Assembly: GCF_030296015.1 (NCBI RefSeq)
Contig: NZ_AP027368.1
Span: 2,542,001 to 2,606,000 of the forward strand
From: Ferrimonas sp. YFM
Lineage (GTDB): Bacteria; Pseudomonadota; Gammaproteobacteria; Enterobacterales; Shewanellaceae
Direction of reading: 5' to 3'
Length of the DNA: 64,000 bases
The notes under the pieces are model-generated. The model was given only the letters and a program-made list of their open reading frames with translations. It was not told the DNA's origin and did not search any database. This document shows, piece after piece, positions 1-64,000 of the stretch. The translations under genes and the position numbers were made by a program. The stretch's first letter is position 1. Every line of letters begins with the position of its first letter.

Positions 1-1
1 T

Positions 2-229
2 CTGACCACCGCCCTGTCTCAGGCGAAACAGGCCCGGGCTCAACTGGGTGAGATCCTGCTTCGCCTCAAGGTGGAGAAGGTGAGCTACCCGGATCTCTCC
101 AGCAAAGAGGCGGTCCAGGCTGCGGTGGGGCTCGACATGGAGAAACTCACCGCCGAGAAGAAGGCCTACATCGACTCAGAGATCAAGAAGCACTGGCCAG
201 AAGCGGCCAGCCGATTGCCTCACGAGTAA
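2..229 (+). CDS. C-terminal end of an unidentified protein
   Basis: This frame is open from the window edge to a TAA stop and gives 75 residues. It is hydrophilic, rich in Lys, Glu and Ala, and looks helical, with no recognisable motif, membrane segment or cysteine. The last ten bases overlap the end of the convergent cobD gene, so there is no room for a terminator between them. The 5' part lies outside the window, so the family cannot be assigned. The coding call rests on the open frame and the codon composition. Confidence 0.6.
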   Translation: MTTALSQAKQARAQLGEILLRLKVEKVSYPDLSSKEAVQAAVGLDMEKLTAEKKAYIDSEIKKHWPEAASRLPHE

Positions 230-1269
230 GTGATCAGCAGTGGCAGCGCCTCGGCCAGGCGTTGCCACTGACTCTCATCCAGGGGCAGACCAAATCTCAG
301 CCCATCCCCCTCATCGGTCAGCCGCACCAAGATCCCTTCACCACACAACTGTTTGTGCCAAATCGCCGCCCTGGGGTGATAGAGGGTCTGAAACAATCCG
401 GTACCACAGAGTCTGCCCCCCAGGGGTTTGAGCTGTTGGTGCAAGCGATTTGAGGCCGACGTCAGCCGCTCAGCTTGCCGCGCCTGCCACTCCTTGTCTT
501 CCAGCGCTCGGCGACAGGCGATACGACTGGGTCCCGCCAGGGTCCAGGGCCCCAGCTCATCGGTCAGCTGTGCCAACAGCCAGGGTTCAGCCAGGACAAA
601 GCCGGCGCGGATTCCTGCCAGACCGAAGAACTTACCGATGGAACGCAGCACCACCAGACCAGGCTGAGGGCACAAGGGTGACAGGCTCTCGGCCGGTTCC
701 ACATCGGCGAACGCCTCATCCACCAGCAGCAGGCCATGACGGCACAGCAGCTGTTGGTGCCAGGCCAATAATGACCCCTTTTCCTGAACCTCTGCGGTAG
801 GGTTATTGGGGTTGATCACCACCAAGGCAGCGATCTCCGGGGCCAGGACTTCGCCCGGGTGACCCTCATAATGAACCACCTGCCAACCGGCGCGCTGCCA
901 GGCTTTCTGGTGCTCCTTGTACCCGACCCTGGGTAAAAGAACTTTGAGGCCGGATTGCCAACGCCCCTGGCTCTCCATGCGCCCACGCCAAAGCTTGGGT
1001 ATGGCCTGGATTGCCGCCTGAGAACCGGCCACCGGCAACAGCGATGGGCAGCCATAATAGCTACGGGCGGCCGCTTCCAGGCCATCTTCACACTCGGGCA
1101 GCCGGTTCCAGCTCGCCACCGGCATCTCGCCGACCGGATAGGTCCAGGGACTGACGCCGGTGGAAAGATCCAGCCACTTCTCGAAGGGGATGCCATACTC
1201 TTCGGCGGCCTGACGTAGCCGACCACCATGGTGCAGGGCCGAGGGCGTTATCGATCTCAGCTCAGTCAT
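220..1269 (-). CDS. cobD: Threonine-phosphate decarboxylase (CobD/CobC family)
   Basis: A 349-residue PLP-dependent fold-type I aminotransferase-like protein. In the family, CobD decarboxylates L-threonine-3-phosphate to (R)-1-amino-2-propanol phosphate, the linker that CbiB attaches to cobyric acid. Visible motifs are NPNNPT near residue 155, VDEAF near 185 and SIGKFFGLAGIR, whose Lys213 is the expected PLP lysine. The ATG at 1269 was chosen over an in-frame start 13 codons upstream because it forms a TGATG overlap with the cbiB stop. It is the last gene of the B12 operon and cytoplasmic. Confidence 0.92.
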   Translation of the reverse strand: MTELRSITPSALHHGGRLRQAAEEYGIPFEKWLDLSTGVSPWTYPVGEMPVASWNRLPECEDGLEAAARSYYGCPSLLPVAGSQAAIQAIPKLWRGRMESQGRWQSGLKVLLPRVGYKEHQKAWQRAGWQVVHYEGHPGEVLAPEIAALVVINPNNPTAEVQEKGSLLAWHQQLLCRHGLLLVDEAFADVEPAESLSPLCPQPGLVVLRSIGKFFGLAGIRAGFVLAEPWLLAQLTDELGPWTLAGPSRIACRRALEDKEWQARQAERLTSASNRLHQQLKPLGGRLCGTGLFQTLYHPRAAIWHKQLCGEGILVRLTDEGDGLRFGLPLDESQWQRLAEALPLLITYS

Positions 1270-2183
1270 CACAGGCCTCCCCAGAGCAGCAAACCGATCA
1301 GGGCACACAGCACTGCCCAGGCCCAGGCGCCCCTGTCCACCAGGTTGACCGCGCGCTGCACCGACTCACCGGTGGGCGCCGGCCCCGACCCCAATTGAGG
1401 TTTCTCGCAGCTGTAGCCATCGTATTGGGCGGCGCCGCCCAGGGTCACCTGCAGGGCCGCGGCTCCTGCCGCCATCACCGGGCCGCCATTGGGGCTGGCG
1501 CACTGCCTGCCCTGTTCGCGGGCACAGCGCATCGCCTGTCCGGTGTGCCCTTGCAGAGCATAGGTGAGTACGGTTAACCGCCCGGGAAGCCAGCCCATCA
1601 GGTCATCCAGGCGGGCCGCGGCCCAGCCAAAGTTCAAATAACGGGGGCTCTTGTAGCCCCAGCGGGCGTCCAGGGTGTTGACGATGCGAAACGCCACCGC
1701 ACCAGGCACCCCGGCAATCAAAAACCACAGCAGCGCACCAAACACCGCGTCATTGCCATTTTCCAGTACAGATTCTATGGTGGCCGCCGCCACCTGGGTG
1801 TCACTGAGTCCGGCGGTCTTGCGACTGACCATATAACCCACCCGCTCCCTGGCCAGGGGCAGATCATCGGCTTTGAGGGCATCGGCCACCGCCTGCCCAT
1901 GCTCGCCGAGGCTGCGATTCCCCAACACCAGATAGAGCACCAGCACCTGAGCCCACCAGGGCAGCGGCCACAGTAGCAGCAATCCCAGGGGCAGAAGCAG
2001 CAACGCCACCGCCAGCACGCCCCGTTCGGTGTTGGGGCGATAGAGCCGGCACTCGAGCCAGGAGATCAGTCGGCCCAGCCCCACCAAAGGGTGAAAGCGG
2101 CGTGGCTCGCCCAACAGGCGGTCCAACAGCAGAGCCAGGATGGGGATCATCAGGGTAAGCCACAAGGGCTGAGGGTCTAGCAT
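1269..2183 (-). CDS. cbiB: Adenosylcobinamide-phosphate synthase CbiB
   Basis: A 304-residue integral membrane protein of the CbiB/CobD family. It joins aminopropanol phosphate to adenosylcobyric acid, giving adenosylcobinamide phosphate. The N-terminal stretch LLDRLLGEPRRFHPLVGLGR is typical of the family, and several hydrophobic helices follow, with a final one at the C terminus. The start overlaps the end of the TIM-barrel gene by seven bases and the stop overlaps cobD, so translation is probably coupled on both sides. Confidence 0.93.
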   Translation of the reverse strand: MLDPQPLWLTLMIPILALLLDRLLGEPRRFHPLVGLGRLISWLECRLYRPNTERGVLAVALLLLPLGLLLLWPLPWWAQVLVLYLVLGNRSLGEHGQAVADALKADDLPLARERVGYMVSRKTAGLSDTQVAAATIESVLENGNDAVFGALLWFLIAGVPGAVAFRIVNTLDARWGYKSPRYLNFGWAAARLDDLMGWLPGRLTVLTYALQGHTGQAMRCAREQGRQCASPNGGPVMAAGAAALQVTLGGAAQYDGYSCEKPQLGSGPAPTGESVQRAVNLVDRGAWAWAVLCALIGLLLWGGL

Positions 2184-3151
2184 GGGAGTACCAGGGTTCG
2201 TTGTTGTTCGATGGCCTCGCCCCAGCCCTGCAACGAGTGCTGGGCCAGTTCGTGCACCAGATGGTCAGGCTCACAGGCCTCCACCAGGGGACGCAGATTC
2301 GCCTCAGTAAAGGGGTGGTGACCGTCGATGGTGCTGACGTGTTTCAGCGCCACCTCCAGCTCGTACCAGAAATCGGCGCAGCCCTTGTAGGGCTCGCTGC
2401 GACGTTTTGCCTGCTCGATGTAATCGCCGCTGAGGCTGCAGTTCAGATGCAATGCGTGGATCTCCTGACTGAGATCCAACCGCTTGAGCTCCTGCACCAG
2501 CCAGGCGACGCCGTCAGATTCGTTTCTGAGGGTGGTATTGGTGGCCATGCGATGACCGCTGTCGAAGCACAGGCCGCAGTTGTCATGGTTCACCAGTTGA
2601 CGCAGAGTGTCGTACTCCTGGCGGTCGTCCAGGCGGAAACTGCCGGGCCACCACAGGTTCTCGAACAGCAGTTTGCCCTTGTAGCGGCTTTGGGCCAGGG
2701 CGGCGTTGAGCAACTCGGCGCACACCTCCAGAGTCTCGCGCCAGTGCCAGGGAAACGCCTGGGTGAACAGGTTGTCCATGTCACAGGTGACCGGATGGAA
2801 CACCACGTAGGGGATGTTCAGATCCGCCGCCAGATTCAGCTGATGCACATAGGTGTCCACCAGGCACTGGGGCTCCAGTCCGCCATAGAAGTGCTCTACG
2901 GTCTGGCGATCGCCAAAGATCTTGAGCAGTTGTGGCCAGTCCTGGCGCCAGAACGGCGTCAGTATGGGAAAGAAGGTCAGGTGCAACCCACCGGCCAGAT
3001 CCGCCGGCACACTCTCTTTGGCCCAAAGCCCATGAGGGGCGTATTCGAAGCCGTCGAAAGACCAGCGACTGAGCCACTCTCTGGCCTCGGACCAATCTTT
3101 CAACAGGTGGCCCGGGGCGGGATTGACGGTGATGTTCAGCAGTTGCTTCAT
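2177..3151 (-). CDS. Xylose-isomerase-like TIM-barrel protein of unknown role in the B12 operon
   Basis: A 324-residue protein of the sugar-phosphate isomerase/epimerase (AP endonuclease 2) superfamily. Putative divalent-metal ligands are spread over the barrel strands in the expected order: His119 (VVFHPV), Glu164 (LLFENLW), Asp197 with His200 (CFDSGH), His235 (ALHLN) and Glu283 (HPFTEAN). There is no signal peptide. The ATG at 3151 overlaps the cobS stop (TGATG) and the 3' end overlaps cbiB, so it is an integral part of the cobalamin operon. No standard B12 enzyme belongs to this fold, so its substrate is unknown. It could act on an alpha-ribazole or sugar-phosphate intermediate, but that is inference. 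Confidence 0.85.
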   Translation of the reverse strand: MKQLLNITVNPAPGHLLKDWSEAREWLSRWSFDGFEYAPHGLWAKESVPADLAGGLHLTFFPILTPFWRQDWPQLLKIFGDRQTVEHFYGGLEPQCLVDTYVHQLNLAADLNIPYVVFHPVTCDMDNLFTQAFPWHWRETLEVCAELLNAALAQSRYKGKLLFENLWWPGSFRLDDRQEYDTLRQLVNHDNCGLCFDSGHRMATNTTLRNESDGVAWLVQELKRLDLSQEIHALHLNCSLSGDYIEQAKRRSEPYKGCADFWYELEVALKHVSTIDGHHPFTEANLRPLVEACEPDHLVHELAQHSLQGWGEAIEQQRTLVLPC

Positions 3152-3912
3152 CAGAGCCAGCCCTGATTCATCATGGCCACCAGGGCGATGAGGGTGGCAC
3201 ACTCGGTCAGCTGCTGGGTGGCGCCCAGGGTATCGCCGGTATAGCCCTGGATGTGGCGATGCATCAGCCAAGTCATCAGAGCAAAGACACCACTCCACAC
3301 CAGCGCCAACACCGCCGCCGCCTCATAAGGCAGCATCAGCAGCGGCAGGGCAGCGCAGATCATCAGCGCCAGCTGGTCGCCGAAGCCCGGCGAGTGCTGG
3401 CGTTGTGGGGTCTTACTGCCCTGCCCGGTTCTGGCGTAGGGCAGCAGCACCGGCACCAGTCCGGCCACCGCCCGGCTGCCAGCATGACTCACCAACAGCG
3501 CCACCATGGCCAGTCCCAGGTGCAGCTGAGTCAGGGCCACCGCCTTGATGGCCAGGGCGCCAATGAGGGCCAGCACCCCGTAGGTGCCTATCTGACTGTC
3601 CTTCATGATCGCCAGCTTGCGATCCCGTTCCCAGCCGCCCCAGAAGCCGTCGAAGGTGTCCGCCAGACCATCTTCATGGAAGGCACCGGTGATCAGCAGC
3701 AGCAGAACCAGCACCGACACCACCGCCAGTGGCTGGCCCAGCCAGGGCGTCAACACAGACAAAGCCCCTGCGGCTATAGCGCCCAACAACAAACCGATGA
3801 GGGCAAACCAGCGGGCGGAGCGGGCCACACTGTCCGGGTCGAAGGGCACCCAGGCGGGCATCCTCAGCCGGGTCAGAAACCCCAGGGCGGTCAGGATCAA
3901 CTTGGGGTTCAT
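3151..3912 (-). CDS. cobS: Adenosylcobinamide-GDP ribazoletransferase (cobalamin synthase)
   Basis: A 253-residue polytopic inner-membrane protein. CobS joins adenosylcobinamide-GDP to alpha-ribazole or its phosphate to complete the cobamide. The family motif GAFHEDGLADTFDGFWGG lies near residues 75-95 and carries the acidic metal-binding residues. About six hydrophobic segments surround it. The start overlaps the cobB stop by four bases (ATGA) and the stop overlaps the start of the TIM-barrel gene. Length and motif are ordinary for the family. Confidence 0.95.
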   Translation of the reverse strand: MNPKLILTALGFLTRLRMPAWVPFDPDSVARSARWFALIGLLLGAIAAGALSVLTPWLGQPLAVVSVLVLLLLITGAFHEDGLADTFDGFWGGWERDRKLAIMKDSQIGTYGVLALIGALAIKAVALTQLHLGLAMVALLVSHAGSRAVAGLVPVLLPYARTGQGSKTPQRQHSPGFGDQLALMICAALPLLMLPYEAAAVLALVWSGVFALMTWLMHRHIQGYTGDTLGATQQLTECATLIALVAMMNQGWL

Positions 3913-5219
3913 GGGTGCTCCCCTAAAAACCAGTTGGCCACCAGGGCCGGCGCCGATGGGAAGTACCAGTGGACATAGGAGGCCACAACGCCCCCAAGCT
4001 GGTAAACGGGCTCGGCCACTTTCACACGCCCGGGCTGGGTCGCAGTGGCGATGGGCTCAAGTTGTATCTCGCTGCTGGAGTAATGGAAGCAATGACCGCG
4101 AAGGGTGAAGCCCTGGATTTCGGCGCTGAGCATGCCAATTCCCTGCAGGCGCGACTGCATCTGGGCGCTGCCGGGGAGGACGCCCAGCATCTCTGTGCCC
4201 TCCCCCCATTTATCGGTCAGGTGCTCGAGCAGATAGAGCATGCCGCCACATTCGGCCACCACCGGATGACCGGCATCGGCAAAGTCGCGGATCTGTTGCA
4301 TTAGAAGGGTATTGTCGGTGAGAGCCGGACCATGGAGCTCCGGGTAGCCCCCCGGCAGATAGAGGGCGTGGCACTGGGGCAGCTCATCGGTCAGGGGCGA
4401 GAAGTGCACCAGCTCGGCGCCGAGCCTGGTCAACAGCGCCAGATTGTCCCGATAGATAAAAGCGAAGGCGGCGTCATCGGCCACGGCGATGGTGCGTCCC
4501 GTCAGGGGCCGCCCTACCATCTTCAGCACAGGGTCTTCAGGAACAGGCTCGAAGAGTACGGGTTCAGGCAGGGGCATGTCGCAGCTCTCGCCCAATTTGG
4601 CCGCGGCGGCATCCAGCCAGGCGTCCAGATCGGGCAGCTCGCGGGCCTGCACCAGTCCCAGGTGTCTGTCCGGCAATGCCAGGCTCTCATCCCGGGGCAG
4701 CCAGCCGCAGAAGGCGATCTCCTCCGGCAGACTCTCCTCCAGCATCAGGGCATGGCCCGGGCTGCCCACCTTGTTGGCCACCACCCCGAACAGAGTGACG
4801 TCTTCGCGGTAATGGGCCAGGCCGCAGGCGATGGCGCCAAAGGTCTGAGCCATCTTGGCCGCCGGGATCACCGCCATGGCGGGCACCCCAAACAGGGCGG
4901 CCAGATCGGCACTGGAGCTGCGGCCGTCGAACATCCCCATCACCCCTTCGATGAGGATCAGGTCGGCTTCGGCGGCGGCCGCGGCCAGGTGACGGCGACA
5001 GGCGGCCTCCCCCATCATCCCCAAATCCAGCTGATAGGCAGGCTGGCCGCTGGCGACCTCATGGAAGATGGGGTCAATAAAATCCGGTCCGGTCTTGAAC
5101 ACCCGCACCCTCTTACCCCGATTGCGCCAGTAACGGGCCATGGCGGCCACCACAGTGGTCTTGCCACTGTCACTGGCCGGAGCCGTCACCAACAGTGCCG
5201 GGCAGCTGTAACGGGTCAT
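3909..5219 (-). CDS. cobB: Cobyrinic acid a,c-diamide synthase (CobB/CbiA)
   Basis: This enzyme amidates the a and c carboxylates of cobyrinic or hydrogenobyrinic acid using glutamine and ATP. The N-terminal dethiobiotin-synthetase-like ATPase domain has a P-loop [12 protein letters not shown]. The C-terminal glutaminase domain (GATase_3) has [12 protein letters not shown] and the nucleophile region [11 protein letters not shown]. The ATG at 5219 was preferred because AAGGGG lies 8 bases upstream and the codon overlaps the cobQ stop (ATGA). An in-frame GTG at 5228 is the alternative. Its presence without corrin-ring genes suggests salvage of incomplete corrinoids, or a ring pathway elsewhere in the genome. 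Confidence 0.93.
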
Positions 5220-6682
5220 GACTGCCACCCCTTAAGACCGGCAAACACTTTGTTCAGATCCAGATACTGTTCCAGGCAATCGGCGAGGCGATCGATCCCC
5301 TGCTCTCGCAAGGCGTCCATATCCTGGGCCTGTGCGTGCTGTGCCTCCAGCCCGGCCCAGCGCAGCAGCAGGTTGCAGGCCTGGGGTTCATCGAACAGCC
5401 CGTGCAGGTAACCACCGAGTATCTGATTGCCAGGGTCGATGGCCCCGTCGGCCTCACCGGCCAGCACGAAGGGCTGGCTGGCGGTCACCTGACTGCGGCC
5501 GGCGTGGATCTCGTAGCCGGTCACCGGGGCACTCTCCCCTTCCAGAGACAGGGTTCCCTGCACCCGGGTCAGGCGCTTGTCGCCGGTGAGTACGGTGACC
5601 AGGTCCAGATAGCCCAGGCCATCGCTGCTGCCGGGCGCCCCTTCGACGCCATCGGGATCCTCGATGCGCTGACCCAGCATCTGGTAACCGCCGCAGATGC
5701 CGATCACCTTGCCACCGAAGCGCAGGTGGCGGGCAATCTGGCGATCCCAGCCCTGATCCCTCAGCGCCTGAAGATCGCCCCGGGTGCTCTTGGAGCCGGG
5801 CAGGATGATGAGATCCGCCGCGGGCAGGTCGTTGCCGGGACGGACAAAGGTCAGGTCCACCTTGGGGTGCAACCGCAGGGCATCAAAATCTGTGTGATTG
5901 GAGATGCGCGGCAACCCGGGCACCACCACCTTGAATCGGGCGTCCTCATCGGTCTGCTGCACATTGATGGCGTCCTCCGCCTCCAGATACAGACCGCGCA
6001 GGTAGGGCACCACGCCGAGAACCGGGACACCGGTCTTCTGCTCCAGCCAGGCCAGGCCGGAATCGAGCAGGCTGGGGTCACCGCGGAAACGGTTGATGAT
6101 AAAACCCTTGACCCTGGCTTTCTCGGTGTCGGACAGCAGTTCGAAGGTGCCATAGAGGTGGGCAAACACCCCACCCCGATCGATGTCGGCCACGATCACC
6201 ACAGGGCAGTCGGACGCCTCGGCGAAGCCCATGTTGGCGATGTCATGTTCACGCAGGTTGATCTCTGCCGGGCTGCCGGCCCCCTCAACCAGGCGAGCCT
6301 GATAGCCCTGGCCCAGCTCCTCGAAGGTATCCAGCACCATCTGCATCAGCTTGGGCTTGTTTTCGTGGTACTCCCGGGCGTCCATGTCGGTAAGCGCCTT
6401 ACCCCGGACAATCACCTGGGCACCGGTATCTGTATTGGGTTTGAGCAGCACCGGGTTCATCAGCACGCTGGGCTCCAGGCCACAGGCCTGGGCCTGCACT
6501 GCCTGGGCTCGGCCAATCTCGCCGCCCTCGGCGGTAACCGCACTGTTGAGTGCCATGTTTTGTGGCTTGAAGGGCGCAACCTTGATCCCCCGCCTCGCCA
6601 GAACCCGGCACAAACCGGCCACCATGACACTTTTACCTGCATCGCTGGTGGTGCCCTGCACCATCAGTTTGAATCCACTCAT
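5216..6682 (-). CDS. cobQ: Cobyric acid synthase CobQ/CbiP
   Basis: A 488-residue glutamine-dependent amidotransferase that amidates the b, d, e and g carboxylates of the adenosylated a,c-diamide to give adenosylcobyric acid. The N terminus carries the P-loop-like [19 protein letters not shown]. Further on are [18 protein letters not shown] and the class I glutaminase nucleophile region [12 protein letters not shown]. Length matches the family. It starts four bases downstream of the cobT stop and overlaps cobB by four bases. Confidence 0.95.
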
Positions 6683-6686
6683 GCTG

Positions 6687-7751
6687 TTACCCGAATCGGT
6701 TCATGTGTTCGATGACGGCCCTGTCCAGCCCGTCGATGATCTCGGCCTGAGACAGGCCCAACTGCTCCGCCAGCACCAGGCAACCGCCCAGGCCACAGCC
6801 CTCCACCACCAATCCCTGTTCATACAGGTTAAGACAGTGGTGACGGCTCTGATTAAAGTCTGTGCGGTTAAGGCGAAGCTGCCACTGCCCGGGCAGATGC
6901 CCCAGTACCTTCTCGCCCTCTCCGGAGAGCACCCAACGGGTGGTATCCACCGACCCGGTCAAGGTGGGGCGGCGTCGGTGAGCCGCCAACAGCGGCGCCA
7001 CAAACATCATTCCCCCGGCCAACCTGGGCAGTGGCAAGCCTTCTGGCCAGTGATGCAGGGTCTGATAGACCGCTCGCTGAATGGCGTCGTGAAATCGCTC
7101 ATTGGCCAGCAGGGTATCGACACAGAAGGTTTGACTGTGCTGGCGATACTCCTGCTCCAATTGAGAGAGCAGCGCCTGTTTCTGCATCAGCTTGGCCCTG
7201 TCCTTGGTGCTGCCCGCCGGGGTCAGCCCCAGTCCGGTCAGCAACCTGAGCCACAAGGTGGAGAAGGTGGTGCCGCCAACGCCGCATTCGGCCAGGATAC
7301 TTATCTGCCCCTGCTCCGCCTGACTCAGTAATTCCGGTAAAAGGTGTTGCTCAATCAGGGTCTCGGTATTGGCTTCGACTCCGCCAAGGTGGCGTGCAGA
7401 GGCCAGCCAGCCGCAGTGGCCCGCTTTCGGGGTCGCCACACCGAAGTTAAAACTGCGAAACTCAACCTTGAAGCCCTTGGAGGCCAGCAGTTGCAACAAC
7501 CCCCGGGTCAGCACCGCCGGACTGATGCCGCCGTTTCCCAGAAGGCCCTGGACGGTCAGCGCCGTGGGCGCCGGCGCGTTGGTCAGGGGCGTCAGCGCCT
7601 CACCAGAGCAGATCAGCTCCGAGTCTCGGGTGGGCGTCAGATGCATCAGGTTTTTGCCCGCACCGGCGTCGCTGAGGTTATGCAGCTCCGGCAACTGGGT
7701 GGCCGCCCCATTGAGAATATTGAAAACAATGGTGTTCTGTGCGGTGCTCAT
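6687..7751 (-). CDS. cobT: CobT-superfamily phosphoribosyltransferase, archaeal/cyanobacterial type
   Basis: A 354-residue protein in the position of nicotinate-nucleotide:5,6-dimethylbenzimidazole phosphoribosyltransferase, which activates the lower-ligand base. It lacks the usual proteobacterial CobT landmarks such as the PLGSLG start and GEMGIGNTT. It has instead [14 protein letters not shown] near residue 155 and [15 protein letters not shown] near the C terminus, which match my recollection of the TIGR00303 group described from archaea and cyanobacteria. The start overlaps the cobC stop (ATGA). The likely role is lower-ligand activation; substrate preference cannot be read from sequence. 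Confidence is high for the superfamily and lower for the subgroup. Confidence 0.82.
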
Positions 7752-8365
7752 GAAGTCTCCTGGGGGTTATACAGCTCCACCAGTTGAGGCCACACCTGGC
7801 CCTGTTCATCCTGGTACAGACTCAGGGTAATCCGTGCCGCGTGACCCAGGGTCACCCGGCTCAGGTGGGCATTGCCCTTACGGGACCCCTCCAGCAACCA
7901 GGCCAGCACCAGGCGCATGACACCGGCGTGGGTCACCAGCAACAGGTTCTTACCCTTGTGGCAGGTCCCGAGCTCAAGCAGCGCCTGCTCCACCCGCTGT
8001 TGCAGGGACTCGGTAGACTCACCGCCGGGGGGCGTTTCCTGCCAGGGCTCCTGCCAATAGAGTTCGAACGCGCCATCGGTGCTTTGCCACAGAGTTTGAA
8101 AATCCAGGCCATCCCACTCACCAAAATCCAGCTCCTGTAATCTGGGTTCGGTCTCCACCGGCAGCTGACGCTCCCTTCCCAGGGCCTGGGCAAAATCCGC
8201 ACAGCGGGCCAGGGGCGAGGTGAAGATGGCATCCACCTCCAAGCCCTGACAGCTTTGTCTCATCTGCTGCCAGCCCAAAGGGGTCAGGCCGGGGTCGGTG
8301 CGGCCCAGCAGCCGGTCCGCCAGTTCGGGGCGACCGTGGCGCACCAGAGTCAACAGGGTCTTCAT
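7748..8365 (-). CDS. cobC: Alpha-ribazole phosphatase-like histidine phosphatase CobC
   Basis: A 205-residue histidine-phosphatase-superfamily protein. In this context it should remove the 5'-phosphate from alpha-ribazole phosphate or cobalamin phosphate. The phosphohistidine motif LVRHGRP lies at residues 7-13, FGEWDG near 80 and the second catalytic histidine in VTHAGVMR near 150. It overlaps the genes on both sides by four bases. The family is broad, so the B12 assignment rests on the operon position. Confidence 0.87.
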   Translation of the reverse strand: MKTLLTLVRHGRPELADRLLGRTDPGLTPLGWQQMRQSCQGLEVDAIFTSPLARCADFAQALGRERQLPVETEPRLQELDFGEWDGLDFQTLWQSTDGAFELYWQEPWQETPPGGESTESLQQRVEQALLELGTCHKGKNLLLVTHAGVMRLVLAWLLEGSRKGNAHLSRVTLGHAARITLSLYQDEQGQVWPQLVELYNPQETS

Positions 8366-8871
8366 ACACCTGGCTCCTTCAATACGATGGGGTGGCCCGC
8401 CTGGCAGAAAGTGACGCTGTTGGCCTCCTGGGCAATGGCCTGATGCAGTTCACCGGCGGCGGCGACAAAGGCCTGACTCATGGGATCGTCCGGGATCAAC
8501 CCCTGCCCCACCTCGGTGCTCACCAGCACCACCTCTGCCGCCGACGAAGCCAGGGCAGTGACCAGTTGATCCCTGGCCTGATTGAGATCCGCCTCGGCCA
8601 TCATCTGGTTGGTCAGCCACAGAGTCAGACAATCAATCAGCAGAAGCTGGCCGGCTTGGGCCTGGGCGATAAGCTCCGCCAGTGCCAGAGGCTCTTCAAT
8701 GCAATGCCAACTGACCGGACGGCGCTTGCGATGCAGCTCAATGCGCTCAGCCATGGAGGGGTGACTGCGGGCGGTAGCCACATAGACTACCTGCCCCGGC
8801 CAGCGATAGGCCCTGTCCTCCGCCAAGGAGGACTTGCCACTGCGGGCGCCGCCCAGATAGAGATGAATCAT
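8362..8871 (-). CDS. cobU: Adenosylcobinamide kinase/guanylyltransferase CobU, copy 1
   Basis: A 169-residue bifunctional nucleotide-loop enzyme that phosphorylates adenosylcobinamide and then transfers GMP to it. The P-loop GGARSGKSS lies at residues 7-15. The guanylylated histidine of the family corresponds to His47 in RIELHRKRRP. LIDCLTLWLTNQ and VSTEVGQGLIP are the other family blocks. The ATG at 8871 overlaps the btuF stop (ATGA) and was chosen over an in-frame start 13 codons upstream. A second homologue lies two genes upstream, and both keep the catalytic landmarks. Confidence 0.92.
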   Translation of the reverse strand: MIHLYLGGARSGKSSLAEDRAYRWPGQVVYVATARSHPSMAERIELHRKRRPVSWHCIEEPLALAELIAQAQAGQLLLIDCLTLWLTNQMMAEADLNQARDQLVTALASSAAEVVLVSTEVGQGLIPDDPMSQAFVAAAGELHQAIAQEANSVTFCQAGHPIVLKEPGV

Positions 8872-9686
8872 GGCGCCGACTCCCGGCGCACCTTGTCCAC
8901 CAGCTGGCACACCATGGCCATGCCGTCGAGCACCCTGGGGCCGGTGCGGTGAACCAGGTCCCCCTGGATCTGAATAACATGCCCCTGCTTGACCGCAGGG
9001 ATCTCAGGCCAGCTCTCCCAGGCCACCGCCTCCTGGTTACTGTTGCCGTGATACTGGGGCTTAAGGATGAGCTCAGGCATCCGGATCAGCACCTGCTCCA
9101 TGGCCACCTGGGGGTAATCGGCGGTGCCGTCGTCAAAGATGTTCCTGGCGCCGCAATCGGCGAGGATGCCGTTCATCCAGCCTCCGGAAACCGTGGTCAG
9201 GGGCTCAGGCCACACCTGGTAGAACACCTTCACCGGCTCGCCCTGGCTGTATTGCTGGCGCAGTTGTGCCAGTCGAGTGCGAAACGCTTCCGCACTCTTT
9301 TGCCCCTGAGCCTCACGGCCGATGGCCATGCCCAGAGATTCAAGCTTGTCGGCCACCTCGTCGACGCTGGTGACGCTGCTGTCAAACATGGGAATTCCCA
9401 GGGTTTGCAGCCGCTCGATGATGGGAGCCGAGGTGTCTTCAAAGGAGATCACCACCAGTTCCGGCTGCAGCTCAAGCAGACGCTCGAGGTTCATATGATC
9501 GTAGCGACCGATGCGAGGGATCGCCTTGGCCGCTTCCGGGTAATCGGCGTAATCCACCGTCGCCAGGATCTCCTCTCCAGCGCCGAGCTCAAACAGCATC
9601 TCCACCGAATGGGGAGAGAGGGCCACCAGGCGCATCGCCTGAGCCGGCAGGGCCAGGAGCATCATCAACAGGACCAGAGCTCTCAT
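8868..9686 (-). CDS. btuF: Periplasmic cobalamin-binding protein BtuF-like
   Basis: A 272-residue substrate-binding protein of the BtuF/FepB fold, which captures corrinoid in the periplasm and delivers it to BtuCD. Residues 1-17 (MRALVLLMMLLALPAQA) form a signal peptide. ALSPHSVEMLFELGAGEEI and IGRYDHMNLERLLELQPELV are typical of cobalamin and iron-chelate binding proteins. The ATG at 9686 fits the signal peptide and overlaps the upstream stop (ATGA). The binding gene is separated from btuC by a cobU paralogue, which is an unusual order. Confidence 0.9.
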   Translation of the reverse strand: MRALVLLMMLLALPAQAMRLVALSPHSVEMLFELGAGEEILATVDYADYPEAAKAIPRIGRYDHMNLERLLELQPELVVISFEDTSAPIIERLQTLGIPMFDSSVTSVDEVADKLESLGMAIGREAQGQKSAEAFRTRLAQLRQQYSQGEPVKVFYQVWPEPLTTVSGGWMNGILADCGARNIFDDGTADYPQVAMEQVLIRMPELILKPQYHGNSNQEAVAWESWPEIPAVKQGHVIQIQGDLVHRTGPRVLDGMAMVCQLVDKVRRESAP

Positions 9687-10204
9687 GGGCACTCCTTCAG
9701 TTCCAGGGGCAAACCGGCAAGGGTCAGGGTGACTTTGTCCATCAGGGGGGAGAGGTGCTGCTGCAGCCAGCCACACTCATCCACGAAACGGCGATTGCCC
9801 TCACCCAGGGGCACCACCCCCTGCCCCACCTCATTGCCAATGAGGATCAGCGGGCCCGGCAGGCTGGGAAGGGTATCGAGCAGCGCCTCTTTGGCCCCGG
9901 GCCAGTCGCCGCCGAACAACTCATTGGAGAGCCACAGAGTCAGGCAATCCACCATAATCAGGGTGTTGGGCTGGCTGTGCTGTGCCAGAAGATCCCCCAG
10001 GTTCCTGGGTGCTTCCAGCAGTTGCCAGTTCTTGGGACGGCGAGACTGGTGATGAGCGATGCGCTGCGCCATCTCCTGGCCCTCGGCGGTAGCGGTGGCG
10101 ATCACCACCACCTTGCCATCGGTTTGCTGTTGCCACTCAAGGGCGCGGGCCTGTGCCAAGGCACTCTTGCCGGAACGGGCACCGCCGGTGATCAACTGTT
10201 TCAT
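9683..10204 (-). CDS. Second CobU homologue (copy 2) between btuC and btuF
   Basis: A 173-residue CobU/CobP family protein with P-loop GGARSGKSA at residues 7-15, the guanylylation-site region RIAHHQSRRP (His51/His52), MVDCLTLWLSNE and IGNEVGQGVVP. All motifs look functional, so it is not an obvious pseudogene. It is clearly diverged from copy 1 over its full length, so it is not a recent duplication. It overlaps btuC upstream and btuF downstream by four bases each. It may act on a different corrinoid or split the kinase and guanylyltransferase roles with copy 1; both ideas are inference. Confidence 0.9.
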   Translation of the reverse strand: MKQLITGGARSGKSALAQARALEWQQQTDGKVVVIATATAEGQEMAQRIAHHQSRRPKNWQLLEAPRNLGDLLAQHSQPNTLIMVDCLTLWLSNELFGGDWPGAKEALLDTLPSLPGPLILIGNEVGQGVVPLGEGNRRFVDECGWLQQHLSPLMDKVTLTLAGLPLELKECP

Positions 10205-11199
10205 GCCAGCCTCCTGCGCCGGTTAATCAACAAAGCGATAAAGAAGCAGCTGCCGAGGATGGCGGTCACCACCCCAACCGGCAGTTCCTGATTGCCAAGG
10301 AGCTGACGGGCGAGCAGGTCCACCCACACCATCATCACTGCCCCGAACGCCGCGGTGGCCACTATGGTGGCACCGCTGGCCGCTCCGATAAGCATCCGTA
10401 CTATGTGGGGCACCATCAGGCCGACAAAGCCGATGCCACCGCAATAAGCCACCAGGGACGCGGTAATCAGCGCGGTCAACAACAACATGCCCAAGCGCAG
10501 TGGCGCCACCGCCACCCCCTGGGTATGGGCGCTTTCGTCCCCCGCCATCAAGGCCTGAAGAGGCCGCTGAAACTGATGGATGATCACCAGGGACACCAGC
10601 ACCACCAACCCGGGGATCCACAGGGTGGCCCAGGTGGCCCGGCTGAAGCTGCCCAGGCTCCAGAACAGCACCGCCTGAATCGCCTGGCTGTCGCCGAAAT
10701 AGAGCGCCAAGTTGGCCAAGGAGGAGAGCAGGAACGAGATGGCCACACCGGCCAGGATCAGCCCCTCAACCTGACCGTCTCTGGCCATCACCATCACCAC
10801 CGCCACGGCGATCAGCGATCCCAGGAAGGCGCACACAGGCAAGCCGAGTCCGGCCACTCCCAGGGTCAGGGCCAGAACCGCGCCCAGGGTGGAGCCGGCG
10901 GAGATGCCGAACAGATAAGGATCGGCCAGGGGATTGCGGGTAACGCTCTGAAGCACAGAGCCTGACACCGCCAGGCCAGCGCCGCACAGCATGGCCAGCA
11001 ACACCCTGGGCAGTCGCAGTTCAATGATGATGCGGTCTGACAGACCCTGGGCCGCCTCACCGGTGAGGGCGCGGGCCACCGCCTGGGCCACATCATAGGG
11101 AGCTATATCGGCGGAGCCGGTGGCCACGGCCACCAGAGGAGAGATCAGCAGCAGGGGCAGGAGCAGCAGCATCAGCTGCCCGGGTTTAAGCAAGGGCAT
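10201..11199 (-). CDS. btuC: Cobalamin ABC transporter permease BtuC
   Basis: A 332-residue FecCD-family permease, the membrane subunit of the B12 importer. It is strongly hydrophobic with roughly ten transmembrane helices. Family blocks include LRLPRVLLAMLCGAGLAVSG, NPLADPYLFGISAGSTLGA and CGGIGFVGLMVPHIVR. The ATG at 11199 lies inside the end of btuD, giving a 14-base overlap, and was chosen over a start 25 codons upstream that would add a non-hydrophobic tail. It pairs with BtuD and BtuF. Confidence 0.92.
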   Translation of the reverse strand: MPLLKPGQLMLLLLPLLLISPLVAVATGSADIAPYDVAQAVARALTGEAAQGLSDRIIIELRLPRVLLAMLCGAGLAVSGSVLQSVTRNPLADPYLFGISAGSTLGAVLALTLGVAGLGLPVCAFLGSLIAVAVVMVMARDGQVEGLILAGVAISFLLSSLANLALYFGDSQAIQAVLFWSLGSFSRATWATLWIPGLVVLVSLVIIHQFQRPLQALMAGDESAHTQGVAVAPLRLGMLLLTALITASLVAYCGGIGFVGLMVPHIVRMLIGAASGATIVATAAFGAVMMVWVDLLARQLLGNQELPVGVVTAILGSCFFIALLINRRRRLA

Positions 11200-12019
11200 A
11201 GTCGCTATTGTGGTAGTCGTAGGTAATTCTGGGGTGAGTGCCCTGAGGATGGGGGTCGATGCGAGCATCCACACCGTAGGTCTGGGCGATCTGTTTCTGG
11301 GTCAGTACCTGACCAGGTTCGCCGAAGGCGGCCAGTCGACCTTCATGCAGCAGCAACAGGCGATCGCAGTAGGCACTGGCCAGGTTCAGATCATGAATGG
11401 AGGCCACCACGGTCACCCCCAAGCCACGAAGCAGCTTGAGGGTGTCAATCTGGTAACGAATGTCCAGATGGTTGGTGGGCTCATCCAGCAGCAGCAGTTT
11501 GGGTTGCTGCAACAGGGCGCGGGCGATAAGCACCCGCTGACGCTCACCGCCGGAGAGCAGTTCGAAATGGCGATCGGCCATCTCGGTCAATTGCACCCGC
11601 TCCAGCATCTCCTCAATCTGGATGCGCTCTTTGCGGCGATCCAGCCTTTGCCACCAGTTACTCTGGGCCAACAGGCCCGTGGTCAGAAATTGACGCACGG
11701 TCATCGAAAATCCGCTAGGCAGGTGTTGGGTCACCACCGCCACCTCTCGGGCAAACTGGCGGCGACTCATTGTCTGGGTGTCTCGGCCCCCCAGCAACAC
11801 GCGGCCACTGGTGGGGTCGAGGTAACGATAGAGGCAGCGCAGCAAGGTGGATTTGCCGACGCCGTTGGGGCCGAGCAGACCCACAAACTCTCCCTGGAAT
11901 ATGTTGAAGCTGATCCCGGAAAGTATGGTTCGGCGGCCATCGCCCCAGCCCAGGTTCTCCACCTCCAGTTGCAGGGGTGGCTGAGGGGTACGGGGTAAGT
12001 CGTCAAATGCCTTAAACAT
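11186..12019 (-). CDS. btuD: Cobalamin ABC transporter ATP-binding protein BtuD
   Basis: A 277-residue ABC ATPase of the iron-chelate/cobalamin type that energises BtuC. Walker A is GPNGVGKST at residues 50-58, the ABC signature is LSGGERQRV near 150 and Walker B is LLLLDEPTNHLD near 172, followed by a switch histidine in ASIHDLN. The gene follows btuB after about 40 bases and overlaps btuC. It lies in the cytoplasm, bound to the inner membrane. Confidence 0.93.
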   Translation of the reverse strand: MFKAFDDLPRTPQPPLQLEVENLGWGDGRRTILSGISFNIFQGEFVGLLGPNGVGKSTLLRCLYRYLDPTSGRVLLGGRDTQTMSRRQFAREVAVVTQHLPSGFSMTVRQFLTTGLLAQSNWWQRLDRRKERIQIEEMLERVQLTEMADRHFELLSGGERQRVLIARALLQQPKLLLLDEPTNHLDIRYQIDTLKLLRGLGVTVVASIHDLNLASAYCDRLLLLHEGRLAAFGEPGQVLTQKQIAQTYGVDARIDPHPQGTHPRITYDYHNSDYALA

Positions 12020-12061
12020 GGCGCTGCCTCCGGCGGACCGCAGAGCGGCCCGCGTTTTGGG

Positions 12062-13858
12062 TTAGAACTGGGTGTAGCTGACGCTCAGGAACCACTCGGT
12101 ACCCGGACCATTGTAATTGGCGCTGGTGATGATCTCCTCATCCAGCAGGTTATTGGCCTTCAGGCGCACAAACCAGCTTTCCGAGAGCTCATACCCCAGG
12201 CTCAGGTCCACCTTATGGTAAGGGTCGAGGTAGTTATCCCCTCTCTCCTTACGCTTGCCCTGGTAGTGGTAGTCCAGAGTCAGGTCCCACTGGGTCCAGG
12301 CGTAGGAAGCCGAATAGTCAAACTCGTGCTCACTGCGGCCTTCCAGCTGCTCATCCTTCTGCTTATCTTCGGCGTCCAGGTAGGTATAAGCCACCTGATG
12401 ATCAAGGCCGAGAGAAGAGAAGTTGACACTCAGCTCGATACCTTGCAAACGCGCTTCAGCGATATTGTCTACTGCCCAAATGTCGTAGTCGAACTCATTC
12501 TTTACTCCGGTATTGAACCAGTCAATCAGATCCTCCACGTCGTTATGGAACACGCTCAGGTAGGCGTTATAGCCGTCGCCGGAGTAGCTCAGGGTCAGGT
12601 CGCTATTGCTCGCCGTCTCTGAACGCAGATCCGGATTACCAGACCCTGGCCAGTAGAGGTCGTTGAAGGTCGGGGCTTTAAAGGCGGTGCCATGGCCTGC
12701 GGTCAGTCGCCAGCCATTGCCGAACCGGTAGGCGGCGCTGAGGTTGTAGGAGGTCTCGGAGTCGATATTCTCCACATCATCGTAGCGCACCGAGGCTTCC
12801 AGCAACCAGGCATCCAGGTCGGCGCGGGCCAGGGCATAAACGCCCAAGACGTCGCGCTCATCCTGAGCGTAGTCGCCACGAACGGACTCGTTATAGAAAT
12901 CCACACCGCCAATCAGGGTCAACACATCGCTGGGCAGATACTGGTTGCTCCAGTTCAGCTGCTCCCGACGGGTCTCATAGATGCTGTGATCTGGGCTGCC
13001 ATCACGGAAGTTGTCGTTGTAGTCGCGAGCCTGGCCTACACTCAGCTTGCTGGTGTAATCGCCCTGGTTGTACTGGGCACCCAGGTTCCACAAGAAGTTG
13101 TCGAAGTCTGCTTCGTTGCCCCCGTAGGAGCTGTCGTATTCGTTGTTGCCGGTGTTGTACTGACCCACCCAGTTCAGCTGCCACTGATTGTTCAGGGTCT
13201 GCCCACCGTTGATGCCGGCGGTAATGCGATCAAAGCCATCATCGTCATCTTCGCCGTCACGCTTGGCATCAAAACCATCACCTTGCTCGGTAGAAAGGGT
13301 CAGGCTGGTGCGACCATCTCCATGGCCAACGCCAACACCGGCTGCCAGACGTCCATAGGCATCGCTGCCCACGGCAGCGCCGGCATACCACTGACCTTGG
13401 TCCAGCTTACGGGTAAAGATTTGGATAACACCGCCGATGGCGTCGCTGCCCCAGACGGAGGCACGGGGACCTTTCACCACCTCGATGCGCTCAATCTGCT
13501 CGGGAGAGATGGTGGAGAAGCTGACCGAACCCAGGGTGGCGGAGTTGATGCGAATGCCATCGACCAGCACCAGCACGTGATCGGAGTTGGCACCACGAAT
13601 GCTGATACTGGCATTCTGGCCAGCACCGCCATTGCGGGTAACGCTGACGCCCGGCAGGCGCTCGAGGAGATCGGCCACAGAGGTGGGGCTGATCTTCTCA
13701 ATCTCAACCCGCTCAATGGTATTGATGATGGTCAGCTGCTGCTCAGGAGCCGAATCAAAGCGGTCACCGGTGACCACTATCACGTCCTCGGTCGCGGAGG
13801 CGGAGAAGGTGGCGCCCAAAGCCAGGGCAACCAGGGAGAAGCGCGTTTTTAAACTCAT
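12062..13858 (-). CDS. btuB: TonB-dependent cobalamin receptor BtuB
   Basis: A 598-residue outer-membrane receptor. A signal peptide ends near ATFSASA, followed by a TonB-box-like EDVIVVTGD. The plug domain has LLERLPGVSVTRNGGAG, ISIRGANSDHVLVLVDGIR and VVKGPRASVWGSDAIGGVI. A beta-barrel follows and ends in a terminal Phe (VSYTQF), as expected for BamA-dependent insertion. AAGGAA lies six bases before the ATG. It is the first gene after the B12 riboswitch, which supports cobalamin rather than siderophore as substrate. Confidence 0.94.
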   Translation of the reverse strand: MSLKTRFSLVALALGATFSASATEDVIVVTGDRFDSAPEQQLTIINTIERVEIEKISPTSVADLLERLPGVSVTRNGGAGQNASISIRGANSDHVLVLVDGIRINSATLGSVSFSTISPEQIERIEVVKGPRASVWGSDAIGGVIQIFTRKLDQGQWYAGAAVGSDAYGRLAAGVGVGHGDGRTSLTLSTEQGDGFDAKRDGEDDDDGFDRITAGINGGQTLNNQWQLNWVGQYNTGNNEYDSSYGGNEADFDNFLWNLGAQYNQGDYTSKLSVGQARDYNDNFRDGSPDHSIYETRREQLNWSNQYLPSDVLTLIGGVDFYNESVRGDYAQDERDVLGVYALARADLDAWLLEASVRYDDVENIDSETSYNLSAAYRFGNGWRLTAGHGTAFKAPTFNDLYWPGSGNPDLRSETASNSDLTLSYSGDGYNAYLSVFHNDVEDLIDWFNTGVKNEFDYDIWAVDNIAEARLQGIELSVNFSSLGLDHQVAYTYLDAEDKQKDEQLEGRSEHEFDYSASYAWTQWDLTLDYHYQGKRKERGDNYLDPYHKVDLSLGYELSESWFVRLKANNLLDEEIITSANYNGPGTEWFLSVSYTQF

Positions 13859-13950
13859 GGTGTTTCCTTTGAGTTAGAGTTTTAAAAGCGCGGGAATGCT
13901 CTCTAGGAGAGGTCGGTACGATCATCACAGATCGCACGCATACAACAGAC

Positions 13951-13994
13951 GTAAGCCAGATGGGTACGACTCAGAGGGCAAGCCTGTGGCTTAC
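13951..13994 (-). promoter_or_regulatory. Hairpin between the B12 riboswitch and btuB, candidate expression platform
   Basis: GTAAGCCA at 13951-13958 and TGGCTTAC at 13987-13994 are perfect complements. An overlapping GGCAAGCC can instead pair locally with the same GTAAGCCA region. Two mutually exclusive hairpins in the leader between aptamer and btuB would suit a switch. There is no T-run after them, so the mechanism cannot be assigned. Confidence 0.35.
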
Positions 13995-14049
13995 CTTGAT
14001 ACTCCAAATTGTTCGTTCAGGCTATCTGCTCAAGAAACCCGCTTGAGTC

Positions 14050-14222
14050 AAATCAGCAAACCGAGGTAGGTCTCCTGGCTCTCAGCATCCCAACCCTCTC
14101 CTTCCCGGTTTCCCAGTGGCGTTTTAAGGGTCGCTCTGATTACAGTTGCAGGTACAGCCGCGGATTCTCACCGCGTTCCCTGTTATGCGCTGGGGGTAAA
14201 TCCCGTTCGCACCTTGGTTTGG
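14050..14222 (-). promoter_or_regulatory. Cobalamin (AdoCbl) riboswitch upstream of btuB
   Basis: On the minus strand the leader contains GGTGAGAATCCGCGGCTGTA followed by CCTGCAACTG, then GCCACTGG and CCGGGAAGG. It ends with the B12 box AGCCAGGAGACCTACCT at 14064-14080. These blocks and their order are the conserved core of the cobalamin riboswitch. It lies about 200 bases before the btuB ATG and should repress the transport and biosynthesis operon when corrinoid is abundant. The outer limits are approximate. Confidence 0.95.
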
Positions 14223-14250
14223 AGGCATGATAACCATGCCACGGATTGAG

Positions 14251-14278
14251 ATTGTGCCAGAGATCACGGCGCTTTCAA
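14251..14278 (-). promoter_or_regulatory. Candidate sigma70 promoter for the B12 operon
   Basis: On the minus strand TTGAAA (14278-14273) and CACAAT (14256-14251) are separated by 16 bases and lie about 30 bases upstream of the riboswitch start. The position is right for transcribing the whole aptamer. The -10 element is only a fair match. Confidence 0.45.
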
Positions 14279-14333
14279 GAGGGAAAAATGTGTGTGAAAA
14301 CCCACAGTCATTCTTTTCGGTTAATTCCACTTT

Positions 14334-14349
14334 TGGACGTATGGACGTC
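14334..14349. promoter_or_regulatory. Tandem MetJ-like box between btuB and the divergent outer-membrane gene
   Basis: Two adjacent 8-mers, TGGACGTA and TGGACGTC, repeat with the 8-base period of MetJ operators, whose consensus is built on AGACGTCT. The GACGT core is present in both. The site lies about 55 bases upstream of the btuB -35 element and about 85 bases before the divergent gene's promoter. Control of B12 uptake by methionine status is plausible through B12-dependent MetH, but this is inference. Confidence 0.35.
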
Positions 14350-14434
14350 CAAACCAGGCACCCCAAGGGTTTGCGACGACTGCCCTGCCCTGTTGATCCT
14401 CTCTATTTGCCCCACAAATTTTTTTCAGATTTTT

Positions 14435-14463
14435 TTCACTCATAAGGTTTATGCTGGTTATAT
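14435..14463 (+). promoter_or_regulatory. Candidate sigma70 promoter for the two-part outer-membrane protein
   Basis: TTCACT at 14435 and TTATAT at 14458 are spaced by 17 bases and lie 30 bases before the ATG at 14493. A T-rich tract sits immediately upstream of the -35 element. Confidence 0.4.
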
Positions 14464-14492
14464 CGGACAAAACGACGTGAAATCTGGCACCT

Positions 14493-15785
14493 ATGAAGAA
14501 GTTGATGGGCACGGTGGCCCTTCTCTGCAGCAGCCTGGCCTGGGCCGTTCCCGGCAGTGCGCCACAACCGGATTGGGGCATCGCCATCGGCATGCGGTAC
14601 GCAGACATCCCGTACGACACCGAGGTGGATCAGGTTGCCGACATCGTGCCGCTGATGTTTTTCCATGGAGAGGAATTCTACCTCCACGGACTGGAAGCGG
14701 GTTACCACCTTTGGCAACAGGATCAACACCAGACCACCCTGTTTAGCCGGTTTCGATTTTTCGACATCCCCCGGGAATTTCAGAACGACATCCAGGAGGA
14801 CAGCTTCGACCTGGGTGGCCGCTATCGATACATCCCCCAGCCCGGCCACTTCATCGACACCGAACTTCTGAGCAACAGCCATGGCCGCAGCTATGGTCAC
14901 CTGCGTTACGGCTTCGACGCTGATTACGGCTCCCTGACCTTGCAGCCCAAGGTGCAGCTGGATTGGCGCAGCCGTGAATTTGTCGAGCACTACTACGCTC
15001 TGAACACCGGCCGCGGCCGCTCCGATATCGGGGTCAGCGCTGGCGTCGATCTCTCCTGGCACCTGATCAGCAACCTCTACTTTATCGGCAAGTTGGAAGG
15101 CTCCATGCTCGGAGAAGGCGCCGGCGACCTGCCCACCCTGGATAAACGCTTCACCCTGGAGAGCTACGCAGGTATCGCTTTCTTTCCGAACCCGGACAGC
15201 AAGGGCGTGTACTTTACCCGTGACCAGTTCAAAGGCCATTACCTGAGAGTGGCTCATGGCTGGGCCACGCCCTCCAACCTGGGGGAGATCCTCAATTTCG
15301 ACTGGGAGAAGGACCCCTACAACAATCAGCTCACGTCGGTGTTCTACGGTATTCCCCTGACCGATACCCTGTTTGGCCTGCCCATTGATCTCTACTTCAC
15401 CCCGGGAGCGGTGTATCACCACAGCTCGGAGGTACAGAAGACCAGCTACGAAGGGGTGGTGGCGATCAAAGCCTATTACACCATCGACTGGCCACTGCGC
15501 TGGCGCTTCGGGGTGGCCGAAGGACTCTCCTACGTCAGCCGCCCCACCTACATTGAGCGCAGTGAACTGGAGGAAAAGGGCTACCGGCCATCCAAGCTCA
15601 TGAACTATCTGGACTTTTCTTTCGATCTCAATCTGGGGGATCTGTTCCAGAGCGCCGCCCTGGAGCAGGTGTGGTTTGGCTGGAGCATTCACCATCGCAG
15701 CTCTATTTTTGAAAGCTCCTCCGCCTTCGGCCGCATCAAAGGGGGGAGCAACTACAACACCCTCTACCTGCAGTGGCACTTCTAA
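14493..15785 (+). CDS. Outer-membrane beta-barrel protein, MipA/OmpV-like N-terminal half with a second barrel-like half
   Basis: A 430-residue protein with a signal peptide ending near SLAWA. The first half, to about residue 245, has the alternating pattern of MipA/OmpV proteins (SFDLGGRYRYI, LTLQPKVQLDWR, GVSAGVDLSW). The second half begins around RVAHGWATPSNLGEILNF and ends with WFGWSIHHRSSIFES, GGSNYNTLYLQWHF and a terminal Phe. The His-rich IHHRS stretch resembles a lipid A deacylase (PagL)-like region from memory, but catalytic residues cannot be confirmed. Twice the usual MipA length suggests a fusion. It stands alone and diverges from btuB. Confidence 0.65.
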   Translation: MKKLMGTVALLCSSLAWAVPGSAPQPDWGIAIGMRYADIPYDTEVDQVADIVPLMFFHGEEFYLHGLEAGYHLWQQDQHQTTLFSRFRFFDIPREFQNDIQEDSFDLGGRYRYIPQPGHFIDTELLSNSHGRSYGHLRYGFDADYGSLTLQPKVQLDWRSREFVEHYYALNTGRGRSDIGVSAGVDLSWHLISNLYFIGKLEGSMLGEGAGDLPTLDKRFTLESYAGIAFFPNPDSKGVYFTRDQFKGHYLRVAHGWATPSNLGEILNFDWEKDPYNNQLTSVFYGIPLTDTLFGLPIDLYFTPGAVYHHSSEVQKTSYEGVVAIKAYYTIDWPLRWRFGVAEGLSYVSRPTYIERSELEEKGYRPSKLMNYLDFSFDLNLGDLFQSAALEQVWFGWSIHHRSSIFESSSAFGRIKGGSNYNTLYLQWHF

Positions 15786-15875
15786 CCTCCGGGTTGATTG
15801 CCATTCAAGGTTAAAGTCGAACACAATTTGGCCGATAACAGGGTAATGACAGAAATCCACTGAGGCGCAGTATTG

Positions 15876-16472
15876 ATGGAAGTACGTAATCATGGGGCCG
15901 AGGTCTCTCAGGTCGCTCGCAACAAGCCCACTGATGGCAGCAATCACGGCAAAGCCGTATCCGAGGTGGCCAGAAGTAAGAGTCCGGCCCAGGCCGCCAA
16001 GGCGATGACCAACGCCAACCTGCTTAATGCCATGGAAAAAGTCAGCCTGAGCTCAGGTCAGGAGTCTATGGCCTTGCTGTATCGCGCCGCCGTGGAAGCC
16101 ATCGATGAGCACCTGGCCCCCTCCCTGGGGGAGAACTCCACCGAGAAAGGGCTGGAAGCCGGTGTCGACTACTCCCCCGAGGCCACCGCCGATCGCATAG
16201 TAGGCTTTGCCACCCAGTTCTTCGAGACCTACCAGGGGCAAAACTCCAGCCTTTCCTTCGATGAACAACTGGATGGGTTTATGAGCGTCATTGGTGAGGC
16301 GGTCGACAAGGGCATCGATGAAGCCCGTGGCATTCTCGATGGATTGCAGGTACTGGATGGCGACATCAAAGACAATGTGGACCTGACCCAGAGCCTGGTA
16401 CACGAAGGGCTCCAGGCATTCAGAGACAGCTTCTATCAGGACGGCGCTGCCGGCGAGAGTACTGACAGCTAA
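15876..16472 (+). CDS. DUF5610-like hypothetical protein
   Basis: A 198-residue soluble protein without signal peptide. The N terminus is low in complexity and polar. From about residue 40 it is predicted helical, with a core SPEATADRIVGFATQFFETY and an acidic C terminus. The layout is reminiscent of DUF5610 proteins, but the assignment is from memory. The ATG at 15876 was preferred over a TTG one codon upstream because GAGGCG lies about nine bases before it. A strong terminator follows, so the gene is monocistronic. Confidence 0.65.
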   Translation: MEVRNHGAEVSQVARNKPTDGSNHGKAVSEVARSKSPAQAAKAMTNANLLNAMEKVSLSSGQESMALLYRAAVEAIDEHLAPSLGENSTEKGLEAGVDYSPEATADRIVGFATQFFETYQGQNSSLSFDEQLDGFMSVIGEAVDKGIDEARGILDGLQVLDGDIKDNVDLTQSLVHEGLQAFRDSFYQDGAAGESTDS

Positions 16473-16490
16473 GCCAGAGCATAGGATCAC

Positions 16491-16519
16491 AAAGGCCGCC
16501 CAATCAGGCGGCCTTTTTC
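16491..16519. terminator. Bidirectional rho-independent terminator
   Basis: AAAGGCCGCC and GGCGGCCTTT form a perfect 10-base-pair stem with a six-base loop, followed by Ts on the plus strand and As before it. It separates the DUF5610-like gene from the convergent DUF5692-like gene and can serve both. Confidence 0.85.
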
Positions 16520-16534
16520 TTGGTCAAACCAGCA

Positions 16535-17743
16535 TCAAGCCGCTGCGGGCTGTTGCTGCGCCAGACGCTGTTTGCGGAACTCCCACAACTGCACCACGCA
16601 GGCGATGTTGAGCACCAGGCTCAGCAGCGCCAGGGAGTAGGTCAGTACATCGTTCCTGGGGAAGATCCACAAGTTGCGCTCGTAGAACTCGGTAAAGGTG
16701 AAGTAGAACATGAACCAGGCCGCCAACGTATAAGCTCTGGCCTGCAGCCAGGTGCCCTCCTTGATGAGCAGCGCCGGAATGGTGGCCGCCACAATCACCA
16801 TCAGCTGCGCCGAGGCAGACGCGGGGAAGTTAAGGTAGACATAGACGAAGTTCCACACGTCGTAGGCGATGATCCAAAGGGCGGTCATCTTGGGCCACAC
16901 CATATCCTTCTGAGGTGAGTCGTCCGCCTTGATCCCTTTCCAGCCGTAGTAGCAGGTCAGAATCGACAGCACTCCGGCGACGCCGTTGAGCAGGTTGGGG
17001 GTAAAGCCCATGGTGAAATCCTGGGCCACCGCCTCGGCGATGTTCAGCGCCAGGAAGCCCACACAGAACAGCTTGGCGAAGGTGTACTTGTGCAAAGGGG
17101 TAAAGCGCATCAGCAGGAAGAACACCGACGCCGACACGACGGAGTAGATCTTGGCCCATTTAAACCAGTAGGCGACCCCCTGATAGGGCCAGACGAAGAC
17201 CGTCAGCAACAGCGACAGGCCGACGAAGAAGGCAAAGCCACTCCATTTCACCAAACGGAACAACTCATTGAGCGCCACAAGGATGATCAGCGTCAGCAAG
17301 ATGTGAGTCTTGGCCTGAAACTCGTACCAGCGATAGAGGGTAAATTCGGTGTCCTTCTCCATCAGCTTCAGGGATTCCCCAGGCACATTGAGGCTGACCG
17401 CGATGTTGTCATGATCCAGTACCGTCAGGGTGGCTTGGTCGAAGTCTTTTATGAGGGAGTCACCCACAGGCAATATTCGAATCTCGTCGCCAACCCGGGT
17501 AAAGGGGTGGGTCTCGGCCAGATCCTCGCCATTGAACTTCTTCTCTATGTAGACGGTGCCACCGCGGTTGAACTCAATGTGGTAACTCAGCCCGCCGGTG
17601 CCGGGAACCCCTTCCAGCAAAATCTGGTAGGTACCAAGATCGTAGTTCTCCCGGGTACCCTGCTCCGGCAATGCGGCAGCCAGTGCACTGCCCGCCAACA
17701 TCCACAGCAGCAACAACCCTATCAAACGATTCAGGTATCTCAT
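16535..17743 (-). CDS. DUF5692-like membrane protein with an added periplasmic domain
   Basis: A 402-residue protein. Residues 1-23 form a signal peptide ending in SALAA. Residues 24-145 are a hydrophilic beta-rich exported domain. The rest has about eight transmembrane helices with YWFKWAKIYSVVSASVFFLL, ALNIAEAVAQDF and KEGTWLQARAYTLAAW. The membrane half aligns with the preceding gene over its length, so the two are tandem paralogues and this copy has gained the exported domain. Its ribosome-binding site GAGGAGGGG overlaps the stop of the upstream gene, which indicates coupling. Function is unknown; a complex of the two products is a reasonable guess. Confidence 0.75.
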   Translation of the reverse strand: MRYLNRLIGLLLLWMLAGSALAAALPEQGTRENYDLGTYQILLEGVPGTGGLSYHIEFNRGGTVYIEKKFNGEDLAETHPFTRVGDEIRILPVGDSLIKDFDQATLTVLDHDNIAVSLNVPGESLKLMEKDTEFTLYRWYEFQAKTHILLTLIILVALNELFRLVKWSGFAFFVGLSLLLTVFVWPYQGVAYWFKWAKIYSVVSASVFFLLMRFTPLHKYTFAKLFCVGFLALNIAEAVAQDFTMGFTPNLLNGVAGVLSILTCYYGWKGIKADDSPQKDMVWPKMTALWIIAYDVWNFVYVYLNFPASASAQLMVIVAATIPALLIKEGTWLQARAYTLAAWFMFYFTFTEFYERNLWIFPRNDVLTYSLALLSLVLNIACVVQLWEFRKQRLAQQQPAAA

Positions 17744-17752
17744 AACCCCTCC

Positions 17753-18646
17753 TCAGGCGCGATGGAAATAGAGATGAGACCAGAAACCACCGATGGAGTC
17801 CTGGCGCTCCTTGTCGGTAAAGACCCCTTGTGGCGCCGAGGCAGGGTGGCGGAACTTGGTGTCGCAGCCCCCTGTGTACATCTGCCAGTTGTACCAGAAG
17901 ACGTAGGCCACACTCAGAGCCAGATTGATGATGCCCCACCAGGTGGCGAGTTCAGGATTGGCCCAGGCGGAGGAGTCCATAAAGGGGAAGACGTCGGTCA
18001 GGCCCAGCTGCACCACGAAGATCGCCAGGGTGTAGATACGCCCCATGATGTAGAGATCGTGCCGACCGAACACCGAGTAGAGCTCACAGGCGATGAGGAT
18101 TGCCAAGCCACCGGCAAACTCATCGGGGATGCAGCCAAACAGGAAGGCGGCGTTCCAGGTGGTGTAGAGAAAACACCAACCCAGAGGGAAGTCCACAATC
18201 AGATCGCCACAGGTTTTGTCCTCCACACGCCAGAATTTGCCGACGAAGGGGATGGTCAGCACCAGGCAGAAGCCGGACAACGCGTTCCAGGGGTTGCCCA
18301 GTTGCCAGTCATGAATGGAGGCCTCGGTGATATTGAGGGCGAGAATGAAAAACAGAAACCACAGGGTCCAAGGCTTTTTAAAGATCTCCCAGAAAGGTCC
18401 CTGCTTTTTCTCATAGACGGCGATGCGCATCAGGCTGACCACCACCATGGGCACCAGTACGCTGAAGATCTTGGCCCATTCAAACCAGGTGTCCCGGTTC
18501 TCGGCCCAAAGGGGAAAAGTACAGAGGGAGCCAACGATAAAGGCAAAGCCCAGATAGCGATAACGCCGGAACACTTCGGTGAGCGCATAGGTTACGGCGG
18601 CGTAGACAATAATGGAGACGATCAGTGTGAGATTAGAGGGTTCCAT
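17753..18646 (-). CDS. DUF5692-like integral membrane protein
   Basis: A 297-residue protein with about eight hydrophobic helices and no separate signal peptide. Motifs shared with its downstream paralogue are WFEWAKIFSVLVPMVVVSLM, ALNITEASIHDW, YTTWNAAFLFG and LYIMGRIYTLA. The ATG at 18646 has AAGGAG six bases upstream and was chosen over a TTG five codons earlier. Nothing in the sequence indicates a substrate. It is the first gene of a two-gene operon whose promoter region contains a 16-base perfect palindrome. Confidence 0.75.
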   Translation of the reverse strand: MEPSNLTLIVSIIVYAAVTYALTEVFRRYRYLGFAFIVGSLCTFPLWAENRDTWFEWAKIFSVLVPMVVVSLMRIAVYEKKQGPFWEIFKKPWTLWFLFFILALNITEASIHDWQLGNPWNALSGFCLVLTIPFVGKFWRVEDKTCGDLIVDFPLGWCFLYTTWNAAFLFGCIPDEFAGGLAILIACELYSVFGRHDLYIMGRIYTLAIFVVQLGLTDVFPFMDSSAWANPELATWWGIINLALSVAYVFWYNWQMYTGGCDTKFRHPASAPQGVFTDKERQDSIGGFWSHLYFHRA

Positions 18647-19093
18647 ACCCTTCTCCTTCAAACATCAAGTGAGCCAGCTGAGCTGGCACGACTGTCCCTT
18701 GTTTGGTTTCAACCCCTCACAATCCAGGCCCCCCCGGACAATCCCCATTAAAGTCGAAGCCAGTGCCGCCTAGGAAACGCTTCCCTGCCCCACTGCTCCC
18801 GACCTCTGTCTACATGGTTGAAAACCAAAAGAAACAAATTAGAGCAATTGCTCTATTTTCAAGATTAAGGTAACACAGCCCCACAGAGATGTTGTGAAGC
18901 AGATCAAGATTTATCGGGAATGGTTAAAGCCCCAGCAAAGGTCTAGAGCCCTTTAGTGGGCCGCAACCAACAACAGTAGACTGAACGGCCCCCATTCATC
19001 TACCGCGCTATGTAAGATGAAGTGGAGCAATTGAACCATACCCCAGGCGGTGTTAAGGTCTCCTGGTTTTCAATATTGATGAGGAGGTGCGCT
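18647..19093. other. Gene-free stretch between the DUF5692-like pair and the methyltransferase leader
   Basis: About 450 bases without a credible ORF. It should hold the promoter of the minus-strand DUF5692-like pair and that of the plus-strand leader ORF. The only clear element is the palindrome at 18840-18855. A partial CRP-like match (TGTGA, six bases, TCAAG) at 18893-18908 is too weak to call. Confidence 0.6.
18840..18855. promoter_or_regulatory. 16-base perfect palindrome, candidate operator
   Basis: TAGAGCAATTGCTCTA is its own reverse complement. The length and symmetry suit a MarR- or TetR-type dimer. It lies about 190 bases upstream of the DUF5692-like pair and there is no regulator gene next to it, so a regulator encoded elsewhere would be needed. 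Confidence 0.45.
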
Positions 19094-19171
19094 ATGAAAG
19101 TTAAAAAGATGAACAAAGCGATGTTATTGACCATGGTGACGCCTCAATTTTCGGCTTTAGGCAAAGTTTAA
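19094..19171 (+). CDS. 25-codon leader ORF before the methyltransferase gene
   Basis: ATG to TAA gives 25 residues with a very strong ribosome-binding site, GAGGAGG, seven bases before the ATG. The peptide has a basic start (MKVKKMNKA), a short hydrophobic middle (MLLTMV) and ends TPQFSALGKV. The stop lies 46 bases before the methyltransferase ATG in the same direction. It may be a regulatory leader peptide, because its codons include one arm of an alternative RNA structure, or a short modified-peptide precursor. Being so short, its coding status rests on the ribosome-binding site and position. Confidence 0.45.
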   Translation: MKVKKMNKAMLLTMVTPQFSALGKV

Positions 19172-19212
19172 GTCCTGGCCTGCGTCACCTTTATCTTGTG
19201 TTTATTGGTGAC
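19135..19212 (+). promoter_or_regulatory. Candidate attenuator with two mutually exclusive stems over the methyltransferase ribosome-binding site
   Basis: Segment 1, GGTGACGC at 19135-19142 inside the leader ORF, is complementary to segment 2, GCGTCACC at 19182-19189. The last six bases of segment 2 (GTCACC) are also perfectly complementary to segment 3, GGTGAC at 19207-19212, which contains the GGTGA ribosome-binding site six bases before the methyltransferase ATG. A ribosome covering segment 1 would favour pairing of 2 with 3 and hide the site. The arrangement is seen in the sequence; its function is inference. Confidence 0.4.
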
Positions 19213-19217
19213 TATTC

Positions 19218-20057
19218 ATGTATCGTCAATTAATCGAAATTAATAAGAAACCAGCGCCTTTTGAGAGTATTACTACCCTCGAACTTTGGACAGATCCTCA
19301 TCGCGCCGAGCAGATGCTGGCGTATCATTTGAGTGATGCGACCGAGCTTGCTTCCCGCTCTACAGGTCAACGTCAAGCGTCGACCAATTGGATGATCCAG
19401 CATTTTGGAATTAAGTCAGGTACTCGAGTTTGTGATTTTGGCTGCGGTCCTGGACTATATACTCAGGCCTTCGCTCGAGCTGATGCCAAAGTAACAGGAG
19501 TCGATTTTTCAACTAACTCTTTGCAGTATGCCCGCACCCAAGCGCGTAAATCTGGATTGGACATCAATTACATTGAAGCCAATTATCTTGAATTTGAAAC
19601 CGACCAGCGCTTCGATCTCATTACGCTTATTTACTGCGGCTTCTGTGCCCTGAGCCCTGAAAACCGTGCCAAATTGCTGAAGAAGTTCGAGAAGCTGCTT
19701 ACGACGGGAGGCCGTATCATTCTGGACGTCCACTCCCTCAATGCGTATGCGCAGCGCCAGGAATGCAGCAGTTATGAGAAAAATCAGCTTGGCGGGTTTT
19801 GGTCAGCAAAAGAGTATTACGGGTTTCTCACGACCTTCAAGTATGACGATGAGAAGGTGGTGCTCGATAAATACACCATCATCGAGCCCAATAACAGCTA
19901 CACAATCTACAACTGGCTACAGTACTTTGACAAAGCAATGCTGGAACAGGAATTTTTCAAGGCTGGTCTTCAGATTGAGTTGATGTTGGATGAGCTTGAT
20001 GGGCAGGCTTATACCGGCACTGACCCTGATATTGTTGTGATCGCGAAACGCGCTTGA
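19218..20057 (+). CDS. Class I SAM-dependent methyltransferase
   Basis: A 279-residue protein with a Rossmann-like methyltransferase core. Motif I is VCDFGCGPGLYTQAF near residue 76, followed by VTGVDFSTNSLQYAR and the post-I acidic region. The N-terminal block LELWTDPHRAEQMLAYHL is shared with a widespread family of stand-alone methyltransferases of unknown substrate. GGTGA lies six bases before the ATG. Base composition is lower in GC than most neighbours, which hints at separate ancestry. A terminator follows directly, so it is either monocistronic or forms a unit with the leader ORF. Confidence 0.88.
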   Translation: MYRQLIEINKKPAPFESITTLELWTDPHRAEQMLAYHLSDATELASRSTGQRQASTNWMIQHFGIKSGTRVCDFGCGPGLYTQAFARADAKVTGVDFSTNSLQYARTQARKSGLDINYIEANYLEFETDQRFDLITLIYCGFCALSPENRAKLLKKFEKLLTTGGRIILDVHSLNAYAQRQECSSYEKNQLGGFWSAKEYYGFLTTFKYDDEKVVLDKYTIIEPNNSYTIYNWLQYFDKAMLEQEFFKAGLQIELMLDELDGQAYTGTDPDIVVIAKRA

Positions 20058-20075
20058 TATCCAGTACTTAAACCT

Positions 20076-20100
20076 AAGCCGCCCCCTGGGGCGGCTTTTC
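20076..20100 (+). terminator. Rho-independent terminator of the methyltransferase gene
   Basis: AAGCCGCCCC and GGGGCGGCTT form a GC-rich stem followed by TTC TCTCT. It lies 19 bases after the methyltransferase stop. Confidence 0.85.
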
Positions 20101-20129
20101 TCTCTACTGGAAGGAGTCAACTCAGCCAG

Positions 20130-20522
20130 TTACAGGGTTGGCAGAGTCTCACAGTGGAAATACGCAGCCTCAACTGTTGATGAACGCTCGTACACACCGC
20201 CGAACGAGTTGGAACCGGCGAAGCCACGATTGATGTAGTTCGCCCCCAACGTTACGGCTTTCTCTGCAAAGGTCGAGTTGATACGTCGTTCGACTTCAGC
20301 GTCATCATCACCAATAGAGAAGACACCTGCAATGCTGTGAGTATTGGGGTTAAATTCTGACGTTCCCTTAATGGTGCAATTGAGAGCCTTATCAGGGTTA
20401 GCGTAAGCAATGCGAACGGTTTCCCCTGTCGATGTAATAAAATCACTGGCAAGTGGCGCCACAATGGTTGCGCACCCCACTAAGGTGGAAACAGATACAG
20501 CGATGAGAATGTTACTCTTCAT
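20130..20522 (-). CDS. Small putative lipoprotein
   Basis: A 130-residue protein with a lipobox-type signal (STLVGC, Cys17), so probably attached to a membrane on the periplasmic side. The mature part has SIGDDDAEVERRINSTFAEKA, GANYINRGFAGSNSFGGVY and a C-terminal cysteine (FHCETLP). The pattern of a lipoprotein with a conserved 'GAN-I' block recalls small envelope-stress lipoproteins such as DUF4156, but the family is not certain. It is monocistronic and faces the methyltransferase terminator. Confidence 0.75.
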   Translation of the reverse strand: MKSNILIAVSVSTLVGCATIVAPLASDFITSTGETVRIAYANPDKALNCTIKGTSEFNPNTHSIAGVFSIGDDDAEVERRINSTFAEKAVTLGANYINRGFAGSNSFGGVYERSSTVEAAYFHCETLPTL

Positions 20523-20900
20523 TCTATTACCCTTGTTGTTTTGAACCGCGTTTATGTTATCTCAAGGGCGGCGGTGGAAGAACATGGCTAAAATGACTTT
20601 TCCGCATACTGCAATGACGTTAAATCACCCTATGACAGCCAATCACAACACAAAACTGTAACCAGCTGATCACATTGTTTTTTTTGTTTTCCTGTATCAC
20701 TGACTTCCTGCTCTTCTGCTGTGCCCTCCCTCTAGCACAGAGACTCAATTCAGTAATTCGTTCCTACGCGGAGATCCAGTTCACAGATTAAGCTGACGGT
20801 ACGAAATCGACTATTTGCCGGACAAAATCGACCTCCATTCCTATTGAAGCATTAATTAAATTTTCTCTTGCGAAAAAATAAAATCGCAGAGGAAATGATG
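20523..20900. other. Gene-free stretch between the lipoprotein and the octaheme cytochrome
   Basis: About 380 AT-rich bases that must hold two divergent promoters. A T8 run occurs near 20680. TGTAACCAGCTGATCACA at 20658 has CRP-like half sites but an eight-base gap, so it is not called. No small ORF with a good ribosome-binding site is visible. Confidence 0.55.
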
Positions 20901-22448
20901 ATGAAACAACACGTAGTAAAACAAGGTGCTCTGACACTTTGCGCCAGTGCGCTGATCGCGCTGCTGGCAGGGTGTAATGGAGACAGTGACAACGACTCGG
21001 ATACCAATCTACCTCCAGGCCCGGGAGCAATGTCGGCCATTGCCGTTATCGGTGAAGACACCTCCATCGACGTCCTGGCCGAAGCCAGCGATCCAGAGGG
21101 CGACACCCTTTCCCTGGCGGATGCCAAGGTGGTGCAAGGCTCTGGTGAAGTGCGGGTGGAAGACGGCCTGTTGTGGTTTGTCTCCAGCGACTATGGCTTG
21201 GCCCAGGTGGAGTACACCATCAGCGACGGAAAAGGCGGCAAGACCCAGGCTGTGGTGGATGTGGAGGTGAAAGCCAGCCTTCAGGATTATGCCGGTACCC
21301 AAACCTGTCTGCGCTGCCACCAAGACAAGGCCAGCTTCCTGGAGACCGGACACAACTGGAAATTCACTAAGATTGAAAACGGTGAGGCGCCCGACCTGCC
21401 CTTTACCTCCCTGGATGGCGCCTTCGAGCTGTACGAGGGCGTCGAGAACAGCGCAGGAACACCGGAAAGCTGGGCTGACATCAGTTACCTGCTGGGTGGC
21501 TTCCAGCGTCAGGCGATTCTAGTCGATAACAACGGCTACATGGTCAACGGCCCCAAGGCGATGTTCGATGTGCTGCCGAAAGGGGAAACCCTGGACGAGA
21601 CTCGGGTCGTCCCCTTCGCACCAGGTGCGGGCGGCGACGGCATGCCCTACAACTGTGGCCACTGCCACAACACCGGCTGGCGCGACTACACCTCTGAGCC
21701 CGATGACCATCGCAACCGCGATCGTCAGGACGGTCTGATTGGCATGGAAGGAACCTTTGCCCAGGCCGGCGTGCAGTGCGAAGCCTGTCATGGTGCCGGT
21801 GGCGATCACGCCAAGAGCCCCAGCAAAGACAACATTGTCCGCAACGCCAAAGGCCGGCTGCGCGCTGACTTGACGGCCATGAACCAAGCCTATGGCGACG
21901 CGATTGCTTGTGGGGAATGCCACACCAAAGCGGGTGAGCGTTGGTATAAAGATGGGTATATGACCAGCTACGACGAAAAGTTTGGCGGAGACACCATCGG
22001 TGGCTTCGTTAAAGACTACTTCGAAGAGGGTCGTAATGCCGGTGATGCTCTGCTGGGCTATGACCCGGATACCGGTGAAGCCACAGGTAAGAAGCGGATG
22101 TTCCAGTGTATCCACTGCCACAATCCTCACCTGTCCACCAACTTCCGGGATAAGCCTGGACACGAGGAAGCCCTGACCACCGAGTGCCAGGATTGTCACC
22201 CAAGCGTGAAGTTCAACGACGGTCTGGGTGCCATGCACGGTGCCATGGCAGACTGTACCGATTGCCACATGCCGAAGAACTCTCACCTGTTCAAGATCGA
22301 CCTGTCTCATGCGTCCGAGGATCCGTATCAATACGGCGAGGACGGCAAGTACCGCCAGCCCTGGCTGAGACCGGTACAATCCTGTGGAGGGTGTCACGCA
22401 GAAGACTATGACGATCGTGCTACCAGAATCGGCAAGGTTCACAAGTAA
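20901..22448 (+). CDS. Octaheme c-type cytochrome lipoprotein with an N-terminal cadherin-like domain
   Basis: A 515-residue exported lipoprotein (lipobox LLAGC). Residues of roughly 40-120 resemble a cadherin/Ig-like domain (DPEGDTLSLADAKV, YTISDGKGGK). Eight CXXCH haem sites follow: CLRCH, CGHCH, CEACH, CGECH, CIHCH, CQDCH, CTDCH and CGGCH. It is likely to carry electrons at the outer membrane or in the periplasm; the partner is unknown. Of three consecutive ATGs, the third (20901) has AGAGGA seven bases upstream. No outer-membrane conduit genes adjoin it and a strong terminator follows, so it is monocistronic. Confidence 0.88.
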   Translation: MKQHVVKQGALTLCASALIALLAGCNGDSDNDSDTNLPPGPGAMSAIAVIGEDTSIDVLAEASDPEGDTLSLADAKVVQGSGEVRVEDGLLWFVSSDYGLAQVEYTISDGKGGKTQAVVDVEVKASLQDYAGTQTCLRCHQDKASFLETGHNWKFTKIENGEAPDLPFTSLDGAFELYEGVENSAGTPESWADISYLLGGFQRQAILVDNNGYMVNGPKAMFDVLPKGETLDETRVVPFAPGAGGDGMPYNCGHCHNTGWRDYTSEPDDHRNRDRQDGLIGMEGTFAQAGVQCEACHGAGGDHAKSPSKDNIVRNAKGRLRADLTAMNQAYGDAIACGECHTKAGERWYKDGYMTSYDEKFGGDTIGGFVKDYFEEGRNAGDALLGYDPDTGEATGKKRMFQCIHCHNPHLSTNFRDKPGHEEALTTECQDCHPSVKFNDGLGAMHGAMADCTDCHMPKNSHLFKIDLSHASEDPYQYGEDGKYRQPWLRPVQSCGGCHAEDYDDRATRIGKVHK

Positions 22449-22473
22449 ACTGTCATAGCCATGACAAAACAAC

Positions 22474-22506
22474 AAGCCAGCGGCCCGACAGTCGCTGGCT
22501 TTTTTG
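22474..22506 (+). terminator. Rho-independent terminator of the octaheme cytochrome gene
   Basis: AAGCCAGCG and CGCTGGCTT pair across a ten-base loop and run into six or more Ts. It lies 26 bases after the stop codon. Confidence 0.9.
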
Positions 22507-22636
22507 TGAGTCACAAACCAGATTGGAATCAAACATCTGTTTTTAATGAACTTTAATTCGCGTCATTTCTCTCAACAAAGAGAAGCATGCAGCGAAAAGC
22601 CGCTTAGAAGCTTCACCCTGTTTCCCATTACTGAGA

Positions 22637-23875
22637 ATGGACTCTATGTATCTCAAACTGCCGTTATACGGACTGGCGCTCTTCAGCTTATCCGCACAGG
22701 GCTTTACGCCATCAGTCACCTATCAGTTGACGGTCAACCACCAAGACCGACAGTTCGGCAACTTCTCCGTGGATACGTCAACGCTTAATACCTTTACCCT
22801 GAGGCCGCCTCGTTCCCTGTCGGAAGCAAGCAAAGATTCCCTGTCCATTCAATGCATCAATGGCGACACTGCCGAGCCAGCCAATTATGGTGAGCCACTG
22901 AAGTGTGAACAGCTAAACTGGCGAACCTCCTTCCACTCCCTAGACGATCTGGATATTAATCTGTCCGAGCAAACCAGTTACGTCTCCAGTTCAGGCTGGT
23001 GGGTGCTATTTGAATGGGACACCATTCCCAGATTCGAAGGTGTCAGAGACGCGATGGTCTGCACTCAGGTAGATGACCACAGGACTGAAAGCAACTGTCA
23101 AAGTCTTCCATCTGCAATCCAGCCACCTCTGATTCTTCCTTTTGGCACACCCACCGCCGCGTTTCAGGAACAAGAGACACACTTTCTGGTTTACACCGAT
23201 ATCATGGGGCGGGAGCTCACCATAAATCACAATCAGGCTCTGCTGAGCAGCCAGTATCAGTATCTCTCTCAGCTTTTGAATCGCACTAAAGCGACTCAGC
23301 AGCAACTAAGCCTGGTTTGGGCCGGAATCAATGAAAGCCACGGCATGATTGGCGGCGCTGCAGGCTCCAATGCCTTTGTTTCCAACTACGCAATTGGTGA
23401 CGGTGGTATCTCCAAACAAAGCAAGGAACGTCTGTTTTGGGTTTCCGCTCACGAACTCTTCCACATGCTTGCGCCCTACTCCTACCCTACCTGGCTCTCA
23501 GAGAGCCTGGCCCACTACTACGGCTACAAGTCCTTGGCTAAGTTTGGCGCTCCCTCCAATACGCCCCAGAGAGACTGGGATAGCCAACGAACGAAGATGC
23601 CCAACAGTGATGCCAGGCTCTATGAGGCCCACACCAAAGTGACTCAAGAGCGGCAGATGCAGTACTACGGACTGTTCTACGTTAAGGGCGCCGCCTTTTG
23701 GCAACGCCTGGATGAGCTGTTGATGCGACATGGCGACAGTCTGGACAATTATCTGCCTCAGCTTGCCGAATGGGTCAGTCAAAATGGACATTTCGACAGC
23801 GAGTTCGAAACAACCATGTCAGACATAGTGGGCAAAAAAGCCATGGAGCAGCTACTGTCCCAATTTCTGAAGTAG
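22637..23875 (+). CDS. Exported M61-like gluzincin metalloprotease
   Basis: A 412-residue protein with a signal peptide (LPLYGLALFSLSAQG). The zinc site HELFH lies near residue 272, and a downstream glutamate in WLSESLAHYYGYK is placed as the third zinc ligand, as in M61 glycyl aminopeptidase-like enzymes. The Gly-rich GGAAGSNAF block ahead of HELFH is also seen in M61 proteins. The N-terminal part is beta-rich. An ATG three codons later (22646) is an equally good start. Targets are unknown. It lies between the cytochrome terminator and rhlE and is probably transcribed alone. Confidence 0.75.
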   Translation: MDSMYLKLPLYGLALFSLSAQGFTPSVTYQLTVNHQDRQFGNFSVDTSTLNTFTLRPPRSLSEASKDSLSIQCINGDTAEPANYGEPLKCEQLNWRTSFHSLDDLDINLSEQTSYVSSSGWWVLFEWDTIPRFEGVRDAMVCTQVDDHRTESNCQSLPSAIQPPLILPFGTPTAAFQEQETHFLVYTDIMGRELTINHNQALLSSQYQYLSQLLNRTKATQQQLSLVWAGINESHGMIGGAAGSNAFVSNYAIGDGGISKQSKERLFWVSAHELFHMLAPYSYPTWLSESLAHYYGYKSLAKFGAPSNTPQRDWDSQRTKMPNSDARLYEAHTKVTQERQMQYYGLFYVKGAAFWQRLDELLMRHGDSLDNYLPQLAEWVSQNGHFDSEFETTMSDIVGKKAMEQLLSQFLK

Positions 23876-23925
23876 ATGGACAAACAGGCCACTCGAACCA
23901 AAACATCAGAACCCCATCGCCCTCA

Positions 23926-23954
23926 TTTCCCGAACCAGAGGGCTTTGCTATACT
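23926..23954 (+). promoter_or_regulatory. Extended -10 promoter of rhlE
   Basis: TGCTATACT (23946-23954) is a good extended -10 element; the -35 position holds only TTTCCC. The resulting leader contains a GCGCCGC/GCGGCGC hairpin at 23966-23987, between the promoter and the ATG, which could affect translation at low temperature. Confidence 0.5.
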
Positions 23955-24014
23955 TCCCGCCCCTTGCGCCGCCACCGTTTGCGGCGCAGTTGTTTCACCA
24001 AATTGAGACCACCG

Positions 24015-25217
24015 ATGTCATTCTCCAGCCTGGGATTATCCGCCCCACTTGTCGACGCCGTTGCCGAAGCCGGTTACAGCGAGCCTACTTCTATTCAGCA
24101 GAAGGCCATTCCCGTTGTGCTGCGGGGCGATAACCTGATTGCTGCCGCGCAAACTGGTACCGGCAAGACCGCCAGCTTTGTGCTTCCAATTCTGCAGCAA
24201 CTCAGCCAGGGCAGCCGTGGTCGCAAGAAACGGGTTCGGGCGCTGATCATCGCACCGACCCGCGAATTGGTGGTGCAGGTGGCCGAAAGTGTTGAGCGCT
24301 ATGGTCGTCACCTGCCGCTGACCTGCCTGGCCATGTACGGCGGCGTAGACATTGAACCTCAGCGCCAGGCGCTGCTGGACGGAGTCGACCTGCTGGTGGC
24401 CACGCCTGGACGACTGCTGGACATGTACAGCCGCCGCGCCATTCACTTCGATGAAGTAGAGATGCTGGTGCTGGATGAAGCGGACAAGATGCTGGATATG
24501 GGCTTCATCGATGACATCAACGACATCGTCACCAAGCTGCCCACAGAGCGGCAATCGCTGCTGTTTTCCGCCACCCTCTCCAAAAAAGTGCGGGCCCTGG
24601 CCAAGAGTGCCATCAGCGATGCGGTTGAGATAAGCATTGCCGCCAGTCAGGCCAGCAAAGCCACCATCAGCCAGTGGCTGACCACCGTAGACAAAGATAA
24701 GAAATCGGCCCTGCTGAGCCACCTGATCCAAACCGCCCCCTGGAACCAGGCGCTGATCTTCATCGAAACCAAACACGGCGCCGCCAAGCTGGTGAGCCAA
24801 TTGGCCAAGCGCGGCATCGAAGCGGACTGCATCCACAGTGGCCGCACTCAGGCGGTCCGGGAACAAATTCTGGCCGACTTTAAAGCCGGCACAATTCGCT
24901 ATCTGGTGGCCACCGGCGTCGCCGCACGAGGCATCGACATCGATAACCTGGAGCGAGTGGTCAATTACGACCTGCCCTTCCCCGCCGACGAGTATGTGCA
25001 TCGCATCGGTCGAACCGGTCGCGCGGGCGCCCTGGGTGAAGCGGTGTCTCTGGTCTCCAAGGACGACTTCAAAAACCTGTGCATGATCGAAAGTCGGTTG
25101 AATCACCTGATTGAGCGCCGCGAAGTTGAAGGATTCGCACCGAGGAAAGCGGTACCCATCTCCATCCTCAACTACGTACCCAAGGCCAAGCGACAGGCCG
25201 TAAAGCCTAAGTCGTAA
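24015..25217 (+). CDS. rhlE: DEAD-box RNA helicase RhlE
   Basis: A 400-residue ATP-dependent RNA helicase, used in ribosome assembly and RNA turnover. All motifs are present: Q motif (PTSIQQKAIP), Walker A (AAQTGTGKT), PTRELV, TPGRLLD, DEAD (VLDEADKM), SAT (LFSATL), ARGIDI and HRIGRTGR. There is only a short C-terminal tail (KAKRQAVKPKS), like short RhlE proteins. The ATG at 24015 begins the usual F-LGLS start of the family and removes 17 unrelated codons. Confidence 0.93.
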   Translation: MSFSSLGLSAPLVDAVAEAGYSEPTSIQQKAIPVVLRGDNLIAAAQTGTGKTASFVLPILQQLSQGSRGRKKRVRALIIAPTRELVVQVAESVERYGRHLPLTCLAMYGGVDIEPQRQALLDGVDLLVATPGRLLDMYSRRAIHFDEVEMLVLDEADKMLDMGFIDDINDIVTKLPTERQSLLFSATLSKKVRALAKSAISDAVEISIAASQASKATISQWLTTVDKDKKSALLSHLIQTAPWNQALIFIETKHGAAKLVSQLAKRGIEADCIHSGRTQAVREQILADFKAGTIRYLVATGVAARGIDIDNLERVVNYDLPFPADEYVHRIGRTGRAGALGEAVSLVSKDDFKNLCMIESRLNHLIERREVEGFAPRKAVPISILNYVPKAKRQAVKPKS

Positions 25218-25254
25218 CTCCCCGCCTTCCTCAGCCTTTCGCACCACCCAAAGC

Positions 25255-25284
25255 AACACCGCCGGCATCTGTGCCGGCGGTGTT
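25255..25284. terminator. Perfect inverted repeat between convergent rhlE and the thioredoxin gene
   Basis: AACACCGCCGGCA and TGCCGGCGGTGTT form a 13-base-pair stem with loop TCTG. It lacks a long T-run on either side but lies exactly between two convergent genes, so it probably ends both transcripts. Confidence 0.7.
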
Positions 25285-25292
25285 AAGAAACT

Positions 25293-25811
25293 CTAGGCTT
25301 GTTTGTCTGCCAGTTGCTTTGCCAGCAGTTCGTTCATGGCATCCACTACCTGCTGGATGTTGCCTTCACCGTAACCCACCCAGCGGTTGGCAATGTTGCC
25401 CTCATGGTCAATCAACACCATATGGGGAATGCCATCCACGCCATACTTGCGACCGATCTTGCCATTGCTGTCGCTGGTCAGGGTAAAGGTCAGGTTCTTC
25501 AGCTTGTTCTTGATGCGGCGATACTGCCTCTTGTCTTCGCGATAGTTCACCGCCACCACCTTGAGCTGTTCTTTGCCCACAGTGGTCTGCAGCCCCTCCA
25601 GCAGAGGCAACTCCTTGAGACAAGGAGGACACCAGGAGGCCCAGAAGGTCACCACCATGATCTTGCCCTGCTGCTCAGAGACACGAACCACGGTGCCATC
25701 GTTGCCACGCCCCAGATAATCGGGGGCAACATCGCCGATGTCAGGCATGGAGGCCGCCAGGGAGGAGAAGGAGAAAAGAATGGCGCTAAAGAGAGTTAGA
25801 ATTTTTTTCAC
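25293..25811 (-). CDS. TlpA/ResA-like periplasmic thioredoxin-fold protein
   Basis: A 172-residue exported protein. The signal peptide ends near SSLAA, and the thioredoxin fold has the active site FWASWCPPCLKELP near residue 60 and the cis-proline region VDGIPHMVLID. The WCPPC motif is typical of thiol:disulfide reductases that serve cytochrome c maturation or protein repair. The start is a GTG with AAGGA about seven bases upstream. It is monocistronic. Confidence 0.88.
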   Translation of the reverse strand: MKKILTLFSAILFSFSSLAASMPDIGDVAPDYLGRGNDGTVVRVSEQQGKIMVVTFWASWCPPCLKELPLLEGLQTTVGKEQLKVVAVNYREDKRQYRRIKNKLKNLTFTLTSDSNGKIGRKYGVDGIPHMVLIDHEGNIANRWVGYGEGNIQQVVDAMNELLAKQLADKQA

Positions 25812-26000
25812 GGTACTTCCTTGCTTACAGATTGCGGTGTATTAGACCCAACACAAACGAATTCCCTTTCATCCGGTCGTTGTTCAACACGGCTGCCCAT
25901 GGACAACAGTGCAGAGAGTGTACAAGACACGCCTGTTCGAAAACAGGTTTCTCGTCATAAAATCAAAAGGTTAGTCAGACAAGGCTGGCCAAACCCTGCG

Positions 26001-26234
26001 TTAGTGCATCGCCGAAGACACCACGAAGCCCACAAACAGCAGGATGGTGGACTGGAAGATGGCCACCGCCAGGTTGCCCTTGCGGATCTCCTCAATAAAG
26101 TCGATGCGACGGAACACGAACTTATCGATAATCACCAGGGCAATCACGCTGACAAACAGGCTGATGACCGCGTAGCTCAGATTCAGGAACATAAAGACGG
26201 CGTTTTGTTCTACGGAGGTGATCTCCATACTCAT
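26001..26234 (-). CDS. Small DUF350-like membrane protein
   Basis: A 77-residue protein with two hydrophobic helices (residues about 14-38 and 55-75) joined by a charged loop, DKFVFRRIDFIEEIRKGN. The loop and the second-helix start NLAVAIFQS match the repeated unit of DUF350 proteins. The start overlaps the metalloprotease stop by four bases (ATGA), so it is translationally coupled to that gene. Its function is unknown; DUF350 genes often lie near envelope or stress genes. Confidence 0.75.
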   Translation of the reverse strand: MSMEITSVEQNAVFMFLNLSYAVISLFVSVIALVIIDKFVFRRIDFIEEIRKGNLAVAIFQSTILLFVGFVVSSAMH

Positions 26235-27316
26235 TTCTCCTTGTTTTCAATCTTGAAGGGCGCATTGGGCGCCTCAGCCCAGCCAATGGACCAGGCGGTA
26301 ATGGGTTCGATGGTGGCGTGCCCCAGGGTGTCGCTGTAGTAGTTCATGATGTCGGTCACGGCGTAATCCCGGGCGTTACGAATTCGGTAGAGATCGGCGG
26401 CGCCAAACAGGTGCAGCATCTCATGGGCCTGCACCTGAGGAACAAAGCTATGGCGGGCACCAGGCACCATCTTTTCGGTGAGCATGGCGTACTCGTAGTG
26501 GCAGCGCGGCGCCTGCTCTTTGCTCCGGCAGGAGAGCGCGAACGATCGCGCTTCACCATTGGAATGGAACACCAGGGCCACTTCGCCGCTGGGCGCCTTG
26601 GCCTGAACAAACTGGGCCATGTTGCTGTATCCCAGTTGCCGGGCAATCAGGTGCTGGGCGTCACTGAAGAAGGCCTTGGAACGCAGCCACTCCTTGGTGA
26701 TCCCCTTGGGCGAGGTCAAAAAGAAAAAGCGGGTATTGAAGGTGGGCTTGACCAGCCCATACTCCGAGGCACGACGACCATACCAGTCGGTCACCTGCTG
26801 CAGATATTGGCGGTTTTGCAGTCGATCCTTTCCGGACCACTTGCTCCAGCGGTTGTCATTCAGATAGAGATAGAGAATGGTCACCTGACCTTTGAGCTCG
26901 CCGGCCATGCCATTGGCCCTGGCATCCCGGTAGTGATCGGCCATGGCCCGCTCCTCCTGCATACGACCAATCCAGCTGTTGATCTCATCGATGCGGGCCG
27001 AGGTTGCCCTGCTGTGGTCACCGGCTCTCTGCGCCTGGGTCAGGGACTCAACGGCGTAGTGAAAGTGGCGACGCTCCACCTCGATGTGCGCCCGCAGTTT
27101 GTAGAGATACTGCACCACCTGTGGGTTTTGCACCTCAGGCAGCACCGAAGCGATCGCCTCATAGGCGTCATCGCTCTGCTCCTGCTCCATGAACGTCAGA
27201 ATCTGCGTCAGCCTGGGATCCGCCGGTGGCTTAGGCTCGGTATCTTTGCTGAGGTCACTGAACACCACCTTGGCCACCAACGCCAGGCAGACCAACACCC
27301 ATATCTTTCGAAACAT
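26231..27316 (-). CDS. Exported metzincin-like metalloprotease of unknown target
   Basis: A 361-residue protein with an N-terminal signal or anchor helix (IWVLVCLALVAKVVF). A helical region up to about residue 140 is followed by a catalytic part. The zinc site AHEMLHLFGAADLY near residue 297 gives HExxHxxGxxD, and DIMNYY about 25 residues later fits the Met-turn of metzincins. No known metzincin family is obvious. The gene is coupled to the downstream DUF350-like gene through an ATGA overlap, so the two probably work in the same envelope process. Confidence 0.7.
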   Translation of the reverse strand: MFRKIWVLVCLALVAKVVFSDLSKDTEPKPPADPRLTQILTFMEQEQSDDAYEAIASVLPEVQNPQVVQYLYKLRAHIEVERRHFHYAVESLTQAQRAGDHSRATSARIDEINSWIGRMQEERAMADHYRDARANGMAGELKGQVTILYLYLNDNRWSKWSGKDRLQNRQYLQQVTDWYGRRASEYGLVKPTFNTRFFFLTSPKGITKEWLRSKAFFSDAQHLIARQLGYSNMAQFVQAKAPSGEVALVFHSNGEARSFALSCRSKEQAPRCHYEYAMLTEKMVPGARHSFVPQVQAHEMLHLFGAADLYRIRNARDYAVTDIMNYYSDTLGHATIEPITAWSIGWAEAPNAPFKIENKEK

Positions 27317-27547
27317 CGTTGTTATTATCTCTCCAACCGAGCGTCCACCGCTGCAGACCCGGGTTGCGACTGCTAAGGTCGCTAACTAAACCACAGAAAA
27401 ATCGTCCATTTCAATAGAAAGCCCCCTTAACCACAGCCATTCGCCCTATATCTGTACACCAGTGACTGCATTGTACGGACTGAGCACTTGATAACCACCC
27501 TGGCCGCCCTTATACCCTTACTAAGAGAGTCAGCAAATGAGGCGAGG

Positions 27548-28423
27548 ATGGATCCGAGACAACACCTGAGATCCCGGCTGCGAAACGCCCTGCACACCCT
27601 GTTTCTGTTGGGAGGCATGGCCCTGCTGTTGATGCTCAGTGGCCATCTGCTGCTGGGACCCGGTACCGAATGGCTGGTGCTGGCCATGCTGATCATCGTG
27701 TCGGTATTGCTCCCTACCCTGCCCACTCAGTGGCAGCTGAGAATGATGCGAGTCACCCCCATGACCGGGGCGCCTGGGCTCAAACAGGCGGTGGCTGAAT
27801 TGGCCAGGCGGGCACAGCTGGAACGCTCGCCTCAGGTGTTCTGGTCTCCCTCCCTGACCGCCAACGCCTTTGCCATGGGCAGTCAGAACAATGGGGTGAT
27901 TGTGGTCTCCGAAGGCCTGCTCAGACGCCTCAGCGCGCCGGAAATTGCCGGCGTACTGGCCCATGAAGTGGCTCACCTGGCCCACAGTGATGCTTTCCTG
28001 CTTAGAATGGCGGCGCTGATCACCGGCTTATGTCGGATGCTGGCCAGCCTGGCCTGGATTGGTGCGCTGATTATGCTGCCGCTGATGCTGTTCGGTATGG
28101 CATCGGTGTCCATCGGCGCCCTGCTGCTGTTGATGGTCACCCCCCACCTGTGTGCCCTGTTGCAGTTGGCGCTGTCCCGGGTAAGGGAATTTGATGCGGA
28201 CAGACGCGCCGCCAGTTTACTGGGGGCACCTGAACCATTGGCCTCGGCGCTGCTGACCATCTCCCGCGAGCAGGCACCACTGTGGCGCGGACTGCTGACA
28301 CCAACAGGCCAGGGGGATCCCCTGGCCTGGCTCAGATCTCACCCGCCCACTGCGGAGCGAGTGGAAAAGTTGATGGCCTTAAAGGCCGCCCAGTCGCCTT
28401 ATGCCCACAACGAGCACTGGTGA
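27548..28423 (+). CDS. M48-family (HtpX-like) membrane metalloprotease
   Basis: A 291-residue protein. Two hydrophobic helices lie near residues 18-60. The zinc site AHEVAHLAHSD lies near 138-148, and after two further helices the third ligand region REFDADRRAA follows. The order matches HtpX-like inner-membrane quality-control proteases, with the active site facing the cytoplasm. The ATG at 27548 follows GAGG at short spacing; an upstream TTG at 27488 is possible but lacks a clear site. The 3' end abuts the convergent gldA stop. Confidence 0.82.
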   Translation: MDPRQHLRSRLRNALHTLFLLGGMALLLMLSGHLLLGPGTEWLVLAMLIIVSVLLPTLPTQWQLRMMRVTPMTGAPGLKQAVAELARRAQLERSPQVFWSPSLTANAFAMGSQNNGVIVVSEGLLRRLSAPEIAGVLAHEVAHLAHSDAFLLRMAALITGLCRMLASLAWIGALIMLPLMLFGMASVSIGALLLLMVTPHLCALLQLALSRVREFDADRRAASLLGAPEPLASALLTISREQAPLWRGLLTPTGQGDPLAWLRSHPPTAERVEKLMALKAAQSPYAHNEHW

Positions 28424-29509
28424 TCAGTTCACCCCGCGGCGGCCCAAACGGTCGGCGGCCAAAATGGCGGCCAGTACCTTCTCTGGAGTTACTTTGAAGG
28501 GCATGTTGTGGATGGTTTCGCCATCGGCACAGGCCTGCTCGGCGACGGCCTTAAGCTTGTCCATATCCAGCTCCTTGATGCCCAATTGCCACAGGTGAGT
28601 CGGCAGGCCTACGGTGTTGCAGAAGCTCAGTACCTCGGCAATCTCCTCTCTGGGGGCATTCTCCATCACCAGCTGCACCAGGGTACCGAAGGCCACCTTC
28701 TCGCCGTGGTAGAGATGATGACACTCCTCCATCAGGGTCAGACCGTTATGGATGGCGTGGGCCGCCGCCAAGCCACCGCTTTCGAAACCCACACCGCTGA
28801 GGTAGGTGTTGGCTTCCACTATGCTCTCCAGTGCCGGGGTGGTCACCTTGGCTTCGGACGCCGCCAGCGCCATGGGCCCCTGATTAATCAGGGTGTCATA
28901 ACAGAGCTTGGCCAGGGCCAGGGCGGTGTTGGTGGGCACCCCACCGGCCAGGTTTTGCGCCTGGCCCTGTGCTGCGGCACGGGCCTCGAAGTAGGTAGCC
29001 AGGGCATCGCCCATGCCCGCCACCAGCAGACGTGTGGGCGCCTTGGCAATCAGACCCGTGTCCATCAGCACCACGTCTGGGTTTTTAGGTAGCAGCAGGT
29101 ACTCGTCGAACACACCCTCTTCGGTGTAGATCACCGACAGGGCGCTGCAAGGGGCGTCGGTAGAGGCGATGGTGGGCACCACCACCACGGGCAGGCCGGC
29201 GAAGTGGGCCACCGCCTTGGCAGTATCCAGAGCCTTACCCCCACCAATGCCGATGATCATCTTGCAGCCACAGGAAACCGCCTTGTCCTTCAACCGCTCA
29301 ATCTCGGACTTGGCGCACTCACCGCCAAACAGAGCAAACTCCACCTCCAGACCCTTGTCATTGAAACTGGCCTGAACCGCCTCCTCGGTTAACCCCATGA
29401 CGAAGTCGTCTGCCAGCACCAATGAATGCACCTTGGCGTGTGTGGCAATGTTATGAATGGCGCCGTCGCCCTGAACATACTTACCCGGAGACAGAATAAT
29501 GTTTTCCAT
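28424..29509 (-). CDS. gldA: Glycerol dehydrogenase GldA-like
   Basis: A 361-residue NAD-dependent, metal-binding alcohol dehydrogenase of the GldA type, oxidising glycerol to dihydroxyacetone. Visible motifs are the NAD-binding [46 protein letters not shown] and [10 protein letters not shown], which carry the metal-ligand histidines. AAGGAA lies seven bases before the ATG. No dihydroxyacetone kinase gene is adjacent, so the pathway must be completed elsewhere. It is monocistronic and cytoplasmic. Confidence 0.92.
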
Positions 29510-30092
29510 GACAAATTCCTTTAAGCTCTGGTGGAAGGAAGAATCTTTTTCTGCCGGGCATCATAACAACGGAAATTAAGACTGTTTGTGATCTGAGTGC
29601 AGAACATTTTTCCGCAAAAAGTTTCAGTCGAAGCATTGTCAAAGTGCACTAGCAGACATCATAAATCCATCAAGCCCAATGAGATGAGTCACTTATAACT
29701 TGATTTCACTAACGCCTTGCTCATTGTGTAAACGATGCATAAAAAACGGGTACCCCAAGACTCGCCTTCCTAGTTTAGGCCTGAAGCCTCCGGCTCCAAC
29801 CGAAACCAATTTCCAAATAAAAATCATAAGATACAGCAAGATAAGTCTTTGTCGCTTCGCCATGCTGCTCCAGGACATGGCACAAAGACGCTGACCACTT
29901 GCCCATATCCCCAGCTAAATTCCAGGACCAACCAAGTCCAGAAAATAAGCCCCAAAAAAGCACTCACACTTATCAAATTGAAATAAAGCTTGTTGTTTCC
30001 TCGATAGTGACAATTAGATTTCGCAGCAATACACCTGATATGAAAGTTCAATATTCTGGATGATTTATTGCTTTACAAAAAAGCACTCCACA
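29510..30092. other. Gene-free stretch between gldA and an orphan terminator
   Basis: About 580 bases of lower GC. The ORFs present are short, have no ribosome-binding site and resemble nothing known. The right end holds a plus-strand terminator with no plus-strand gene before it. A weak plus-strand promoter-like pair, TTGTCA at 29636 and TCATAA at 29659, could feed a short RNA, but this is speculative. Confidence 0.5.
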
Positions 30093-30128
30093 CAAGGCCG
30101 ACCTTGTAAGCCCGGCCTTGCTTTTTTA
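30093..30128 (+). terminator. Orphan rho-independent terminator
   Basis: CAAGGCCG and CGGCCTTG pair across a 12-base loop and are followed by CTTTTTTATC on the plus strand. No plus-strand gene precedes it within 1.6 kb. On the minus strand it lies 30 bases after the DUF1254 gene, but there the T-run begins only about 10 bases after the stem, so it may act less well in that direction. Confidence 0.7.
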
Positions 30129-30159
30129 TCTCTGAGCACTCGGAATCGGCCTGAGCTCA

Positions 30160-31674
30160 TCAATCTATGACTTTGATCTCACCCAGCCGCCAACTCTTTT
30201 CTATCCATGGTTCCAGCGGACCGTAGATACGGAAAACGGTGAACCAACCTTTGCCCGGAATGGTTTCCACCCAGTTATTCTCAAACCCCTTTGGCGGCTT
30301 AGGGCCAAAATAGAGGTCATAGGAACCATCCGCATTGGCCTTGATACCCTCAGTTTGGCTCCCCACTGTGGGAAAAGGCTGGCTGCTCTGCAGCTGAGAG
30401 CGGGTCTGTGGGTCGTAGACGGTGGCCGCCCAGAACTGCTTAGCGGGAGGATTGGCCGGCACCCGCAGCCGGTAGGTTTTAGACCCATCAAATGGCTGCT
30501 TGTTGGCATCCACATAGGCCACGGCATAATCCGAGCCCGCACCAGCCCTTGTTAAGGCCATGGCCGGCGTCACCGCCGTATAGGGGTAGTGAAACATCAC
30601 GCGGGCGTCGCTGTTCATGGTGTGGCCATCATCCCCGTTGAAGAACACATTCTTGTCAGCAAAGGCCATGATCCAGGCGCTGCCCTCCCCGGGGTAGATC
30701 TCCACCCCTTTCATCAGGCCATCGACACGGGGGTGCCAGACGATAGAGCGCGCGGCCGCATTGCCTATGGCAACGGCATCACTCAGGATTCTCCTCATGC
30801 GCTTATCCGGCTCAAAGGGCTTCCCCTTCTCTATGCCGATCGCCGCAAACAACCCCCTGGTTTCCGGATCGAGCAGCTCCAAGGGCTCTTTCTGGATAAC
30901 CGCGTTGATCTCCTCATAGAACTTGAAGTTGTTGGCGTGCACCGTGTTAAACGACTGGCCCGACAGACTGATGAACTCCATCTTCGGCGGACTGTCTTTG
31001 TCTGCCAAAGGATAGATTCGCAACCCTTTGGCGTTGTTTACCGCCGCGTCTAAGCCATCCCCAAGGGGGAAGCGCATAAACACCCAGACGTTGTAGCTGG
31101 TCGACTGCACGACGAAGTACCCCTCGGGCACTTCTCCTTCAAACCCCGGAGGCAACACCAGATACTTGCCCCCCTGCCCCTTATCCGGCCCTGCAGGCCC
31201 CAGATCGCCCAGGTAACGAAACCAGGCGTCGTTAAAGGCGCCCAACGGCCCGCCAGAGGGCACCTCAACCACCACGGGCCCGTCTCGAAGCAGGTCCAAT
31301 CCAGGAAGCACATACATGGTGGAGGTGTTGCCGGTCAGAAACAGCGGACTGGAATCCATCAGATTGTCGAAGATAGGGATCTTGTGCGCCGCCGTATTGG
31401 CGCCAAGGCTCTTGGGGCCCTCAATCAACATATGCAACGAGGCGCCGGGTATGCCCTTCATGAAGGCGTCGAACCCTCTCATGGTATCGATGTAGTCATA
31501 CACTTTTTCGGCGGTCTCCGGGTAGGGAGCCCCATCAAGAAACTTCAGGGTCCCTATGGAGGTGTTCACCTCATCGGGCGTAGAAATAGAATCCAGAACC
31601 TCCTGACTTACATCGGCGCTGGCTGCACTGGCGAACAGAACCGCCGCCCAGGACACTAAGGTCGCTATCCTCAT
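30160..31674 (-). CDS. Exported DUF1254/DUF1214 domain protein
   Basis: A 504-residue protein with a signal peptide (TLVSWAAVLFASAASA). DUF1254 occupies roughly residues 50-180, including QSTSYNVWVFMRFPL further on, and DUF1214 the C-terminal part with NPPAKQFWAATVYDPQTRS, GSQTEGIKANADGSYDLYFG and WVETIPGKGWFTVFRIYGP. Proteins of this architecture are widespread and of unknown function. The ATG at 31674 was chosen because AGGAGAAA lies seven bases upstream and the signal peptide starts there. It is monocistronic. Confidence 0.88.
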   Translation of the reverse strand: MRIATLVSWAAVLFASAASADVSQEVLDSISTPDEVNTSIGTLKFLDGAPYPETAEKVYDYIDTMRGFDAFMKGIPGASLHMLIEGPKSLGANTAAHKIPIFDNLMDSSPLFLTGNTSTMYVLPGLDLLRDGPVVVEVPSGGPLGAFNDAWFRYLGDLGPAGPDKGQGGKYLVLPPGFEGEVPEGYFVVQSTSYNVWVFMRFPLGDGLDAAVNNAKGLRIYPLADKDSPPKMEFISLSGQSFNTVHANNFKFYEEINAVIQKEPLELLDPETRGLFAAIGIEKGKPFEPDKRMRRILSDAVAIGNAAARSIVWHPRVDGLMKGVEIYPGEGSAWIMAFADKNVFFNGDDGHTMNSDARVMFHYPYTAVTPAMALTRAGAGSDYAVAYVDANKQPFDGSKTYRLRVPANPPAKQFWAATVYDPQTRSQLQSSQPFPTVGSQTEGIKANADGSYDLYFGPKPPKGFENNWVETIPGKGWFTVFRIYGPLEPWIEKSWRLGEIKVID

Positions 31675-32106
31675 CTGCTTTCTCCTGCGAAAAGCCTCGT
31701 CTTTGAGGGGAGAGCCTTCTCCGCAGGAACCGACTTTGGACCAGCAACCGCCAACCCCAGTTAAATTATCCAGAGTTGAAACCATCGCTCATAAAAGGGT
31801 TTGCAGAGACGCTTAAACTCACAGAAGTGTTGCAGATAATGCCCGCCCTGCAAGATGGCACCGCGAATTAGGCCGTCACCTAATGACGCTTAAAATGCCC
31901 GGCAGCAACGAGAACTTCACTGCCGGACCCTAGCCCCCTCTGAAGCGGACACTCTTAGATGGGCGCCCCTAACCCCCTAGCTTGAGGGCTAAGGCCTTGC
32001 CTGAGCCTCTACTCAGCGAGGCGCAACTTATCTACCGGGTGGGCCTCGATGGACTCAAACACGTTACACACCAGGTTGCAGCTTGGACAGACCTCCAGCA
32101 GCCCCT
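31675..32106. other. Gene-free stretch upstream of the DUF1254/DUF1214 gene
   Basis: About 430 bases that contain the DUF1254 promoter region and the 3' side of the four-helix membrane protein gene. I see no strong hairpin, repeat or ORF with a ribosome-binding site. Confidence 0.5.
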
Positions 32107-32631
32107 TTACTGCTGCGACCGGTCAGCGGCCGGACTGCTCAAGGCCTTGTCTATTTCCGCCTGATACACGGTTGCCCGCTCCTTTGAAAAACCGTCGATA
32201 ACCAGAGCCGCAAGCCCCAGCACCACCAAGGCTATGCCTATGGCTCTCCAGGTGACGCTTTGGGTCTGCCAGAAGATGCCAAGGGCCAATGCAAACCCGA
32301 TGGCAGCACCAATAAGCGTATAGAGATACAGCGCCTCGAAGCCAGCCACCCGCTCCTGCTCAGATTGCACGAACCCGCTTGGATCCAGCTCAAACGCCGC
32401 CGAGAATTGAGCAAGCTTCGCCGGCGTCGACACAACACCAAAGACTCCCACCCCCAGAAACAGCAGAGCGATCAATGAAATTGGAATGACCAACGCCTGT
32501 CCCAGCGGTGTCGCCACAAATCGCCACAGGCCTCCGGCCACCAACAGCAGCAGCAAACCAACACCACAGAGAACCGCCATATCCACCCCTTCGCCGCGAA
32601 CCCAGGCGTGGGTATGTTCAATAAAAGACAT
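32107..32631 (-). CDS. Small integral membrane protein with four predicted helices
   Basis: A 174-residue protein with four hydrophobic segments (about residues 18-36, 43-66, 102-121 and 127-147) and a polar C-terminal tail ending SSPAADRSQQ. A soluble loop of about 30 residues separates helices 2 and 3. No motif identifies it. It starts ten bases after the SDR stop and is probably co-transcribed with it, so it would fall under the same TetR operator. Confidence 0.7.
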   Translation of the reverse strand: MSFIEHTHAWVRGEGVDMAVLCGVGLLLLLVAGGLWRFVATPLGQALVIPISLIALLFLGVGVFGVVSTPAKLAQFSAAFELDPSGFVQSEQERVAGFEALYLYTLIGAAIGFALALGIFWQTQSVTWRAIGIALVVLGLAALVIDGFSKERATVYQAEIDKALSSPAADRSQQ

Positions 32632-32641
32632 CTCCGCTCTC

Positions 32642-33571
32642 CTAAGCCGTGGGGCGGGACAGACCCGCCATTTCAAAAGACTGACTCAACAGCCTGATGA
32701 CCTTGCCGGTATCCTGGGTTTCAGGGTTGGGTGCCATCAAAGTGTCTTCGTAGATGAACTTACCGGACACGCCCCGATACTCCTCCCCCAGAGCTGCGGC
32801 CACTATGCGTTCTCCTCCTACCCAGGACGGCGCAGCCAGTCCGCCAAAAAAGACGTTGAACATGCGCTCTGCCCCTTTCAGGTGCCTTCCTATATTGCTT
32901 TTGATGTAACCGGGGTTGAGGCAGTTGATGGTGACGTCGCTGCCCTGCAGGCGCTCAGCGACATCGCCCGCATGCATGATCATGCACAGCTTGGCCTGGG
33001 CGTAGCTCGCGAAGGTGGACCACTTCTGTTCACGATGCAGATCGTTCAGATCCACATGGCCATATTGCTGCGTCCCCGAGGTCACGTTGATGATGCGCGC
33101 CTCAGGAGTGGACTTAACCCGCTCCAGCAGAAGCTCGGTCAACAGCATAGGGCTGAGATAGTTAACGACAAAGTTGAGCTCATAACCTTCCGGAGACAGC
33201 ATGCGCTCGGCCAGGTTGGCGCCCGCACAGTTGATCAACAGGTCAATGTTGCCGCATCTCTCGAGAATGGCAGAGGCGGCTTGTCTGACACTGTCCAAGG
33301 AACTGAGGTCGCACGCGACGGTTGAAACCTCTCCCGCGTAGCCCTTGAGCTTAATCTCGGTGTGCACCAGGGCGCTCTTCTTTGAGGTGCGCGCCACAAG
33401 CACAATATCTGCGCCCATGGACGCCAAGCGCTCCAGAGCAATCCGGCCCAAGCCATCGGTACCGCCGGTAAACACAACGGTTTTCCCTCTCAGGTCCTGA
33501 TCAGGCACCCTGTCTGTCGACTTGCGGGCGAAGAATGTATCTATCCAAAGGTTTCCGGATGGGCGTTTCAT
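32642..33571 (-). CDS. Short-chain dehydrogenase/reductase
   Basis: A 309-residue classical SDR resembling retinol dehydrogenase/WW-domain oxidoreductase-type members. The cofactor motif is VVFTGGTDGLGRIALERLAS near residue 35, NCAGAN follows, and the catalytic residues are in NVTSGTQQYG and SYAQAKLCM (Tyr-x3-Lys). NAD(P)-dependent oxidation or reduction of a lipophilic substrate is likely; the substrate is unknown. GAGGAC lies before the ATG at 33571. It diverges from a TetR gene with two operator copies between them. Confidence 0.88.
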   Translation of the reverse strand: MKRPSGNLWIDTFFARKSTDRVPDQDLRGKTVVFTGGTDGLGRIALERLASMGADIVLVARTSKKSALVHTEIKLKGYAGEVSTVACDLSSLDSVRQAASAILERCGNIDLLINCAGANLAERMLSPEGYELNFVVNYLSPMLLTELLLERVKSTPEARIINVTSGTQQYGHVDLNDLHREQKWSTFASYAQAKLCMIMHAGDVAERLQGSDVTINCLNPGYIKSNIGRHLKGAERMFNVFFGGLAAPSWVGGERIVAAALGEEYRGVSGKFIYEDTLMAPNPETQDTGKVIRLLSQSFEMAGLSRPTA

Positions 33572-33610
33572 GGTGTCCTCATCGAGTCGAATCAAAAGTT
33601 GCGCCCATTA

Positions 33611-33650
33611 TAAGACCATCGGTCTCTTATTTAAAAGACTAGTGGTCTTA
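33611..33650. promoter_or_regulatory. Two TetR-type operators between the SDR and TetR genes
   Basis: Site 1 at 33611-33629 reads TAAGACCATCGGTCTCTTA and site 2 at 33632-33650 reads TAAAAGACTAGTGGTCTTA. The reverse complement of site 1 agrees with site 2 at 15 of 19 positions. The centres are 21 bases apart, two helical turns. Each contains an inverted AGAC/GTCT core. Position and symmetry indicate autoregulation by the adjacent TetR protein and control of the SDR and four-helix membrane genes. Confidence 0.7.
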
Positions 33651-33714
33651 TAGATTGTGAATTATGATTAACGCCCTGATCTGTTGGGGTTTGGAAAGCA
33701 AAGAGGTATCAAGC

Positions 33715-34356
33715 ATGACGTTTAAGCGGGCAAGGCAAGCAGAGCAGAAGGCCGATCGCCGGGCCAGCATCCTGGCCAAGGCCCGTGAGCTTTGCGCCGA
33801 ATACGGCATTCAGAACTGGTCACTGAACGAGTTGGGCCGTCGTGCAGAGGTCAATAAATCCAACCTCTACCGTTACTTTGGCAGTCGGGAAGAGATCTTG
33901 ATGACCTTGATGACGGAAGAGACAGGCGCCTTTGTTGAGGCGTTTACAGCGGCGACAGAGGGTAAAACGCTCAACGCAGAAGAGTTTGCCAAGCTCATTG
34001 CAGAGCAGTACTGCGCACAATCGTTTCTGTGCGAGCTACTGAGCCTGTCTTCAACCTTACTGGAGCACAACGTAAAACTGGAGAAGGTCCGGGACATCAA
34101 GCTGGGCAGTGCTTCGCAGATGGGAGAGATCGCTAAAGCCATCGCCCATTGCTTGCCTGGCGTAGACGAGAGTGAGGCCGGCCAGATAGCCTTTACCTCA
34201 GGCGTGATTGCCGCCGGACTGTGGCCGATGGCCAACCCGGCCGCCCCCATGCGCAAGTTGACCCAGTTCGAAGGGTTGGAGCACCTGCATTTCGACTTTG
34301 AAAGCCAGATGGAACAGATGATGGCGAACTACATCAAAGGGGTTATGGCTAAATGA
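33715..34356 (+). CDS. TetR-family transcriptional regulator
   Basis: A 213-residue repressor. The N-terminal helix-turn-helix is ILAKARELCAEYGIQNWSLN to NKSNLYRYFGSREEIL (residues about 18-65). The C-terminal ligand domain is helical and typical of TetR_C-type regulators. The ATG at 33715 was chosen because it begins the usual basic N terminus and leaves a full intergenic operator region. It diverges from the SDR gene and most likely represses both directions from the paired operators. Confidence 0.9.
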   Translation: MTFKRARQAEQKADRRASILAKARELCAEYGIQNWSLNELGRRAEVNKSNLYRYFGSREEILMTLMTEETGAFVEAFTAATEGKTLNAEEFAKLIAEQYCAQSFLCELLSLSSTLLEHNVKLEKVRDIKLGSASQMGEIAKAIAHCLPGVDESEAGQIAFTSGVIAAGLWPMANPAAPMRKLTQFEGLEHLHFDFESQMEQMMANYIKGVMAK

Positions 34357-34539
34357 GGCAAATGCGAGCGCCACCTAAGCGTATTCAACAGAGCGAGAAA
34401 GCTCTCTGATTGACACAAGAGGCCTCCTGCCTAGGATGAACTCTCTCTTCCTAACTACAAGACATAATGGCCATCTCTCGAAGTTCTAGTACCATGTGCT
34501 CAAACCGCCTAAGGAAAGAGATACCAAGATCATTATTAA

Positions 34540-35076
34540 CTAGATCTCCGATAGCTTTTTATCGGTGACATTGACTAACTCTCTGAAGAAACGTATGCAT
34601 TTATCCAGCTCATCTCGTTTCACTATATGCGAAGATTGTTTGTCAATCTGCGCTCTGTGAACAGCTTCTCCACGCTTTCTAAGCCATGAATTTAATGCAG
34701 TTCTTGCATCTTTCGAAGTATGGTAATTTCCCCAAACCCAACTCTCAGTAATATCGATACCGAAAAATTCTTGAAAGAGATCCTTAGTTTTTTTGGAATC
34801 TGGGTTATTGAATGTCTTTAGGTGATCGTTCAGGCGCCCTGTTATGATACTACCAACTTGAGAGCCCATAACCATTCCGTATTTTGCATTGATTAGCTCG
34901 GCAGCCACATCTTCAATATACGTTTCCCAAGCAGTCAAAGTCATAATCAAAGTTGCGCGCTTCAGCACTTCTGGAGGGCGTGTGCAGCTATTATGGTGAT
35001 TCATTGAATCATAACAAGTGATCAACTCCTCTGAGTCCGACAAAGCCAATTCGAACTCTTTTTTTGCTTGAGTCAT
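34540..35076 (-). CDS. HEPN-domain protein, RiboL-PSP-HEPN-like
   Basis: A 178-residue all-helical protein. LIMTLTAWETYIEDVAAELI near residue 45 and RKRGEAVHRAQ near 135 match the HEPN layout, with Arg135-x4-His140 as the putative RNase motif. GDTLF-like partners such as MNT nucleotidyltransferases are not adjacent, so it is a stand-alone HEPN. Such proteins often act in toxin-antitoxin or abortive-infection defence. AAGGAT lies before the ATG. Base composition is markedly AT-rich, and an IS3-family element begins 198 bases away, which suggests transfer. Confidence 0.7.
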   Translation of the reverse strand: MTQAKKEFELALSDSEELITCYDSMNHHNSCTRPPEVLKRATLIMTLTAWETYIEDVAAELINAKYGMVMGSQVGSIITGRLNDHLKTFNNPDSKKTKDLFQEFFGIDITESWVWGNYHTSKDARTALNSWLRKRGEAVHRAQIDKQSSHIVKRDELDKCIRFFRELVNVTDKKLSEI

Positions 35077-35341
35077 GTGTCATCCTTGTGTTTAGACGCT
35101 GGAGCACAGCTAATAAGCTAGCCCACTTTCATTGTTCTAGAACATATGGAACTAATCCATATATGAAAATCATTGCTACTAAGAGTACCAGATTTATGCT
35201 TAAAACAGCCACCTAAGGGATGATATAGCCATACTGTGGACTTTGAGGAGCCTTGATGTCAGCTCTGCTGCTTTGTAGTGGTTTAATGATCCCGGACACC
35301 GCTTTAGGTGGTAAAGTCGCCACCGTAACAAGAGGTGTTCA

Positions 35342-36504
<1,163 letters not shown>

Positions 36505-36512
36505 CCACTACA

Positions 36513-36812
36513 ATCAACCGCTTCCCTACTGTGCAGCAATTTGCTTCCTACGCTCGGTTGGTAAAATGCAAAGCCGAATCAGCTGGCAAAAGCTATGGCA
36601 GTCAAGGCAGCAAAATCGGCAATCGCCACCTTAAATGGGCATTCAGCGAAGCCTGTGTGCTGATCCTAAGAGACAACCCGGCTGCAAAGCGCCACCTAGA
36701 ACGACTACAACGACGAATGAGCAAAGCAAAGGCGTTATCGGCACTTGCCCATAAACTCGGTCGTGCCGTGTATTTCATGTTGAAGAATAGGCAGGTATTT
36801 GATCACCAATAA
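36513..36812 (+). pseudogene. C-terminal remnant of an IS110-family transposase
   Basis: Directly after the IS3 right end the frame reads INRFPTVQQFASYARLVK, then SAGKSYGSQGSKIGNRHLKW and AFSEACVLILRDN, which is the conserved C-terminal (transposase_20) domain of IS110-family enzymes. The N-terminal RuvC-like domain is absent on the other side of the IS3-family element, so the gene was cut and the left part lost. It ends KNRQVFDHQ with a stop earlier than usual. Confidence 0.85.
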
Positions 36813-37286
36813 TTTTTCAACACATAAGTTTTGGGGTATGGGATTAGCCACGCACATAACTAGGGCAGCAACACTCAGCATCAAGAGGTGTATCGACTCA
36901 CTAAGGCATGACCTCGTTGAAAAGATACCCATATGCAGAGCTAGAATCTGATGCCTTGATTGGAAGTCCCATACGCCCAACCCAACAAGGAGCTACCCAG
37001 GAGGGTTTGCACCCTGACTGAGCCTGAAAATAACTGGACTCGCAAAGCGATAAGCCAATGGACTTGACTAGGACAGCCTAGGGTTACCGATGAATGTCTA
37101 GTGCCCCAATGGTAGCAACACCACCATTGGCAGCGGCAGAGCGCCGTGTAAGAGAGCCTCAATATGTGTTTGCGGCAAACGCTCGCAATGACAGGCGAAG
37201 CAATGCCACTTGGTTAGCTCATTGCACTGACAATCAGTTCGGTGGGAGTACGCCCTTACTCTTGACCGTTAGAAGGCTCATATGTG
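36813..37286. other. Non-coding stretch downstream of the IS110 remnant
   Basis: About 470 bases with frequent stops in all frames. It likely includes the 3' end of the IS110-family element. In the IS1111 subgroup the guide RNA lies downstream of the transposase gene, so part of this stretch could be such RNA DNA, but I cannot identify its ends or a fold with certainty. Confidence 0.45.
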
Positions 37287-38267
37287 TTATAGGGATTCAG
37301 TACACTTATCAAAACATAATCCTGGAGGGTATTCTGTAAGATCCCCATTAACGATGCTAGGCTTGTTTGCCAAAACATAAAGAAGATGCAGTATGAAATA
37401 GGTAAATCCATTCCTAGACCATTTTAGACTATACCCATCAAACCGGTCGTGAATAGGGCTTAAGTAGGTAGTATTAAAACTCTTAAAAAAATGCTGTGTA
37501 TTTCTTCCATCTTTCCGGATATCTAAAATACTAAATGAAGGCGGAGTAGTATTTGGTGATATAGATGAATCAGCTTGTTTCTCTAACACATAGTTATCAA
37601 TATCGTTGTATAGTTTTTCACTTCGAAGTGGAGGAGATTGCATATTTCCTACTTTCTCAAAAAAACCCGATACCTCAAAGTTCTTATCGCACCTTAAAAC
37701 ACAACCGAAATCGAATAGGCGGTCTCCAGTTTCACCGACCAACTTTGCGAGCGGTGTGATGCTATTTCGCTTGGATAACTGGGACTCAAAAAAAACTACT
37801 GCGGTTTTGAAACCAGAGGAGAATCGACTACCAATGTTTCTAAGCCTTTCTAAGCCATCTCTAGCTGATTTCGCGTTTTTAGCATTAAATGCTGCCTTCA
37901 CTTCGAGCACACACCTTACATAACGTAAAGGAATTGCCTTATGTTGCCCTTGTGACGCCAAATCACTGTTATGACTTTGCCATAGAACAGGACAGCCCTT
38001 TTTCTCATAGATTATTACGTCGAAGTGGTATTCAGTGTAATCGGAAGGCTCAACTATCGGCGGAATTATGAAGCCAGAGGTGACGCCATATTCTTCCGGC
38101 AGACATTCGATGAGCCAGTTTCGGAGTGTCGATTCAGCTATGACACCGTGCTCAGTCTGTAATGGTCTATTCTCATTTTCAAACTTTGCGAGATCATACT
38201 GAGCAAGCATTCCCCTACGGTTCAGTTCGAACTTCTTCCATCCAGCTGTATAGTAACGCTCTTCCAT
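37287..38267 (-). CDS. DUF6602-like protein with a PD-(D/E)XK-type core
   Basis: A 326-residue soluble protein. The N-terminal half resembles DUF6602: a helix, GVIAESTLRNWLIECLPEEY with Glu45, GVTSGFIIP, then HFDVIIYEK with Asp83 and VRCVLEVKAAF with Glu122-x-Lys124. Asp and Glu-x-Lys in consecutive strands fit a restriction-endonuclease-like fold. The C-terminal part is helical and unknown. The ATG at 38267 was chosen over a TTG nine codons upstream. The gene is AT-rich like the HEPN gene, lies next to transposon remnants and may be a defence gene. Confidence 0.68.
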   Translation of the reverse strand: MEERYYTAGWKKFELNRRGMLAQYDLAKFENENRPLQTEHGVIAESTLRNWLIECLPEEYGVTSGFIIPPIVEPSDYTEYHFDVIIYEKKGCPVLWQSHNSDLASQGQHKAIPLRYVRCVLEVKAAFNAKNAKSARDGLERLRNIGSRFSSGFKTAVVFFESQLSKRNSITPLAKLVGETGDRLFDFGCVLRCDKNFEVSGFFEKVGNMQSPPLRSEKLYNDIDNYVLEKQADSSISPNTTPPSFSILDIRKDGRNTQHFFKSFNTTYLSPIHDRFDGYSLKWSRNGFTYFILHLLYVLANKPSIVNGDLTEYPPGLCFDKCTESL

Positions 38268-38864
38268 ATTAATCTCATTTGTTGTTATAAACAATATATT
38301 TTAGAGCAATTAATCACTACATAGCTGCAGCTTGATAGTTTTGCCCTATTACAGCGTATTATTCGGCAACTCGCCGCCTTTCACTCATTACAACTTTGCC
38401 GCCTATCCACAATTGATGACATTCTACATTCAATCAAAATCTTTTCACTTTCAATTTTTTAGGGGTTCAATTGAGGAATTTCTTCAAAGCTCTGTTGCGT
38501 GCAAGGCGGATCCAGCTCGTAAAAAGGCGGAAGGAACCCATATCTGTATACATAACCAGCTAAAACAACAACTTTAAGTTAGTAAGTGCCAACCTGTATG
38601 TGGTTGATATTAATGATATTTTTTGTTTAAGGACTCAAGTTTCGCCCAAGCTTCGCCATGGACGAACACGGTCATTCGTCACCCTTGCCAGAAATCATCC
38701 TTAACCAACTGTTTCCAAAAGAATGTTTAAGGTACACCCTGTTGCAGGTGTTTTGTAGGGGGCAAATCACAGAGTACAAGATCTCGTCGTCAACGGACGA
38801 CCGCTTTTGGCACCAAAGCAGTCATTGAACGATTACTCCGGCACATTTTCTGCCCTTCAGGTAC
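38268..38864. other. Gene-free stretch at the right edge of the AT-rich island
   Basis: About 600 bases. The left half is strongly AT-rich and should contain the promoter of the DUF6602-like gene. No ORF with a ribosome-binding site, tRNA or direct repeat marking an island edge is visible. Confidence 0.5.
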
Positions 38865-38888
38865 AAAAAAGGCCGCCTACCGGCAGCC
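38865..38888 (-). terminator. Rho-independent terminator of the M14 carboxypeptidase gene
   Basis: On the minus strand GGCTGCC and GGCGGCC pair across GGTA with one G-U pair, followed by six Ts. It lies 27 bases after the stop. Confidence 0.75.
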
Positions 38889-38914
38889 CTTCTCATTGTT
38901 ATCTCGAATCGCTG

Positions 38915-40039
38915 TTACAGCTTACCCATCACGGCGTTGACCGCAGCAAGGGTGTCGCGGCCGAACTGGTGGCTGCGCTGGGGTGACCAGCCGTAGTCTT
39001 CGTCCGGGGCGAAGTCGTGGTCTTTGAACGGCATCTCGACGGTGTAGGATAGGCAGTCGAACTGCTCGGCCACCCAGTTGGAGCCTACGGTAAGGTTGGC
39101 TTCGCCGGGCTTGTCTTTGTCGTAGCCGTACTCATCCTGGAACTCTGGGGTAATGGCCATCAGGGCGGACTTGAAGGCGTCCTCCAGGGCTTTGCGCTCT
39201 TCGCCGTAGGAGGGAGTGCCCTCACTGCCAGCCACGAAGTTGTAGGGAATCGCTTCGTCGCCGTGGACGTCCAGGAACATGTCGATGCCGGTTTCCAGCA
39301 TCTTCTGGCGCACCAGGAACACCTCGGGACTGCGTTCCATGCTCGGTTCGGCCCACTCTCGGTTGAGGTTTACGCCAATGGCGTTGGTGCGCAAGTGACC
39401 GCGGATGGAGCCATCGGGATTCATGTTGGGCACCACGTAGAACACGGAGTTGCCCAGCAGGGTGCGGCCTACGCTGTCTTCATCGTCCAGCAGGCGGGTC
39501 AGCAGGCCTTCGATGAACCACTCGGCCATGGTCTCGCCAGGGTGCTGACGACCAATGACCCAGACAATCTTCTTGCCGGGCTCCGGAGTGCCGATGGTCA
39601 GCAGACTCATATCATTGCCATCCAGGGTGTGGCCCAGGGTCTCCAGGGTGCACTCCGGGTGCAGCTGGGCGTGATGGATCAGGTCCTGGTGACGGCCATA
39701 GCTGTAAGGAGCGAAATAGGCGAAATAGATGGAGTTGTGCTCCGGGGTCACCTTGAAGCTCATGGTGTCGCCGTCGAACTCGGCGGGGATGCGGAACCAC
39801 TCCTCACGGTCGTAGGAGGCGGCTACCCGGTAGTTGTCCCAGCCTTCAGGGTAGGCAGACTTGACCAGGTTCATCAGCTTGATGCTGTGCTCCTCGCCCA
39901 CCTGGGATTCCAGACGGAAATGAAACCACTGGTAGAACTCGGACTGGTTGTCGTTGGGGATGGTCAGCTGGATGTCGTCTTTGGACTCCGCTTTCACCAC
40001 ATTGATGGCGCCACTTTCAAAGTTGCTGAAGATCTTCAT
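38915..40039 (-). CDS. M14-family zinc carboxypeptidase, cytosolic type
   Basis: A 374-residue protein without signal peptide. An N-terminal beta-sandwich domain (to about residue 120) precedes the carboxypeptidase domain, as in the cytosolic carboxypeptidase (CCP/M14 subfamily B) group. Zinc ligands are in GRQHPGETMAEW (near 166) and LDVHGDEAIPYNF; substrate-binding residues are in NPDGSIRGHLRTNAIGVNLN and the catalytic glutamate is in YTVEMPFKD. It removes C-terminal residues from peptides or proteins. Substrates are unknown. It is monocistronic. Confidence 0.9.
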   Translation of the reverse strand: MKIFSNFESGAINVVKAESKDDIQLTIPNDNQSEFYQWFHFRLESQVGEEHSIKLMNLVKSAYPEGWDNYRVAASYDREEWFRIPAEFDGDTMSFKVTPEHNSIYFAYFAPYSYGRHQDLIHHAQLHPECTLETLGHTLDGNDMSLLTIGTPEPGKKIVWVIGRQHPGETMAEWFIEGLLTRLLDDEDSVGRTLLGNSVFYVVPNMNPDGSIRGHLRTNAIGVNLNREWAEPSMERSPEVFLVRQKMLETGIDMFLDVHGDEAIPYNFVAGSEGTPSYGEERKALEDAFKSALMAITPEFQDEYGYDKDKPGEANLTVGSNWVAEQFDCLSYTVEMPFKDHDFAPDEDYGWSPQRSHQFGRDTLAAVNAVMGKL

Positions 40040-40115
40040 TGAACTGTCCCTGTGAGGGTTCCTACTTACTTAAGTGCTGGAAAGACTAACACAGGATATG
40101 AAGTGCCAACAGCAA

Positions 40116-40146
40116 GACACCCGACCGCCAGGGGCGATCGGGTGTC
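40116..40146 (-). terminator. Hairpin downstream of the fatty acyl-CoA reductase gene
   Basis: GACACCCGA and TCGGGTGTC form a perfect 9-base-pair stem 30 bases after the reductase stop. The T-run that follows on the minus strand (TCTTGCTGTT) is weak, so termination is likely but not certain. Confidence 0.55.
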
Positions 40147-40175
40147 AAGTCAGTACAACAGTTTGTCGGCTTCGA

Positions 40176-42164
40176 TTACAGGTAGTTACCTGACATCAGC
40201 GCCGCCAGAGCCACCTGCTCTGGAGTGGGCTTCACCTCCTCTTCGGGCAGGCCCTGGGCGGCGGCGGTGTCCGGGAACATCTTGTAGGTGGTGGACATCA
40301 GCAGCTCATACAGCTTGGGCGCCAGGATGTTGGCCGCGCGCATGGCGCTGCCGATGGCGGTGTTCACCTCCACATGCTTCTCAAGAATCGCCTCCTCGAT
40401 CATCGCCACCGCTTCATCCGGGCTCAGGGTCGGGGCGAACTTGTACATGGGCGAGGACTCAATCATCGGCGTACGCACCAGAGGCATGTGCACGTTGGTG
40501 AAGGACACGTTGTGTTCGCAGTACTCCGCACCGGCGGACTTGGACCAGGCGTCCAGCGCCGCCTTAGAGGCCACATAAGCGGAGAAGCGCGGGGCACTGC
40601 CACCGAGTACGGCGATGGTGGAGATGTTGATGACGTGAGCGCCACCGGCTTCCACCATCTTGGGCAAGGCCCGCATGGTCAGGCGCACCGGCGAGAAATA
40701 GTTGAGCTGCATGGTGCGCTCGAAATCGTGGAAGCGGTCGTAGGTCAGCTTCAGCGAACGGCGGATGGAGCGACCTGCGTTGTTCACCAGCAAGTCCACC
40801 GCGCCATGCTCCTCATGGATGCGGTCAATCACCTGGTCACACAGCTCCAGGTTGTTGAGGTCGCAGTTGTAGCTGTAGGCTTCGCCACCCTCGGCCAGGA
40901 TCTCCTGCTCCACCTCTTTGAGCTGCTCCATGCCGCGGGCCACCAGCATCACCTTGGCACCGGCACTGGCCAGACGAATGGCCAGGGCACGGCCGATGCC
41001 GGAGCTGGCCCCGGTGACCACCGCCACCTTACCTTCAACGTGCTGTTCCAGGGTGCGGCTGCCCATACGGTTGGGATCCAGGTTGCGCTCCCAGTAGTCC
41101 CACACCACACCGGCATAATCGCGCAGCGGCGGTACGGCGATGTCGGTGCCCGCCAGGGCTTTGCGGGTGTTAGAGTCGTCGAACTTGGTCTTAAGATCCA
41201 GCAGCTTAAGCGCCTCTTTTGGCACCTTGAGGCTGGCCAGAGTCTGGTCAATCAGGTGACGTACCGTGGGCAGGTTCAGCAGGGCGCCACGCATGGGCCC
41301 AGGAATGAAGTCCAGCAGGCCGGGGCTGATGCCCGCAGAGAGACGGGAGCCGTGAGCGGCCTGGGAGAACACATCCAGGGCCTCAATCATCTTCACCCCG
41401 GGGTTGTCCACCAGGTGGTAGCACTGGCCCTGGGTCTCAGGCGCATTGACGATGTGGTCGATGGCGTTGGCCACGTAGTCCACGGGCACCATGTTGAACT
41501 CACCGCCCTTGATGCCGATGGCCGGAATCCAGCTGGGCAGGATGTTGCGCAGCTTCTGCAGGGTCTTGAACAGGTAGTAAGGACCATCAATCTTATCAAT
41601 TTCACCTGTCTTGGAGTGGCCGATGACCATCGAGGGCCGGAAGATACGGTACTCCATCTCCTCCTGCTCGCGCACCAGGGCTTCGGAGTCGTACTTGGTC
41701 TTGAGGTAGGGGTTTACGTCCAGGCCAACGCCCTGCTCGAACATGTGCTCGTTGAATACGCCGTGGTAGAAGCCGGCAACGGCAATGGAGCTCAGATGGT
41801 TGAAGCATTTGGCGCCGGCAAACTTAGCCAGGGCCAGGGCCTCTCTGGTGCCACCCACGTTGATGTCGTGGTTGAGCTGGGCAGATGCGGTGATGTTGTA
41901 CATCGCCGCGCAGTGGATAAATTCGGTGACCTTACCGTGGATCTTCTCTTTGTCGACGTCGCTGACGCCGAGCATGGGCTCAGCCAGTTCGCCCTTGATG
42001 ATGGTGAACCTGCTGGGATCGAGATTCAGCAGTTCGCAGTTCTCTTCAAACTTGTCCTCTGTGCCCTCCCGCACCAGGATAAAAATCTCACCTTCCCGCT
42101 TGGCCAGGTTGGCCAAAATGTACTTTCCAATGAAACCAGTACCGCCAGTAACAAAGTAACTCAT
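40176..42164 (-). CDS. Alcohol-forming fatty acyl-CoA reductase, Marinobacter type (two SDR domains)
   Basis: A 662-residue protein. The N-terminal extended-SDR domain, with YFVTGGTGFIGKYILANL and catalytic YLKTKYDSEAL, reduces acyl-CoA to aldehyde. The C-terminal classical SDR, with VVTGASSGIGRALAIRLA near 385, NNAGRSIRRSLKLTYDRFHD and FSAYVASKAALDAW, reduces aldehyde to alcohol. Length, domain order and the linker DYWERNLDPN match the Marinobacter enzyme that makes fatty alcohols for wax esters. No wax-ester synthase gene is nearby. The gene diverges from an XRE regulator with a perfect palindrome between them. Confidence 0.9.
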   Translation of the reverse strand: MSYFVTGGTGFIGKYILANLAKREGEIFILVREGTEDKFEENCELLNLDPSRFTIIKGELAEPMLGVSDVDKEKIHGKVTEFIHCAAMYNITASAQLNHDINVGGTREALALAKFAGAKCFNHLSSIAVAGFYHGVFNEHMFEQGVGLDVNPYLKTKYDSEALVREQEEMEYRIFRPSMVIGHSKTGEIDKIDGPYYLFKTLQKLRNILPSWIPAIGIKGGEFNMVPVDYVANAIDHIVNAPETQGQCYHLVDNPGVKMIEALDVFSQAAHGSRLSAGISPGLLDFIPGPMRGALLNLPTVRHLIDQTLASLKVPKEALKLLDLKTKFDDSNTRKALAGTDIAVPPLRDYAGVVWDYWERNLDPNRMGSRTLEQHVEGKVAVVTGASSGIGRALAIRLASAGAKVMLVARGMEQLKEVEQEILAEGGEAYSYNCDLNNLELCDQVIDRIHEEHGAVDLLVNNAGRSIRRSLKLTYDRFHDFERTMQLNYFSPVRLTMRALPKMVEAGGAHVINISTIAVLGGSAPRFSAYVASKAALDAWSKSAGAEYCEHNVSFTNVHMPLVRTPMIESSPMYKFAPTLSPDEAVAMIEEAILEKHVEVNTAIGSAMRAANILAPKLYELLMSTTYKMFPDTAAAQGLPEEEVKPTPEQVALAALMSGNYL

Positions 42165-42228
42165 ACCCGCCTATCTCCATCCGTAGATAATGACTTTTTT
42201 AATAATGGCGGTAAGTTAGTGGTCTATC

Positions 42229-42247
42229 TATTACCTCCGAGGTAATA
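42229..42247. promoter_or_regulatory. Perfect 19-base palindrome between the acyl-CoA reductase and XRE regulator genes
   Basis: TATTACCTC and GAGGTAATA are exact complements around a central C. It lies 64 bases before the reductase start and 53 bases before the regulator start, ideal for one dimer controlling both promoters. The adjacent XRE protein is the obvious candidate binder. Confidence 0.7.
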
Positions 42248-42300
42248 TTAAACCTAGAAAATGTGATGGTTTTTGCATCAATGGATAAAAAGGATTGATG

Positions 42301-43149
42301 ATGCATGAAGCGGGACTGACCATGCCCAAAGGCGCCTTTGGGAGACTACTGAAATTTTGGCGAAAAACCCGGGGGCTGAGCCAGGAGAGCTTGGCCCATA
42401 AGGTGGGTTCGTCGCTCAGACACATCAGCTTTCTGGAAACGGGCAAATCCCTGCCTGGCCAGGAGTTGGTGGAGAAGCTGGCGGAGCTGCTGGAGCTCAA
42501 CGTCAGAGAGACCAACAACCTGCTCGCCTCCGCCGGATACGCCCCCACCAGCTTTACCCTCAAACCCGACTCCTATGAACACCACTGGCTGCGACAATCG
42601 CTGATTGCCACCCTGCGCGGCTTCGATCCCTTTCCGGCAATGATCATCGACCAGTACGGCAGTGCCAGGATGATCAACCGCGGCATGCTGACTCTGGTCA
42701 AACGCTTCGCCCCGGCCACCGCCGCCAAAGACAGCTTCAACATGGTGGATCTCATCTTCACCGAACAGGGGTTCAAGCCCTTCCTGATTGGCTGGGAGGA
42801 CACAGTGTGTGCCCTGCTGATGACCCTGCAGCAGGACATCCTGATGTACCAGGATCCCTGGGCCAGTCAGTTGCTGCAAAGGGTGCTGCAAGAGAAGTCG
42901 GTGCCCAAGGACTGGCGCAAGCGCGGCTCCAAGCAGATGAATGTGACAGGCTTTGTGACCACCACGGAATTTCCCGGGCGCGGGGTGGAACAATGGATGC
43001 ACGTGTTTCATACCGTCGGGGCCACCAGTTTTGTGTCTGAGCCCAAGTTAATGATTCACGCCATCTTTCCCAAGGAGCACTGCTGCGATCCCAAGTGGGA
43101 GGAGCTGGTGGCGCGCTGCGACGCCGACCATCCACTGCTGCCCTATTGA
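42301..43149 (+). CDS. XRE-family regulator with MmyB-like ligand domain
   Basis: A 282-residue protein. The N-terminal XRE helix-turn-helix includes RKTRGLSQESLAHKVGSSLR and HISFLETGKSLP. The remainder (about residues 95-270), beginning WLRQSLIATLRGFDPFPAMI, matches the MmyB-like ligand-binding domain. From memory, a structure of this family was reported with a bound fatty acid, which would suit control of a fatty acyl reductase. Of three adjacent starts, the ATG at 42301 has AAGGA six to seven bases upstream. It probably represses or activates the divergent reductase and itself. Confidence 0.82.
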   Translation: MHEAGLTMPKGAFGRLLKFWRKTRGLSQESLAHKVGSSLRHISFLETGKSLPGQELVEKLAELLELNVRETNNLLASAGYAPTSFTLKPDSYEHHWLRQSLIATLRGFDPFPAMIIDQYGSARMINRGMLTLVKRFAPATAAKDSFNMVDLIFTEQGFKPFLIGWEDTVCALLMTLQQDILMYQDPWASQLLQRVLQEKSVPKDWRKRGSKQMNVTGFVTTTEFPGRGVEQWMHVFHTVGATSFVSEPKLMIHAIFPKEHCCDPKWEELVARCDADHPLLPY

Positions 43150-43210
43150 CCAATCCTTAATCAGAAGCGATCATTAGGCCTTTATTTGCGCCGCTTCTGG
43201 AGGGTTTGGG

Positions 43211-44062
43211 TTGAAACACATTGCTCTGTCACTGACCACTGCCGCCCTGCTCTCCTTGGGACTGAGCGGCTGCCCCTCGGCGCCACCACCAGGCACCCAG
43301 GCCTGGGTGATGCCGGCGGCCACCACCGCCACCGACGCGCCCGAGCCCCTGCCCCATCGATTCTCGCTGATCTCCTGGAACATCCATAAGCAACTGGGTG
43401 AGCCCCAGTGGCAACAGGAGTTTGCCCGGATGCAGCATGAGTACACCCCGGACCTGCTGGCGCTGCAGGAGGTGAACGTCAACCCGACTGTCGCCCCTGA
43501 GCTGTCGCCCTACCATTACGCCTTTGGCGCCAACCTGCAAAAGCGGGACGGCAGCCAGTCCGGGGTAATGAGTCTGACCGGCAGCCCCATCCTCAGCGCC
43601 AGGCTGAAGCTGACCACCCCGGCTGAGCCCATTACCCACACCCCCAAGGCGGCGCTGCTGACCCAGGTTGCTTTGGATGAGCAGCAAAGCCTGATGCTGG
43701 TGAACATCCACGGCATCAACTTTGTCACCAACAGCGATTACCGCCAGCAGCTGGATAATCTGGAGAAGCGCATCGCCGCACACCAGGGGCCGGTGATCTT
43801 CGCCGGCGATTTCAACACCTGGTCATCCCAGCGGCAGAAGCTGCTGACCGCCCTGGCCGGTCGCCAGGGGCTGAGGCAGGTGCAGTTCAGCGATAATGAG
43901 AAGTCTGAGATAAAGCAGTTTCTTGGGCAGCCGCTGGATCACATCCTCTACAGCTGCCAGCTGACCCCGGTCGCCGACAGCAGCCGGGTGCTCAGCGAGT
44001 TCACCAGCTCGGATCACACCCCGCTGCTGGTGGAGTTCGAGTACAGCCCGGTGTGCGGCTGA
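43211..44062 (+). CDS. Exported lipoprotein of the endonuclease/exonuclease/phosphatase family
   Basis: A 283-residue protein with a lipobox signal (LLSLGLSGC). The EEP fold follows: LISWNIHKQLGEPQW, DLLALQEVNV with the metal-binding glutamate, VNIHGINF, VIFAGDFNTWS and FTSSDHTPLLVEF with the catalytic histidine. Such exported members may be phosphodiesterases or nucleases; the substrate is unknown. The start is a TTG preceded by GGAGGG, and no in-frame ATG would keep the signal peptide. Confidence 0.82.
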   Translation: MKHIALSLTTAALLSLGLSGCPSAPPPGTQAWVMPAATTATDAPEPLPHRFSLISWNIHKQLGEPQWQQEFARMQHEYTPDLLALQEVNVNPTVAPELSPYHYAFGANLQKRDGSQSGVMSLTGSPILSARLKLTTPAEPITHTPKAALLTQVALDEQQSLMLVNIHGINFVTNSDYRQQLDNLEKRIAAHQGPVIFAGDFNTWSSQRQKLLTALAGRQGLRQVQFSDNEKSEIKQFLGQPLDHILYSCQLTPVADSSRVLSEFTSSDHTPLLVEFEYSPVCG

Positions 44063-44147
44063 GCAAACATAAATCTGAACCAAACCCCTGTTCCCAGCGC
44101 AGATTCGGTGTATATTTGCTACACATAACCGCCACTTAGCAGACGAT

Positions 44148-45611
44148 GTGAGTCAGTTTTATCAATTCGTAACCCTGGCACTGGTGGCCGGCTACTGGAT
44201 TCTGGTGGCTGGTGTCACCCTGCGTATCGTGCTTAAGCGCCGCCCCTTCGGGGTCTCCCTGGCGTGGATGCTGCTCGTCTACATCATTCCCCTGTTCGGC
44301 GTCATCGTCTATCTGCTGTTTGGCGAGATGAACATAGGCAAAAACCGCAAACGCCGGGTCGGCGCCATGACCATCCCCTTCCAGCAGTGGTATCACAAGC
44401 TGCAACAAGCCGCCGAAGTAGGCAAAACCAAGGGCCCTCACGCCCGCCCCCTGCACGAATTGAGCCTGCGCCGCCTGGGGATCCCTGCCCTGATGGGCAA
44501 CGACCTGGAGCTGATTGAGAACTGCCAGGAGATCCTGCGCCGCATCATCGTCGACATCCGCAACGCCAAAAGCTCGGTGCATCTGGAGTTCTACATCTGG
44601 CATCCCGGCGGCCTGGCCAACGAGGTGGCCGACGCACTGATTGAGGCGCGCCAGCGAGGGGTTCAGGTAAGGGTACTGCTCGACGGGGCCGGCAGCCGCG
44701 ACTTCTTCAACAGTCTGTGGGCCTACAAGATGGAGTCCGCCGGAGTAGAGATTGTCAAAGCCCTGGGTGTGAACCCACTGCGGATGTTCCTGCGGCGAAT
44801 GGATCTGCGTCAGCACCGCAAGATCGTGGTGATTGATCAGGAGATCGCCTACACCGGCTCCATGAACCTGGTGGACAGCCGCTACTTCAAGCAGTCCTCC
44901 GGCGTGGGGGAGTGGATCGACATCATGGTGCGCATCACCGGCCCGTCGGTGCTGTCGCTCAAGGCGCTGCAGGCCTGGGACTGGGAGTATGAAACCGGGC
45001 TGCGTACCCTGGAGGAGATGGACCCGGAGCGGCTGCAGGCCAAGCCGGACCACAGCCACGCCAGCCACTCGGTGCAGGTGATCCCTTCGGGCCAAGGGCT
45101 GCCGGACAACCTGATTCAGCAGGTGCTGCTGCTCTCCATCTACCATGCCCGCAAGAGCATCGTACTGACCTCCCCCTACTTCGTACCCAGCGAACAGCTG
45201 GTGGATGCCCTGCGCACCGCCGCCCAAAGTGGTGTCGAGGTGAAACTGATCATCCCGGACAAGAACGACTCCTTTATGGTGGAGTGGGCCAGCCGCGCCT
45301 TCTTCTCCGAGCTGCTGCGCTCCGGGGTGGTGATCTACCGCTTCAATGGCGGACTGCTGCACACCAAGTCGATGCTGATTGACGATGACCACTGCATTAT
45401 CGGCACGGTGAACCTGGACATCCGCAGCCTGCTGCTCAACTCCGAGGTGTCTCTGGCGGTGGATGACCCTGAGTTTTGCCACAACCTCGGCAATCTGCTG
45501 CAGCGTTACCTGGATCAGAGCCATCGCCTCGATGGAGTGCGCTGGGCGGAACGCCCCATGTGGAAGAAGCTGGTGGAGCAGTTTTTCTACACCTTTGCCC
45601 CTCTGCTGTAA
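44148..45611 (+). CDS. cls: Cardiolipin synthase (ClsA-like)
   Basis: A 487-residue phospholipase D superfamily enzyme that condenses two phosphatidylglycerol molecules to cardiolipin. Two N-terminal membrane helices (residues about 5-25 and 38-60) are followed by HKD motifs QHRKIVVIDQEIAYTGSMNL near 223 and HTKSMLIDDDHCIIGTVNLD near 405. The C terminus PMWKKLVEQFFYTFAPLL is typical. The start is GTG, with no strong ribosome-binding site. A hairpin follows the stop. Confidence 0.92.
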   Translation: MSQFYQFVTLALVAGYWILVAGVTLRIVLKRRPFGVSLAWMLLVYIIPLFGVIVYLLFGEMNIGKNRKRRVGAMTIPFQQWYHKLQQAAEVGKTKGPHARPLHELSLRRLGIPALMGNDLELIENCQEILRRIIVDIRNAKSSVHLEFYIWHPGGLANEVADALIEARQRGVQVRVLLDGAGSRDFFNSLWAYKMESAGVEIVKALGVNPLRMFLRRMDLRQHRKIVVIDQEIAYTGSMNLVDSRYFKQSSGVGEWIDIMVRITGPSVLSLKALQAWDWEYETGLRTLEEMDPERLQAKPDHSHASHSVQVIPSGQGLPDNLIQQVLLLSIYHARKSIVLTSPYFVPSEQLVDALRTAAQSGVEVKLIIPDKNDSFMVEWASRAFFSELLRSGVVIYRFNGGLLHTKSMLIDDDHCIIGTVNLDIRSLLLNSEVSLAVDDPEFCHNLGNLLQRYLDQSHRLDGVRWAERPMWKKLVEQFFYTFAPLL

Positions 45612-45612
45612 A

Positions 45613-45634
45613 AAGCCATCCCTGAGGATGGCTT
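45613..45634 (+). terminator. Hairpin after the cardiolipin synthase gene
   Basis: AAGCCATCC and GGATGGCTT pair across CTGA directly after the stop codon. Downstream Ts are interrupted (ATCTCTGTCT), so its strength is uncertain. Confidence 0.6.
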
Positions 45635-45715
45635 ATCTCTGTCTGCAACTCGTGTAATCCAAAAAAGGACCCGACCATGTCTGGCTAGCCGGGCCAAGGA
45701 TGAGCCCGTCGGGGT

Positions 45716-46390
45716 TCAGAGCTCGAACGCGTAGAGCCAACCTACCAGAAACTTAGGGTCATCCTGGCTCTTGTCGGTATCACTGACGGCCCAGTAAACA
45801 TCACCGACCTGCGTGGTTTTGGTTAAGGTAATCTTGTAGTCGATGTAATCCTCCTCTGTTGCCACATCCCAAAAGGTCTTACCGACGGACGCACTGATCA
45901 CCAGGGTCTCGGACAGGCCGTATTCTGCGCTCAGCGCCACATAGAGCGCATCTTCGTAGATCTCGGCACCGCTGTCGGTATTGGTGGTGTAGGCAGTCTC
46001 CAGCCCCAGTCCCTTCCAGTTGAGCTTGGCGTACAGCTCACCGAAGTCGGCGTCGTAGGACTCGCCCTCAAACCCGGCGTTGGGGTAGGCGTAATAGATG
46101 TAGCCAAGATCAAACCCCAGCCCACTCAGCTCACCGGCGTAGCCGCCATAAAGGTCCACCTCGTAGCTGGTGTCATCGCCAAAGTCGACGCTGGATGCCC
46201 AACCTCCCACATAGAAACCGGACTCGCCCAGGTAATCCAGGCCGGCAGAGACCGCCGGTGCCCCATCGGACAGGCTGGTTCCGCGCCACAGGTAGTCACT
46301 GGCCACCCCGAAATTGCCATAGAGTTCCGCGTTGGCCTGAGTCGCGGCAAACAGGCCCAAAGGAAGACATAAATACGCCATTCTGTTCAT
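45716..46390 (-). CDS. TorF-family (TIGR02001-like) putative porin
   Basis: A 224-residue outer-membrane protein. The signal peptide ends at FAATQANA, and the mature start ELYGNFGVASDYLWRGTSLS is typical of TIGR02001/TorF proteins. Alternating strands such as FYVGGWASSVDFGDDTSYEV fill the rest, and the C terminus is FLVGWLYAFEL. AAGGAGA lies seven bases before the ATG at 46390; a start 30 codons upstream would bury the signal peptide. It lies just after arcC in the same direction and may be the outer-membrane entry route for the cluster substrate, which is inference. Confidence 0.82.
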   Translation of the reverse strand: MNRMAYLCLPLGLFAATQANAELYGNFGVASDYLWRGTSLSDGAPAVSAGLDYLGESGFYVGGWASSVDFGDDTSYEVDLYGGYAGELSGLGFDLGYIYYAYPNAGFEGESYDADFGELYAKLNWKGLGLETAYTTNTDSGAEIYEDALYVALSAEYGLSETLVISASVGKTFWDVATEEDYIDYKITLTKTTQVGDVYWAVSDTDKSQDDPKFLVGWLYAFEL

Positions 46391-46476
46391 AACACTCTCC
46401 TTAAATGGGCAAAGCTTTCCCGGACCCAATCCACCGATTCGGCTCACTGCCCTGCCCTGGTTTTCAGTCGAATTTG

Positions 46477-47412
46477 TCAATAGTAGGTTTTCTCAGCGGT
46501 TGGCTCGATGTGAGTGCCACACTCACCCTTGAGGATGCCGTCAAGCTGGTACAGGGAGCCGATAACCGCCCGGCGGCCGGTGTTCTCCACAAAGCGACAG
46601 ACGGCGTCGACCTTGGGGCCCATGGAGCCGGCGGGGAAGTCGTACCCGGTCAGCGCCTCGGGGGAGATGCGCTTGATCTCCTTCTGCGCCGGGGTGCCAA
46701 AGCCTTCGCAGACATTGCCATCGGTCAGGATGATGAACATATCGGCGTCGATGCACTCGGAGATCATCTCGGCGGTGTAGTCCTTGTCGATGACGCACTC
46801 GATGCCGCAAAGTTTCTCCTGCTCATCCCGGTAGACCGGAATGCCGCCACCGCCGCCGGCAATGACCACACAATCGATGTTGAGCAGCGCGTTAATCTGG
46901 TCAATCTCCAGCACCTGCTTAGGCTTGGGAGAGGCCACCACCTGGCGGTAGTACTCACCATCCGGTTTGTAGATCAGGTGCGGGCGGTCGCTGGTGATCC
47001 GATCCGCCTCCTCCTTGGAATAAACCGGGCCGACAAACTTGGTGGGATTGCCGAAGGCGGGATCGTCCTTGTCCACCAGGGTCTGGGTGATGATGCTGAC
47101 CGGGCGGCAGCCCTCATCCTCGTTGAGCAGCTCCTGTTGCAGCAGGCAGCCGACCATGCCACAGGTTTCCGCGCTGAGGACATCCATGGGATAGGGGGTG
47201 ATGTCCGGCTTCACCTCGTGGTAGCAGGCGTTTTGCTCCATCAGCATCCCCACCTGGGGGCCATTGCCGTGTACAATCACCAGCTCGTTGCCCCGGGCGA
47301 TCTTGGCGATGCTTGCGGACGCCTTCTTGATGTTGTCGTGCTGATTGTCCAGAGTCTGGTGCTGGCCCCGTTGCAGCAGGGCGTTGCCACCCAAAGCCAA
47401 TACGATACGCAT
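46477..47412 (-). CDS. arcC: Carbamate kinase ArcC
   Basis: A 311-residue amino-acid kinase family protein that transfers the phosphate of carbamoyl phosphate to ADP, the ATP-yielding step of agmatine or arginine catabolism. The N terminus is VLALGGNALLQRG, with HGNGPQVGML and, near the C terminus, PAGSMGPKVDAVCRFVE. It starts 12 bases after the aguA copy 1 stop, so it is co-transcribed. It is the only carbamate kinase in the cluster, which would serve both carbamoyltransferases. Confidence 0.95.
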   Translation of the reverse strand: MRIVLALGGNALLQRGQHQTLDNQHDNIKKASASIAKIARGNELVIVHGNGPQVGMLMEQNACYHEVKPDITPYPMDVLSAETCGMVGCLLQQELLNEDEGCRPVSIITQTLVDKDDPAFGNPTKFVGPVYSKEEADRITSDRPHLIYKPDGEYYRQVVASPKPKQVLEIDQINALLNIDCVVIAGGGGGIPVYRDEQEKLCGIECVIDKDYTAEMISECIDADMFIILTDGNVCEGFGTPAQKEIKRISPEALTGYDFPAGSMGPKVDAVCRFVENTGRRAVIGSLYQLDGILKGECGTHIEPTAEKTYY

Positions 47413-47424
47413 TGCCTGGCTCTC

Positions 47425-48534
47425 CTATTTTGCGCCCGCAGGCTGTTCGTGGGTGATGCAGTGGACGATGCCGCCACCGATGGCGATCTCCCGGGCGTTT
47501 GGCAGCTTGACCACCTCGCGACCTGGGAAGCAGCCCTTGAGGGTCTCTACCGCCAGGTCATCGTTGGGATCGTCATAGCTGGGGATGAGGATCAGACCAT
47601 TGCCGATGAGGAAGTTGATGTAGGATCCCACTTGCTCGAAACCGCCATCGATCTCCAGGTTGTAATCGGCCAGATCGTAGTTCTCCGCCTCTTCGGGGGT
47701 GATGAGGATGGGATTCTTGGGCGCCAGCATCTTAACCACCTGCAACTTGCGACCCTGGGCGTCGGTTTCGGTGGAGAGGATGTCGTAAGCGGTGCGAACG
47801 ATGTCGTAGTTCTCACTCTTCTCATCGTCGGTCCACTGCAGCAGCACCTTGCCAGGCTCAACCCAGCAGGCCAGGTCATCGATGTGGCCGCCGGTGCAGT
47901 CGGTTGCCAGGCCTTCGGGCAACCAGATCACCTTGTCGACGCCGCAATACTCCTTCAGGTGCTCTTCAACCTGCTCCTTGGTGAACTGCGGGTTGCGGTT
48001 GCGGTTACACAGCACCGCTTCGGTGGTCATCAGGGTGCCCTGACCGTCGGTGTGGATGGCGCCGCCTTCGACGGTGATGGGCGCCTTATACAGATCCAGC
48101 CACTCCACCTCACAGATCTTTTCCGCCACCTGAGCGGTCTTATCCCAAGGGAAGTAGTGACCATCCTCCAGACCGCCGTAGGCGTTGTAGAGCCAGTCCA
48201 CGCCACGCACTTCACCGGTTTCATCGTTGATCACAAAGCTGGGGGCGGAGTCACGGCACCAGGAGTCGTTGATAGACATCTCCACCACCCGCACCTCTTC
48301 CGGCAGCATGTAACGTGCAGTCTTATATTGGTCGCCACTGGCAATCACGGTCACAGGCTGATATTTGGCGACGGTTTTACAGATGTCGACCCACACTCTT
48401 TGAGCAGGCTTAGCGCCACTGTGCCAATTATTGGCGTGCTCGGGCCAGATCATCCAAAGTTGTTTCTGACGCTCCCACTCGGCAGCCAGGCGGAAGCCAT
48501 CTTTTTTGGGCGTTGATTGAATTTCAAAAGGCAT
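47425..48534 (-). CDS. aguA: Agmatine deiminase, copy 1
   Basis: A 369-residue agmatine deiminase/peptidylarginine deiminase family protein converting agmatine to N-carbamoylputrescine and ammonia. Conserved regions include WMIWPEHANNW, SWCRDSAPSFV, VEGGAIHTDGQG, GGHIDDLACWV with the catalytic His and Asp, and the nucleophile region GGGIVHCITHEQP near 355. The usual GGGNIHCITQQ wording is altered to IV and HE here. The ATG at 48534 was preferred to a TTG four codons upstream. It lies between ptc copy 1 and arcC. Confidence 0.9.
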   Translation of the reverse strand: MPFEIQSTPKKDGFRLAAEWERQKQLWMIWPEHANNWHSGAKPAQRVWVDICKTVAKYQPVTVIASGDQYKTARYMLPEEVRVVEMSINDSWCRDSAPSFVINDETGEVRGVDWLYNAYGGLEDGHYFPWDKTAQVAEKICEVEWLDLYKAPITVEGGAIHTDGQGTLMTTEAVLCNRNRNPQFTKEQVEEHLKEYCGVDKVIWLPEGLATDCTGGHIDDLACWVEPGKVLLQWTDDEKSENYDIVRTAYDILSTETDAQGRKLQVVKMLAPKNPILITPEEAENYDLADYNLEIDGGFEQVGSYINFLIGNGLILIPSYDDPNDDLAVETLKGCFPGREVVKLPNAREIAIGGGIVHCITHEQPAGAK

Positions 48535-48644
48535 AATATTTTCCAATTCTGCGAGTTGTTGCTGACAATAAAGATGAAGAGCCCCCCACCGAAAAGCAGA
48601 GCGCTCTTCAGTGTCAGCGATATTTCAATTACTCTGTATTCGTT

Positions 48645-49742
48645 CTATTTAGGAAAAATAGAATTCAGCAGCTTGTCCGTACGAGCCTGGAAGAACTCAA
48701 TGTCCTCCTGTTTTGGCTCAATATGATGCGGATGACTGTAATAAGTCAGCAGGGCCATCATGGCACTCAGACGGTTTTCCGCTTCATCAAACACCACAGA
48801 GCGGCCGCTCTCCATCACCTCACGGGTCACCTCCTTGTGCTCCTCCCACTGGGTGCCGCCGGCGTTGGCTGGCAGAACGTGCATAAACTTGGTTTCCGGG
48901 CCCGCCTTCTCCATCAGTTCCATGGTGGTCACATAGTTCTCACCGAAGATGACGTCACGTTTGGACACCTCTTCCGGGCTGCGTCCCCAGCACCACTCTT
49001 CTGCCTGGATAAAGTCGGCTCCCACCACCTCGTTGACGTCGTCGGTGATGATCAGGCGGCCGCCAGACAACTCGTTGTTGGCGTTGGCAATGTCGATCAC
49101 CTGTTGCGGCAGGTTATAGCCCATGGGGCTGATCACCTTCATGGTCATCCCCAGCTTGGAGGTGGCGTAGGCCAGGGAGGCGGTTGGAGTGGAGGCATCA
49201 CCAATCACCACCACCACGGCGTCTTCCAACTTCTTACCCTCTGGCAGGTGCTCTTTGATGGTCAGCAGATCCGCCAGGCACTGGGTGGGGTGGTTACCGC
49301 AGTCGTCACCGTGGACATCGCAGCTCATGGCGTTGATCACCGGAATGGTGGACGCCTCGGCATAGCGCTCGATGTCGGCATAGAGATCATCACGTATCAT
49401 CACCACATCGCACATGCGAGCCACCACCCGGGAGGTGTCTTCCAGGGTCTCCTTGGTGTTCAGGTGAATATCCCGTGGAGACAAAAACAGTGCGTGGCCG
49501 CCCAACAGAGTGGCTGCGGTTTCAAAAGACACCCGGGTGCGGGTAGAGGACTGCTGGAATATCATCCCCAATGACTTACTCTTGAATGTTTGAGGCAGTG
49601 CATTTTTACGACGGGCTTCTTTTAATACTTCCATTAACTCAATCCAATTAAGAATTTCCTCTTTACTGAATTGGTTCATATTAAGAAAGTGAGTCAAATG
49701 TTGTTTATTAAGCACAGTTGCGCTTGAGCTAGGAAGTCTCAT
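48645..49742 (-). CDS. Putrescine/ornithine-type carbamoyltransferase, copy 1
   Basis: A 365-residue transcarbamylase, expected here to phosphorolyse N-carbamoylputrescine to putrescine and carbamoyl phosphate. The carbamoyl-phosphate loop SSTRTR lies at residues 65-70, and HPTQCLAD in an eight-residue insertion (CDVHGDDCGNHPTQ). The HCLP block reads MHVLPA, with Val in place of the Cys that contacts the substrate side chain in ornithine carbamoyltransferases. A start at Met22 is possible. It shares most family blocks with copy 2 (51246-52262) but differs clearly in the insertion. Confidence 0.85.
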   Translation of the reverse strand: MRLPSSSATVLNKQHLTHFLNMNQFSKEEILNWIELMEVLKEARRKNALPQTFKSKSLGMIFQQSSTRTRVSFETAATLLGGHALFLSPRDIHLNTKETLEDTSRVVARMCDVVMIRDDLYADIERYAEASTIPVINAMSCDVHGDDCGNHPTQCLADLLTIKEHLPEGKKLEDAVVVVIGDASTPTASLAYATSKLGMTMKVISPMGYNLPQQVIDIANANNELSGGRLIITDDVNEVVGADFIQAEEWCWGRSPEEVSKRDVIFGENYVTTMELMEKAGPETKFMHVLPANAGGTQWEEHKEVTREVMESGRSVVFDEAENRLSAMMALLTYYSHPHHIEPKQEDIEFFQARTDKLLNSIFPK

Positions 49743-49790
49743 ACCTATCTCCAGTTATATTTAAATTGTATTTAGGGTTGTTTGTTTAAA

Positions 49791-51185
49791 TTAAACAGAC
49801 TCGGCGATCTCTTCGCCTTCACCGTTATCCATTTTGGCCAGGCACCGATTCACCATCAGCATGCCTACCCCTATGGTGATCACGCAGCCCACCAACAACG
49901 AGGTCAGATAGAGCGAGTCAACAGGCTCTCCCGGGGGCACCAGCAGGAACCAGATGCAGGCACAAATAACCACAAAGGGCGAGAGCGCAATCAGCCTGAC
50001 CATTGCCTTGCCGCCTTTCACCTTGAAGGGCCTGTGAGCAACGCCGTCAATCTTTCTCAGCCGCAGGAAAGCCGAGAACATGGTCAGATAGGGCAGGAAG
50101 AAGATGATGGTGGAGAAGGCCAGCAGCACCCAGAACAGCTCTTCGGCGTCCTTGGCCATAAAGCCATAGAGGATCACCTCGGCAATGGAGATGGCACCGC
50201 CGAGTAGGGCTGCACCGATGGGCGCCTTGGTCTTGGGATGCATCTTGGCAAACACCGAGGGCAGCTCACCCTCCTGCCCCGCCGCCATCGCAGCTTCGTT
50301 CGCAGCCATACACCAGGTCACGTTGTTGGTGAAGAAGGTGAACATCAGCATGGCCCCCAGGGCATAGATGATCAGGGCGTTGTTGTTACCGAAGATGGAC
50401 ACGAAGGTATCCACGAAGCCATTGATCAGCCCCAGCTCCTCAACGGGTACCGACACCAGGATGCCAGCGGTGGCAAACAGGTACATGACGATGACAACCA
50501 CACCGGCAATGGCGAACCCTTTGGGGATGCTCTTCTCTGGCGATTTGATGTGGCGTGACATACAGGCGATGGTGTCCCAGCCACTGACGTTGAATACCAC
50601 CATGGCCAGGAAGCCGATGCCAGCGCCCCATTGGGGCATCATGGTTTCGGTGGTGAACTCTGTGGCCGACCCCTTGGTCATGGCCACGTAGATGCCGCCT
50701 ACCGAGAGAATGATGATGAACAGCAGTTTCAGGATTGCGCCAATGTTGGGCAGCCACTTGGCGAACTTCATGTCCTGACACAGGGCCAGGGTCATCAACA
50801 CAATCAAGCCGATGCAGATGCTCGCCTGAGCGACGTAGCCCATGTCCGGGAAGAACAGCTGGGCAAAGACACCGGAGAACAACAGGAATGCGGTCGGGAC
50901 GAACAGCATCATATTGATCCAGTACAGCCAGGACAGGTTGCCGGCCGCCCGGGCGCCATAGGCCCGCTTGATCCAGTCGTAGATCCCCCCTTCATTGGGA
51001 TAGGTTGTTGCCAGCTCTGCCACCACCAGGATGTAGGGCACCACATAGACCACGGCGATGAAGATCCACCAGAAGTAGACCTGGGCACCGACACTGGCTG
51101 CAGCGGTAAGCTGATCCAAAAACAGCAATGCGGAGATTACATAGAGCACGATATCAAACGTGCCCATACTTCTACCTTCAGACAT
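49791..51185 (-). CDS. APC-family amino acid/amine exchanger (probable agmatine-putrescine antiporter)
   Basis: A 464-residue permease with about twelve hydrophobic helices. Family blocks are VVAELATTYPNEGGIYDWIKRAYG, SGWDTIACMSRHIKSPEKSIPKGFAI and PIGAALLGGAISIAEV. Its place between the two sets of agmatine deiminase and carbamoyltransferase genes suggests exchange of agmatine for putrescine, as in other agmatine clusters. AAGGAGG lies seven bases before the ATG at 51185. Substrate identity is inferred from context only. Confidence 0.87.
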   Translation of the reverse strand: MSEGRSMGTFDIVLYVISALLFLDQLTAAASVGAQVYFWWIFIAVVYVVPYILVVAELATTYPNEGGIYDWIKRAYGARAAGNLSWLYWINMMLFVPTAFLLFSGVFAQLFFPDMGYVAQASICIGLIVLMTLALCQDMKFAKWLPNIGAILKLLFIIILSVGGIYVAMTKGSATEFTTETMMPQWGAGIGFLAMVVFNVSGWDTIACMSRHIKSPEKSIPKGFAIAGVVVIVMYLFATAGILVSVPVEELGLINGFVDTFVSIFGNNNALIIYALGAMLMFTFFTNNVTWCMAANEAAMAAGQEGELPSVFAKMHPKTKAPIGAALLGGAISIAEVILYGFMAKDAEELFWVLLAFSTIIFFLPYLTMFSAFLRLRKIDGVAHRPFKVKGGKAMVRLIALSPFVVICACIWFLLVPPGEPVDSLYLTSLLVGCVITIGVGMLMVNRCLAKMDNGEGEEIAESV

Positions 51186-51245
51186 AATGCCTCCTTGGAG
51201 AGTTATGCCGGGACTCAACTCTCATCCGCAGCCCCGGCGAGTCGA

Positions 51246-52262
51246 TCACAGATTCCGTGACATCAGAAACTCTTTAACAACGTTTTCCGCGTGGGCTTTC
51301 ATCCTGGGCTTCTCTTCGGTCTGCAGCATGGAGACCAACAGCGCCATCTCGGAGTACATGCGGTTTTCCGCCTGGTCGAAGATGATGCTGCGGTCGTGAT
51401 CCATCACCCAGTCGGTGACCTCGGCGTTGCGGATGGCGGGCAGGTAGTGCATGAACTTCATGTGGTCCGGCCCTTTGCGGAAGACGGCTTCGTTGACCTG
51501 GAAGTTGGGAATAAAGATGCTCTTACGGCGCTCGGCATCGTCTTCCTGGCCGTGATACCAGAGGGTGCCGGTGTAAACGAAATCAGCGTCGCGTATGGCG
51601 GCTTCGGCGTCCTCGGTGACAATGAACTGGCCACCACCAGCCTCTGCGGCATTCTGCGCCCGCTCCAGGTTCTCACCGGTCAGGCGGAAGCCTTCAGGGG
51701 AGACGTGGTACAGCTTGATGCCAAAGCGAGTCAGGAACTGGGCGTGGTTGTTGGCAACGCACTCATAATCTGAGGTATCGCCAATCCAGGCGACGGTCAG
51801 GTCGGACAGCTCCTTCTCCTTTGGCTTGTGCTCAAGGATGGTCATCAGGTCGGACAGCACCTGGCAGGGATGCAGAGTCCAGGTCATGGCGTTGATCAGC
51901 GGGATGTCCACATGCTTGGCAAACTCCAGCATGTCGTCATGCTCGTGCACCCGGGCGCAGACGATGTCACAAAAACGGGAAACCACTTTGGCGGTATCGT
52001 AGAGAGACTCATAACCGGTTCCCATGTGGATCTCACCGGGTCTCAGGTAGAGGGCGTGACCGCCCAGTTTGGTCATGGCCACTTCGAAGGAGATGCGGGT
52101 GCGGGTGGAGGATTCCTCAAAGATCATCCCTAAGGACTTTCCTTTGAGCAGCTCTGGACAGGCGCCAACCTTGTCGAAACTTTTCAGCATCAGAGACAAC
52201 TCGGCCAGATCCAGAAGTTGCTCGTTAGTGAAGTCGATGGGATCAATAAAGTTATTCATCAT
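51246..52262 (-). CDS. Putrescine/ornithine-type carbamoyltransferase, copy 2
   Basis: A 338-residue transcarbamylase. SSTRTR lies at residues 51-56, LHPCQVLSD is the middle signature, and the HCLP block is MHYLPA, with Tyr in place of Cys. The C terminus is a long helix as in putrescine carbamoyltransferases. It lacks the insertion present in copy 1. It lies 21 bases after the aguA copy 2 stop and before the exchanger gene. Whether it prefers carbamoylputrescine or another amine cannot be read from sequence. Confidence 0.85.
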   Translation of the reverse strand: MMNNFIDPIDFTNEQLLDLAELSLMLKSFDKVGACPELLKGKSLGMIFEESSTRTRISFEVAMTKLGGHALYLRPGEIHMGTGYESLYDTAKVVSRFCDIVCARVHEHDDMLEFAKHVDIPLINAMTWTLHPCQVLSDLMTILEHKPKEKELSDLTVAWIGDTSDYECVANNHAQFLTRFGIKLYHVSPEGFRLTGENLERAQNAAEAGGGQFIVTEDAEAAIRDADFVYTGTLWYHGQEDDAERRKSIFIPNFQVNEAVFRKGPDHMKFMHYLPAIRNAEVTDWVMDHDRSIIFDQAENRMYSEMALLVSMLQTEEKPRMKAHAENVVKEFLMSRNL

Positions 52263-52283
52263 ATTTACCTGCTATGTTTTATT

Positions 52284-53378
52284 TTACGCTTTTGGTTGTT
52301 GCTGAGTAATACAGTGGATATTCCCGCCACCCAATATAATTTCCCGGGCAAAGATACCCACCACCTTGCGGTTGGGGAAATAATCTTCAAGGATGTTATG
52401 AACTACTTGGTCGTTTGCATCATTAAAGGTCGGATATAAAACGATGTTGTTACCTATATAGAAATTAAGGTAAGTGGCCCCCGTTCTATCACCGGGTTGC
52501 CTTGGCTCGGCATATTCATCCATGTCGATGCCAAAACACTCCTCTTCGCTATAAATAATGGGTTTTGGCTGAGGGAACTTGACCACTTTTAATTTTCTTC
52601 CCTGGGCATCAGTTTCCGATTCGAGAATATCCAGGCAGCGCTTGGACAATGCATATTGCGGGTCACTCTCATCGTCGGTCCATGCGAGGGCGACCACCCC
52701 AGGGGCCAGGAAACAGCATACGTTGTCCACATGACCGTCGGTCTCATCTTCGTACAGTCCGTTTTCCAGCCAGATAACCTTGGAGATGTTGAGATAGTCC
52801 TCGAGGTACGTCTCCACCTGCTCCTTGGAGAGGTCTGGATTGCGGTTGGGATTGAGCAGACACTCTTCGGTGGTCACCACGGTGCCTTCACCGTCAACAT
52901 GGATGCTGCCCCCCTCCAGGACGATCTCCGGCCGGTATCTGTCCGCCCGCTCCATCTCCAGGATCTTCTGCCCCGCCAGCTCACAATGATTCCAGGGAAA
53001 GTGCAGGCCTTCGGACAGGCCGCCATAGGCGTTGAACTGCCAATGTACACCACGCAGATCTCCCTGATCGTTTATCAGAAACGTCGGTCCCGCATCCCGT
53101 GCCCAGGCATCCTTGTGCTCCAGCTCCACCACCCTCACATGCTCAGGCAGTCGAGCCCTGGCGTTGCGGTACTGGGCCGGTGAAGCGCACACAGTCACTG
53201 GCTCCGACTCGGCGATGATGCTGGCCACCTCGATAAACTTCTGCTGAACGGGTTTGGCCCCCAGCCTCCAGTTATCACTGTTCTCTGGCCAAATCAGCCA
53301 ACAACCAGAATGAGGTTCCCATTCCGCAGGCATGCGAAATCCATCTTCCCGAGGCGTTGTACTCAGAGTTCTAGACAT
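52284..53378 (-). CDS. aguA: Agmatine deiminase, copy 2
   Basis: A 364-residue agmatine deiminase with the canonical motifs WARDAGPTFL-like AWARDAGPTFL, LEGGSIHVDGEGT, DGHVDNVCCFL and GGGNIHCITQQQP, so it fits the family better than copy 1. The ATG at 53378 has GGAGAAA upstream and was chosen over an ATG four codons earlier. It is the first structural gene after the TetR gene, 80 bases downstream of it. Confidence 0.93.
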   Translation of the reverse strand: MSRTLSTTPREDGFRMPAEWEPHSGCWLIWPENSDNWRLGAKPVQQKFIEVASIIAESEPVTVCASPAQYRNARARLPEHVRVVELEHKDAWARDAGPTFLINDQGDLRGVHWQFNAYGGLSEGLHFPWNHCELAGQKILEMERADRYRPEIVLEGGSIHVDGEGTVVTTEECLLNPNRNPDLSKEQVETYLEDYLNISKVIWLENGLYEDETDGHVDNVCCFLAPGVVALAWTDDESDPQYALSKRCLDILESETDAQGRKLKVVKFPQPKPIIYSEEECFGIDMDEYAEPRQPGDRTGATYLNFYIGNNIVLYPTFNDANDQVVHNILEDYFPNRKVVGIFAREIILGGGNIHCITQQQPKA

Positions 53379-53458
53379 TGCTTTCTCCATATTTCAGGCA
53401 ATAGGGGGCCTGGGGACAGATATCTGCCCCTAGGGTTATCTTGCTTTAGAGTTTTCGG

Positions 53459-54058
53459 TTATTTTCTGGGAAGATACTCTGGTAAGTAATAACTCAGGTA
53501 TCTTTCAGTCAACTTTATCGATTCTTCAATGATGTGTTTTGGAACAGGTTTACCCTCTTCATCCTGAGAAAAATAGAGGCTGTCGCCGGCTTCCAAAGCA
53601 ATAGTGAATATATTGATACCGGTGGGTAACTCGGGCAATTTAAAGAAGCGCGCATACTGCTTCTCGATCTCAACACCCAATTGCTGGTCGATATCTTTGG
53701 ATGCCTCTTTTATCGAGACAAAAGGGTGCTGGCTGTACAATAGTTTCTTGGCAAGAGGATTGTTATCGCAATACTCCATCAGTGAATACTCGATGTGACG
53801 GTTAATATCCTTCCAATGTTCGATGCACTTATCGTCCAGACAGGTCCGGGTGACCTCGATAAAATCATCAAACACCTTGGTCATCATCACGTACATCAGT
53901 GACTCAACATTGGGGTAGTAACTGTAGATGGTTGAGGAGGACATATGCGCCTCAGAGGCGATGTCGTAGATGGAGATATTATTGATATTGTGCGACCTCG
54001 CCAGTCGCATCAGCGCATCCTGAATCCGCTGAATTCTCTCATCCTTAGTCTGCTTCAT
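53459..54058 (-). CDS. TetR-family regulator of the agmatine cluster
   Basis: A 199-residue regulator with an N-terminal helix-turn-helix: IQDALMRLARSHNINNISIY to MSSSTIYSYYPNVESLM. The C-terminal half is helical with no obvious ligand motif. The ATG at 54058 was taken because the frame upstream looks non-coding and GGGGGGAG precedes it; a start at 54202 is open. It lies at the head of the minus-strand agmatine cluster, so it probably senses agmatine or a product. No clear paired operator was found. Confidence 0.83.
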   Translation of the reverse strand: MKQTKDERIQRIQDALMRLARSHNINNISIYDIASEAHMSSSTIYSYYPNVESLMYVMMTKVFDDFIEVTRTCLDDKCIEHWKDINRHIEYSLMEYCDNNPLAKKLLYSQHPFVSIKEASKDIDQQLGVEIEKQYARFFKLPELPTGINIFTIALEAGDSLYFSQDEEGKPVPKHIIEESIKLTERYLSYYLPEYLPRK

Positions 54059-54477
54059 CTCCCCCCCCGACACACCCTTATACAGGGCACTGAATTTTGG
54101 TTTGACCTTACTGTATCTGCCTGCCGGGGGAGGAAGTTGATATGTGTCAATTCCTCTAATGCTTAGTGTGAATGAGGTGTGTATGGCGTTACTGAGGCGC
54201 ATATGGGATGGATTTAGAAGCGATAGTCTAGAAGACTGATACAGATCAATAGTTAACTACCGTCGTGGCCCAAAACCTGCTTAATAGCATCCACCACCAG
54301 GCTGACAATCTGACACGGATGCCCCGAGCTTGACCCATTGCCTGCCTTTACCCCCGAGCACGCCTCAGCATCCCGGTTGCACCAATTCGTCCGGGTACCA
54401 CTACCCGACAGGCACAATACAAATTCTCAAACCAACAAAATTAAGGGGATATACAAACAGAGTAACGGAGAGGCTGA
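54059..54477. other. Gene-free stretch upstream of the TetR gene
   Basis: About 420 bases. It should hold the TetR/agmatine promoter. The short inverted repeat AGTCT AGA AGACT at 54224-54236 is the only symmetric element and is too short to call. The right side borders a cytochrome remnant. Confidence 0.45.
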
Positions 54478-54651
54478 TTGAGGCGATCAGCATATCAGCG
54501 CTCAAGAAAACGTCCTCACGACACATCGGACACGATCAAGCGTGTGGGCACCTGCATCGCCTGCCACTCCGACGGCAAGGCCCTGGGTAAGGGGGAAGCC
54601 CCGGATGGCATCACCCACAGCAAGCTGATCAAGGCCCAGATGGCCAAGTAG
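54478..54651 (+). pseudogene. C-terminal remnant of a c-type cytochrome
   Basis: A plus-strand frame ends with RVGTCIACHSDGKALGKGEA and then DGITHSKLIKAQMAK before TAG. CIACH is a haem-binding CXXCH, and the surrounding residues look like the last haem site of a cytochrome. Upstream the frame is blocked by TGA at 54475 and has no start with a ribosome-binding site or signal peptide. A strong terminator still follows, so the 5' part of the gene has probably been deleted. Confidence 0.6.
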
Positions 54652-54666
54652 TTCGCTCGCAACTGA

Positions 54667-54690
54667 AAAAGGGCCCTTCGGGGCCCTTTT
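54667..54690 (+). terminator. Strong rho-independent terminator with UUCG loop
   Basis: AAAAGGGCCC and GGGCCCTTTT pair across TTCG, an especially stable tetraloop. It lies 16 bases after the cytochrome remnant and is preserved although that gene is broken. Confidence 0.9.
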
Positions 54691-54748
54691 CACGTTCTAC
54701 TGAGAGGCCGATTGGTATACTGGCCTGTGACCTAAGGAGGGAGTGAGC

Positions 54749-55381
54749 ATGAGCAGCAGGTATCGGGATCCGGGCTACCCATTGAGGTATTGGGCCACCC
54801 AGGTAGAGGTGAACTGTCCCAGGTGCGACGCTGTCGCCCTGATTAAAGGCAACCCGGACATCCGCGACTGGCACGCCACCCTGTTCTGCCCTCACTGTGC
54901 CCACAGTCTGAAAACCGGCAAAGACCATTGGCAGGGACCGGTCGCCGGTTTTGGCTCTCGCCCCTGTCAACGCTGCGGCTTTCAGTCGGTGCACTGCAGC
55001 CTGAGTTTTGAGTCGGTCAGCCAGGTGTCATCCTCCGTGGGCCATGCTCCCTGCCCCAACTGTCAGGCCGACAATGCCATAGAGCTCTCCTTTACCCGCT
55101 CTGCCCCGGCGGATCACGCCATCGATCCCTACTTTGGGCTGGAGCTGGCACTGAAAGAGCCCACCCGCCATGGGGTGGTCTGGGTCTACGGCGCGGATCA
55201 CCTCAAGGCGCTCAAAGCCTACATTCAGGCCAGCCTGCGCGAAGGCAGCGGCCTGAAGTGGGCCTACTTCACGCGGCTGCCCAGTTGGATCAAGAGCGGC
55301 AAAAACCGGGAAGAGGTGCTCAAGGCGATCGCCCGCCTGGAGCGGCGGGCGATAAGTCAGGCCAAGGCTGAGACTCAGTAG
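54749..55381 (+). CDS. Zinc-ribbon protein of unknown function
   Basis: A 210-residue soluble protein with four CxxC pairs in the first half: CPRC, CPHC, CQRC and CPNC, fitting two zinc ribbons. The C-terminal half (HGVVWVYGADHLKALKAYIQ, TRLPSWIKSGKNREEVLKAI) is basic and helical and could bind nucleic acid. AAGGAGG lies eight bases before the ATG at 54749; a GTG two codons upstream is too close. It ends within the last codons of the convergent VOC gene. Confidence 0.78.
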   Translation: MSSRYRDPGYPLRYWATQVEVNCPRCDAVALIKGNPDIRDWHATLFCPHCAHSLKTGKDHWQGPVAGFGSRPCQRCGFQSVHCSLSFESVSQVSSSVGHAPCPNCQADNAIELSFTRSAPADHAIDPYFGLELALKEPTRHGVVWVYGADHLKALKAYIQASLREGSGLKWAYFTRLPSWIKSGKNREEVLKAIARLERRAISQAKAETQ

Positions 55382-55872
55382 GCGCCGGATGAGTAGGTCA
55401 GCTCATAACTGTGGCTGTAGATCTCCAGGATGTTGCCGAAGGGGTCTTCCATGTACACCATGCGGTAAGGCTTCTCACCCGGATAGTAGTAACGTACCGG
55501 CATACGCTGCTTGCCGCCGGCAGCCAGAATCTTCTCCACCAAGCCTTCCAGATCGGGATCCTGAACCGAGAAGTGAAACACGCCGGTTTTCCAGAATTCA
55601 AAGTTGTTCTCCGGGTTCTGTGCATTGGGGAACTCAAACAGCTCGATGCCAATCTTGTCGCCGGTGGCCAGGTGGGCAATCTTGAAGCTGCCCCAGCCCG
55701 GGCCGAACACATCGTTGCACATGATGCCGATGGCGCTGTCATCCTCGGTCACCTCGGCCGGTTCCATAATGAGATACCAACCCATCACCTCGGTGTAGAA
55801 TTTAACGGCCGCCTCCAGATCAGGGACTGAGATGCCGATGTGGGAGAAGGTACGGGGAAATTGCTGAGTCAT
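55375..55872 (-). CDS. VOC-family (glyoxalase/dioxygenase superfamily) protein
   Basis: A 165-residue protein with two beta-alpha-beta-beta-beta modules. FSHIGISVPDLEAAVKFYTEVMGW begins the first, and FHFSVQDPDLEGLVEKILAAGG with YMEDPFGNILEIYSHSY the second. Metal ligands would be His12-type, Glu near 78, His near 98 and Glu near 150. It could be a lactoylglutathione-lyase-like or ring-cleavage enzyme; the substrate is unknown. It diverges from a LysR regulator, which likely controls it. Confidence 0.85.
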   Translation of the reverse strand: MTQQFPRTFSHIGISVPDLEAAVKFYTEVMGWYLIMEPAEVTEDDSAIGIMCNDVFGPGWGSFKIAHLATGDKIGIELFEFPNAQNPENNFEFWKTGVFHFSVQDPDLEGLVEKILAAGGKQRMPVRYYYPGEKPYRMVYMEDPFGNILEIYSHSYELTYSSGAY

Positions 55873-55989
55873 GTTGATTGCCCTGTTCAGTGAATATGCT
55901 GCACAGGTTAGAGAACTGGGCCCAAAACTTGAAATTATGGTTTTTGATTTTTATGATAACGCAACGTAATTATACTGGTATTGTCTGAC

Positions 55990-56865
55990 ATGCTGAATCT
56001 CATCTGGCTGCAAACCTACGTGACCCTGGTGGAAACCGGCCACTTCACCCGCACCGCCGAAAAGCTGGCCATGACTCAGCCTGGCGTCAGCCAACATGTG
56101 CGCAAGCTGGAATCTCATTTCAATCAGACCCTGCTGCAGCGGGAGGGCAAGAGCTTTCAACTGACCCGGGCAGGCCGTGAGGTATACCAGCAGGCGCAGC
56201 GCACTTTGGCTGAACTGTCGCAGCTGGAGCAGCACCTGGCCACCGACAACCCCTTTTCCGGCCCCATCCGCTTCGCGTCACCGGGCAGCCTGGGGCTGAA
56301 ACTCTATCCTGAGCTGTTGGGAATGCAGCAGCAACACCCTGGATTGACCATAGAGTACACCTTCGCCCCCAATGAAGGGGTGGAGCGAGAACTGCTCAAT
56401 CGAAACCTGGACCTGGGCCTGATCACCCGGCTGGGGGACAAGCCGGACCTGGCCTATCGCCCTTTTGGGGAGGAACCGCTCTATCTGGTCACCCCGGCTG
56501 AGGTAACCAATCCCAGTTGGGAGGATCTGATGCGACTGGGGTACAACGAGCATCCGGATGGAGAGCACCACATCAGCATGTTACTGGGTGCCAACTTCAA
56601 AGAGTTTCAGCAGCTCAGCCAACTGCCCAAGCGGGGATTCTGCAACCACATCGGCATGCTGCTGGCCCCTGTGGCCAAGGGATTGAGCTTCACCGTCCTG
56701 CCCAAGTACGCGGTGGAAGCCTTCGCCGAACTGGAGAAGGTGGCGATCCACCCGTTGGAAACCCCGGTGTGCGAGCCTATCTATCTGGTGTACCGCCGCC
56801 ATCAACCCCAACCCACCCGGGTCAGGCATGTTATCGACACCATAGAGCCCCTGCTCAACCCCTAG
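55990..56865 (+). CDS. LysR-family transcriptional regulator
   Basis: A 291-residue regulator. The helix-turn-helix is FTRTAEKLAMTQPGVSQHVRKLE near residues 16-40, followed by the linker helix and a periplasmic-binding-protein-like ligand domain (GPIRFASPGSLGLKLYPELL onward). The ATG at 55990 was chosen over a TTG three codons upstream. The intergenic region contains ATAACGCAACGTAAT, a T-N11-A-like dyad near the divergent promoter. Its stop shares CTAG with the convergent PAS-GGDEF-EAL gene. Confidence 0.9.
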   Translation: MLNLIWLQTYVTLVETGHFTRTAEKLAMTQPGVSQHVRKLESHFNQTLLQREGKSFQLTRAGREVYQQAQRTLAELSQLEQHLATDNPFSGPIRFASPGSLGLKLYPELLGMQQQHPGLTIEYTFAPNEGVERELLNRNLDLGLITRLGDKPDLAYRPFGEEPLYLVTPAEVTNPSWEDLMRLGYNEHPDGEHHISMLLGANFKEFQQLSQLPKRGFCNHIGMLLAPVAKGLSFTVLPKYAVEAFAELEKVAIHPLETPVCEPIYLVYRRHQPQPTRVRHVIDTIEPLLNP

Positions 56866-58625
56866 TCGGTTTCCACCGGAGGCCGGCTGAACTGTTGCCA
56901 ACGCTGGCGCACCAGGTGTTCGAAACGGACCGGTGCCACAGGTGGGCTGATGAGGTAACCCTGCCCCGCTTCGCAGCGCTGACTGCGCAGAAACTGATAC
57001 TGATAGTCGGTTTCGATCCCCTCGGCGGTCACCACCATCTCCAGATTGTGAGCCAGGGCAATGATCGCCTGAATGATGGAAGCGTTGCGCTCGTCATTTT
57101 CCAGCTCACGGACAAAACTTCTGTCGATCTTCACCCTGTCCACCGGCAGGGTTTTCAACCGGCCGAAGGAGGAGTAACCGGTACCGAAGTCATCGATGGC
57201 AATGGCCACGCCGGCCTGGCGCAGCTTCCACAGTTGGGCCGCCATCGCCTTACCCTGCTGCAACAGCATGGATTCGGTGACCTCCACCTCCATGCACTCT
57301 GGAGGGATACGGTGGCGCTCCAGGGTGTCCAGCATCGACTCCACCAGATCGCCGTTTTCAATCTGACGCACAGAGATATTGATGCTCACCTGCTTGAGGG
57401 GCAGCCCCAGGTCCAGCCAACGGCGCATCTGAACACAGGCCATCTCCAGCACCTGGCGTCCCATCTCCACGATCTGGCCGCTCTGCTCAGCCTGCTCAAT
57501 GAAGGCATCGGGGGAGAGCACACCTCGCAGGGGGTGGCGCCATCTGAGCAAGGCCTCGGCACCGGTGATCAGGCCGCTGTCCAGATGGAACACCGGCTGG
57601 TACACCAGGAAAAACTCTTTGCGCTCCAAGGCATCACGAATCTCGTTGACCAGGTTGCGCTCCTGGGCCTGTTCCGCCGCCAGCCTGGCACTGTAGCAGC
57701 AGAGCCTGGGACCTGAGCTGCGCTTGGCCTGAAACATGGCGCTCTCGGCGTGTTGCAACAGGGTACGGGCGTCTTCCGACTCCTTGAGGTGAGCCACCCC
57801 CAGACTGCACTGAATCCCCAGAGTAAAGCTGGCCAGAGAGATGGGCTCGCCGAGGAACTCCAGCAGGGCCTCGGCCCATTGCAGCGCCTGGGCCTGAGTC
57901 TTTCCCGGTAACACCACCACGAAGGTGTCACCGTGGAATCGGCCCAGATCGCCCTGCTCCCCAACCCGGCCCGCCAGCCGCCTGGCCACCAGCTTAAGCA
58001 CCTTATCCCCTGTCCTGAAACCGAACTCCTCGTTGATGCGTTTGAACTGATCCAGGCCGATACAGACCAGGCTCAGTGGTCCCGAAGGTTCGGACAACTG
58101 GGTTTCCAGCGACTTCACCAGAGCCCGGCGATTGGGCAAACCGGTGAGCACGTCCACAAACTGGGAGCGCTTCAGTCTCTGCTCCACCTCTTTCACCAGG
58201 CTGAGATTACGACCTGTGGCCAGCAGGGCCACGTCGTTGACCAGGGGGATGGCGGTGAGGATGATCTCACAGGGAATGAGATCGCCGTTGGTGTGCTGAT
58301 GGAACCACTCAAACCTGTGGTGGCCCAAATCGATGGCGCACTGGATCTCCTCCAGGGCGCGCTCGTAGGACGAGGTGCCACCGGGCTGCAGCTCGGGGCT
58401 GATGTCTCCGGGCGACAGGCCTACCAGGTTGTCAGGAGAATCAAAGCCCAGTTGCCGTGCCGATTCCGCGTTGCTCCAGATGAAGCGGTCACCAAAGAGC
58501 ACCCACATCATGTCGGTGGAGTTGGCAAACAGCACCCGGATCACCTCCAGGTACTCCAGCAGTTTCGTCTCGGTAAGCGAGCCGCTCAGTTTGCCTACCT
58601 CAGAAAGCTGTCCTTCACCGTCCAT
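56862..58625 (-). CDS. PAS-GGDEF-EAL protein with degenerate GGDEF motif, probable c-di-GMP phosphodiesterase
   Basis: A 587-residue cytosolic signalling protein. A PAS domain spans about 25-150 (WVLFGDRFIWSNAESARQLGF), a GGDEF domain about 160-315 and an EAL domain about 330-575. The cyclase signature reads RFHGDTF instead of GGDEF, so cyclase activity should be lost. The EAL motif AEALLRW, DDFGTGYSSFGRL and TAEGIET are intact, so c-di-GMP hydrolysis is likely, perhaps with GTP binding by the dead GGDEF as a control. No membrane helix is present. Confidence 0.9.
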   Translation of the reverse strand: MDGEGQLSEVGKLSGSLTETKLLEYLEVIRVLFANSTDMMWVLFGDRFIWSNAESARQLGFDSPDNLVGLSPGDISPELQPGGTSSYERALEEIQCAIDLGHHRFEWFHQHTNGDLIPCEIILTAIPLVNDVALLATGRNLSLVKEVEQRLKRSQFVDVLTGLPNRRALVKSLETQLSEPSGPLSLVCIGLDQFKRINEEFGFRTGDKVLKLVARRLAGRVGEQGDLGRFHGDTFVVVLPGKTQAQALQWAEALLEFLGEPISLASFTLGIQCSLGVAHLKESEDARTLLQHAESAMFQAKRSSGPRLCCYSARLAAEQAQERNLVNEIRDALERKEFFLVYQPVFHLDSGLITGAEALLRWRHPLRGVLSPDAFIEQAEQSGQIVEMGRQVLEMACVQMRRWLDLGLPLKQVSINISVRQIENGDLVESMLDTLERHRIPPECMEVEVTESMLLQQGKAMAAQLWKLRQAGVAIAIDDFGTGYSSFGRLKTLPVDRVKIDRSFVRELENDERNASIIQAIIALAHNLEMVVTAEGIETDYQYQFLRSQRCEAGQGYLISPPVAPVRFEHLVRQRWQQFSRPPVETD

Positions 58626-58845
58626 CTACACCCATCCATAGAGATTATTGTCCCCTAAGTTAACATGGCCATTTATCACATAAAAGTCATAGATATTCGT
58701 CAATTAGGCAACAATTGCGACCACAGTTTTTCCAGATTCGGCCCTTGGTCGCACCCTCTGGCAGATTGCGCTGCCCCAGGAGAAGCTGCTAGGGTGTTCC
58801 CCTGCCTAAAAACATAATAAGTAATTAAATTCAAAAGGAATTGCC

Positions 58846-60471
58846 ATGCGCCCCCTGATAGCAGCCCTGGCCCTGTGCGTCTCCCTGCCCGCCGCCGCAG
58901 ACACCCTGCTGGTGGACAACGTCAACGGCTATACCCTGACTGAAAATGGCCTCAGCCAGTTTGGTGCCCTGATGGTCAAGGACGGCAAGGTGGTGGACAC
59001 CGGTGCCCGGGGCGCATTTACCCAGGCGGACCGTCGCCTTGACGGACAAGGGATGACGCTGCTGCCCGGGCTTACCGACGCCCATGGGCACATCATGGGC
59101 CAGGGTTACCTGCAATCCGATCTTAACCTGACCGGTGTCAGCAGCAAGGCGGAGGCCCTGGCCAGGATCAAAGCCTATGCCGAGGCCAATCCCCAGGCCC
59201 AGTGGATACGTGGCCGGGGCTGGAATCAGGAGCTGTGGCCCGACCGCGCCTTCCCCAGCGCCGAGGATCTGGATGCCATCATCAAAGACAAGCCGGTATG
59301 GCTGCGCCGGGTCGATGGCCATGCGGGCTGGGCCAACTCCAAGGCCCTGAGCCTGGCGGGCATTAAAGACAACACCAAAGATCCCGACGGCGGGCAGATC
59401 AGCCGCAACAGCCAAGGCAAGGCCGATGGCATTTTGGTGGACAACGCCATGTCTTTGATTGAGGAGAAGATCCCCGCCCGTACTGAGCAGGAGAAACGGG
59501 TGGCCCTGGATGTGGCACTCAAGCAGCTCTCCAGCCTGGGACTGACCGGCGTCCACGATGCCGGCGTGGGCTACGACACCCTGGCCCTCTATCAGGCCAA
59601 GGATGCCAACGGCACCCTGCCCCTGCGCATCTACGCCATGCTCTCGGACGTAGACACCCTGAGCCGGGTGGCGGGCCCCTATCAGGGCGACCACCTGGTG
59701 GCCCGCTCCGTCAAACTCTACGCCGATGGCGCCCTGGGCAGCCGCGGCGCCGCCCTGTTGGATGACTACAGCGACATGAAGGGTCATCGAGGCCTGCTGA
59801 TCCATCCGGTACCCGAGCTGAAAAAGCGCATCAAGGCGGTCATCGACCGCGGCTTCCAGGCCAATGTTCACGCCATCGGCGATCGCGGCAACCGAGAGGT
59901 GCTGAGGGCGATGGCCCAGTTTGGCGACGCGAGTCAGCGAAACCGCATCGAACACCTGCAGGTGGTGGCCCCGGAGGACTTTGATGCCATCAAGTCCGCC
60001 GGCATCATCGCCTCCATGCAGCCCACCCACGCCACCTCGGACATGAACATGGCGGAGGACCGGCTGGGCCCGGTGCGCATTCATGGTGCCTACGCCTGGC
60101 GCACCGTGCTGGATAAGGGGATCCCCCTGGCCGCCGGCTCCGATTTTCCCATTGAGTCAGCCAACCCCTTCTGGGGACTCTATTCCGCGGTGGCCCGTCA
60201 GGATCATCAGGGCCAGCCAGAGAAAGGCTGGTATCCGGAGCAGGCTCTGACCCGGGAGGAAGCGCTGCACGCCTTTACTCTGGGGGCCGCCTATGCCGCC
60301 TTCCAGGAGACGCAACTGGGCTCCCTGGAACCCGGAAAGGCCGCCGACTTCATTCTGGTGGACAGGGATTACTTCAAGGTGCCGGCCCATCAGATCTGGC
60401 AGACCCGGGTGCTGGCCACCTACCTGGACGGCGAAGCGGTGTTTGTTGCCGAGGAGTTTGAACAGCAGTAG
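58846..60471 (+). CDS. Exported amidohydrolase of the YtcJ/amidohydrolase-3 family
   Basis: A 541-residue metal-dependent hydrolase. The signal peptide is PLIAALALCVSLPAAA. LLPGLTDAHGHIMGQGYL carries the first metal-binding histidines, VHDAGVGYDTLALYQ and NVHAIGDRGNREVLRAM follow, and AAGSDFPIESANPFWGLYSA carries the conserved Asp. The end DFILVDRDYFKVPAHQIWQT closes the composite beta domain. AAAGGAA precedes the ATG. The substrate is unknown. It lies in the periplasm and is followed 20 bases later by the VRR-NUC gene. Confidence 0.88.
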   Translation: MRPLIAALALCVSLPAAADTLLVDNVNGYTLTENGLSQFGALMVKDGKVVDTGARGAFTQADRRLDGQGMTLLPGLTDAHGHIMGQGYLQSDLNLTGVSSKAEALARIKAYAEANPQAQWIRGRGWNQELWPDRAFPSAEDLDAIIKDKPVWLRRVDGHAGWANSKALSLAGIKDNTKDPDGGQISRNSQGKADGILVDNAMSLIEEKIPARTEQEKRVALDVALKQLSSLGLTGVHDAGVGYDTLALYQAKDANGTLPLRIYAMLSDVDTLSRVAGPYQGDHLVARSVKLYADGALGSRGAALLDDYSDMKGHRGLLIHPVPELKKRIKAVIDRGFQANVHAIGDRGNREVLRAMAQFGDASQRNRIEHLQVVAPEDFDAIKSAGIIASMQPTHATSDMNMAEDRLGPVRIHGAYAWRTVLDKGIPLAAGSDFPIESANPFWGLYSAVARQDHQGQPEKGWYPEQALTREEALHAFTLGAAYAAFQETQLGSLEPGKAADFILVDRDYFKVPAHQIWQTRVLATYLDGEAVFVAEEFEQQ

Positions 60472-60491
60472 TTCACGGCTAAGCTGTCTCC

Positions 60492-62102
60492 ATGGAAACG
60501 CTTGTTACATCAGAGGGCGCCGAACTGGCGTCCGATTACTACCTGACCAACTTTCAGACGCTGACGGAGGAGGTGCGCCGCCGCAGTGCACACCTGCTCA
60601 GTCCTGAAGAGACGCGGTGGCTGCGCCGCTTCGACGGTCTGGAACGCACCCAGCAGTGCCTGCTGGTCAGACTGCTCTCTCGCAAAGGCCCCCTGTTTCG
60701 CCTGGACAAGCTCAGTTACGCCGAGATCCCCGACCTGGCAGGATGCGCCCAAGCCCTGGTGGAGACCGAGCTAGCAGCTTGGCACCCGATCAGCAACTGG
60801 ACTGAGCTGGGCGGCCTGTGCACCAAGGCTGAATTGCTGGCCATGGCGCCGGACGCCAATCCCAAGCTGCGCAAACCGGAACTGCTGGACAGCTTGAAGT
60901 CTCAGCCTTTACCCAGTCACCGGTTACAGGTTCTGAACCTGAAAGGTTCGTCGATTCTGGACACGCTCAGGCTGCTCTACTTTGGCAATCTCCACCAGGA
61001 TCTGGCCCAATTTGTGGTGACGGACCTTGGCATTCAGCGCTTCGAGTCCTACCCCATCACCGCCGACGGGCTGGCGATCGACTCCCGAGAAGCCCTTGAG
61101 ACCTGGCTGTCATTGGGCGAGCTGGCCAAGGCATGCCACCTCTGCCTGGAGAGGCGAAATCCCGACGGGCTGCTTGAACTGGCCCCCAGGCTGCCAGATC
61201 CTCTGCCCTGGCCGGAGATTGAGCGCAAACGTCAGAGGTTAGCACTGCTGTTCGCCAGAGAGTGGGAGCGCCGGGAGCAGTTCGACCAGGCGCTGATGCT
61301 CTATGATCAGACTGCCCTGCCTCCGTCGCGAGAGCGCCAGGCGCGCATCGCCCTGAAGCTGGAGCAGACTGAGCCAGCCCTGCGCCAGGTCACCCGGATG
61401 CTCCAAGCCCCTCAGGATGAGCAGGAAGCCACGGTCGGTGCCCGGTTGGGCAAGCAGCTGGCTCGTCAGGGCCACTGGCACTGGTCGCCTTTGCCCGCCC
61501 ACAAGGTGCGGCAGCAGGCTTTGACCCTGTCCGACAATGGAGAGCGGGTGGAATTGCAGGTGGCCCAGCATTATCAGGCCCAGGGATGGCAGGTGTTTTA
61601 CTGCGAAAACAGCCTGCTTAACGGCCTGCTGGGGCTGGTCATCTGGCCTGCCCTGTTTGAGCCGGTGCCCGGCGCCTTCCTCAATCCCTACCAGATGGGC
61701 CCCAGAGATCTGTACCGCGCCCAGTTTGCCGAGCACCGCCGCAAGCGGCTCGACAAAGAGTTGCGCCATTGGCGGCCGAAGCAACTGCTGGCGCGGTACC
61801 GCGACAAGCAGGGGATTCTGAACCCTCTGGTGCAGTGGGACTGGTTTCCCATTGAGCTGGCCGAGCTGGCCCTGGCGACGCTGCCAAGGTCGCTGCTCGA
61901 CGCCTGTTTCCAGAGGCAGTTGTTTGACTTAAGGGGCAATCGCAGCGGCCACCCCGACCTGTTTATGGCCAAAGAGAGCCAGGCACGCTGGCTTGAGGTA
62001 AAGGGGCCGGGAGACCGGCTGCAGGACAACCAGACACGCTGGATGCGCTTTCTGGAGGATCAAGGGGCCGACGTTGCCGTCTGCCAGGTCAAATTCGAGT
62101 AA
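60492..62102 (+). CDS. FAN1-like VRR-NUC domain nuclease
   Basis: A 536-residue protein. The N-terminal and middle parts are helical with a SAP-like segment (LCTKAELLAMAPDANPKLRK). The C-terminal VRR-NUC domain includes NRSGHPDLFMAKESQARWLE with the catalytic Asp, and VKGPGDRLQDNQTRWMRFLE. This order matches bacterial FAN1 homologues, structure-specific nucleases acting on DNA repair intermediates. It has no signal peptide and is cytoplasmic. The ribosome-binding site is weak; it may be read from the amidohydrolase transcript. Confidence 0.87.
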   Translation: METLVTSEGAELASDYYLTNFQTLTEEVRRRSAHLLSPEETRWLRRFDGLERTQQCLLVRLLSRKGPLFRLDKLSYAEIPDLAGCAQALVETELAAWHPISNWTELGGLCTKAELLAMAPDANPKLRKPELLDSLKSQPLPSHRLQVLNLKGSSILDTLRLLYFGNLHQDLAQFVVTDLGIQRFESYPITADGLAIDSREALETWLSLGELAKACHLCLERRNPDGLLELAPRLPDPLPWPEIERKRQRLALLFAREWERREQFDQALMLYDQTALPPSRERQARIALKLEQTEPALRQVTRMLQAPQDEQEATVGARLGKQLARQGHWHWSPLPAHKVRQQALTLSDNGERVELQVAQHYQAQGWQVFYCENSLLNGLLGLVIWPALFEPVPGAFLNPYQMGPRDLYRAQFAEHRRKRLDKELRHWRPKQLLARYRDKQGILNPLVQWDWFPIELAELALATLPRSLLDACFQRQLFDLRGNRSGHPDLFMAKESQARWLEVKGPGDRLQDNQTRWMRFLEDQGADVAVCQVKFE

Positions 62103-62193
62103 TTAATCTCGGCTAGACTATTGCCGAAAACAGCCCGGAGGACTACTCTTGGCGCCTTAGAATCTTTGCACTTTGTAACAGGAAATCAACAAC

Positions 62194-63090
62194 ATGGCAG
62201 GAGCCAGCCTTCTAACCCTTCTCGATGATATCGCCGCTCTTCTGGATGACGTGGCCCTGATGAGCAAGGTCGCCGCCAAAAAAACCGCCGGCGTCCTGGG
62301 AGACGACCTGGCGGTCAACGCCGAGCAGGTCTCAGGCGTAAAGGCCGACCGTGAACTGCCCGTGGTGTGGGCGGTCGCCAAAGGGTCGATGATGAACAAG
62401 GGGATACTGGTGCCCGCCGCCCTGGCCATCAGTGCCTTTATCCCCTGGCTTATCACCCCACTGCTGATGCTGGGGGGTCTGTTTCTCTGCTTCGAAGGGG
62501 CCGAAAAGGTGTTGGAGATGCTCTCCAAGGAGGGGCATCAGGCCCCGAAAGATCTCAGCGGTGAAGATCAGCACCAGTATGAGCAGACCAAGATCAAGGG
62601 CGCCATCCGTACCGACTTTATCCTGTCGGCGGAGATCATCGTCCTCACCCTGGGCGTCGTCGCCGCCGCCCCCTTTGTCACCCAGCTGTCGACCCTGGCA
62701 ACCATCGCCGTGCTGATGACCATCGGCGTTTACGGCCTGGTGGCGGTGATCGTCAAAATCGACGATGCCGGCCTCTATCTGAGCCAGCGCCCCTCATCGG
62801 TCAGCCAGAGCATCGGACGGCTGTTGCTGGCTGCGGCCCCCAAACTGATGAAGTCCCTCTCCCTGGTGGGCACCATCGCTATGTTCCTGGTGGGCGGCGG
62901 CATCCTCACCCACGGCGTGCACCTCATCAGTGAGTGGATCTCCGAAGCCGCCGCGGAAACCGCGCTGATCCCCGCCATCGGTCAGATCGTCTCTGCCGTG
63001 GTCCCCACCCTGCTCAATGGCCTGACCGGTTTGCTGGCCGGCTTTGTGCTGGTGGGTGCTCTGCATCTGGTACAGAAGGTGAAAGGCTAA
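62194..63090 (+). CDS. DUF808 (YedI-like) inner-membrane protein
   Basis: A 298-residue integral membrane protein. The N terminus SLLTLLDDIAALLDDVALMS and the following block KKTAGVLGDDLAVNAEQVSG are diagnostic of DUF808. Several hydrophobic helices follow (LGGLFLCFEGAEKVLEM, FILSAEIIVLTLGVVAAAPF). Function is unknown in the whole family. CAGGAAA lies before the ATG and a GC-rich hairpin follows the stop. Confidence 0.92.
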   Translation: MAGASLLTLLDDIAALLDDVALMSKVAAKKTAGVLGDDLAVNAEQVSGVKADRELPVVWAVAKGSMMNKGILVPAALAISAFIPWLITPLLMLGGLFLCFEGAEKVLEMLSKEGHQAPKDLSGEDQHQYEQTKIKGAIRTDFILSAEIIVLTLGVVAAAPFVTQLSTLATIAVLMTIGVYGLVAVIVKIDDAGLYLSQRPSSVSQSIGRLLLAAAPKLMKSLSLVGTIAMFLVGGGILTHGVHLISEWISEAAAETALIPAIGQIVSAVVPTLLNGLTGLLAGFVLVGALHLVQKVKG

Positions 63091-63098
63091 ACTCCAAG

Positions 63099-63119
63099 CC
63101 GGCGGCGAAACGCCGCCGG
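63099..63119 (+). terminator. Hairpin terminator after the DUF808 gene
   Basis: CCGGCGGCG and CGCCGCCGG pair perfectly across AAA, followed by TTATCCTTTCTC. A second weaker hairpin at 63132-63155 leads to CATTTTTAAG, and either could terminate. Confidence 0.75.
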
Positions 63120-63313
63120 TTATCCTTTCTCATCGAAGTTGTCGTCAACTTTGATCATTTTTAAGCCAAATGAGACGAAATTGACTGCAAACTGTTACTG
63201 ACTGAACCCTTCCTGAACCGCCCTGCCGGTTATTATCCAAGCAGTTCACCCCGTTTAATTTCTGTTCAGCTAACGCCCCCTAGACTGATCTCACAAGTGA
63301 ATGGGAGAGCGTC

Positions 63314-63754
63314 ATGAACCAAGAGGTACATCTGACCCCGAGATGGGTACAACCCGGCAAACTGGCCGGCATCCGCAAGCCCAGAGCCCATGAACTGGGT
63401 GCTCTGGCCAAGGCTCGTTTTCAAGCGGTGATCTCACTGTGTGACGACCAGGACAATCATCAACTCTATCAGGACTGGCAACTGCCCTTCCTCTGGTTGC
63501 CTGTCTCCTGTGGCCAGGTGCCCAGTCGAGTGCAGCTGGAGCAGATGGTTCGCTTCATCGAACGCTTTGAAGGCGCCGTAGCCGTCCATTGCAATGGCGG
63601 ACAGCGCACCGCTGCTGGCCTGGCTGCCTATTTGATCCACCAACAGGGCGACTTCGATGCGGCACTGACCACCATCGAAAGCATCATGCCCGAGCTGGAA
63701 CTGGATGAGGCGCAACTGATCAGCCTGCTGCAACAGGCCAATGTGATTCAGTAA
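63314..63754 (+). CDS. Dual-specificity-phosphatase-like protein with a shortened P-loop
   Basis: A 146-residue small protein of the tyrosine/dual-specificity phosphatase fold: FQAVISLCDDQDNHQLYQDW, the P-loop VHCNGGQRTAAGLAAYLIHQ and C-terminal helices. In active members the loop is HCxxGxxR(S/T), with five residues between Cys and Arg. Here there are four (Cys-Asn-Gly-Gly-Gln-Arg), so phosphate binding may be impaired. GGGAGA precedes the ATG. Either a one-codon deletion has made it inactive, or it is a non-canonical family member. Confidence 0.75.
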   Translation: MNQEVHLTPRWVQPGKLAGIRKPRAHELGALAKARFQAVISLCDDQDNHQLYQDWQLPFLWLPVSCGQVPSRVQLEQMVRFIERFEGAVAVHCNGGQRTAAGLAAYLIHQQGDFDAALTTIESIMPELELDEAQLISLLQQANVIQ

Positions 63755-63783
63755 AGTTTGGGCGGCTATAATCAGCCACCTAC

Positions 63784-63815
63784 GAATTTGAGCTAACACT
63801 TGTTAGCTCAAATTC
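63784..63815. repeat. Perfect 15-base inverted repeat
   Basis: GAATTTGAGCTAACA and TGTTAGCTCAAATTC are exact complements separated by CT. It lies between the phosphatase-like gene and the hemolysin III-family gene. The stem is AT-rich with no T-run afterwards, so an operator is as likely as a terminator. Confidence 0.6.
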
Positions 63816-63860
63816 AAGCTGCTAAGATTCTGGTTCGACCTGTGTCACAGAGAGAGCCCG

Positions 63861-64000
63861 ATGAGCACCCAAGTCCACCCCTACTCCACTGGCGAGGAGA
63901 TCGCCAATGCCGTAACCCACGGGCTGGGTATTGCCGCCGCCATCGTGGGCCTGACCCTGATGCTGACCAAGGGAATTCCTGTCCTCAGTGGCTGGGAGAT
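63861..64000 (+). CDS. Start of a hemolysin III-family (PAQR/TrhA) membrane protein
   Basis: The first 46 codons are present before the window ends. VHPYSTGEEIANAVTHGLGI, followed by a hydrophobic helix (AAAIVGLTLMLTKG), is the typical N terminus of hemolysin III/PAQR homologues such as YqfA/TrhA, linked to membrane homeostasis. The ATG has AGAGAG a few bases upstream. The rest lies outside the window. Confidence 0.85.
   Translation, partial: MSTQVHPYSTGEEIANAVTHGLGIAAAIVGLTLMLTKGIPVLSGWE

Follow-up and report, generated by a model that had tools for sequence, protein, structure and literature searches.

The window analysed here, a 64,000-nucleotide stretch of the 4.66 Mb genome of Ferrimonas sp. 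YFM, contains a short leader open reading frame (ORF) in front of a gene for a class I SAM-dependent methyltransferase, together with a set of segments that have the potential to pair with one another (Table 1). A sequence-only reading had proposed a translational attenuator at this site, with a 25-codon ORF that is preceded by GAGGAGG and ends 46 bases upstream of the methyltransferase gene; these coordinates are exact. Likewise, the proposed complementarity of GGTGACGC inside the ORF to GCGTCACC in the spacer holds to the base, and the GTCACC part of the spacer segment is indeed complementary to GGTGAC at the methyltransferase ribosome-binding site (RBS). GGTGAC is common to segments 1 and 3, and the partner of segment 3 is spacer segment 2. 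Beyond what had been described, we found a fourth element, segment 0, which spans the RBS and start codon of the leader and has the potential to pair with segment 1 in both Ferrimonas species considered below. The terminator-like hairpin downstream of the methyltransferase, one of two such hairpins observed in the region against 1.6 expected from shuffles, suggests that the gene is probably transcribed apart from the next one.

Table 1. Features of the leader and methyltransferase locus, in window coordinates.
Feature	Position	Strand	Basis or remark
Leader Shine-Dalgarno, GAGGAGG	19081..19087	+	Sequence; AGGAGGTG identical in six of six loci
Segment 0, leader RBS and start codon	19084..19096	+	Pairing with segment 1 predicted, in Ferrimonas only
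Leader ORF, 25 codons plus TAA, peptide MKVKKMNKAMLLTMVTPQFSALGKV	19094..19171	+	Sequence; same-place ORFs in five other loci
Segment 1, inside the leader ORF	19132..19145, core GGTGACGC at 19135-19142	+	
Segment 2, 3' of the leader stop	19179..19192, core GCGTCACC at 19182-19189	+	Partner is segment 1 or segment 3
Segment 3, GGTGAC, the methyltransferase Shine-Dalgarno	19207..19212	+	Same element precedes the methyltransferase in five further loci
Class I SAM-dependent methyltransferase, 279 aa, ATG at 19218	19218..20057	+	Methyltransf_25, E 5.7e-20
Terminator-like hairpin 3' of the methyltransferase	20076..20097	+	Pattern scan

Further upstream, a perfect palindrome, TAGAGCAATTGCTCTA, lies between two divergent genes at 18840-18855, and a second copy of GGAGCAATTGAA lies at 19024-19035, about 60 nt before the leader; the two together are a possible transcription-factor operator. 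An Rfam scan of the window gave no match at the leader at curated thresholds, its sole match being a cobalamin riboswitch on the minus strand (14048-14231, 96.9 bits). The five other leader loci described below gave no Rfam match either, and a search of a 351-base region with E values up to 1 returned two matches, both to eukaryotic families and far under the gathering score. Neither Rfam nor the terminator pattern scan thus supports reading the leader as a terminator or a riboswitch. Among the matches listed in a search of open-licence PMC papers, we did not find this leader or gene described.

Scanning a genome collection of 84,980 species with two peptide patterns for the enzyme yielded 234 relatives, the best 80 of which were fetched. 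Five of these best 80 of 234 carry a leader ORF, an RBS and the three segments upstream of the enzyme: Ferrimonas marina (L011), whose enzyme is 69% identical to that of the window, a Desulfocapsa MAG (L012), Candidatus Venteria (L013), an Ornatilinea MAG of the Chloroflexota (L017), in which segment 3 reads GGAGAC, and a MAG titled Proteobacteria (L024), its genome sampled within the family of the Desulfocapsa genome. With the window this makes six known leader loci, among which L012, L017 and L024 are MAG contigs that could be misbinned. The leader ORF of the other five loci has 22-33 codons, occupies the same place and follows a long Shine-Dalgarno sequence; in all six leaders, 7-8 bases there are complementary to the 16S rRNA tail. 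Across the six loci, the 16-nt scan windows for segment 1 begin 89-91 nt, and those for segment 2 39-49 nt, before the methyltransferase start. The F. marina leader is 24 nt longer than that of the window, a difference that keeps the frame. Towards their ends the L012 and L013 leaders are in different frames and their last residues differ, but their stops lie within 5 bases of each other. Dinucleotide shuffling of leader and spacer around an unchanged RBS produced a leader/spacer match of 8 bases in 2.0% of 200,000 shuffles, and in six of 200,000 the spacer arm of such a match also fitted the RBS over 6 bases, odds that apply to one chosen site after the earlier reader had scanned 64 kb; the recurrence of the three elements in five further loci is, by sequence comparison, the stronger evidence.

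The same survey limits how widely such a leader can be expected. The sequence-only reading had counted homologous loci that keep the methyltransferase and lack the ORF as evidence against itself, and 75 of the best 80 of 234 relatives are of this kind, with no such leader in the same place. These 75 enzymes are 47-53% identical to that of the window and fall outside the leader-bearing groups of the tree, which confines the switch to a small, apparently mobile group. For seven of the 80 (L037, L047, L051, L054, L068, L073 and L082) the match starts elsewhere than at a start codon, and the stretch taken as upstream may therefore be misplaced. A pattern scan independent of any covariance model, covering 81 sites (the 80 fetched and the window), placed ten within its limits; four of these (L070, L086, L059 and L028) we took for chance, as their ORFs and segments are for the most part positioned elsewhere and their Shine-Dalgarno matches span 6-7 bases. 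A covariance model built from the four non-Ferrimonas loci matched the window weakly (22.8 bits, tied with an unrelated match), missed F. marina (L003; leader 24 nt longer) and found neither Ferrimonas leader at E 0.01 in their whole genomes; its failure on F. marina indicates that a divergent leader could escape detection. Among the further enzymes from whole-genome searches around the window and the other leader-bearing genomes, those read and those scanned with the covariance model showed no leader, the model, applied to both strands, being the basis for L096, L097, L099, L109, L110, L115, L117 and L118; the L004 gene is that of L052 (Paraferrimonas), and its upstream region was read as L052. 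Across 394 genomes of the order, with F. marina not among the genomes listed, the exact pattern occurred in the window only. Two scans of viral contigs confirmed no relative, phages gave one weak match, and plasmids gave 7 and 3 records, all below 60% identity.

The sequence-only reading had looked to related loci for a conserved leader ORF and compensatory changes in the three segments; the ORF recurs in all six loci and stem 1:2 shows such changes, whereas stem 2:3 does not covary beyond the level of shuffles. In an alignment that leans towards the structure, the segments of the six loci having been hand-aligned on the pairing and then joined, 57 of 60 cells of stem 1:2 (10 pairs) are paired and five of the ten pairs have changed on both sides. 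Its covariation score of 0.553, against 0.334 in shuffles, was reached by none of 500 shuffles, and the best slid version of the stem attained 66.7% paired cells and a score of 0.207, against 95.0% and 0.553. Since only six rows are available, in two groups, the independent covariation events are few. Stem 2:3 (8 pairs) is paired in 43 of 48 cells with no covariation beyond chance (289 of 500 shuffles reach it), and one of its arms is the Shine-Dalgarno sequence itself. In the five pairs of loci compared, the stretch from the leader stop to the enzyme start has 77-93% identity over aligned bases (7-19 gap positions), against 47-77% at third codon positions of the enzyme; the leader region overall and the enzyme gene are similarly conserved (72-89% and 70-88%), and a further 200 nt upstream gave no meaningful alignment between the compared loci. 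As far as comparison of the six loci can tell, the leader is a real, conserved cis-regulatory element with one covarying stem.

How the stems would exchange differs between the loci. Stem 1:2 is the stronger duplex in all six (-15.6 to -19.8 kcal/mol, versus -8.7 to -13.9 kcal/mol for 2:3). Stem 0:1 is a strong duplex within the predicted minimum-energy folds of the window (-20.3 kcal/mol) and F. marina (-18.6 kcal/mol), and a weak one in the other four loci (-3.1 to -7.2 kcal/mol); the two base differences between the Ferrimonas species in segment 0 each leave the pair intact in the predicted folds (G-U to A-U and U-G to C-G). By this prediction, the Ferrimonas RNA can hold either 0:1 together with 2:3, with both RBSs closed, or 1:2, with the enzyme RBS open, a layout like the stem order of ermC; in the four other loci, folding energies indicate that 1:2 competes against 2:3. 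Folded whole, the window leader is no better than its shuffles (z -0.88; 38 of 200 at least as good), and the corresponding z values are -1.31 for F. marina, over a shorter stretch without the enzyme RBS, -3.71 for L012, -2.68 for L013, -3.62 for L017 and -1.04 for L024. The mutually exclusive stems that the earlier reading saw competing for the methyltransferase RBS are borne out in six loci, 1:2 by covariation with compensatory changes and 2:3 by conserved complementarity only. The erm-like logic that it drew from them stands in Ferrimonas with the added 0:1 stem and does not follow from its three segments alone, with which a ribosome covering segment 1 would shut the RBS, a sense opposite to that of erm; the erm-like sense needs stem 0:1, which is predicted in both Ferrimonas and not in the other four loci.

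From these elements, their positions, their conservation and the covariation of 1:2, we infer a switch, a direction and a translation-stress signal (e.g., a ribosome-targeting drug), and consider that the leader is, on balance, probably a ribosome-operated translational attenuator of a non-Erm methyltransferase. The strongly initiated leader ORF would overlie segment 1, one hairpin arm, and segment 2, past the leader stop, would pair with either segment 1 or the methyltransferase Shine-Dalgarno sequence. Ribosomes running through the leader would keep segment 1 single-stranded, allowing 2:3 to form and leaving methyltransferase synthesis off or low; ribosomes held at the first codons by a start-codon or early-elongation stall would leave segment 1 free to form the more stable 1:2 stem, and translation of the methyltransferase would follow. 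A leader without ribosomes should be closed as well in Ferrimonas, its RBS being paired with segment 1 (0:1 alongside 2:3), and induction would then depend on a ribosome halted at the start of the leader, similar to ermC.

We examined this order of events with a footprint model in which a 29-nt block is placed on each leader codon in turn and the energy cost of an open enzyme RBS is calculated (in kcal/mol). For Desulfocapsa, Venteria and Ornatilinea, the cost is 4.3-5.9 at codons 1-7 against 6.7-11.6 at codons 9-18, and the difference between on-segment and early positions was reached by 1, 0 and 0 of 200 shuffles, respectively; clear closing of the RBS once the ribosome reaches segment 1 is therefore predicted for these three. 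The modelled contrast is weak or mixed in the other three loci, where the same difference is not significant: L024 (7.0-7.5 at codons 1-7, 7.5-9.8 at codons 9-18; 35 of 200 shuffles), F. marina (17 of 200) and the window (42 of 200). The window costs 9.4 without a ribosome and 5.3-6.0 at codons 1-5 (6.0 at codon 1, 5.5 at codons 2 and 4), followed by 9.1-9.4 at codons 6-9, 5.0-5.8 at codons 10-14, 7.1-7.8 at codons 15-19 and 8.3-11.4 at codons 20-25, so that codons 6-9 are closed and codons 10-14 fairly open, contrary to the simple order of events. F. marina costs 8.6 without a ribosome, 6.8-6.9 at codons 1-9 and 7.5-10.2 later (8.1-10.2 at codons 24-34). At rest, the two Ferrimonas RBSs are modelled as more closed (9.4 and 8.6) than those of the other four (4.8-7.5), and a ribosome at codon 1 lowers the cost to 6.0 and 6.9, respectively, while the others stay within 0.6 of free RNA. 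The free-minus-early difference, a statistic picked after on-segment minus early had failed for Ferrimonas, was reached by 4 of 400 shuffles for the window and, without significance, by 42 of 400 for F. marina. With a ribosome on codons 1-5, the RBS in every one of the six loci is modelled as either more open than in free RNA or no more than 0.4 kcal/mol away from it.

It is possible, though we think it unlikely, that the same switch answers a metabolic input (starvation, low initiation or slow decoding of early codons) rather than a drug, in which case the enzyme would belong to stress or methyl-group economy. The early window codons (MKVKKMNKAM) do include several Met, Lys and Asn, and the model requires merely that ribosomes not reach segment 1; against this, no run of codons for a single amino acid is common to the six leaders, and the stand-alone, scattered distribution of the gene is more suggestive of defence or detoxification. 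A late stall, near the end of the leader ORF or on its stop codon, with the ribosome covering segment 2 and thereby freeing the methyltransferase RBS, is quite improbable. Modelled costs do fall again from codon 20 to the stop in Desulfocapsa and Ornatilinea (4.8-5.9) and are low to middling in Venteria (5.9-7.6), and the L012 and L013 stops keep their place despite the differing last residues; however, the late codons of both Ferrimonas leaders are closed at the costs given above, and the C-terminal residues of the leaders are not conserved. A fixed 1:2 hairpin that presents the RBS or protects the mRNA, with the ORF incidental, would agree with 1:2 being the only stem with covariation, but we hold it very improbable given an ORF whose match to the 16S rRNA tail complement is kept in six of six loci and whose 24-nt length difference within Ferrimonas preserves the frame. 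Chance repeats around a Shine-Dalgarno word, finally, are hardly credible and were rejected on the shuffle count and the covariation of stem 1:2 with compensatory changes in five other loci, even though GGTGA is itself Shine-Dalgarno-like, which makes one arm cheap, and the window leader does not fold above its shuffles.

The earlier statement that the gene is not an Erm enzyme agrees with its Pfam profile: 11 families match, led by Methyltransf_25, and rRNA adenine dimethylase is not among them; a weak FtsJ match (E 1.7e-6) is one of the general SAM-domain matches. No NCBIfam model scored above its cut-off among the best 25 of 40 matches listed. In the AlphaFold model (pLDDT 93.4), the closest folds among the matches listed are CcbJ, CypM, NmbA, TylM1/DesVI and other small-molecule methyltransferases, at 12-21% sequence identity, a likeness of fold that does not show a common substrate. 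No rRNA methyltransferase appears among the matches listed (50 in each of two fold searches), which carries no weight as proof. The closest PDB sequence is 9rfr, named ubiquinone biosynthesis O-methyltransferase (E 3e-21; 1e-30 with a profile). A defence role was considered and set aside, PADLOC matching nothing but mad2, over residues 25-173.

The gene is sparsely distributed, being present at E 1e-30 in 5 of 152 genomes of the family with the window genome counted. In a sibling genome (G005), DNA homology to the window ends at 18923 and returns at 20772 with other genes between, so that window 18924-20771 is a variable patch between conserved genes; the G005 counterpart (L133 2659-5260) is occupied by different small genes, among them two that read as glyoxalase/VOC-like. 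By eye, gene neighbours differ at each of the five other leader-bearing loci, and the F. marina leader is preceded, on its own strand, by a gene that reads as a TetR-family-like regulator (L011 2111-2704). On a quick tree built from 86 rows, the Ferrimonas pair stands apart from the other four leader-bearing enzymes; a tree with all six in one clade, tested on 51 of the 86 rows (long rows and others dropped), outscored the unconstrained quick tree by 20.4 log units (p-AU 0.843), so a single clade is not rejected, and one origin followed by horizontal spread is plausible. A separate pattern concerns the leaderless relatives. TTATG(T/C)G or TTATGTC, a motif like that at the ends of integron attC sites, occurs within 70 nt upstream in 14 of the best 80 relatives (L014, L015, L016, L030, L033, L039, L043, L045, L046, L049, L053, L066, L067 and L078), as against 15 of 1521 control stretches, and in none of the five leader-bearing loci. 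These 14 look, from their flanks, as if they were integron gene cassettes, and cmlA-type attenuation is a precedent within integrons.

Leader-ORF translational attenuators are best known from resistance genes. In erm leaders, as outlined in PMC5118997, a short ORF and an RNA structure over the methyltransferase Shine-Dalgarno sequence are switched by a stalled ribosome, and the window likewise combines a short leader ORF, a predicted structure that can take up the RBS and a downstream methyltransferase gene. Unlike erm, the enzyme is not an Erm rRNA methyltransferase, no arrest motif is seen at a common position of the leaders, and four of the six loci lack a stem closing the leader at rest. 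K/R-X-K/R, named as an arrest motif in the abstract of PMC8298421 and in PMC12121999, occurs by eye in five of six leaders at differing codons, and no conserved arrest motif is apparent, again by eye, in the six peptides. A second parallel is E. coli toiL, the uORF of topAI-yjhQ-yjhP, which, according to PMC12121999, senses ribosome-targeting drugs, tetracycline and retapamulin holding ribosomes at its start codon and thus freeing the downstream RBS; this response to start-codon stalls is the kind of signal favoured by the present model. The toiL uORF itself pairs with the RBS (PMC12121999), whereas here a spacer segment pairs and the in-ORF segment competes. The yjhP gene of that operon is annotated as a putative methyltransferase, and YjhP is 26% identical to the window enzyme over 78 residues, covering part of the SAM-binding domain only. 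Furthermore, Bacillus subtilis yxjB/tlrB has a leader peptide and a Shine-Dalgarno-sequestering hairpin upstream of a methyltransferase, freed by a stalled ribosome (PMC6851288), which resembles the leader ORF and Shine-Dalgarno-pairing segment of the window; unlike the window leader, it also has a transcription terminator and a tylosin stall at RYR (as summarised within PMC12121999), and its enzyme methylates 23S rRNA.

Perhaps the leader and enzyme form a mobile drug-sensing cassette, in which a stall-operated leader controls a small-molecule methyltransferase that modifies a ribosome inhibitor or other toxic compound, spread among Gammaproteobacteria, Desulfocapsaceae and Chloroflexota. We regard this as speculative and rather unlikely; if true, it would mean inducible protection by methylating the compound, not the ribosome. 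More generally, finding a covariation-supported leader upstream of a non-Erm methyltransferase in bacteria of marine and sediment habitats draws attention to an unstudied gene, and offers a simple reporter for natural compounds that hold ribosomes at the leader start. These cells seem to want the methyltransferase only when translation is disturbed, which makes the leader a way into what this methyltransferase family does.
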